A stretch of 64,000 bases of DNA from Amia ocellicauda (taxonomy: Eukaryota > Chordata > Actinopteri > Amiiformes > Amiidae). Both the position numbers and the translations under genes were made by a program. Within the stretch, counting starts at the first letter, position 1, and the number at the start of each line of letters is the position of its first letter. Location of the stretch: NCBI RefSeq assembly GCF_036373705.1, contig NC_089855.1, forward strand, positions 9,172,219 to 9,236,218. The letters are read 5' to 3'. The notes under the pieces are model-generated. The model worked only from the letters and a program-made list of their open reading frames with translations, had not been told where the DNA came from and ran no database searches. Of this stretch, positions 1 through 64,000 are shown in pieces.

Positions 1-276
1 GAACACACACAACCAGGTACATAAGAGCTTCCTTAAGAGTTTATTTAAGCTCAGTAAAACAAAACAAAAACACTGTAGTTTGATTCAAGTTTCCACACAA
101 TTGCACACTGTGAACAGAACCTCGGTCTCAACCCCCGTGCAGAGGGAATAAACACGGAAAGCACGGAGCAGAGAGATGGAGGCCAGGCTGGCGCCGCGCG
201 GGTGATGGAGCGGGAAGAGACTTAGTAGGGACTTACTACTGGTTTACTTCACAGGATTCCCTTTGTACCCCAATTC

Positions 277-308
<32 letters not shown>

Positions 309-1780
309 CTGAAATAAGTTAATTTACTTCCCTTTGGATCATTTCCTACTCCGCGTCTCGGAGGACAGTCTGGCTGCGAGACACCTGGGACTGAAACACA
401 CATTTCGCTTCACACAGAGACAAAGTCAAGACACACAGTTTGCAGTACCACTTTATCGCCAGACTGGGGCTGTACCTGGATTGTGTTTGACATGTTTGTG
501 TCTCTCTTCTGTTCAAACTCACCCCTGTCTATTGGCCAGTGCACAACTCAACATTATAAAAGTAGAATTCCACCGATTATAACTGGCAGAGATAACAAGA
601 TATGTTTTCTGTTAAATAAATCTCTACTTCTTGATCCTTAGCTATAAACATTAAATATACAGTTCAGAAAAGAAAAAACAAAGAGAAAAATATATATATT
701 TTCTTATTTAAAAAATCTTCCCTTTCGTTGTCACCATTTTCAAGCTTCGATTTTTCTTTCTGTACAGAATAATTCAAAGTAACGGATTCCTTTAAAAAGA
801 AACGCTAGAGAACGCTGGATCTGCCCATGTCCACAGAGCCTTGATCATTCGGATCAAGCGTTTCGACTGGCGGCCGCTTCAACTGGGCCTTTGAGAGTGA
901 AGGCAGGAGACGCCGTAGCCGTTCAGGTCCAGGACAGATCACTTCCACACTGCAGTGCAGAACCGTGTCCCAGCTGACGCACTTCATTCTGGCAGTGTTG
1001 TGTGAGGCTGTAGTTTGGTTATTTTTTGGTTGAGACACATATGAGGTGAGAATAATGCCGCAGTGATGTTACCCCCCCGAGCACACATCGCTGTGCAGTG
1101 CAATGTCATCTGTGCTTCAGATCCACTCTGCAGTACAAACGCTTTCTGTTTGTTTGTTTGTTTTGTTCATTACAGTGCACGTCCTGTAGACCGACAGGGA
1201 GCCTCTATCTTGTGCTTCTGTGTGTGGTCTGTCAGAGCGGGAGGGCGGCTGTGCAGCGGGAGAGGCTTTAATAAGAGTAGGGACAGCTACTCTACCTTTA
1301 CTGACTATACATACAGGGGGGATCCACAGCAAAAGGTTAGTCTCCAGAGTGAAAAGCGCTGCCGATTCCCTGACTAGTGACCGGAGACGATTGAAGGCAC
1401 AAATCGAGCCAGAGAGAATACAGATGCAGAATAAATCAATCCTGGTTTGGGAGCTGGGGCCGGGCTTTACTTGGAGAGAAAACAGCTGAAATTGCACTGG
1501 ATCAAAAAGCGGTGCCCCTGTGCAAACGGAGACACACAGGGACCCGTATCTCACCCTGCCCACTGCACTGAGCCCTGTCTAAGAGCAGGACTGACACCAG
1601 AAGTACACAGCTCCATCGCACGGGACGCAAGCCGTCTGGAATAGTGCTGAGCAGCGCAGGACAACTGACACACAATCAAACAATCACTCGACTGAAGACG
1701 GGAGCTCCAGCGCTTGTGAACATACACTGAAATTGATTGTTTTCCCTTTATAAAATGGGTCTCTTTCTTGATTTAGCTTT
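1..1780. other. No gene recognised; flank beyond TMEM45 3' end
   Basis: I found no convincing coding exon on either strand; the open frames here have no recognisable domain or splice context. An (AAT)n run of about 30 bases lies at 277-306. On the minus strand, reading away from TMEM45, an ATTAAA lies at 1781-1786 and an AATAAA at 40-45. Either could end the TMEM45 transcript, but neither can be proven from sequence alone. Confidence 0.5.
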
Positions 1781-1824
1781 TTTAATTATTTTTCAAATAG
1801 TTTACTAATGAGAACTGTATAATA

Positions 1825-1958
1825 CAGTTCCTATAGAAAGTATTCAGTCCTCTTGGCCCATTTCACATTTAAATGCATCACATTTTCAGGTTGTAAAACA
1901 ACAATGTGACCAATGTGAGAAGTCCAAGGGATGCGAACACTTCCTAGTATAGGCACTG
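1825..1958. mobile_element. Short MITE-like element, Tc1-type ends
   Basis: This is a 134-bp segment with inverted ends. The left end reads CAGTTCCTATA and the reverse complement of the right end reads CAGTGCCTATA, so 10 of 11 bases match. The left end follows a TA dinucleotide. The sequence just inside the left end (AGAAAGTATTCAGTCC) resembles the ends of Tc1-like transposons common in fish. No coding capacity is present. It lies in what is probably the 3' UTR or 3' flank of TMEM45. Family assignment is from memory of the terminal motif. Confidence 0.55.
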
Positions 1959-2302
1959 GTTTTCATGGCGACTTTTTGAAGGCACATTCATCTGCAATTC
2001 CGCTATTCCCCACTAGATGGCAACTGGACACAATAATTGTCTCACATTGTCGTTCTCCAACAAGGAGAGGATTAGATACTATACAACAAATCAGACTCAT
2101 TTGGGCACAGTGGGACCACGGTCAGGCACCAGGTGGTGGTCTGGGTGTGGTCAGGAGGTTCTCCACCCCCAGGAAAGATGTGCTTCTGTGTCCTGCCCCC
2201 TGGGAACACTGACAGGGAAGACCTGGTCCTACCCCCGCCTCTCCCAGTCTCCCTCTGGTCCGGTGGCGGTGAGGCGAGTGGGAGAGGATGGGCAGGGGGC
2301 GG

Positions 2303-4086
<1,784 letters not shown>

Positions 4087-4240
4087 GGCTCCTCTTGTCT
4101 CAGCTCCTGCAAACAGAGGATCAGGCGGTCAGCGCGGCCCGGGGGCCCATTCAAGCACAGTGGCTGTGTATGTAGGCTGTGGGCTCCTTGCCAAAATAAA
4201 AGCCTCTCCAGGATACAGAGGGGTTGGGAGTTGTGTTGTC

Positions 4241-4810
4241 CAGATACCAACATTTTGGTACTGGTACAGAGTCATGAATTTTAATACATGATACTTTTCC
4301 TAAGAAAAGTGGAATCACTGTCTAATGCCATTATTGTGCTTTATTTCAAACCTGGACAAGGTTTCAGTGGTGCTGCTGCCATCTCTAATCCCTAAACAAA
4401 AGATCAAAACGAGAATCCGTGCCTCTACGCTCTCAGGACACTTTGTTCGTGAAGCGCAGTTCTGCACAGAAATTCAGAGCTGTGCGTTCTTGGAGTGTTT
4501 CTGCATGACGTCACTAAGCCCCACCCGCAGAAATCGATGCCGAATCGCCGCGGCCGATGACGAGACAAGAGATGATGCAGAGATCGAGTTAAGCTGAATG
4601 AAAACTACACGACCATTACACAGAGTCTGCACTGTTTACACACCAATAGCCCTACATCACTGTTGTCAGCCTTCTTCTTAAACAGAGGCTCGTTAGCCAG
4701 ATCAAATCATCACTTGCATAATCAAAAAGTATCGATTCATTTCAAAATGCTGCTATTCTACCATTTTCAAACCTCTAGTACCATGGTACTTTTTCAGTAG
4801 CGGTATACTG
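4241..4810 (+). mobile_element. Degenerate DNA transposon, related to element at 52.5 kb
   Basis: The ends look inverted: CAGATACC at 4241 and, reverse-complemented at about 4810, CAGTATACC. The interior 4450-4610 is clearly homologous in reverse orientation to about 53185-53395. Shared stretches include GTGTTTCTGC, ACTAAGCCCC and AAGCTGAATGAAAACTAC. No transposase frame is visible. I could not find a convincing target duplication, so the boundaries are approximate. It lies just upstream of the TMEM45 start exon, in the presumed first intron. Confidence 0.5.
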
Positions 4811-4859
4811 TGCGTCACTTGATGGGAGACCAGTACAGGCCTGAAGTCTGGCACTGGTA

Positions 4860-5800
4860 CCAGAGATTCACTGTGCTGTGGAAGTGCGTCATGACAGGTG
4901 TGGCGTGAACGAGTGAAGCTCCGCGGCCGTCAGCAGAGCTCCTGGGTAATGGTCGCCTCCCCATCTGTCTGCTCGGCTGTCTGAGAGCTGCGGTCCTGGT
5001 GGACTGAGTCGAGAAGGAAGGGCTGCACTGAGTACCTGCAGATGATTATTCTGTTTATCTTTCTAATGCCCATCTCCAGCACAACCTGCCCCACTGACCT
5101 TGAGAAATCAAATCAATCCATAATCAAGGGTTCTACCCACTTGCTGTCCTGCAGTGCTTCAGGTATCCTTGTCCCGAACAATTCAAAGGAAGGATAATTA
5201 AATGTGGCCTACTTTAATCCAGAGTGGACACCCCCACCCCCTCGTCTCTCTGTGTTTCTTCTCTCAAAGTGGTTTCCTGACAGGTACAAAGCTGAGAGCA
5301 CCGCCATGATCCAACTGAGTGAGGATGTTAAAACACAAGACGAAAGACAGACTGGACAAACTTCCTCTCTCTACCTCTCTACCTCCCTCTCTCTCATTTA
5401 AGATCCGTTTATAAAAGCTTTATTGGCACGACAAGCAGTGCGACTGATGCCAAAGCTACATTACAGACTCATACACTCAGAGCACCTCCAACACAAGCAG
5501 TTCAGCGCTACAGTGTGGCTCTGGGGGCTCTGTGGGTGTTATAAGTTGTCTGGGGCCCCCCTCTCTCCTCTCCCAAAACCCCCGCAGTCTCTCCTCCCGG
5601 CTGCGGAGCAGGGCACCCTCTGAGGCGCCTGCCAGCGTGAGGGAGCTTCTCCATCCATCTCTCCATCCCTCCATCCCTCCCTCCATCCCCCTCATATCTC
5701 ACCAGCTCTGCTTTGAACCCATTGTTCTTCTCTAGGATATTTTTCAAGTTTCAAAGCACCTCATTAATATACTGCAATACAGGGCAACTGAAGAGTGAGC

Positions 5801-5859
<59 letters not shown>

Positions 5860-8275
5860 AGAGAGAGAAAGAGAGGGAGAGAAGGAAAGGGAAACCATCC
5901 TGGCAGCTCACCGCTGATCTGTAACTGACAGCAATGTAAACAAAGGGGTAATTTTTGAATAAAGGTGATTATCCCTTCTTTAACGATGGTTATAAACCAT
6001 AATCAGGAACTGCTACCATGTATCTCATATTGTTCGTTTTAACTCTCTCTCTTTCTAGCTAAAAGTTCTGTCCACGGTGACTCATATTAAAGGACTTGTA
6101 AGGGACTGAAAAATGAGGCAATAAACACACACACACACACCCTGTCCTGTTTCTCTCTCCGTCTCATATCTCTTCCTCTCCTCCCTAGCAAACCTGAAGC
6201 CCTGGCTCAATGATTAACCCCAGCGCTTGGTACCACTGTATCCGTGAAGCCGGGAATAAACTTTCACTCCACAAAGGCCTGGTTGATCTGCACTGTGGGA
6301 AATGTTTTTCATATTCAGACCCGAAAATCTCCTGCTGTCTGATGACACCCGGCCTCCCTTCCTCACAAGTGAGGGGCAGTTTCACTAGGGGCATGTAAAA
6401 CGTGCAAATCATTGCAATGAAAAGACAATTAGCACCAGACACCCATCAAACCCTGATTAGATCGGTCTGTGGCTGGTAGACCGTGTGTTGAAGCTCACTG
6501 CAGTTACTGTAAGTCTGGCAAACAGGTCTGAATGCATTTACACATTACTGTCACCGAATGTTAAAAAATCTCGATGTTAATACGGCGTCCGCTCAGTGAA
6601 GCACACGCGAGCGCAACCGCACACCTTGTACCATCAGCATACTGTGATTGTGAGCCTGGTGGTCTGTGATACTGGTTGGATAACGGGGAAGCTGTGGTTA
6701 ACAGGAACCAGGCCTGGACACTGTGGACACCTTAATCAGGTGGTTATGGGTTATGGCCCCTGTATGGTTAGCAAAAACAAATAAAGGAATCAAATCCAAG
6801 TTTCTGTCAATAATGTTAACAGCCCTGCAGACGTGACTGCGAGCAGAGAGCCGGAGATGTGGCATTTTATGGCTCTGGGCTTTTCTCTATCGTTAACTTT
6901 TTGCCTGTCGTCTCCCCAAGCCTTCAGAGCAGTTCTTCACCGGGCGGGGGGGGCGGGATGGACAGACAACAAAGCTGCACTCACAGGCAGACACTGAAGC
7001 CTGTGGTTTCAACGGCCCCACAGACAGGGGGCAGAAACCCCGTGCCTGTGAGCTGCGGGGATGGCTGCTCTGCTTCTTCATGCACCGACGGAGGCGTTAA
7101 CCACCAGCGGTGCTGTGTGAGTCACGAGGGGCTCGGATTCACAGCCCCCGTCCACTCCACACAGACAGACAGACCAGCAGGAGCCTGGGCCCACGCCGGC
7201 ACCATGGATACGGACACTCACAGCCACTCGAGGGCCGCCCTGTGAGCTCACAACACCCCCGCCTGACACGCACAGGAGAGGGGCGTCTGAAGAGCCCAGC
7301 ACTGCTCGTGGAGAGCCGGAAACCACTCGGTGCGAAGCATCCCCCGGGGTCTCCACGCCATTTTTACTGCTCAGAGTGTGGCCTCACCTTTGGGGATTTT
7401 GCTCTGGAAGTCTGCTTCAATCTGTTTGTTTTGTGTGTGTGTGTGTGTGTTTTCCCCCCCATTAAGTCTGTCTAAATGTGCATCAATTGAGAGACATACT
7501 GGGATTGAGGAGAAGAAATCCGACCCTGACACTGACACAAACACACCAATATCCCACACCTGTCAGGGGTCATTTACTAAACATCTGCTCGGGGGTTGAA
7601 TTGGTGTGATTTACAGCCTGCTGTCCCAAAAGAAATATATATACAGATTGTAAAAGTACTACTGCACGGATTATAAGATTATCAACGCCCTTTGCAACTT
7701 TCCAGGAGAAATGTGCCTGGGTCTGTGTCTATATAACCGGACACTGTGGTCATACAACTCTGTCCTCCACGCTCTGCAAATGGTTCAATGCATTTTTATG
7801 TTATAATTACTTTCATATAGGTCTAAAAGTCGGGGTTTTATGACCTTCGGTTGTGGCTGTATAAATGCATCTCCATCACTGTGGCGGTTTCATGCGCCGG
7901 CGCACTCACTGCCTTGGCCAGACACCAGTGTGGAGAAGGGGACGTGTTTCGCAGGCGAAGTCCTTTCCCATCCGTGCGACTCATTTTGCCTTCAAACTTA
8001 CCCTGCGATTATTCTAGAGCAGCCAGATGTTTACATGCAACATCTGTACGCGTTCAGCCAGTAGCGGCAAAAACAACCACCGCAACAACAGAGACTGCAA
8101 TAATAATAAGAGCACCTTTCCTTTCCCTAGCGGATACTTTTTAACTTCATGTTAGTTACACTGTAGCTGATTCGAGATCAGTCGCACAGCTGGATACATT
8201 ACTGAATGTACTGAGCGATCACTGTATAGGGATCCTCGCTGTACCCAGTTAACCCCGCCGGGACCGATGTCTTAC
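4860..8275. other. Presumed TMEM45 intron 1; no coding exon seen
   Basis: If the non-coding exon near 8.3 kb belongs to TMEM45, this is its first intron. It contains a (GA)n tract at 5806-5853, a short (CA)n near 6126 and a short GT tract near 7435-7450. The open frames present have no recognisable domain or homologue. No other gene was recognised. Confidence 0.4.
5806..5853. repeat. (GA)n microsatellite
   Basis: About 48 bases of nearly pure GA dinucleotide repeat. It continues as an interrupted GA-rich tract to about 5890. Confidence 0.95.
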
Positions 8276-8800
8276 CCTCTCTCTGTCTGATCAGCGGGGC
8301 AGTCACTCCTTTCTTCTGCTCTGGAAAATAAAGTCCCAGTCTGGAGTTGTGGCAAAAGTGACGTCACCGGCGCAGCAGGGCAGCCCCTCTGACCGAGCTA
8401 GGGCATCTCCCGGGCAGCTGAAACACCCCTGTCTGGACTGTCGGTCGTCACAGTGGAGGTCCGCCAGAAAACGAGATAAATAAAAAGTCAATATTGGTAA
8501 CACTTACTCCACATCCCACCCGTCTGCCAGAAGCGCAAAGACACGACTTAAAGACAGTATTTGAAGGGCTACTTGGTCTTTGATTGTGCAGCAGGCTCTT
8601 CCCACCGGCGCCGGGATTGGCCAGGGCGGCGGGGGACCGGGCCCACCCGGCGGTGTTTGGTCCAGCCCCCCGTCCGTCTCCGCGCTGGGTTCGGTTCCAC
8701 GTGTGCACTTTGCGCCCCCTGGCGGCCGCTGGAGGAGGCGCCCGTGTTTATCCGCGCTGAGGCGGAGACGCGACTTTCGGCTGGATTGACGTCACAGATC
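8276..8800 (-). promoter_or_regulatory. Probable TMEM45 promoter and non-coding first exon
   Basis: On the minus strand a strong splice donor (AGAGG|GTAAG) ends a possible exon at 8276, and upstream sequence becomes CpG-rich at about 8600-8800. Two perfect cAMP-response palindromes TGACGTCA lie at 8359-8366 and 8787-8794. An inverted CCAAT box (ATTGG on plus) is at 8616-8620. The donor could join the acceptor at 4106 in front of the TMEM45 start exon. Assignment to TMEM45 is inference from strand, distance and the need for an upstream exon; no transcript evidence is available. Confidence 0.5.
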
Positions 8801-8829
8801 AATCTGGGATCCCGTTAAAGCATTTCTCT

Positions 8830-10494
8830 GGGCGGTGGGCGAGGTTAGAGACAAACCCAAACACCGCGGGGCCTTTCTGTCTCTGTGTTGTTATTGTGTT
8901 TTGTATGTGTTGTGTTGTGTTAATCTGTGGGATCATCCGGACTGCATTGCTGCTGTATGTTCATCTGTCACCTGTTGTGCCGAAACTACAGGACCTTCTG
9001 GTGAATGGGGGGGTCCGAGTTACACCGTCCCCAGGGACAGCAGTCCCACAGGCTGAGTGTGTGCTGCTCCAGGAAGGCGGATCTGGGAGGAGAAAAGTTT
9101 CTGCTACGTGCAAGAAGTCACAGCCAGGGAGAGAGGAGGAGGAGGAGGGAGGCAGACGAATGAGCCTCGTTGGGGATCAGTTTGCAAGGAACAAATAGAG
9201 TTTAACACCTCGGGCCAAGACTTCAGTAGACGAAGACAGTGTTGTCCCTCTGTGTGCTGAGCCGTGCGTCAGATGATCCACAATTCCCCTTTTATTGCCA
9301 TTGTTACTGACTTCATCTGATCCTAGAGACATGGTTACAGTGATACACCACACTACAGTTTACTCTTGTGTGGGACAAAAGTGTCACAGCCTCATATTTG
9401 TAAAATAAGATTAATTACTCTTTGGCCTATTTCCATTGTATCAATACTACTACTACTACTACTATTAGTACTAATAATTATATTATGGGTCAACAAACAA
9501 ACAAACTAACCCTCAGCGAAAGTAAGAAATGGAGTGGCTGGTGGCTAAATGGTTTCTGCCCAAAGATTGACTGTGCTCCTCTGTTGGTGCCGGGTGGCCA
9601 GTGAAGACCCTGCCCTCACAGTGACAAGTGTTTCCTGATCAACCGGCCGCTCCTCTGACAAGCTGACATCGATACTGAATTACCACTGAGAGAATAACAT
9701 ACAGCCATATTTATAATAATATTTATTGTGATATTGTAATATCAGTAATAATAATAATAATAGCACTTTAACAAAATGTATTATAATAGCGTATGGAAAA
9801 GCATACAATACATTTAGTAATTGTGTCACAGGAATGTTTCATTTATGTCACAAAAGAACAAGAAAGTCCTCCAGGTGTGCAGGTTGTGGCAGCTGTCCAA
9901 CCTCTGGCCCGTGTCACTAGAGGGTCTGCAATGCCGACACAGGCAGGGACGAGGAGAGGGGACAGGAGGAGGGGAGCAGAAGAGAAGAGAGAGCCGGAGG
10001 AGGTAGGCAGAGCTGGCCATGCTGTGCTGTTGAATCTTCCTGGCAGGTCTCTCTCGCTCTCTCCGCTGCGGACCACTGTGACACCGTGGAAGGAAGCGCT
10101 GGAAGACCACCAGAGTGCAGGGTCACAGGCGCAGTGTGACGCAGGAGGGGTAACAGACGGCAGGGGGGGTCCTTCGTGCTCGCTGTGGTGGCTGGCAGCT
10201 CAGTGACCCCAGAGCAGACTCCTCGCTGGAGTGAATATAATGGTGGCACTCCCCACTCCCAATACACGCACACTGCGTCAGGATGTTCTCCACTGCCTCT
10301 TAATAATGAGACAATGCCCCCGACAAAAGCACCTAGTTCTGCTTGCTACTTGGGACAGGAAGGGGTCCTTCTCTTTCCTCAGGCCTGCTGGTAGTTGGAG
10401 GCTGTGTGCAGGTCAGAGGTCAGAGGTCAGCCCCACGTGTGTGTGTGTGAGGGATGGGGGTGGCAGTGGCGGCGGCGGCGGCTCCTCTCTGCGG
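8830..10494. other. Spacer between TMEM45 5' end and LNP1/RING 3' end
   Basis: No coding exon was recognised. AT-rich sequence near 9700-9780 carries a minus-strand AATAAA at 9722-9727, about 770 bases beyond the RING stop codon. That makes it a possible polyadenylation signal for that transcript. The remaining open frames look random. Confidence 0.4.
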
Positions 10495-13400
10495 TCAGGG
10501 CACCTTGACGCGGACGGAGGACCAGTAGAAGGGCTCGGGCATGACCACGAGGACACGGCAGGTTGGGCACGTCTGCTTCTTCCACAGCCACTTCTCGATG
10601 CACTGAAACACAGAGAGGGCCGGCCCGCGGGTCAGTAGCGCTCCCTGCCTCTGCTCCTGCCCTCCTACCCCCGGCTGCTCCTCTGCCCACTGACATTGGG
10701 TCAGTTAGTGCTGAGGGTGGCGATCATTCCCATATGAACACCCTATCATATTTATAATTTATATTTATATTCTTATATTGTCTCCCAAATGTATGAAGAT
10801 GAATAATGTATATGTTGTACATCTGTGAGTATTCTGTATCAGCTTGTGCTCAACAATAGTTTACCATTAACAGCTATCTTTGAGAAACAGGCGCATTGAT
10901 TTAATGTCTGTGGCCTCTTAGTGGCTAATTCACCACAATCAGGATGTAATGAACTACAGGTGTGTGAGTGGCAGCCCCCTCTCCCCCACCTCACCCTGCC
11001 AGGAGCTCTCCTGGGCCCCCCCCCGGCCCCCGTCCTCCGACATCCTGAGCTGTGCGCCGCCAGAGTCATGGCAACACATCCTGACCAGGCTTGGTCGGTT
11101 GTGCTGAGGGCCAATTACTGAAATAATCTCTCTCCCTTCCTGCTTCCTGTGTCCGTGGGCTGTAGGGGAGGCGAGTGAGGGAGTCTGTGGGGAGTCGGGA
11201 GTCGGGAGCCGGTGTGGTGTGGGTCTCGCTGCCCATGGGACTGGCTGTGGGAACAGTGAGCCCCGCCCTGGTAAAGACTGTCCCTCCCTGAGCCCTCAGG
11301 CCCCTGACCTTAACCTGGGTAAAGGTGCCATGGGATTTTTACACTTTCTGCTCACGGTGTCCTGCTGGTTTACCATAGTTTGACAGCATTTGTTGACTGA
11401 GCTTCACCACACTGGTCCAAGAGTATCTCACCATCCCACAGCCCAGTGCAGTGAAGAACAGTGCAGGCTGTTACACTATGGTAGCACCACATTAAAACCA
11501 TGTTAAATTGCACAGCACCTCTTGTGAATGTGCCAAGGAGCCGCTTTGTGACATATTTCAGTGCAGCCCAATGAGTCGAGCCTGAGATTTCTGTTCACAG
11601 AATGAGATATTTATTATCTTCCAGTGTTGACATTATAGTACACTGCAGTCACAGCGTTTCCACACAGACACACTCTGAGTTACAGGCACGGTATCTACAG
11701 TTCACTAATAAGCAAGAAACACATCTAAACACAAGGCCACACTGAGCAGCACAGGGAAAATAACCAGCACGGTGGACAAGGAAGTGTTTGCAGTGACAGC
11801 GTACTTTCAGCTGTGGACATTTGTGTGGCACAATTCGACTTTTATGTCAGACCAAAGCCAAAGCACAGAACTGCCGTTGATGCTGTCAGAATAATATGAT
11901 GCCAGTCGTGTGCTGATGGTTTTCACTCTATAGCCTAATTGTTCAAGTAGAATTATGAGGCGTTTACTCTTTAAACCCATGAAACAAATCACTGCAAAAA
12001 TCTCTGTCCTGCAAACATTTGATGTCTTATGCAGCAAGAAGAGTAACACACAGTGCTTAAATTGTGCTGTTTGTTGTTGTGAGACGGTAGACAGATGTGC
12101 TAAAGGTCAAAATCAATGGAATCCACATATTTGTATTTGTGCTTTGTGTTACTAAGTCAAAAGCTGCCTGATTGATTCCAGTGGGGAGCGTTTCCTCTCA
12201 CCAGGTCTTGGTAACACATGCAAAAGAGTACAATTAAAAAGACAATTTAAGCACTGCTCACACAAAGCTGCTATTTACTTATTAAAGGAAATCTCCACCC
12301 TTGCGTGAATCAACTTCTCCAAACAACTAGACTTGTAGGCCAGATTGTTTTTAAGGATCAAGGCACAATGGGTCATTGCTCATAGTAACCCATCCCAGAT
12401 CTAGGGTTATGTACACAGGAGCAGTGGCCCCTGGTCGTTTTGGCAAGAAAGATGTTTCGGGGCGGTTGTGTCCATCGTGAGAATTCACTTCCTCACACAG
12501 TAGCGTGAACGCATGGCGGATGCATTTCCAGTACTTCACCGTGTGGTGACACAGAAGTGGGTGTGTCCAGTGATGGAAGCACAGGGGCGGTGAGAACTGA
12601 GACGCAATAAGGGCTGGAGGATGAAGACTCAGGTCTGAAGGGGTTCTCTTCCTCACTGGCCATGGAAGAAGAGAGAAAGAGTGTGCCATCTTTGCACTGG
12701 AGCCAAATGCACTGCTGTCCTCGAGCTGGCACTGCGATCCAGACGAGACTCGTGCTGTGGGATGCTGTCCTGCCAGGGGAGGCATAACCACTGCATCCTG
12801 CCTCCGGGAGCCATGGTTGGACTGTCCGATTCTTTTGCTTTAGCGTGGCTCTGCGGTGTTCTTCCCATTCCTCTGTGTCTCTGTGTGTTGGGGTGGCAGG
12901 AGGTGTAGAAGTGCGGGGGTGGCCGGGGGGCTCAGAGGGCGATGGGGGATGGTGGGGTGCGCTCCGGGCTCAGCGCTGGCGGCGGAGGGAGCCCTTCCGG
13001 ACGGGCGGCTGCTGATCCTCCTGTCCAACACAACAGCAGCATCACTGACACTCACAGCTCTCCTCGGCACCGGCCACGCCTCCGTGGCTTTTGTTTCTCT
13101 ACACCTATCTCTCCGTTTTGTTTTAGTTTTTTGTTGTTTGTGTAAAAAAACCCTGCATCAAGTGCAAACAGACATGGGCAGCAACCATGGTGCCAGTGCT
13201 AAACAAGTGTGCCATTCAAGATCTGAATCTCTCCCAGGCATGGCACAGCACATTCTCAGGCCGGTTTGGTACTCACAGGAGTCTTGCAATTACAGGCTGT
13301 GTGTGTGTGTGTCGGGGGGATGGGGGGGCGGATGAAGTGGTGCAAATGATGCTCTGGAAAGTAAATGCCATCCTGTTTTCCTCGTGCATCATCATTAACG

Positions 13401-13728
13401 GGGCTGCGCTTCACATTCTCGCCCCTCGGTGGATTATGCATGTGTGTGCGCATGCACGTGTGTGACTAGAGGAGCTTGTGGAGAGGGCTGGGGAAGCTGG
13501 CAGCAGACTCAGGGGTGTGGGGGAGGAGCAGGCAGAGGCAGCAGGGAGGCACAGCGGGGACACAGGCGGGGCTGCGGGGCGCGGGGCCCGGTGGGGGGCC
13601 CGGGCGGCTCTGTGCGGGTGCTCAGGGGATGCTACCTCCTTGTGGAAGCGGTGGGTGCAGTGCAGCTCCCTGACGCCTCTGCCGCGCAGCTCATCGTGAC
13701 AGATCACACAGACGTCATCCGTGCTGCC
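10495..13728 (-). other. RING-H2 module, two exons, DZIP3/TTC3-like
   Basis: Exon 13728-13636 encodes the first half (CVIC, then C-T-H-R-F-H). Exon 10602-10495 encodes the second half (CIEKWL, then CPTC) and a 20-residue tail ending in VRVKVP and a TGA stop. The acceptors CTTGCAG and GTTTCAG and the donor GAG|GTAGCA are all plausible. Spacing, the flanking CVICH and CPTCR motifs and the tail length resemble the C-terminal RING of DZIP3, and more weakly that of TTC3. All eight zinc ligands are present, as is a tryptophan (W169) in the usual E2-contact region. The module is described separately because it might be a distinct gene, although no start codon or earlier exon of its own was found. 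Confidence 0.85.
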
Positions 13729-16700
13729 CTGCAAGACACGACACCACGGCTCACTGGGACCCTCCCTCACTGCGCCTGACTGTGTGTCTGCCTCTCTCTA
13801 TCTATCTATCTGTATATATATATAATAATATAAGTATAATAGAGAATTACATGCTGAGCTAAGTGGGAAACTAGTTCAATGCAGACCTGTAAACATAGTT
13901 CCTCTAAAGTAACACAGTGGCGGGGGTTGTACAGGAAGAGGAGAGACCAGCAATGAATTCCAAATTATTTTTTCATTCATTTCCATTATTATTATTGTTG
14001 TTGTTGGAGTTTAATTTGTCAGACTCCTTTATCCATCAATTTTTTTTTTTTACAACAGTACAAATAATATATAACAAAGATAAACGATTTACGATTTATG
14101 ATAAGCAAGATCAGATATTGAAATTAAATGTATTCAGTTTTGCTTTTCTTAAAAATTATGACAATGTATGGACAATGCATCCATGTTGCAAGAGAAGATA
14201 AACTGTTTTAAATCATGTTTTGTTCTTATTAATATGCCAATAATTATAAACTGACTATTTCAATCCAGGGGGCAGGAGCGGAACATGTCACTTCTAAAAA
14301 CATGTATATACAGCGACAAGGCCAAAGGCAAACCCGTGGCTCAGCAGCCGCACCCACCAGAGACACGGTGTGGCGGCCGCGGAAGCACAGGCGACGTTCA
14401 AAGGACTCGGCCAGCTCGTGGATGGGCAGGAAGTGCGCGTCGGGCCCGGAGGACTTGCGCCGGTTGTCGTCGGAGGAGGAGGCGCGCCGGGCCTTCTGGT
14501 GCGTCTGCGGCTCTTTGTCCTCCCGGCACTGCGAGTACGCGGACGAGGGCGCCGTGCTGGCAGCATGCAGGCGGCGCAGGTGCATGGCGTTGAGCTGGGC
14601 CTGGGGGTGTGTCGGGGGGGACACGGGAGACAGGGACACAGTGAGTGAGGGAGTTGGGGACACACAGAGATGAAAATTCCTCAAACACGTTTAAAGACAC
14701 ACACATATACATAAGAGTCTGACTGTGGTGCTGAGTGACCTGGGCTCACCTGGGCAGCTCCCTGCTTTCCCCAATTCTTGGCTGTGTACAAATTCCCCCC
14801 TGGCCTATAATCTCTGACGCGTAATTCTGAGACACCTCTGTCCTCTATATACATAAATAGCAAGTGACTCTAAATACACTGGGTGCAGAAGCTCATTACT
14901 ACATGACAAACATTAACGCAGGACAAGACCCTTATGCAAGTTTCCCACAGTGTATCTGCACTGTAATTTGGCACTTTCCCCCCTGGTGTGTCCACTCTTG
15001 TGCTTTAATATTTTCCAGTTTTTTTCCATAATGGTTTACTGTAGCTCTTCATGCTTTACAGTGATGTCGCCTTTCTTTAGAATACTGTGAGTTTCCCCAT
15101 GATCCTCCACAGTGTTTTGTTGCATGTTAAAGCTCCTTTCATTAACTGCTGTTGCTGCTGGGCGCTGGGCTTCACCGAGGGAATAATTCAATTGCAGGAT
15201 TCTTCACGGTATCATTAGCTCTGAAGTTGCCATGAGAATCCGGCACTATCTTTACAAAAGCAGTCTGAGTGTCTCTGTTTACTTACATTTATGAATTATA
15301 ACTGAACTAGTACATTTCACAATGATCTACATAATTGAACATGAAGACTGTATCTCCGGTCCTGGCAGCCATAGGAAACACTGACCCCTGGTGCCAAGGT
15401 CTGGTATTACAGATATTTTAATCAGGGAGGTTGTTGGGTGTTGTGACCCGCTCTGGCATCACACAAACAGACACACTTCTGCGCTGTTGTACCCCTGGTA
15501 GTGTGGACTGCATATTTATACTTTATTGGATGGAGGTGAGTGAGCAGAATCATGGCTGTGTACTCCCATCATGTTATTATAAATTTAAATTAGTGGTCAA
15601 TGAGTCTGTCTGTTTCTGCTTCTCCCTGGGGTTTAGAAAACGTTTCATCCTGACCGAGTGTCTCTATGCGGGGTGTCGGGGTCGCCATCGCAAGAGGGTT
15701 GAGCCCAGAATCCCCTTGCAGCCCTTTCAGGTTGCCGTCCGAAGTGTTGGAGTTAGTAAATTTAGCAGCTGGATTAGTGCTGAGAGCCTGGCTTGCATAA
15801 TGAGCTCATGGTTAATCTGGTTAGCAGGTGCGTGCTGCGGGGCTGTGTGTGGCTCACAGGGGCAGGGAATGAGGCAATCGGCTGTACATACAGCCTGATC
15901 TGTATATTGAAGCCAAAGAGAGCCTGCTGGACAGGGCCATAACACTGTACTCTGGACCGGTCAGGGAACACAGGAGAGGAGGATGTCCCTCACACCACTC
16001 TCACTACCACCATAACATTGGCACACGTGAGCAGTGTAACTCCAGGCAGGCTGCTCTCCACACACACTCCCCCTGGTGGTGTGCTGTGTCCCCAGGCAGG
16101 TGTTCTCCATGCTTCCAGTGAGATCTGATCTCAGTGACAAAGCTGATTACATAACAGATGAGGCACGAGCTTCTACCCCCACCTCACCTGCAGATACCCC
16201 ATACTGCCGCCTGGAGACCCCCGGACTCGCCATCTGGAGTGACACTGCACTGACAGAAATGTTACTGCAACTCCAGAGGTAATTATTGCAGTTAAGACAC
16301 CTGCAAGTGAAATATCCCTCAAATACTGTTCGCAGCCCCTAAAATTATGGGTTGATATGGACTCCTGTATTAGAAGGACTTTATCAGAAAAGTATCTGTG
16401 ATTTTTCTGTTCCATTCTATAATTTTTGTAGCTTTTAAAACATAAAAGTGTTACCTTGTTCTCAGCTGCTGTAAACACCTCCAGAGATAGTCTGGAGTCT
16501 CAGGATATGATTTTTCAACACTTTCCAGAGAGCAGAGAAGAGCACAGGGTTTGTCTTGAGGGAATTATTTTAGGTTTGTTTACAGACTGACTTGTAATCC
16601 TTTTTTAAGCTTCTCAAAATATACAAGATTAGTTTGTTCGGCTTGTGGGTTACATTAAAGGAAATTCAATGCAAGTGTTTCTAATAATAGGCAGACAAAC

Positions 16701-18607
16701 ACACATTGCCCGGCTCCGTATGTATGGCTGCAGCTCGTAACGTCTCAATCAATCAATCCACACATCCATTGTTCTGTGGTATAGTGCCCATCGCAAGGTT
16801 GCCACAGAGCACTTCACACATTAAAACAACAACACAAGACTGAGATCAATACATGTAAAATCAAACCATCAGCCACAGAGGAGAGAAAAACAGGATTAAT
16901 AGACATTTATAGGAGAAAATATCTCTGGGGGACCATGGCTAAAGGCCCAGGCAAGCTGGTTGCCTCCCCTCCAGCAAATGTAACATAAACAGGCAGCGTG
17001 AAGATCGTGAAGCTCTTGTATAGCTTATATATCTTGAAACAATGGTCCTATATCCATCTGTGTCAAGCTATGTGGGGCCTGCAGGGACACACGCACCCGG
17101 GGACACAAATGGAAATTGGGCTTCAAGGCATTCAAGACAGAAAACAGGAGACACTTCTTCACACAGAGAGGCGTCACAATCTGAACAAACTCCCCAGTGA
17201 TGTGGCTGAAGAGACAATTTGGGAACATTCAAAAACAGACTGGATAGGATCCTTGGATCACTTAGTTATTAATGGACACCAAACGAGCACAATGGGGAGA
17301 ATGGGCTCCTCTTGTATGGACACTTTATATTCTTATGTATTCACCACACCACCTTCTCTCAAAACAGCCCAAACCAGCCCAAACCTAGCCTCCTCCCTGC
17401 TGTGCCACGCACCGGTACCTCCCTGCTCTGTCCACACAATGCCCCTCTTGGCTGGCACCGGGGCTGCATTTGACGTAAAGTGTACCACTGACACTTCATG
17501 ATCTGCCGAGCCGAGCACCCTGCTGTCTTCCTTTCTTCCTTTCTCTCTTTTTCCGTTTCTGCTTCTTTTCTGCTTGCTGCAGCTTCTCAGTCTCCAGATA
17601 ATGACCGGAGAGGGTGGTTTCACAGCTGAAGGGCCGAACTCTGTCTCTGCTGTGATCTTACACGGACTCTAAACACGAGGCCGGCTGCCTGGATCTAGGA
17701 GAGTTCCGAGGACATGCGTGTGAGAAAACACTCTCGACTGGAGGACTGTCACACCGAACACGCTCTGAATGTGTGCCCTGCCACAGCGTTTATGTGTCGC
17801 TTGTGCCTCTCTCACTGAAGACGCGTCTCACTGGTGTTGGTCAACCAAAGCTACTTTGCTTCATATCAGTTCTGCTCTGTCTGCTCTGTATTTCTCATGA
17901 ATTTGTTTATTTGTAACAAAGTAAAATCGAACCCTCATTTATTATTATTATTATTGTAGTTGTTTTTGTTGTTATTTATTTGTTAGCAGATGTCCTTACC
18001 TAGTTGGCTCACCATAAACAGCCAGAGAATTAATTTGCCCAATTCACAGGAGCTCAATTATCAAATTAACCTCTGCCCGCCCTACAGGCGGATCAGGGCA
18101 GGCTGGGAGATACATGGCTCTGCACGCAGCTGACAGACAAATATAATTGATCCATCCAAACCATCAGGAACAGATAATTTGATGTGATATAATATTGATC
18201 TGTAGAGTCCCCATCGCCCGCAACAGAGCAGATGAAAAAACCCCAATGAGCCCGGCCCGGTCACAGCTCTCTGCTCCTCACAACTCACAGAGACGGACAT
18301 TAGTACAGACAGATACACAGAGGGGTCCAGGGAGGCACTGGTCTAGAGACAGCATTATAGAAACATTAGTAAAGAGACATTAGTGTGGAAGCATCACTAG
18401 AGACATTAGCCTAGAGACCGGCATGCGGGTACTGGGCAGAGGGACTCTTACCGGGCAGGGCAGGGAGGCTCTGCGGTCGGAGATGGGCCGGGCAGGGCGT
18501 CTCCAGCTGGCCCTGCGTTCGCGTGCCGGCTCCTCGCTCACGCTGTGGCCCCAGAAGCTGCTCATCCACTTGGCAAAGTTAACATCGTCGTCCTCTTCGT
18601 GGTCCAT
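10495..18607 (-). CDS. lnp1: LNP1-like protein with C-terminal RING-H2 domain
   Basis: Four minus-strand exons join in phase 0 throughout: 18607-18452, 14600-14358, 13728-13636 and 10602-10495 (stop at 10495-10497), giving 199 aa. Residues 1-52 begin MDHEEDDDVNFAKWMSSFWG, matching the LNP1 (leukemia NUP98 fusion partner 1) N-terminus. Residues 118-125 read SFERRLCF, the second LNP1 signature. Residues 140-179 form a RING-H2 with ligands C140, C143, C157, H159, H162, C165, C176 and C179. As I remember human LNP1 (178 aa), it has no RING, so the fusion is inferred from shared strand, consecutive order, matching phase and the lack of any start codon of its own in the RING part. LNP1 has no established function; a RING-H2 would suggest E3 ubiquitin ligase activity. 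The start was chosen by alignment with human LNP1. An upstream non-coding exon, probably near TOMM70 at 30.1 kb, is expected. The alternative is two overlapping transcription units. Confidence 0.75.
17077..17320 (+). mobile_element. CR1-like LINE, 5'-truncated 3' end
   Basis: About 240 bases are almost identical to 27690-27925, the 3' end of the larger LINE in this window. Both contain the stretch from GGGACACACGCACCCGGGGA through to the shared ATGGGCTCCTC. The copy starts abruptly at CAGGGACACACG, as expected of 5' truncation. High similarity between the two copies suggests recent or common insertion. Confidence 0.85.
17939..18065 (-). repeat. L2/SINE-type tail, reverse orientation
   Basis: A (TTA)n run is followed by TTGTTAGCAGATGTCCTTACC. 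This is the reverse complement of the stem-loop tail common to fish L2 LINEs and the SINEs that use them. It is short and degenerate; no internal promoter boxes were identified. Confidence 0.5.
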
Positions 18608-19065
18608 GCAGATTGTGGGAAACAGCTTTGTGGTGGACAAGGCGCGCTCCCGCAGGAAGAGAGACGTCCGGGACGCCAGACACGACCACGCAGAGAGACA
18701 CAAGAGACACTCAGACTGCTGCGCCTATGTTAACCGCGCTGAGATTTTTCTGAACTGGTCTTTTCTGTTTTTTGTAACCTTTATGTGCTGCACTAGGCTG
18801 TTGTATTGCAACTTTCTACACTGCAACTTTTCTGTGCTGCTCTGTGCTGTGCTCCTTGCTGCACTGTAGCTCCACTGTGTTCAGACTGACGCTGTGGCAG
18901 TTGCTTCCCCCTGTGGTTTGCTCTGACGGTTGGTGTGGTTTGTAGTTCTAAGCTGAACCAAAAATACTCTCCACAGCTTTTGGTGAAGTCTTTATATAAG
19001 CCAATCCTCCGTAATCAGTTTAGAGTCAGGGAGGGTAGGAGGGAGGAGAGGAGATGGAGATGGTG

Positions 19066-19067
<2 letters not shown>

Positions 19068-19120
<53 letters not shown>
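19068..19120. repeat. (TG)n microsatellite
   Basis: About 53 bases of uninterrupted TG repeat, ending in TATGTGG. Confidence 0.97.
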
Positions 19121-19125
<5 letters not shown>

Positions 19126-19869
19126 GTGGCGTGTGGGTTGGGGGCCGTTGTTGGTAGGGTGTGGGGGTCCGGCGTGCTTTTAATCTTTCCATTACAGAGC
19201 TTTGCCATGTCAGCCAGGGCCTGGAGGGGAGTCAGCGCCCAGCACACTGTCCCATACTTTCCACTGGCTGAGCACATCAAATGTGTCAATAACTATGGAG
19301 CGATGTCTACTTTCTCTCTGTCCCCTTCTCTCTCTCTCTCCCGAAGGCCTGGAGCCTCCCTCTGTCCTCTGCCTGTACGAAGAGGGTCGCTGTGAGCTGG
19401 GGAGGGGAAGAGAGGACAGCAGGGGATGGGCGTGTTGACCGGGCCAAGTAGGGTCTGCCCGTGGAGGCCCTCGCTGACATGCCGAACACTTTTTATTTGC
19501 CTTCTAAAACACACTTAATACAATACGATTATATTGCCTCTTTTCCACTCCACGGCAGAATTCAGCGACAATCCGGTGATCCTTCAGGAAATCAATGTCA
19601 GCTGAGAGATTTCCACACGAGAAGACAGAATCAATTGCTGTGCCTTTGATATCGTGTTCCTCTTTTATTGCCTTTCTCTTTCATGAACATGTGGCTGGTG
19701 TGCCAACACTTTGCAGGCGGTCCGAGAGCCGAGCGACCCTGCTGAGCAACCAGGTGCACACACATATCGTTTCTGTTTGCTGGTGCTTATCTTCTCCCCT
19801 GCAGACTAATTACTAAGTAAATACAGAATAATATGACTATGATTGACTTTAATAAGGGTAATTACAGGA

Positions 19870-20100
19870 GAGGTACCCCACCCTAAATACCAGCTCCTGA
19901 GTGCCGCTGGCTTTCACAACAGAGAGACTATTTTCACGCAGAGAAGTGTGGCATTCTGGAACGAATTCCCCAGCCATGTTGTGGAAGGAGACTTCGATAT
20001 GTTTGAGCTCCTTCACGAACAGAGTGGACGGCCAGCGACCAAGGAAGAGGAACGGGACTTCTCATTTGGAAACTTTCTAATGTCCCGTTATCTCTAAGTT
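19870..20100 (+). mobile_element. Degenerate CR1-like LINE 3' end
   Basis: The open frame ending at 20097 contains FTQRSVAFWNEFPSHVVEG, which parallels the C-terminal region of CR1-type ORF2 (FTQRGVTIWNKLPSDVAEE in the copy at 27.8 kb). The 3' end TCATTTGGAAACTTTCTAATG matches TCATTTGTAAACTTTCTTATG there. It is much more diverged than the copy at 17.1 kb, so it is an older insertion. Confidence 0.6.
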
Positions 20101-23100
20101 ACACACCGTGCCTCCCCTATCCCCGAACACACAAATACACACCCTACACAAATACATGTGGACCCCTGGATCTGGCCTAATGACTCAGTGCTAATTTGTA
20201 AAGGGGCACAGAGCGGCCAGGGGTGGGGGGATGATCTGGAAAGTGAGAAAGGGATTGAGAATCAGCAGGGAAAGGGAACGGGGGGAGGCCGATTACAGAC
20301 AAGCCCGGCAGGAGGCAGATTGAAAAGCTGGTGAGAATAAACAAGGGTAACAGAGCAGGGCGGAGCAGTTGCTTGTGTGTGTGTGCGTGAGTGTGTGTGT
20401 GTGTGTGTTAGTGAGAGTGGGCAGTGCTATGTGTGTAAACAGGTCAGCCACGTGGGCAGCAGAGATGATGAAACCTGCTTTGAGGGCTATTCAAGTAGGC
20501 CAGATCCAGATCCTCCGGCCGTAGCTCCGACCCCAACACGTGAAGCTGGGAGAGCAATTTACATCATCCCCTGAGGAGCCGTGCGCCAGGGTCATTAACA
20601 CTTAGGTCACATGGGAAATAAACATTGGATACTGAGAAGAAAACAAGGGCAATAGACCCAATTCTTTCCTAAGACCGCAGACCACTGACTCTGAACACTC
20701 AACTCTTTGTGTGTTGCTGTTGTGGTTGATGTATTGAGGAACCTGTTCATAATAACATGATTAGCGTTGGGTGTCTTGGGCAAAGATTTGATTCATGCTG
20801 GTGTCTTTAGCACTTAGTAATTATAATTATTATCAGGAAAATTCTTCACAACACATGTGATTTCAAGATCCGCTGCTTGAAAAAGATTTCAGTGTGGATG
20901 TAATGATATGAAATATGAAATCAGTGACCACTATGACAATAACAGTTCAACAACTTTTCAGTTCAGTTCAGTTCAACAACTTTTTGCTTCACATTATTCT
21001 ATTGAAAGTGAAACTGAACATGGCTGTCACAAATTGGTTTAAGGAGTAACTTGACCTTGTGCACAGCAACGCCACACTGAATTTCTGTTGTGTGTTTCCA
21101 GTGTGGACACACAGGGGGACAGTTCTTCTATCGGTAAACATGTGCGACTGATATGTCAGTGAAGAATAACGGACGAGCCCAACAATAGAAAGGAAAACAA
21201 GCGCCTTGCCGCGGCTGAAGGGTTAAGGCATGATGTTAAAAACTCAGCCCTTATCTCGCCCTGCGGTCCAAAGCATATGGGGAACAACAGGCACGGAAAC
21301 GAGCAAGAAAACACAGGAAGGATTTGGAGCAGGGTGTAAAGTGACAAGTGACGGGTTCAGTCGGAGAGAGTGAGTAAGACGGGGTGAAGCGGGGTGAAAG
21401 AGTGCAGAAGCTATAAAGAGCATTAAGCACCTTACAGAAGCAGGGACGTCTATAGTTAGGCGCTCTCAGTCCTGTCACCCGTCGTGGCTGGGCGCTGCTG
21501 CAATGACACTCTCTGCACAGACGTCCCCTATAACCACCTTCCCATGGTGCCCCAGGGCTGCTGTCAGCACCTGCAGCGGGGCGACAGAGAGAGCGCAGTG
21601 GCCTGGCGGCACTCTAACCTGGCAGCTCAGCCCATGGCACAGTGACAGGGGAATAGAACTGGGTCCTGCTGCAGTCTTTGTTTATCTGCTGGTTTGTTTT
21701 TACCCATAACCCCAGAACATTATGGAGTCCAAGTCTAATAGTTCTACATGTTTATCAAAGGTCCGTGTGACCGATATGATGATCTACTCATTTCGATTGA
21801 CCTTTGAAACCAGAAGGTTGTCAGTTGTGTCTGTGATCCTGGGAACAGCCGAAACCTTGGCACAGTGGATGTTAGTTTCACGTCTCCAGTGTTAATAGCT
21901 GTTGAATTAAGGAAATAACATTGATTTCTGTACAATGAAGGTGGCAGTCTTTAGCGAGGGCAGATTCTTGAGGCATTGATCTTTACTGTTGCTGGCAGCA
22001 GCACCAGAGACACTTTAGCATTAAAGGGCAGTACTTCAGACATACCAGTCCCCGCGCCTGTCATCGCACGCAGGTGTCCCTGCAAACGGCACAGTCCCAG
22101 CCCCTCCGGCGTCCACACACTGCAATGTAGGCTGCGTGAGACAGCGCTTCTGCCCCCATGTACCACACAGTCATCGCACGGTGACCTAGACTGCAGTGAC
22201 AGTTAATTATTTTGAAATATAAATTCAACAAATAGGGCAAGAAGCAGACAGCAATCCCAATCTGGTTCATGAAATCAATCCCACACCACCCTGTCCTCAG
22301 GCCTTTGAGGAACCGTGGTGTTATTTTGATACAGACAGAGACTCCCACACACAGAGTTCAGTGTTCACAGATGCCCCCGCCCCCCCCGCCACCGCCGCCT
22401 CGCCACCCTGCCACCCACCCAGGACAAGCTGTGGCCCAATCACAGAGGGCCCTAAACTCACGGCAGAGACTGCAGCTGAGGCACCAAGGAGGGGATCAAA
22501 GAGGGGCACTTTCATGAGACAATTCTTTGGGAAATCTTAAGGCTGAAGCCACGGCTAATTGATGTGTTTCGGCATGTTCTTGAATAACCCGTTGTTGTTG
22601 TTTTGCAGTTTTATTTCTGGTTCGCTCAGCTGGGGGAGGAGAGGTCCAGTGAAGAGAGATGAGCTCAGATTCCAGGGGGAGAGCGGAGCAGAGGAGGCGG
22701 GATCCGGCTGGTGCCCTCACAGCCTTGGTCCGCTCGTAAATGCAGGTGTGACCTTCACACTTTTCCAATGTCAAAATAAGGTACTCAATTAGTTTTCAGG
22801 TGCACACTGACAAGGTCGATGCCAACACCTAAAAAACAGAGCGAAAATGAGCTGCACACCCTGTGACAATCTGAAAAGTCTACTTATTCCAAGTCTTGGT
22901 TTTGACAGTGCGGTCTCTGCTGAAGCAGGTTGCGAAGACCAGGGCCAGGTTCCTTGCCAGTCGATTAGCAACTGATTAAGACCTGTAATAATCAGGTGAT
23001 TGATTTCTTATCCTGTTAATTAAAATAATTAAGACCTGATGTGGAATGAAATCAGAAATCCCACGTGGCCGACAAGTACTGGAATCGCTTACTGTTCGCT

Positions 23101-24017
23101 AAAGAGTGTTGAAATGTCAACTTGGTGTAAATGAATCACAATACACTATCAATTTCACATTTCTGTGAGCTGTACTATGCAGTGCTATACTGTACTGTAC
23201 TATGTTGTACTGTGCTGTGGCGAGCATAGCGCTCACTGGCACAGCCACCCCCAGGCACAGATCGACCTGTCCAGCCCTGGCCTGCCTCTGCCCCCTAATA
23301 AAAATGTGATTGGGTATAGATTGAAACAAGGCAATCAGTACACAAGGCAGCAGTGCTGATGACTCTCCCCCCACACACACTCGCACACACATAGAAATAA
23401 AAATAAAAATGTCTGGGATTTGCCTTTGCTTGTCCTTTTTACAATTACAACTACAATTATCTGTGTGCGTATGAGTCTAATAGTGGCGTGCATGTTTAAA
23501 ACAGGCCTGTGTGTTGAGAAGAACGGTGAGCCATTCGCGTTCAGAAGAGGCCTGTAACATCTGTGCAGGTAAGACAAAACAGTTCACAGGGATCCTTCCA
23601 CGCAGACTCTAACCAATTTAGCCAATGGAAGTGTTCATAGAGATCATTCAAGATGATTGGATAACTGGTCAGAGTTTATACAGAGTCTGTGCTGAATTGT
23701 TGTAAAGTATTGTAGAGCTTATGTGGGTGCAAAACAAAGATGTTTTATTTTATTAACTCAGCACTAAACTCGCAGCTTCAGGGCTGAGTACACAAACTAC
23801 CTCTCACTACACTCCTCCCCACCGTACCCACTTCACTCCATTAACTCCTTATGGTGTGGTGGCATGTTACAGTATAAATAAACTGTGCAGTAAAATATGG
23901 ACACACTAAAGGAATATTTATTTTATGGCTATTTGATGAACACATCAGGAGGAAGCACAGGAGGAAAGGACTCACTAACAAAAAACTAGGGATGAGGGGG
24001 GCAGGGAGTTCTGAATA

Positions 24018-24616
24018 ATGGGAGATGTTCCACTAAAGAAAGGAAACCAAGGGAAACTGCTAGTAGGAAACAAGATGTTAGACCTAGAAGCCACAGTGCT
24101 GGCGGGTGCCTATGATGTTGTAGGTGTGACAGAAACATGGCTTACAGAAAATGATGGGGATGAATACAAGTTGAAAGGATACACACAGTTTAGGAGAGAC
24201 AGGCAAAATCGAAGAGGTAGTGGGGTAGCATTATATGTGAAAAATGACACTGAGGCAGAAGAACTCAAATTAGATCCCAGTAACGAAACAGAATCTTTGT
24301 GGGTCAAACTTTTGAACAAGAGATCTGGAGGATTAGTGGTAGGAGTGTGTTACAGACCACCCAGCTCAGATATTCAGAAAGATGTTGCATTGTACAATGT
24401 AATCAGGACTGCATGTAGCAATGATGTGGCTGTTATAATGGGGGATTTCAATTTCCCAAACATAGACTGGGAAAGCCCAGTCGGAACTACAGAAGCAGAA
24501 ATAGAAATGGCTGAGATGGTAAATGACTGCTTTCTAACTCAGTTTGTCAGAGAGAGCGCATGCATTGACTTGATTTTTTCAAATGACCAAGATAGAGTCA
24601 GAGAGACACAAGTTAG
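24018..24616 (+). pseudogene. CR1-like ORF2, apurinic endonuclease part
   Basis: The frame encodes an APE-type endonuclease with VTETWL (catalytic Glu), RRDRQNRRGSGVALYVK, VCYRPPSS and GDFNFPNIDW (catalytic Asp/Asn). The last part of the domain is cut off by the hAT-type insertion. The Asp-His pair expected at the end (NCDHNK) reappears beyond it at about 24905. The N-terminal part of ORF2 and any ORF1 are missing or unrecognisable. Confidence 0.85.
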
Positions 24617-24617
24617 A

Positions 24618-24882
24618 GCAGCAGTTCTCAAACTGGGGTCCGTGAGAGAGTCGTAGGGGGTGCCCATCACCACCCCACCCCCCCTGCTCTAACAAGTTTT
24701 TAACGTCAACACCCCCCACCCCCGATCTCACATTTTTTTTTTTTTTTACCGTAAACGCCCCCCCCCCGCTCTTGCAAGTTTCTACCGTCAGCACCCCCCA
24801 TCATACTTTGGTAGGTGGGGGTCCTCAGCCAAAATCTGGGCGGCAAAGAGATCCCTGGGTCAAAAAAGTTTGAGAACCACTG
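24618..24882. mobile_element. Non-autonomous hAT-type element inside the CR1 LINE
   Basis: The left end contains CAGTTCTCAAACT and the right end AGTTTGAGAACCACTG, an inverted pair matching the widespread CAGTGGTTCTCAAAC hAT terminus. The flanking octamers AAGTTAGA and AATTTAGA differ at one base, consistent with an old 8-bp target duplication. The interior is C-rich and non-coding, with a poly-T run at about 24731. Confidence 0.75.
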
Positions 24883-24943
24883 AATTTAGAGAACTAATGG
24901 CAAACTGTGATCACAATAAGGTTAGCTTTGAGGCATACTTTCA

Positions 24944-25760
24944 GTACCAACTACTCGACTCAGCTGCTCGTCCAGTCCCTGGTCCTCTCCCGCCTGGACT
25001 ACTGTAACTCCCTCCTGGCCGGCCTGCCTGCATCCACTACCCGCCGCTCCAGCTCATCCAGAACTCTGTGGTTCGTCTGGTGTCTCTCTGCCACGATTCA
25101 CACACGCTACTCCACTGCTCCGCTCCCTCCACTGGCTCCCGATACCGGCACACATTCAGTTCAAGACATTGACCCTCACCTACCGCTGTCTCGACCACAC
25201 TGCACCAAGATACCTTCAGACCCTCGTCTCTCCATACATCCCCTCCAGACCACTGCGCTCCTCCAGCGCCAGAAGACTAAGTCTACCTCCTCTCCACTCT
25301 CCTTCCTCCAGAGCCGCTCCTTCTCATACCTGAACGACCTGCCCACCGAAGTCAAAACAGCAGAGTCCTTGACCTCCTTCTGGCGCTTACTCAAGACACA
25401 TCTGTTCAGACTCTACTTGTAATTTAGTCCTTTACTCTCCTGTAAGATAGCACTTAACAACGTTTTATTATACTTCTTGCCTTGCGTTACTAGTACTTGA
25501 ATTATTTTGATTTCCCCTATGCTCCCTTTCCCTTGGCCTTTGATTGTGACCTAACATCTTGTCTGCACTCTGCTTTTACAATCCAGGATGTAAGACCCAT
25601 ATATTGTATACACTAGTGTAAATTGGAACTTGTAAAATGTATTACGTTTTGAATTTCACTGTATTATGTAAATTTGTAATGTTTTATGACTTGTACTGAA
25701 CTGTATTTTTTAACTCATATTTTGTAAGTCGCCCTGGATAAGGGCGTCTGCCAAGAATTA

Positions 25761-25800
<40 letters not shown>
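24944..25800 (+). mobile_element. L2-like LINE 3' fragment inside the CR1 LINE
   Basis: The translation QLLVQSLVLSRLDYCNSLLA and, near the end, FSYLNDLPTEVKTAESLTSF are the C-terminal part of L2-type reverse transcriptase ORFs. The tail GTAAGTCGCCCTGGATAAGGG followed by (AAT)n is the standard fish L2 3' end. ATACTTTCA occurs at 24935-24943 and again at 25798-25806, a likely 9-bp target duplication. The CR1 sequence resumes after it. Confidence 0.85.
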
Positions 25801-25803
<3 letters not shown>

Positions 25804-26226
25804 TCAAAAAACAAGGACTAAGTCTAAAACAATTGTCTACAATTTTAGAAAAGCAAACCTTGAAGGTATGAGGCGGCACTTAGAAGAGTTAGGCTGGAGC
25901 ACACTGGATCAGATTCAGTTGAAAATGGATGGTTATATTTTAAGAATATACTAATTGAGGCTCAGGAGCAATTTGTACCAAAACTTAGCAGATTGAGGAC
26001 CAAAAAACATTGGCCAAAATGGTTTAATAGAGGTATGCAAAAAAATATCAAGAGAAAGAAAATGTTGTATAGCGCATACAAAAGGGATAGAGACTAAACA
26101 AAATACAAAGAATATGTTGAACTGCAAACAGATCTTAAGAAAGGGATCAGGAAAGCAAAAAGGGAAAAAACGAATGCAAAGAGCTGTTTTCAATACTACA
26201 AAAGCAAGAGGTCAATAAAGGAGGAA

Positions 26227-27930
26227 GTGAAACAGATAAAGGGCAAAAATGGAAGTATCTTGGAAAACGAACGAGATGTGGCAAATGTTCTGAATGAGTA
26301 TTTCACAGAGGTTTTTACAAAAGAAAAAACAGATAACATGCCACAGGTTGACAATCAGTCCAGTCAAACCCTAAGAGAGATCAGGATAAATGAGGAGGAG
26401 GTACTAAAGGGACTAGCAGAATTAAAAACAAACAGATCACCTGGGCCAGATGGGATATTCCCAACAGTACTTAAAGAAATGAGGGAAATTATTTATAGGC
26501 CGCTAACTCAAATATTCCGAAAGACACTTAGAACAGGGGATGTGCCAACTGATTGGAAGACAGCAAATGTCACACCAATCCACAAGAAAGGGGACAAAAC
26601 TGAGCCAGGAAATTACAGACCAATCAGTCTCACCTGCATCACCTGTAAAATGTTGGAACAAATGATTACACAGAAAATAGAGGAGCATCTTAATGAAAAG
26701 CATATTCTTGGAGATAGTCAACATGGGTTTAGACGAGGCAGATCATGTCTTACTAATTTATAAGAATTTTTTGAACATGGAACTGCAGCTGTAGATCAGG
26801 TGAAAGCATATGATATGATATACTTAGATTGTCAAAAAGCTTTTGATAAGGTTCCACACCAAAGACTGATCCTCAGATTGGAAGCTGTAGGCATTCAGGG
26901 CAATGTAAGTAGATGGATTATGAATTGGTTGATGTATAGGAAGCAGAGGGTGTCAATTAGAGGAGTCACTTCTAACTGGAGTGAGGTTGTTAGTGGACTT
27001 CCACAGGGATCAGTACTAGGGCCTTTGCTCTTTCTAATCTATATTAATGATCTGGACTCTGGGATAGTTAGCAAACTTGTCAAATTTGCAGATGATACTA
27101 AAATAGGTGGCTCAGCAGATACAATCTCGGCAGCAGTTTATTCAAAGGGACTTGGATAATATTCAGTTGTGGGCCGACACCTGGCAGATGAAATTCAATG
27201 AGAACAAGTGCAAGGTATTACATACAGGTAACCAAAATGTCCACTATAATTACACTATGGGAGGAATAGAACTAGATGAAGTAACGCATGAGAAAGACCT
27301 AGGAGTCTATGTGGACTCCTCACTCTCTCCATCCAAACAATGTGGGGAAGCAATAAAAAAGGCAAACACAATGTTAGGGTATATTGTCAAAAGTGCAGAA
27401 TTTATAACGAGAGCAGTGATGTTCAGACTGTACAATACACTAGTTAGAGCTCATCTGGATACTGTGTGCAGTTCTGGGCTCCACACTTCAAGAAAGATAT
27501 CGCTGCTCTAGAGGCAGTTCAGAGGAGAGCAACCAGACTTATTCCAGGTCTGAAGGGAATGTCCTACTGAGAGACTGAGGACCTGAACCTTTTCACCCTG
27601 GAACAGAGGAGACTACGGGGGGACATGATCCAAGTCTTCAAAATCATGAAAGGCATCGACCACATCAAACCAGAGGAGCTTTTCCAGATCAGCAGGGACA
27701 CACGCACCCGGGGACACAAATGGAAATTGGGCTTCAAGGCATTCAAGACAGAAAACAGGAGACACTTCTTCACACAGAGAGGCGTCACAATCTGAACAAA
27801 CTCCCGAGCGATGTGGCTGAAGAGACAATTTGGGAACATTCAAAAACAGACTGGATAGGATCCTTGGATCACTTAGTTATTAATGGACACCAAACGAGCA
27901 CGATGGGTCTAATGGGCTCCTCTCATTTGT
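26227..27930 (+). pseudogene. CR1-like ORF2, reverse transcriptase part
   Basis: The translation carries the reverse-transcriptase series RSPGPDGIFPTVLKEM, NYRPISLTCITCKMLEQ, SQHGFRRGRSCLTNL, IYLDCQKAFDKVPH, GLPQGSVLGPLLFLIYINDL and the catalytic FADDTKIGG. It is broken by a stop at 26761-26763 and a frame change near 27110, with another shift after about 27500. The C-terminal FTQRGVTIWNKLPSDVAEE-type segment lies near 27770-27830. This is the RT domain of the same LINE, displaced by the insertions upstream. Confidence 0.88.
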
Positions 27931-28875
27931 AAACTTTCTTATGTTCTAATATGTAAAAAGCTACATTTTGTTGTTTACCCCCCTCTTGGAGTGTCCTCTT
28001 TTTAGAAATATGGTACCCTAAATAAACACAACACAAGCCCCTGTGTGATTACAGATTTCCTTTTCCCTAGGCCAACAGTCAAATCACAAGCTAAAGTACA
28101 GCTGCTTAAAAAGCCCCACATACAACAGGGCTCACACGGCCCATGTCGCAGCACAGCACACAACACACAGGGTTGCGTGTGCACACTATGGCCTGGAGCC
28201 CGAGCTCACATGCTATGGACAGACTGGTTAGCTCACCCAACAGCAGAGCCACTGACACCCTTTGCTGTTAATGATTGATTGGATGAGAGGCATTCAATGC
28301 ATAGCATTCAGGGGAGCACAAGTAACAGCAGCAGACTGCTTTGTCACACCGTGCCTTCACTCTCTGACACTCGTGTTACTGAACACAGTGCAGGACAGCG
28401 ACACACAGCAGGGCCCAGGCACAGAGCAGAGCGCAGTCCAGCAACACAGCCGAGAGGCAAGCAGGTTCACTCTCAGTCCACAGTCACCACCCAGCCTCTC
28501 TCCCCATCTCTCTCACCTCCTCTCTCTCTTCTCTCTCTTCTCTCTCCCTTTCTTCCTGTCCTGCAGCAGGGGGCTGGCCTGAATAAAGCTGGCACACACA
28601 CACACACACACACGGTGCAGGTTCCAAACTATAGCTTCACTTCTACTCTTGCCACATAAAATCTCAGAAATGTGGTAGCTTTTTGTTTACAGTTTCGAAA
28701 CCAGGAACAAACTGTTTCTTGTGAGCAAAGAAAGCCACCCCCCTGCCCCATCAAACCCCATCGATTGAATTCCATTAAACCTGTTACATAATAGACAATT
28801 TGCAAACAAAAAAATGCATTAATTAAAAACTAACAAATTCTGCCCTAAATAACAGACCAGTGCAATTCCTGACAC

Positions 28876-28877
<2 letters not shown>

Positions 28878-28913
<36 letters not shown>
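28878..28913. repeat. (TG)n microsatellite
   Basis: About 36 bases of pure TG repeat in a spacer with no recognised gene. Confidence 0.95.
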
Positions 28914-28914
<1 letters not shown>

Positions 28915-30119
28915 TGAACCTGCTGTGTATTTTCTGAGAAACACGGAGAGGCTGCTAGACATGTCTCTGTGCACGTAGAGTTACAGGGACGGGGGGGCAT
29001 GTCCAGCAGACAGCTACCCAATAATAATAATACTGTACAGAATATACACAACAGACTGTGTATCTTATTGCTTCACTGCTGCTTCACAACATGCACTGTT
29101 AGAAATGTGCAGATGAGTTGAATTAGGCTCTGAAGCGCAGCAGCATGTCAGGAATGAAAAGAGTGTTTAAGGATACAGTTTTTCCCACACACATTGTTAA
29201 CACACATTTTCTGAAACTATATCACATGTATTCAAAACTTTAAACACAAAACAGTCAGCCAACTTCAACACACCACACAGAAATCTGGCAAAATGAAACA
29301 CTTCGATCAAAATCATATACCTCACAATGCAACTCTGCATCAAAACGAGACACACACACAATCACATGAATCACAACACACTAATGGTACGTATTAAACA
29401 TTACATTAAATTATAAGTATATGTAAGTAAATTATGTTACATATGCAAAGGAAGGGAAATAGGCCTACAAGTGTATATGGGCCTTCCTCTTCTCCTCTAC
29501 CTCTACCTCTCTCTGCCGAGTTTGCTCCATTGTTTTCCAAATATATCCACCTGATTGCAAAGTGAACTCTTGCACAGTTAGTGTTTGCACATGTGACGAG
29601 TGGATGTGATCAATGGGTAATTGAGCTAAGCTTGTTGAACAGCTTTGCTTTTCATTTGCACACCATAGATTTTGGTTGTAAAGGTTGTGCCAAATGTAGA
29701 GAATTGTGCTTTGTGTTTTGCCAAACGTGTTATAGACTTGAGTGGAAAGCAGAGACTGTGCCAGTAGTGTTGCAGATTTGGTGTGTGGTTCTGGTAAATG
29801 AGTTACAGATTCTGGGCATTGTGCCTCAAGTTCCACTTTTTAGTGTGTAAAAAATTGGGTAAAACTGTAAATCACAATGTTATATCTTCCTCCTTTATGA
29901 GTAGTGTGGAGCGTTCGTGCTTGCTCCCTGGCGCTAGGTGGCGCTGTAACCCTGAACTATGTGACGCTGCAATATACATATTTAAAACTTTATTCCTTTC
30001 CAAAACCCACCCGTTTTGATGAACACATTGCATGGTCGCCGGAGTCGAGGGTTCTTGCTCATAAGGATTGTTTTGTTTAATACACTCTCCACAGCATAAT
30101 AGCCAGCGGTGTGGAGAAT

Positions 30120-30281
30120 AAAACAACAGCCTGGTGCACAAACAGGAAGTCCCAAGCGCGACTGACCCGGATGCGGTTGCTGCACCGCCACTAGTGTCCC
30201 ATGATGCACCCGGCTCCTCCCTGACCTCGCCGTGTCTGTGTCGGCAGTGCAGTTGCGTGCTCGTCGGTTGTTGCTTGTTAG
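30120..30281. promoter_or_regulatory. TOMM70 promoter, probably bidirectional with LNP1
   Basis: CpG-rich sequence begins here and continues through exon 1 to about 30850. An ETS/GABP-type site CAGGAAGT lies at 30143-30150, which is common in promoters of nuclear genes for mitochondrial proteins. The start region itself contains GATGGCGGC, a YY1-like motif overlapping the start codon. LNP1 lies upstream in the opposite orientation, as in human, where the two genes are divergent. Joint use of this promoter is inference. Confidence 0.6.
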
Positions 30282-33200
30282 ATGATGGCGGCCTCAAAGC
30301 CTGTGGAGCCGCAGACCGGCGGCGGGCTACCCCGCTGGCAGCTCGCCCTCCTGGTGGGCACCCCCCTGGTGTTGGGGGCCGGCGCCGTGTACCTGTGGAA
30401 CCGCAGCCGGAGGAAGGAGAACCAAGGCAAGCGCAACGGCGAGAGGAAAACCCCCGAAGGCAGCGCTAGCCCCGTCCCGGGCCAGCCGCAGCAGGACGGC
30501 GCCGCGAACCGAGCCGGCCGAGAGCAGGAGGAAATGGTGAGCCCGGCCCGACACGAATCCCTCCCCCAGCACCCCTCCAGAGAGGCGGCCCCGGTGTGCG
30601 GCCTCGCCGGGGCTGTGAGCAGCCAGCGCCCGGCAGAGATCATTCAAGGACACGGTGTGGCAGGCGGGGAGTATCGTGGCAGGACTGGCGCCGGGTTGGG
30701 TCGCGGTCGCGGTCGCAGTTGAGGCTCAGTGTCAAACCGGACTCGGGAGGGGGTGGCGCCGGTGAAGAAGCACCTGGCCCGGGTGCGAGCCATGTGTGCC
30801 CGGGGACAGCGGCCAGGGGGCGGGGCGGGGAGGCCGGCGGTCCTGGTGCACCTACACTTGCCTGTCAGCTGCGCGGTGATGAGTTGCTTGAATCCATGTG
30901 CACTTGATTCAGTTTTGCTTAAAAACAAAACCAAAGAACACCCCTTTAATATGTATTTTTTAGTATATGTTTTGGGTATGCGAATAGGTTGGGTCTGGTT
31001 GCTTCTCCCACACGGGCCTGTCAGAGCCTCAGTCACATGCACTTATTACTGATGTCTGGGGACGCATGCATGCTTTCTCAGTGTTGTACATGTTTTTCCG
31101 CTTGCAGCTCCTGTAGTAGTGCTGAGGTCTTGGGGCAGCCGGGAGAGAGATGCTCTTGTGTGGCCAGGGCTCCCCCACAGCGCTGGATGGGATAGACATC
31201 TGGTTCAGCTTCTGTTTCGGTTTCTAGGAGCTGCCCGCTGCTGTACAGAAGCACAGAGATTGGGTTAACTGATCTCCGTGCAGATAGGATCAGAATTAGG
31301 GAATCCAATCCTGGGATTTCGGGATTGTTATTTTTAAAAAGAGCTTCCCAGCTAATGCACATTAGTATGTTGCTGCAACATTGTCTATTAGCTGGGTCAT
31401 TTTCAAATGTAGTAATGATTATAATGCAACCAATAGAATCAATGAAAACAACAAAACTAATAGCCTATTGCTTTCTTAATACTTCAGTGTTTTTATTTAT
31501 GCATCACATCATGGATCACATTGAATGTTTAACAGTTGTACTACACATTAGACAAACTATAATGTAGGCTATATACTACATTATTGTATATAGAAGCCAT
31601 TATGTACTAGAATAAACCATGCTGTTTATGTAACAATCAAGAAAACATAGTTAAGGCATGAATTTAGACATGCACATTTGCGCACAAAGAAGCCACAAGC
31701 ACTAGACTGCTGCTACTACTACTACACTAAAACATACACTGAGCAGTTAAACATTATATACGATAGGCCTATGGTTTTTAGGTTTTGTCTATTATCCGTT
31801 TCTTAATACAGCAATTAACAAAAAAAGAACGAAGAAAGCTAAAGTCAGTTGTCTGTTTTAGACCTTTGCGTATGTTGTGTACAGAACACATGCGGCTAAA
31901 ATGCGATTTCGGACTCCACACTGGTTTGGTGGAGTTGACATGTTCATGTTAATTGCAGGTTCAGCCCCCATCCCCCTGCGCTTTCAAAGAGGAACAGTTC
32001 TGTGTTGATGCAGTTCATCACACCATGCTGCTGCTGCGGCGCTCACACAGCTCATGAACTTCAGCTGCCCCTTCAAAGTTGGAGTCCGCGGGACCTCAGC
32101 TGTGCCCTTATACTAATCGGCTGAATTCGGGCTGAATCTGCGGGTGTTGCACTTCAGATTCACGTTTTGAACAGATGACGAACCTCTGTATTAATTGCAA
32201 TTTTGTTTTAATAAATAGCTTACAGCACGGAATCCAAGAGTTAGTGCGCCGTCACATTTTTCATTAGCCACAGTCCTGTGATACGGGTATTTCACATTTT
32301 CAATCCCGGTATTTCTGGACTAGAAAATTCTGAGATCCCGGGTTTGCATTCCCTAATCAGAATACGCTAACAAGCACAAATGTATCCTGTGCCTGATGGA
32401 CCTGCTTGTTAACATTACCTGCCAAACTTCTTCACACCTGGAGTGGCATGACCTGCCAGTCAGAGGGGTGTCGTTATTTTGTCCTGGCCTGGAGACGTCC
32501 ATGAACGTGTCTGCAGTGAGGACAGCCCGAAACTTAGCTCCGGCAGCGCGCTAGAGTATTGCACTGAATGGCATTATGGGAATCCACATCCTGGCACTGC
32601 CTTTTAGCAAATGTGGATTTGGTGAAACGCAGTCACTTCCCTAAAACTCAGACAGCACTCCTGGCAGAATGCAGAATAAAGTGACCTCTGTAGAGATGAC
32701 AGGATAACATGCAAAACTTGATTTGTGTAGCAGTTTGGTCCCAGTCAAGTTTTATGACTTTAGTATTTTTTACTAATGAACTAGAAAAGCATCATAAGCG
32801 ATGCTATTCATAACTGAGTCTGTGCAGGTTTCTCAGGAGTAAGGGAATGAGCTTAAATATTCAGCAGGGAGTCTGATTATTTATATTCCCTTTGTTTTTC
32901 TAGTGTGTGTGGGAGATCATGTTTGAGTGAGAGAGAGTGAGTGTGGTTGTATGTGTAAGTGTAAGTATGTATCTTACTCCGAAATTATTTCAGCCCATGT
33001 CCGCAGGTGTTTAATGGTCTCTCTGTTTAATCGATGGCAATTCCTAGTTAATGTGCAGTTTCTGTCTGGAAGGAACCTGTTATTTTTATTGCACTGGCTG
33101 AAGATCGGTGCTGTGGTTGTCGACTTGTGCAAGGTCCAAAGTCAGAGTTGCAGTGACCCACTCAGCGCTGCTTGTTCATGGACAGTGGGCCAGTGCTCTG

Positions 33201-36200
33201 TATCTGGGGTTTCAGAAGTGAAGCACCATACTGTCAGCATCCAGAGCCCAGACACAGAGTGGGAACCCATGTGCATCAGGCTGTGTTCCCCAGTGCTGTT
33301 GTTGGCTGTGCTGTTGAAATGGGTTGAGGAGCCCTGTCCCACATGGCGGGGTCCAGACACCAGGCTGAGCTGCACCGTCACAAGGAGGCGAAAGAGAAAG
33401 AAGCTTCTCTCCCTTAGGAGAATAAATAAGTGTAACTGCAGTAAAGTAATGGCAGCTGTGGTGACACAGCAGCGTTTGCACCCACTGGGTGGTCAGAAAA
33501 GGTCAGTGTGGGTACCGGTGCCGGGACTGTGCCTGCCTGCGGTCTGAGTGTCCCAGGTTCAAGACAGTGGTGCAGTGGTGCTCTTCTTTCTCTCTCTGAA
33601 CTGGGGAGGACAACGCTGCTTGCGTTGGCCCGTGTTGTGTGACTGACAGACTGCCCTCTCTGGCCTCCTGTCAGGCTGCTGTCCAATGCTGGCTGAGTGG
33701 CTGCTCTGATCAGTTACTCACCTAATGGTTTGATGGCAGGGCCTGGGTGGGGGAGCAGTTTCTCTGTGAGATGATGATGCTGCTGTTATTGTTACCTAGA
33801 TTAGAAAAGCCAAAGCCACATTAGTAGTAAACAGCCTGGCTTTGAAGTGATAGTGTCACTTCTCTGTCTGTGGGAGCTTTTCATTCGACTGTGGGAGGAG
33901 GGGAAATGTTGTGAGGATGTGGGAGGCTGGGATCTCTGGCATTAGAGTGATTAGTCTGTAATGTAATGGGATTGGCACTAATTCCCATCAGCTCACTGCA
34001 TGGTTCCTCACTGGTCTGTACTGGGCGCAGAGGAGGGTGTCTGATATGGCCTCGGAACCTCCAGAGTCATTGGAACCTTACAGTAACATTCCACTAAATA
34101 AAAAACACGCAGCAAGATGGCAAACCTATATATTTAAAACACATCAGGGAAATTCAGCAGATTACAAAACATTGACTGAACTGGGAGGTGACTGTGCATC
34201 TGTTGAAGTATGTCTCGGTTTCTTAATTTAAAAACCAAAGTGTGTGTATATATGTATACATATGTATGTGTGTACTTAATATATATATTGCTTAATTAGT
34301 CAAATTTGGAGTTGGAGGTATCTATGTGGTGACGGGTGACTTGCAGGGACCGGTAAAACCTGCACGATCGGGGCTCTGCAGGAACAGGACTGTCCGCTGC
34401 TTCAGATTATCACTGCTGCCTTGTATTTAATAATTAACTGTTCTACTTTGTCTGATAGTTACTTACAGTGTACCAACATATGAGCCCTGTGTTGACACTG
34501 AATCCTACATCCTTCCCTTCAGCTGGCTTGTCTTAAGAGTGGCATGATATTAAACCAGTGCAGAACTACATGGTGTTTTGTATTTTTACACTGAAATGTG
34601 TTGGTTTGCTCATGCTCCAAAACGAGCAAATCTCTGTTCACACCATATTTTAGGATAATTAAGTGGTATGAAAAGAGCTCTATGTTCTGAGTGTGCATGT
34701 GTCCCTGTGTCCTGGTGTGCGGGTCTGCGCTGTGTCGCTCCCTCGGTCTCTCATGCAATCCGTCCTGATGGTACGTCCCTCTCTCCACAGAGTCCTCTGG
34801 ACCGGGCCCAGGGAGCCAAGAACAAGGGCAACAAGTACTTCAAGGCTGGCAAGTATGAGCAGGCCATCCATTGCTACACCGAGGCCATCGGCCTGTGTCC
34901 CAAAGAGCAGAAGGGAGACCTGTCCACCTTCTACCAGAACCGAGCCGCGGCCTACGAGCAGCAGGTCAGCACCCTGAGTGACTGCACACACTGGGCCGCA
35001 CTCAACACTGGTTTCAGTGTCTTTTTCAGTGTGTACGGACTATGTTGTCAGTGATGTGTGTGTGTGTGTGTGTGTTGACTGGCTCTCTCTGTGCTGCAGA
35101 TGAAGTGGGCCGAGGTGGTGCAGGATTGCTCCCGGGCCGTGGAGCTGAACCCGCGCTACGTCAAGGCCCTGTTCCGCCGGGCCAAGGCCCAGGAGAGGCT
35201 GGACAACAAGAAGGAGTGTCTGGAAGGTGAGGCCCGTCCTGCCCCCTTGTGGCCACTGCGCCCCACGGCGATCTGCTGCGTTCATGCAGCACAATGCATA
35301 CAGTTTACAGAAGTCATGAGACATTGCTTCACAACTCCACCCAAGCGCAGTCACACCTTCACTGGAATAGCGTGTGTGAAGCTCCAGGCAGCGTCTTCAG
35401 GCTGAAGGACAGGCGATGAATACAGGCTCTGGCCCGAGTGTGTTTACAGTGCATGTGTGTGTGCTTGTTTCCTTACTTATGAACAGTCGCTGACCCTGCC
35501 TCTCCCCTTCCACAGATGTGACAGCGGTGTGCATTCTAGAAGCCTTCCAGAACCAGCAGAGCATGCTGCTGGCAGACAAGGTGCTCAAGCTGCTGGGCAA
35601 GGAGAAGGCAAAGGAGAAATACAAGGTAATTGCAGCAGACCACTTTGATCCCCGATCCTCCATCCGTCCCTGCTCTTAGTCTTGCTCTTTCTCTCGCTTT
35701 GCCCTGAATGTCCATCTGTCCCGCCACTTCCTTGCTCTGAAGTGACCCTGTCTGTCTGTTTCTCCCGGCAGAACCGTGAGCCCCTAATGCCGTCGCCACA
35801 GTTCATCAAGTCCTACTTCAGCTCCTTCACGGACGACATCATCTCACAGCCGCTGCAGAAGGGTGAGAAGAAGGACGAGGACAAGGACAAGGAGGGGGAG
35901 GCCGCTGAGGTCACTGAGAGGTCAGTGTGAGAGAGGAGGGGAGAGGAAGGAGACGGAGGAAGGAGGCAGTGGGAGCTTCAGAAAGAGATTGATTGGGACA
36001 GTCTGAGACCGCAGCACTGCAGCACTCGTGTATCTTAACATGTTCACCGGATGTCAGACGTGCGTTTCTTTAGCGGTAGTTCAGTGGCCGAGCGCCTGAA
36101 ACTTCTGCAGTCTCCTCCCACCTCACCCTCCTCACCCTCCTTTCCCCTCCTCTTCCTTCTCTCGCAGCTCCGGGTACCTGAAGGCCAAGCAGTACATGGA

Positions 36201-39200
36201 GGAGGAGAACTACGACAAGATCATCAGCGAGTGCAGCAAGGAAGTGGAGTCCCGGGGGAAGCACCTGGCTGAGGCGCTGCTGCTGCGCGCCACCTTCTAC
36301 CTGCTGATTGGCAACGCAGCGGCCGCCCGGCCTGACCTCGACCAGGTCATCAACATGGAGACGGCCAACGTAAAGGTAGGTGTGGCCCCTCTCTGTGTCC
36401 GTCTCTCTCGGCGCTCTCTCTCTCTCTCTGTGTCCGTCTCTCTCGGCGCTCTCTCTCTCTCTCTGTGTCCGTCTCTCTCGGCGCTCTCTCTCTCTCTGTG
36501 TCCGTCTCTCTCGGCGCTCTCTCTCTCTCTGTGTCCGTCTCTCTCGGCGCTCTCTCTCTCTCTGTGTCCGTCTCTCTCGGCGCTCTCTCTCTCTCTGTCC
36601 GTCTCTCTCGGCGCTCTCTCTCTCTCTGTGTCCGTCTCTCTCGGCGCTCTCTCAATTTCAATTCAATTCAATGTAGGCTTTATTGGCATGGCATTTGTAT
36701 ATAAGTATTGCCAAAGCATGTGATATAATTGATACATATAAACATAAATATAGATTTATAGAAAATAAAGTTAAACAAAAACAATTTAACAAAAATAAAT
36801 GCATCAATTAAACATTAAAATAATTAAATTAATAAATAAAAAGATAATCATTGAAACTAGTATGATTAGGTACATTTCAATACATAGAAGTTTATGAAGG
36901 AAAAAAAACTAGACATCGATAAAACGGTCCTTATTCCCATTAAAGTCCCCCCTCCCCCGCCTTAGAAAGCAGCTCTAACACTGCCTCCCCCTCTGATATG
37001 CTGATCCTATATCAGACTACAGGCTGTGTGGCTGCCCCCCCTCCCTGTAGCAGTAGGCCCGTGCGGTTGCTGGCCGTCCATACACTGTCCACATTGTCCC
37101 TCCGGCTGTGGCAGGCAGACATGCATTTGGCTGCTATGCTATATTCCGAAATTTGGGGGTGTATTCTTTTTGTATGTCTGTTTATTTTGAGCAGGACAGC
37201 AGGAAGTGTGTCTCTGTTTCGATCTCTCCCTGCTCACAGTGGCTGCACAGCCACTCCTCTCTGGCGACCCAGGACCGTCTGTGTCGGCCCGTTTCAATCG
37301 CCAGTGCTCACCAAGTCTGTACCTTGTTAATGTCTGCCTTTCTTTTTATTTTTTTATTTTTAGGTAAATGGAAAATGTAATATTTCTGTTTAGGGCCCAG
37401 TAACATTCAAGTTTATCTATTAATTTTAATTAGTTTTCTCAAATTTTGTTGTATTTCTCCTTCAGGTTAAGGTCGATTGTTTTGGTTGTTGAGGAGCTCT
37501 GGCCCTGGGGCTCTCCCCCAGCCCGTGCAGCTCGGGGTTGCAAGTCTCAGTAGTGCTTTGTGGTGTTAGGACTGGGGGTCTGCCTGCTTTAGGTGGGACC
37601 AGAACTTCACTGCCCTCTTCTGGATGTGGATCAGCAGGCTGTGTTGGGGGAGTTTCTGTGGACCTGCAGGATGTGCTTACAGAATTCAAGTTGCAGTTTT
37701 TCTATTGGGCTTTTGTCCCAGACTGTATAGGTCTCCCGTAGAGTAGGATTGACTGGATAATTGCTTGGAAAATTTTCAACCAGATTTGTATGGGTATTTT
37801 TGTTTGGCCGAATTGTGTTTTTATGGCGTAGAAAGCTGGAAGTGCTTTTTCTTTTAGTGTTGGTGGCCTGATTGAAACTCCCTGAGGCACTGAGGGTCAG
37901 GCCCAGGTAGCTGTAGCTGGTGCTGTGCTGTAGCACCATGCTGCCCAGCATGAGGCACTCTCCGTGTCACTGAGATCTGTCTTTCTTCTGGAAAACTATA
38001 ACTCTGGTCTTGTCCAGATTGACTGTCAGGGCCCATTTCTGACAGTACTGCTCCAGCAGGGCCAGGTTCGGCTGCAGCCCCTGCTCTGTGGGCAACAGCA
38101 GCGCCAGGTCATCTGCGTAGAGCAGGAACTTGATCTCTGTGTCGTGGAGAGTGAGGCCGGGGCCGTCAGACTGCTCCAACACTGTGGCCAATATGTAGAT
38201 ATTGATCAGGGTTGGACTCTGCCCTGCCTCACTCCCCGCCCCTGAGCGAAGAACTCTGATCTTTTATCACCAGTCTTCACTGCGCACTTATTTTCAGAGT
38301 ACATTGATTTTATGATGTCATAGACTTTACCCCCTACACCACTTTGTAGGAGCCTGTAAAGTAGTCCTTTGTGCCAGATTGAATCAAATGCTTTCTTAAA
38401 GTCAATAAAGCAAGCAAATATTTTACCTCTTATTTTTTTGGTGGACATGCGTCTATTAGGGTGTGTAGGGTGTAAATATGGTCGGATATGCTGTGTTTTG
38501 GAAGGAAGCCAATCTGACTCGGGACATTGTGCTCAGTAAGGAAGGCCAGTATCCGGGCGTTGATGATGCTACAGAACACCTTCCCCAGGTTGCTGCTCAC
38601 ACAGACGTAATAATATTATATAGAGGTTAAAGTGTCTGAGCAGCACCTCCTGTGAGCATCTCTCACTCTTTCTCTCTCTGGGTCTGTGTCTCTCTCAATT
38701 CAATTCAAATTCAAATTAAAAGGTGATTTATTGGCATGACCGATCATAGTATAGCCAGAGCAGATACAGATGTACTTTCAAACAAGACAAAGATAACATG
38801 ACAAGATGCATTGGAACAAATACCATATATATTTAAAATAAAATAAAGTGAAATATAATCCATATTTGGTATATGTATCAAAAACTTTGTCATGACAATC
38901 ATGATAACAAAAAAGGCAATGAACCTGACCGTTTTGATTTTGTTTTACAATGGAGTCCTGCAGGCCGGTGTCACACACTGTCCCTCAGGCTATGGCAGGT
39001 GGACACATATTGGTCTGCGATGGCCGCAGTGCGTTGCTTGTCTCTCAGCAGGATGGGGAGTTTGCAGCCATCGGGGAGCTGACTGAATTCAGGGATTTTA
39101 TTTTTAATTTGTGGCCAGTAGGTCTCTCTGATTTGTGTGTATTTAGGGCAGGACAGACTGTCTGTCTCTGTGTCCTGCTGTGGAAGGACAGACAGTCCCA

Positions 39201-41116
39201 AGGCCGACCGCAGGCTCCAGGGAAAGCGACTGAACCGTCCCTTGAGTCCTGTTGCCTCAGGATGTGACTGAGCTTCCTGTGCTCTGTTCTTTCTCCCTCC
39301 TCTCCCTTAGCTGCGGGCGAATGCTCTGATCAAGCGGGGCAGTATGTACATGCAGCAGCAGCAGCCCCAGCTGTCCACACAGGACTTCAACCTGGCAGCT
39401 GAGATCGACCCACACAATGCCGACGTCTACCACCACCGCGGACAGGTACTGACTCTATGACACCGCGGCCCCAACTCCCTCGCACACGGACGCCCTGACT
39501 GACACTCTGGCACGGTAGAAGGACGTGCCACGGAATTTGTCTCCGTGTCCCTGATTTGTGTCTGTCCGTCCCCCCGCAGCTGAAGATCCTGCTGGACCAG
39601 GTGGAGGAGGCGGTGGGCGACTTTGACGAGTGTATCCGGCTGCGTCCCGACTCCGCGCTGGCCCAGGCCCAGAAGTGCTTTGCCCTGGTGAGCTGAGAGC
39701 GCACTGCCCCCCGAATGTACTGTCCAACAGCTGTGTGTCTCCTGTCTGTCTGTGCCGTCCGTCCGTCTGTGTGCCTGTGGTTCACTCTGTGCTGCGGCTT
39801 TTGTCCCCAGTACCGACAGGCCTACACCGGGAACAACCCCTCCCAGGTGCAGACCGCCATGTCTGGCTTCGAGGACGTCATCCGCCGATTCCCCAAGTGC
39901 GCTGAGGGCTACGCTCTGTACGCACAGGTATGCCCCCGTCTGAGCACCCCTTACACCGTCCCCACATACCTGTGATTGATGTGGGCCCACATGGGCTGAA
40001 GCTTTAATAAATTCCACAGTGCACTGAAAGAATTGAAGACCTACATTGGGAACCTGTAACCTGAATCTCTCTCTCGCTGTCTCTCTCTCTGACCTGCAGG
40101 CTCTGACAGACCAGCAGCAGTTTGGGAAGGCTGATGAAATGTACGACAAGTGCATTGACCTGGAGCCGGACAATGCTACCACATACGTACACAAAGGGTG
40201 AGCCCCGTCTGTGTGTGTGTTTCGGTCTCTGTGTGTCTCTCTGTCTGTGCCTGTCTCTGCATCTCCGTCTCATTCTGTGCGTGTCCTCTGACCCTAAGAC
40301 CTGATCTCTCCGTGTCTCCAGGCTGCTACAGCTGCAGTGGAAGCAGGACCTGGACAAAGGCCTGGAGCTCATCAGCAAGGCCATCGAGATCGACAACAAG
40401 TGCGACTTCGCCTACGAGACCATGGGCACCATCGAGGTGCAGAGGTGAGAACTTCATCCTCCCCCGAGACGCCCCTCTCTGCGCAGAGCAGTGAGCACCC
40501 CCCACCCAAGCGAGCCACTTGCCAGGCTTCCTGTACTGTATGTAGGTAAATAGCCTGCTGTACTGCAGTCTGGGGCCGCACCCTCGCTTGGAATGATGCA
40601 CCGCAGCACGACCTTCAGTTTGTGTCCTGTACGCAAGAGTCCAGCTCATTTTAATGTGCCAGGGTGCAGTAGCACTGGGACACTGCTCTCCTGCGGTATT
40701 TGCATCAGGAACGCAGCCTCTCTGCTTCGTCTGTGGACCCAGCGCTACTTGTTGGCCACTAAGAGGAGTTTCTGATGTGACACTGTAAGCTGTGAAGCCT
40801 CCTGCCAGTCTAATAAATGCATCTTTCCCTCTCTTCTTCCCTCTTTCCTCTCTCCCATCCTTTCATGCCCTACCCCTGTCCTCCCATCTCTCATGTCCTC
40901 CTTCCTCTCTGGCTCCTCTGTCCCTCCCTCTCTCTTTCTCCCCCCAATCGCTCTCTTCGCAGGGGTAACCTGGACAAGGCCATCGACATGTTCAACAAGG
41001 CCATCAACCTGGCCAAGTCGGAGATGGAGATGGCCCACCTGTACTCCCTGTGCGACGCCGCTTACGCCCAGACGGAGGTGGCCAAGAAATACGGGCTGAA
41101 GCCCCCGACACTGTAA
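30282..41116 (+). CDS. tomm70: TOMM70, mitochondrial import receptor, complete
   Basis: The twelve exons are 30282-30536, 34791-34964, 35100-35226, 35516-35625, 35772-35920, 36168-36375, 39311-39445, 39580-39687, 39811-39927, 40100-40197, 40322-40444 and 40963-41116. All have GT-AG introns with consistent phase. They encode 585 aa, or 584 from the second ATG at 30285, which has the better context (A at -3, G at +4) and gives the vertebrate start MAASKPVE. Residues 18-38 are the outer-membrane anchor (WQLALLVGTPLVLGAGAVYLW in part). The rest is a TPR solenoid facing the cytosol. TPRs 1-3, starting near AKNKGNKYFKAGKYEQAI, form the Hsp70/Hsp90 clamp, and the later TPRs bind carrier preproteins. 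The C-terminus KKYGLKPPTL is that of the family. Human TOMM70 is 608 aa; the difference is mainly a missing Gly/Ala-rich stretch after residue 8. Confidence 0.97.
31297..32355. mobile_element. hAT-like element in TOMM70 intron 1, perfect TSD
   Basis: A 1059-bp segment is bounded by TAGGGAATCCAATCCTGGGA on the left and, reverse-complemented, TAGGGAATGCAAACCCGGGA on the right. It is flanked on both sides by the identical octamer ATCAGAAT. An 8-bp duplication and TAGGG ends fit the hAT superfamily. No transposase frame is recognisable, so it is non-autonomous. The perfect duplication argues for a fairly recent insertion. Confidence 0.88.
36398..36652. repeat. Minisatellite, eight 30-38-bp units, TOMM70 intron 6
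   Basis: Eight units each contain GTCCGTCTCTCTCGGCGCTC followed by a (TC)n run of variable length. The array starts about 20 bases after the exon 6 donor at 36375 and ends directly at a LINE 3' end. Unit length changes mainly through the TC run. It is open in several frames by chance, giving a periodic Arg/Ser/Leu peptide that is not a gene. Confidence 0.93.
36653..38615 (-). mobile_element. I/Nimb-like LINE, 3' half, in TOMM70 intron 6
   Basis: Read on the minus strand, 38615 to about 37960 encodes reverse transcriptase. The motifs are GKIFACFIDFKKAFDSIWH, QGRGVRQG, the catalytic FLLYADDLALLLP, and WALTVNLDKTRVIVFQKK. Downstream come YLGLTLSASGSFNQA and further broken frames. The 3' end on plus reads TTCAATTCAATGTAGGCTTTATTGGCATGG, a tail common in fish LINEs of this kind. 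It is 5'-truncated, with several frameshifts. The clade name is my best recollection; RT identity is certain. Confidence 0.8.
38693..39290 (-). mobile_element. Second LINE 3' end of the same kind, TOMM70 intron 6
   Basis: On plus it starts with CAATTCAATTCAAATTC and TTTATTGGCATGACC, the same kind of 3' tail as at 36653. The minus-strand frame at 39201-38971 has QDTETDSLSCPKYTQIRETY and ends CHSLRDSV, typical of the C-terminus of these LINEs. It ends a few dozen bases before TOMM70 exon 7 (39311). Confidence 0.75.
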
Positions 41117-42475
41117 CCCCTCCCCACCCACCCTCCAACCACCCCCCAGTCTGCCCCACCCCCCCACCCCGGCCCCCTTCCACTACTGAGCCTGGCCCTG
41201 ACATCTACTACTACTAACCTGCTCCTCTTTTTTTTTTGGGTGGAATACGATGTTGAACGCAGACAGGGGAGGGGGGACACAGTCATATGAGCTGTTTCTG
41301 TATTCTCGTGCGTCTTGTTGATGTTGGTTCTGCCGTGTGAGTGTGTTCAGAGAGCGAGTGTGTGTTCAGGAGGCTTATGGCAACGTCCGCGTTCACAGTT
41401 CAGTGCTGAGCCTCTTACCTGTGTCCCCCGACTCCCTGTCCCCATCTCCCAGCCCTGCCTAATCCCCCTGGCTAACCCTGGCCCAGTTAGGTCACATGAC
41501 ACACAACCCCACAGTCAGGAGACGTGATGGGGAGGGCTGTCCTAAGATCCCGCCCTATGGAGCTCCGACTCACATCCAAACACAGAGCCAAGACCCAGAA
41601 ACCCCCTGCCCCCCTCCACCCCTTTCCCTCTCCAGCCTGCCCCCGGTGTCAGAGAGCTCCACCATACCAGTGGGGGCCTTTGTAGAGCCGCCCAATATCC
41701 TGTCTTCCTATAGAGTGAACGCTCCCCACAGTGTCACAAAACCCGAACGGTGCTGTTCATCCACACAAACACGCACACGCACGTCGGGAGGAGCCTTTTC
41801 TGCATTTGAATGTAAACACTAATTCACGGATCAATAACAGAAAGACAAGCCGCTAAATTAGTGTCCGGGCGCCCCTGTCTCAAAACCCCCCTTTTTAATC
41901 TGCTAGTTTTATTTGTAGAATGACCATGACCACTTGCTTGCTTACTGTGAAACAAGACCACAACAATACTAAAAATAGTTTCCGCGCACAGTGTTGGCTC
42001 ATCTGGGAGGGGGGGGGGGGGGGCAATAGGTCAGGTGCTCAAGGTACTTTTGCCCCAGGAGGCGGAGGCGATGCACGGATTCTACAGTCCAACGTACTGT
42101 GCGCGGCTAGCCGGGTCTGGGCCTTCATTAGCTACTCACACGCAGATGAGCTGTCTGTTCGAATGTCCTGCCGGTCTGTTCTGTCTGACCGTCCCCCCTA
42201 CACACACACCCTCTGATACTTGTGAAGTGATGTGGAGGCACCACAGAGCTGGAAACTGTTTTAGTCAATTACAAGTAAAATAATATGAATGATAATTGTA
42301 TTAATGTGTAATGTTCTCCTGGATTCGGGAAACGCGCGTGGGAAAAGTGGGCTTTAAAATGAAAAACAGGCAGTACAGTTTATTTTTTTGTTACTTTATT
42401 TTAGGTTTTCTTTTTATATTCTGTACAGCATGTGTGGAATTTTCTTTATAAATAAATGTTAATATAATTCTAGTG
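41117..42475 (+). other. TOMM70 3' UTR, proximal
   Basis: Non-coding sequence follows the TAA stop. It ends at an AATAAA at 42451-42456 preceded by TATA-rich sequence, so cleavage is expected at about 42470. A G-run of about 14 bases lies near 42009. No other coding exon was found in it. Confidence 0.6.
42451..42456 (+). terminator. Proximal polyadenylation signal for TOMM70
   Basis: AATAAA lies 1335 bases after the stop codon, in an AT-rich context and followed by T-rich sequence. The use of this site is inferred. Confidence 0.55.
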
Positions 42476-42479
42476 CTGT

Positions 42480-42497
42480 AACCCTGTTCGACCATCC

Positions 42498-42528
<31 letters not shown>

Positions 42529-45500
42529 AATTTTGTTGGTCAGAGCTGGCCTTCACCCCGGAGACTCAGTCCAGTTCTAGAAGATTAGGACATTTTATTT
42601 CCTTTCTGGTTGTTTCTCCATTGTTTGTGTTCTGAGGAAACTGCAAAAAGGGGGGGAAGAAGAAACCATTAAAGTTTATTTTTAAAATGTGCTTTTTATT
42701 TTTTTTATATGCATTGTAGCTTTGGGGAATAGTCAGAGGCATGGGCTTCGACTGGCAAGCAGGAGAATAGGGTAATGAGTTTCTGCCACGTTCTGCAGAC
42801 GATTCTAGACACGCCCACCCCGGGGACAGGGCAGGCAGAGCAGAGAAGACGACGGTCGGCCACGACGGATGCACGATGGCATCGGACCGTGCAGAGTGGC
42901 GTTTGTCGGTCGAGCAGTGGAAAGTTGTACTGAAAGGGTAGTGTTGGACCTGCAGAGAGGAGGAGTTTGTTGTATGCGTGATCTCAGACGCTCTTTTGAT
43001 GTGTGAAGTGTCATGTCATTAGCCCTGCAGATGAGGGCTTTAACTGCTCATACACACGCATACATACACACACACTTACTCATTCAGCTGCCTGCATCTC
43101 TTGAAAATTCCCTGTCAATTGTATGACGAGCTGCCCTTTCCAGAGGGCAGGTGTGTAAAGATCAGCCTTGTGTGCCACTGCTGCCTGTGCAGGCTTTTGC
43201 CACGTCTGTTCTGCAGGCTGCAGTTGGCCACCTCCATCGATAAGACGCGGCTGCAGTCGAGTCTGTTAATGTGGACGTGCGTGTGGCTCCTGCCTGGAGT
43301 GGGGAAGTGAGAGCCAGGGGCTGAAGTTATGAGTCCATTATTTCCAGGAGTGTTTGTATATTAAGCTGTATTTGAAAGGTTTGGACTGAAAAAGTGTGCA
43401 GGGATCCAATCAGGACAAGAGACGGGTGACTTAACTGAGGCACGGGGAACAGCAGCTGATGATCAGAGACTAGAGGCTGTACGAGGCTATTAAAGAGACT
43501 AGTTTTGTGCCCGAGCGTGCCATTGTGCGCCGTTATGGCATGGAACAGATTGGATGCAATTTGTGGTGTTTTGGCAGTGGCAATACCATTTGAGGAGGGT
43601 TAGTTTCATTGTTACATATCAGTTTGTGCTTAACATTAAAATGCTTTTTTGGAAAGTAAATACAGCATCTACATAACCTCTGGGCACTGTAAAGGGGTTA
43701 CAAACAAATTAATGACTGGTTGCCTCTAAAGATAAAGGGCTGGCACTTGCAGGATTGTATTTCTAAGGCTTCTTTCAATGCTGAGCTGAAGGATCGAAAA
43801 GGTCAAAATGATGAGTCTGTTAGAGATCAGCTCAAGTTGTTAAATGGTTATTGTTAAAGTATACCATTTCAAAAATGTATTGTGATCAAACTAAATATTT
43901 CTCACACAAATTGTCAATGGAAACTTAATTTGCCAAGTTCCCCCCAATCTGTTGGTCACGATACAGTTTTGAAATTGTCTACTTTTTTAATAACCCTGCA
44001 TTATAAACAGAAAATAACAGCCAATGGGTGGAATCCATTCCTGTGACGATTGGCGTGAGTGTGTGGTCATCTGTGGGCGGGGGGGTGGGTGTGACCTGTT
44101 TACTGCTGGTTTTCTAGACAGCGGTGTGTATGTTATAGTCTCTCACTGAGCTCTGTCTGAGGCACCTTCCAATCTAACTAACTCTCCCAAGGACGTCTAT
44201 CTCGAAGTCAGTGAGCTATCAGTGAGCTCTGGGGTGCAGCGCTGCACAGAGAGCTTCTGTCCCAAAACTTTTGAGGGATGGGCATCTATTGAGGTTTGAC
44301 ACTACTGTGCTAGGCCCAGTGCAGGATTCGATACCAGTGGGCACAAGGGTAATAGCGGTACAATGAAGTCACTTATTAGCTCTGGAAATTAAGAGTTTGA
44401 AAAGGAGGAACCCCCCCCCGCCTTCCTCGCCGTGGTGCTCCCACACTGGAGACGGGCACCCCGGGCTGGACATCCACAGCGGCCACTCCACACTGCGGTT
44501 GTCTGCACAGCCCACCTGTAACTGTGTGTGCAAGAGGACGGCTGCCAGGATGACAGCGGTGACCCACGAGCTTCCTTGACCCAAGCACACCTCATGGCCG
44601 AGCCGGTGTTTCTGGGATGTCTGGGCACTCGACACTATCTGGGACGAGGGGAATTGTGGCTGCAGATCATATTTAAGGTGTTTTGTTTTAATCAGAATTG
44701 GGATTTGTTTACAAGGATATGAAACCTGCTAGGAGCAGATTACAGTGTGTGCTCAGATTACTAGTGTGGTTTCTGGGGAAAAAACCAAAGGGGTCGTTTC
44801 ACATGTGGCATGGAGAGCCCTCCGGCTGGGGGCAAATGGGGTGTGGGTTTATTTCATTTTAGTCAACCTTTGCCCTGGAAATCACGTTGTGGAGATTCTG
44901 GAGAAGAATGCATGCTCTGCTCTTCTGTCATTCCTCTTGTTGGACTGTTGGCTGTTGCTACCAATTGCACTGAAAAAAGAATTCATGAGAAAAAAAGAAT
45001 CTGGACTTTGTTTTTGATTTTGTAAATGGATTGTAACAATGTACATTCACCAAATAAAACCATGTTAAGACTGATGAATTGTGTGGTAGTTTTAATGTTG
45101 TGCTCCTTTAGCTATAAGACACATCCAGAGAGCACTTTCCTGGTTTGACATACAAGTCCTCTCTGTCCACCAAAGTCTTGCCCTATTCTTCCAAATTCAG
45201 TGCTTGAGCCCCCCCTCCAGATGGTGTCATATCTCTCTTGAAAACATCACCTGTCTTATACCTTTGGAAAGAGTACAGACTGCTTCACTTAAGTTCAATT
45301 AACCAATTTAGAGGCAAAGAAAAAAACAAATGTCTGCCCTACAGGGCCAGATTTAGCCTTTGGAGACACCTGTATTTATTTGTATTGCTGTTTGATGTGC
45401 GTAATAAAGAAGATTAGTGATAGTTTGGTTTTAAGATTCTAGAGGGTAGTTTTTGTTGTTTATATCTGTCAATTAGGATTAAACATTTTAAATAGTTTTT

Positions 45501-46227
45501 GAAGTCCCTCTTTTAATAAAGGTGACGTTAAACCTTTTCATTTTTAGTCATTGGTTAGCTATCCCTTTATTTAAATGCAGGCATGTTTTTGTGACTACAT
45601 TATACTTGACCATATTCTTACCACGCCACACCACAGTCCACTATCATATTTTACCATGTTTTTACAATGGGACACTGTACCTCATCATGATTTTACCGTG
45701 TTTATGGTAGAATTTTTCCATTGTTTTAACATTTTTCTACCAAGCTTTTACTATGTGGTTACCATGATTTGATCATGATCTGACCACGATTAAACACGTT
45801 TTTACCAATTTGTAAACATCTGAATGTGTTTTAGCTCAGTTAAAATTCTAGGTCCACTTTCATAAAATATCTCTGTTGAGAAAATGTTGATATTCGAGCG
45901 TTAGTGATTATTATTTTGGGCAAGATGCAAACAATAAACCTTTAAAACTGACATTAAAGCCAATGCATGTATAGGACTTTGAAGACTGCATCTGAGTTCT
46001 TCACAGGGCATCCAAGCCTTTCTGTGGTCAGTCAAAGAAAATCAGAAACGGATCCAGGGAAGTGGAAAGTATTTGTTAAAGCACGCAGGTTCATGCCAAT
46101 GATGAAGGAGCTGTTTGATATAAACTATATATGATAACTATAGCTTTGAGTGCAGTAAAGCATTATTAACTATCACTATTGTTTAAGTGGTAGTAGGCTC
46201 ATTATATTACAATAATAATTTCAACAA
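42480..46227. other. TOMM70-TBC1D23 spacer or distal 3' UTR
   Basis: No coding exon was recognised on either strand. Poly-T runs occur near 42500-42525. A second strong polyadenylation context is at 45053-45058. In human, NIT2 lies between TBC1D23 and TOMM70; I looked for nitrilase-like motifs here and saw none. Confidence 0.5.
45053..45058 (+). terminator. Candidate distal polyadenylation signal
   Basis: AATAAA occurs within CACCAAATAAAACCATG, followed 20-40 bases later by GT-rich TGTGTGGTAGTTTTAATGTTG. This is a textbook cleavage context on the plus strand with no other plus-strand gene to serve. It could extend the TOMM70 3' UTR to about 3.9 kb. Confidence 0.4.
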
Positions 46228-46315
46228 GTGCCATTGCCAAGCACCATCTTTGCGGCTGTGGCTTCGCGACATAGCGCTGGCATTTACGGCAGCTCTGACG
46301 TGGACGTCAACAGCA
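46228..46315 (+). promoter_or_regulatory. TBC1D23 5' UTR and promoter region
   Basis: GC-rich sequence immediately precedes the start codon and continues downstream to about 46700 as a CpG-rich island. A YY1-like motif in reverse (CCATCTTTGCGGC) lies at about 46240. No TATA box is visible, consistent with a housekeeping promoter. The transcription start cannot be placed from the sequence. Confidence 0.45.

Positions 46316-64000
<17,685 letters not shown>

Follow-up and report, generated by a model that had tools for sequence, protein, structure and literature searches.

LNP1 exons of Amia ocellicauda appear to continue in frame into a RING-H2 domain akin to that of TTC3

In the window, the whole 64,000-nucleotide stretch of Amia ocellicauda DNA analysed here, the gene for LNP1 (leukemia NUP98 fusion partner 1) appears to run on into a C-terminal RING-H2 domain. 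Four minus-strand exons, at 18607-18452, 14600-14358, 13728-13636 and 10602-10495 in our reading of the DNA, join to encode 199 amino acids followed by a stop codon. Phase, the absent start codon, the splice sites (one weak donor excepted) and the adjoining exons give good support to a single LNP1-RING gene, and we infer that the joined form is transcribed and that, quite likely, a joined LNP1-RING gene with an intact RING is a main product. The features of this model are as follows.

18452..18607, minus strand: LNP1 exon 1, coding part, MDHEEDDDVNFAKWMSSFWGHS..., with the start codon at 18607 (joined frame; Pfam LNP1 match of the exon alone, E 2.8e-21; genome match C6:9190619-9190813, E 1.2e-19).
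14358..14600, minus strand: LNP1 exon 2, ending ...SFERRLCFRGRHTVSL, phase 0 (genome match C6:9186573-9186818, E 1.1e-10; donor rank 10 of 489).
13636..13728, minus strand: RING exon A of 93 nt, which encodes GSTDDVCVIC...FHKE with zinc ligands 1-5 (equal to the TTC3 RING exon in length, phases and boundaries; weak donor, rank 76 of 489).
10495..10602, minus strand: RING exon B, encoding CIEKWLWKKQTCPTCR...VP with zinc ligands 6-8 and ending in the stop codon (joined frame; Pfam; TTC3 exon comparison).
9722..9727, minus strand: AATAAA, candidate poly(A) signal for the LNP1-RING transcript, about 770 nt past the RING stop.
18993..18998, minus strand: TATATA, candidate promoter element about 390 nt ahead of the ATG, weak because it is one of 13 TATA[AT]A matches within 20500-10602.

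The exons measure 156, 243, 93 and 108 nt (the last including the TGA), every one a multiple of three; introns 1-3 are GT-AG throughout and all exon joins are in phase 0. Pfam places LNP1 (PF15419) at residues 5-135 of the 199-residue protein (E 2.1e-39; 136.2 bits, curated cut-off 27) and zf-RING_2 (PF13639) at residues 139-180 (E 6.1e-12; 46.1 bits, cut-off 27.3). The joined frame, the GT-AG introns and the two domains thus bear out the original prediction that LNP1 and RING exons, all in phase 0, form one frame of this length. The window contains no N and the locus sits on a 50.7-Mb contig, while a search of the whole 988-Mb genome gave a single match locus and found no second one for LNP1. 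Among the neighbouring genes, the DUF716 and TPR_1 profiles matched above cut-off and rhodanese fell below it (20.5 versus 22.2 bits), with one TBC1D23-like open reading frame unmatched; these neighbours may correspond to those of the human LNP1 locus (TMEM45, TOMM70, TBC1D23). Relatives of LNP1 sought with exons 1-2 as query gave two pattern stretches in viral contigs and 86 in genome contigs, none of them confirmed; these collections are viral and prokaryotic, and absence there therefore says nothing about vertebrates.

The RING itself is complete and followed by a stop codon, as had been predicted: all eight ligands (C140, C143, C157, H159, H162, C165, C176 and C179) are present in the order C3H2C3. 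Such domains are further marked by hydrophobic E2 contacts and a linchpin arginine, and here I142, W168, P177 and R180 can all be read intact. These landmarks make a putative ubiquitin ligase activity of LNP1-RING reasonably probable; of the ligase first proposed, it is the single joined gene that is well supported, the activity being a prediction from the landmarks.

Splice sites were scored with tables of generic vertebrate frequencies. On this scale the exon-3 donor (GAG/gtagca) is weak, scoring -0.66 and ranking 76th among the 489 GTs of an 8.2-kb stretch, whereas the remaining two donors rank 7 and 10 and the three acceptors rank 11, 15 and 31 of 586. A weak donor, together with a catalogued LNP1 profile that has no RING, would suit a module that is decaying or usually skipped, but the eight ligands, the Ile, Trp and Pro contacts, the linchpin Arg, the frame and the splice dinucleotides are all intact, and we regard such a relic as very unlikely.

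The same weak donor would also fit two genes with two starts, in which a first exon foreign to LNP1, for example within intron 1, feeds the RING exons and LNP1 ends elsewhere. Intron 1 does hold three ATG-started, phase-0 candidate first exons with donors of 4.97-7.31, two of them (7.2-7.3) stronger than either LNP1 donor. However, candidates of this kind arise by chance too: three of the 89 reachable donors in intron 1 score at least 3.84, the level of the exon-2 donor, as does one of 152 in the 11.7 kb upstream, where the corresponding candidate first exon consists of two codons. Moreover, the two LNP1 exons lie directly ahead of the RING exons and close with a good donor in phase 0, the frame of exon 3 opens at 13797 with no ATG found in it, and the best of the eight routes in intron 2 from an ATG to a phase-0 donor ends in a donor of -1.0, against 3.84 for exon 2. 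A separate start is therefore improbable. The earlier claim that the RING exons have no start of their own holds for the exon-3 frame, and intron 2 offers no good one, whereas the three candidates in intron 1 had gone unmentioned.

The protein is LNP1 by the first 133 positions of the 167-position PF15419 profile, and its C terminus differs. The match covers positions 1-133 and ends at the LNP1/RING junction; in a profile search of the 199-residue protein the tail, positions 134-167, was unmatched, and the last 34 profile positions of the family are here replaced by the RING. Because the profile match stops at the junction, the LNP1 proteins on record seem to have another C-terminal end. This would accommodate one promoter with two forms, the RING form and an LNP1-only form using the following features.

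12970..13020, minus strand: unproven candidate for an alternative last exon within intron 3, encoding EDQQPPVRKGSLRRQR and a stop and in phase 0 whether spliced to exon 2 or to exon 3 (its acceptor ranks 26th of 586).
11610..11615, minus strand: AATAAA in intron 3, which could serve the alternative last exon (motif reading).

The choice of splice site would then set LNP1 as a ligase or as a mere binding protein, an arrangement compatible with the joined gene. A phase-0 acceptor at 13020 is followed by a short tail of 16 residues, a stop and, 1.4 kb further, the AATAAA at 11615, and the profile continues beyond the junction with something other than a RING. Against this, pairs of an acceptor and a short open reading frame are common in introns 2 and 3, where 15 acceptors, two of them the RING exons' own, outscore that at 13020. 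The 13020 tail raised the profile score by 3.5 bits to 137.9 and extended the match to position 140, compared with gains of 0.0-3.4 bits, scores of 134.4-137.8 and ends at 134-142 for eight shuffles; first of nine by a margin of 0.1 bit, it is indistinguishable from chance and so speaks neither for nor against the alternative last exon. We consider the two-form arrangement possible, if rather unlikely.

Returning to the joined LNP1-RING gene, the newly recognised feature is that, within this one genome, its RING resembles the one at the C terminus of TTC3 in both sequence and exon structure. Pairwise scores against the LNP1 RING were 166 for TTC3 (26 of 53 residues identical), 144 for SYVN1 (23 of 50) and at most 123 for the 48 further loci retrieved. 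These 48 include duplicates, repeat copies and one half of TTC3, and split RINGs among them were scored piecewise, both spliced RINGs having been typed in. The gene on C3 is TTC3 by PF24525 and PF24905. Its RING exon (C3:41175279-41175371) is likewise 93 nt long, in phase 0 at both ends and with six codons ahead of the first Cys; the exon paired with it begins at the sixth ligand, as RING exon B does. Both RINGs lie C-terminally and share a C-x2-C-H start followed by TCPTCRV and PE-x-F. Nucleotide identity, in contrast, is merely 48/93 and 43/66 over the two exons, and Pfam detects no TTC3 helical domain on the 199-residue protein. Furthermore, TTC3_DZIP3_dom (PF19179) is absent at the LNP1 locus; three of its four listed places are above cut-off, all at C3:41164947-41165767. 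Recent copying from TTC3 was rejected, because blastn of window positions 9500-19500 against an 8-kb TTC3 region gave one weak match (72 nt, E 0.006), spanning RING exon B plus some 13 nt of intron ahead of it, and four short ones (14-27 nt, E 0.23-0.82). On sequence and exon structure, the module is very probably common to LNP1 and TTC3 by descent.

Among 57 places, a break near query residue 31 fits the match edges at LNP1, TTC3, SYVN1 and C19:23722744; when the last three were read by eye, the same intron position and phase were found in TTC3 only, eight stretches and LNP1 being all that were read for intron position. Of 443 zf-RING_2 candidates, 150 were scored and all 150 run across the LNP1 RING intron position, yet this list favours unsplit RINGs (LNP1 and TTC3 are both missing from it) and is therefore no fair control. 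SYVN1/HRD1 is the second-best RING of the genome and gives the best solved-structure match (6a3z, E 1.8e-12), but its intron lies one base earlier, in phase 2, and the other HRD1 domains are absent from the LNP1 protein by Pfam.

We propose that one gene makes a 199-residue protein. Its residues 1-133 are the LNP1 region, which is probably flexible and carries short binding motifs; a RING-H2 follows in frame at the C terminus, and the two exons of this RING would be homologous to the last two of TTC3. The product would be a small single-subunit RING E3, its LNP1 region binding a substrate or cell structure and its RING docking a ubiquitin-loaded E2 through I142, W168 and P177, with R180 as linchpin. 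With a phase-0 intron at the junction, gain, loss or skipping of the module would leave the reading frame intact. It is tempting, and no more than tentative, to suggest that the ancestral LNP1 was a small RING ubiquitin ligase with a module kin to those of TTC3 and DZIP3, and that mammals lost or replaced this module at the phase-0 junction and kept the substrate-binding half, the NUP98 partner in a leukaemia fusion. The other history first proposed, a fusion of two genes in this lineage, would fit a single genome equally well. The RING of DZIP3 is one that we take to resemble the LNP1 and TTC3 type.

At the level of titles and abstract openings, with most subscription papers outside that scope, the literature showed no LNP1 with a RING and no link between LNP1 and TTC3 or DZIP3; automated database entries with an LNP1-RING architecture may well exist. 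A 2024 review of NUP98 fusions gives LNP1 as a protein without an identified functional domain (PMC11423334). If LNP1 is indeed joined to a RING, the biochemistry of this little-known protein would become testable and LNP1 would gain a first job open to testing. It would also suggest that mammalian LNP1 is the half of an E3, former or alternative, that lacks catalysis, and its partners could be sought.

Re-reading the DNA by script gave identical coordinates for the four minus-strand exons that the original prediction had assigned to an LNP1 gene with a RING at its end (18607-18452, 14600-14358, 13728-13636 and 10602-10495), and recovered both the claimed phase 0 and the single joined frame of 199 residues. 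All three introns of the gene are GT-AG. In the joined protein, Pfam LNP1 (PF15419; 136.2 bits, residues 5-135, profile positions 1-133 of 167) and zf-RING_2 (PF13639; 46.1 bits, residues 139-180) both score over their curated cut-offs. The zinc ligands C140, C143, C157, H159, H162, C165, C176 and C179 form a C3H2C3 set, and by the usual RING landmarks I142, W168 and P177 would be E2 contacts and R180 the linchpin. Among 58 matching solved-structure sequences, the first was the synoviolin RING (6a3z, E 1.8e-12). The RING exons close with a stop, followed by an AATAAA about 770 nt further on.

When scored with generic vertebrate frequency tables, the gene's splice sites rank high within the stretch (7 and 10 of all 489 GT for donors; 11, 15 and 31 of all 586 AG for acceptors), the exon-3 donor (76 of 489) being the exception. 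The frame of the first RING exon opens at 13797 and contains no ATG, and the eight in-phase ATG-to-donor routes in intron 2 use six distinct donors, every one of them poor (best -1.0, versus 3.8 for the LNP1 exon-2 donor). A wider scan found ATG-reachable phase-0 donors scoring at least 3.84 in intron 1 (3 of 89, two at 7.2-7.3) and in the 11.7 kb upstream (1 of 152); another first exon is therefore a possibility, although chance alone is expected to give such candidates. An assembly misjoin is unlikely, since the window contains no N and lies in a 50.7-Mb contig. The joined LNP1-RING form very probably exists as a splice product, and it is likely to be a main product, with an intact RING.

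Across the genome (988 Mb, 385 contigs), only these two exons matched LNP1. Minus-strand DUF716 exons lie nearby (of three ORFs tested, two exceeded the Pfam cut-off), and on the plus strand there is a TPR-bearing ORF that passes its cut-off, together with a rhodanese match that does not. By protein sequence and family name these would be TMEM45, TOMM70 and TBC1D23, presumably the counterpart of the human 3q12 neighbourhood. The gene is accordingly taken as the probable LNP1 ortholog, judged within this one genome. The window also holds a Tc1-like transposase with an open 346-aa frame (54554-55594, plus; Pfam HTH_Tnp_Tc3_2 and DDE_3) and a second copy in two frames, named from sequence likeness (48060-49100, plus). 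Non-LTR retrotransposon fragments lie between LNP1 and the TOMM70-like gene (24015-27511, plus; endonuclease over cut-off, reverse-transcriptase-like frames judged by eye), and more reverse-transcriptase-like frames, again by eye, lie inside the latter (37631-38532, minus).

Used as a query against the same genome, the 66-aa RING found 57 places. One, on contig C3 (41175200-41175700), reads as a RING interrupted at the same position, in a gene whose upstream ORFs carry Pfam TTC3 domains over cut-off in three of five tested (PF24525 twice, PF24905 once; the others gave one weak match and none). Of four places listed for TTC3_DZIP3_dom (PF19179) in the genome, the three over its cut-off all belong to this gene, the fourth, a weak one on contig C18, falling below it; with this probe, the genome showed no DZIP3 distinct from the C3 gene. 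The first TTC3 RING exon has 93 nt and phase 0 on either side, six codons precede its first Cys, and the second RING exon begins at the sixth ligand; LNP1 exon 3 equals the first in length and agrees at both boundaries. In pairwise RING scores, spliced TTC3 (166; 26 of 53 identical) exceeded spliced SYVN1 (144), a C18 RING named for its near-identity to synoviolin in the solved-structure alignment, and the best of 48 further loci (123); among those loci are duplicates, repeat copies and a TTC3 half, and any split RING there was scored piecewise. The SYVN1 intron is in phase 2, its position one base earlier. As two intron positions and phases agree, the score is the best and chance is hard to credit, we conclude from these sequence comparisons that the two-exon modules of LNP1 and TTC3 share common descent. 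Nucleotide identity is 48/93 and 43/66 over the two exons, and the regions otherwise share one weak match, over the second RING exon and about 13 nt of preceding intron, and matches of only 14-27 nt (E 0.23-0.82); by this measure the shared module is old. Transfer may have run from TTC3 to LNP1, from LNP1 to TTC3, or to both from another gene.

The same genome contains a huge RING-exon array (RCQVCLMDFDED[DE]ELRTLPCLHDYHVQCVDRWLE) at C11:8685851-12498444 and on C44 and C69, which supplies 87 of the 150 scored zf-RING_2 stretches (150 scored of 443 candidates; counted by hand as rows showing a range of 2-37 and a frame of 62 aa). Copies, three of which were translated, are often spaced about 40 kb from one another. 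Their strand switches on C11, minus below 10.33 Mb and plus above 10.34 Mb, and a single copy (12302523) departs from this. Of 12 copies compared, 11 match the twelfth at 98.8-99.7% identity across 2.3-3.1 kb. The arrangement resembles an ampliconic inverted gene array.

The PF15419 match ends two residues beyond the exon 2/3 junction, at profile position 133 of 167, which suggests that the catalogued LNP1 family has a different C terminus. Intron 3 offers a possible alternative ending.

Candidate LNP1-only ending within intron 3
13020-12970, minus strand, possible LNP1-only last exon
11615, minus strand, AATAAA beyond that exon

Appending this tail to exons 1-2 raises the LNP1 profile score by 3.5 bits, the highest value, with eight shuffles giving 0.0-3.4, a margin too small to count as evidence. 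No description of the LNP1-RING architecture was found among titles and abstract openings in an open-access library; automated database records may exist. A passage of a 2024 review (PMC11423334) states that functional domains of LNP1 are not identified. Given this and the different catalogued ending, either the RING was added to an LNP1 of the described kind, or the described lineages have lost it.

The LNP1 half is rich in charged residues and Ser and carries a FAKWMSSFWGHS motif. This half would bind a partner while the RING would recruit E2~Ub, and with phase-0 introns the module could be gained, lost or skipped. On balance, we predict that the LNP1-RING protein has ligase activity.
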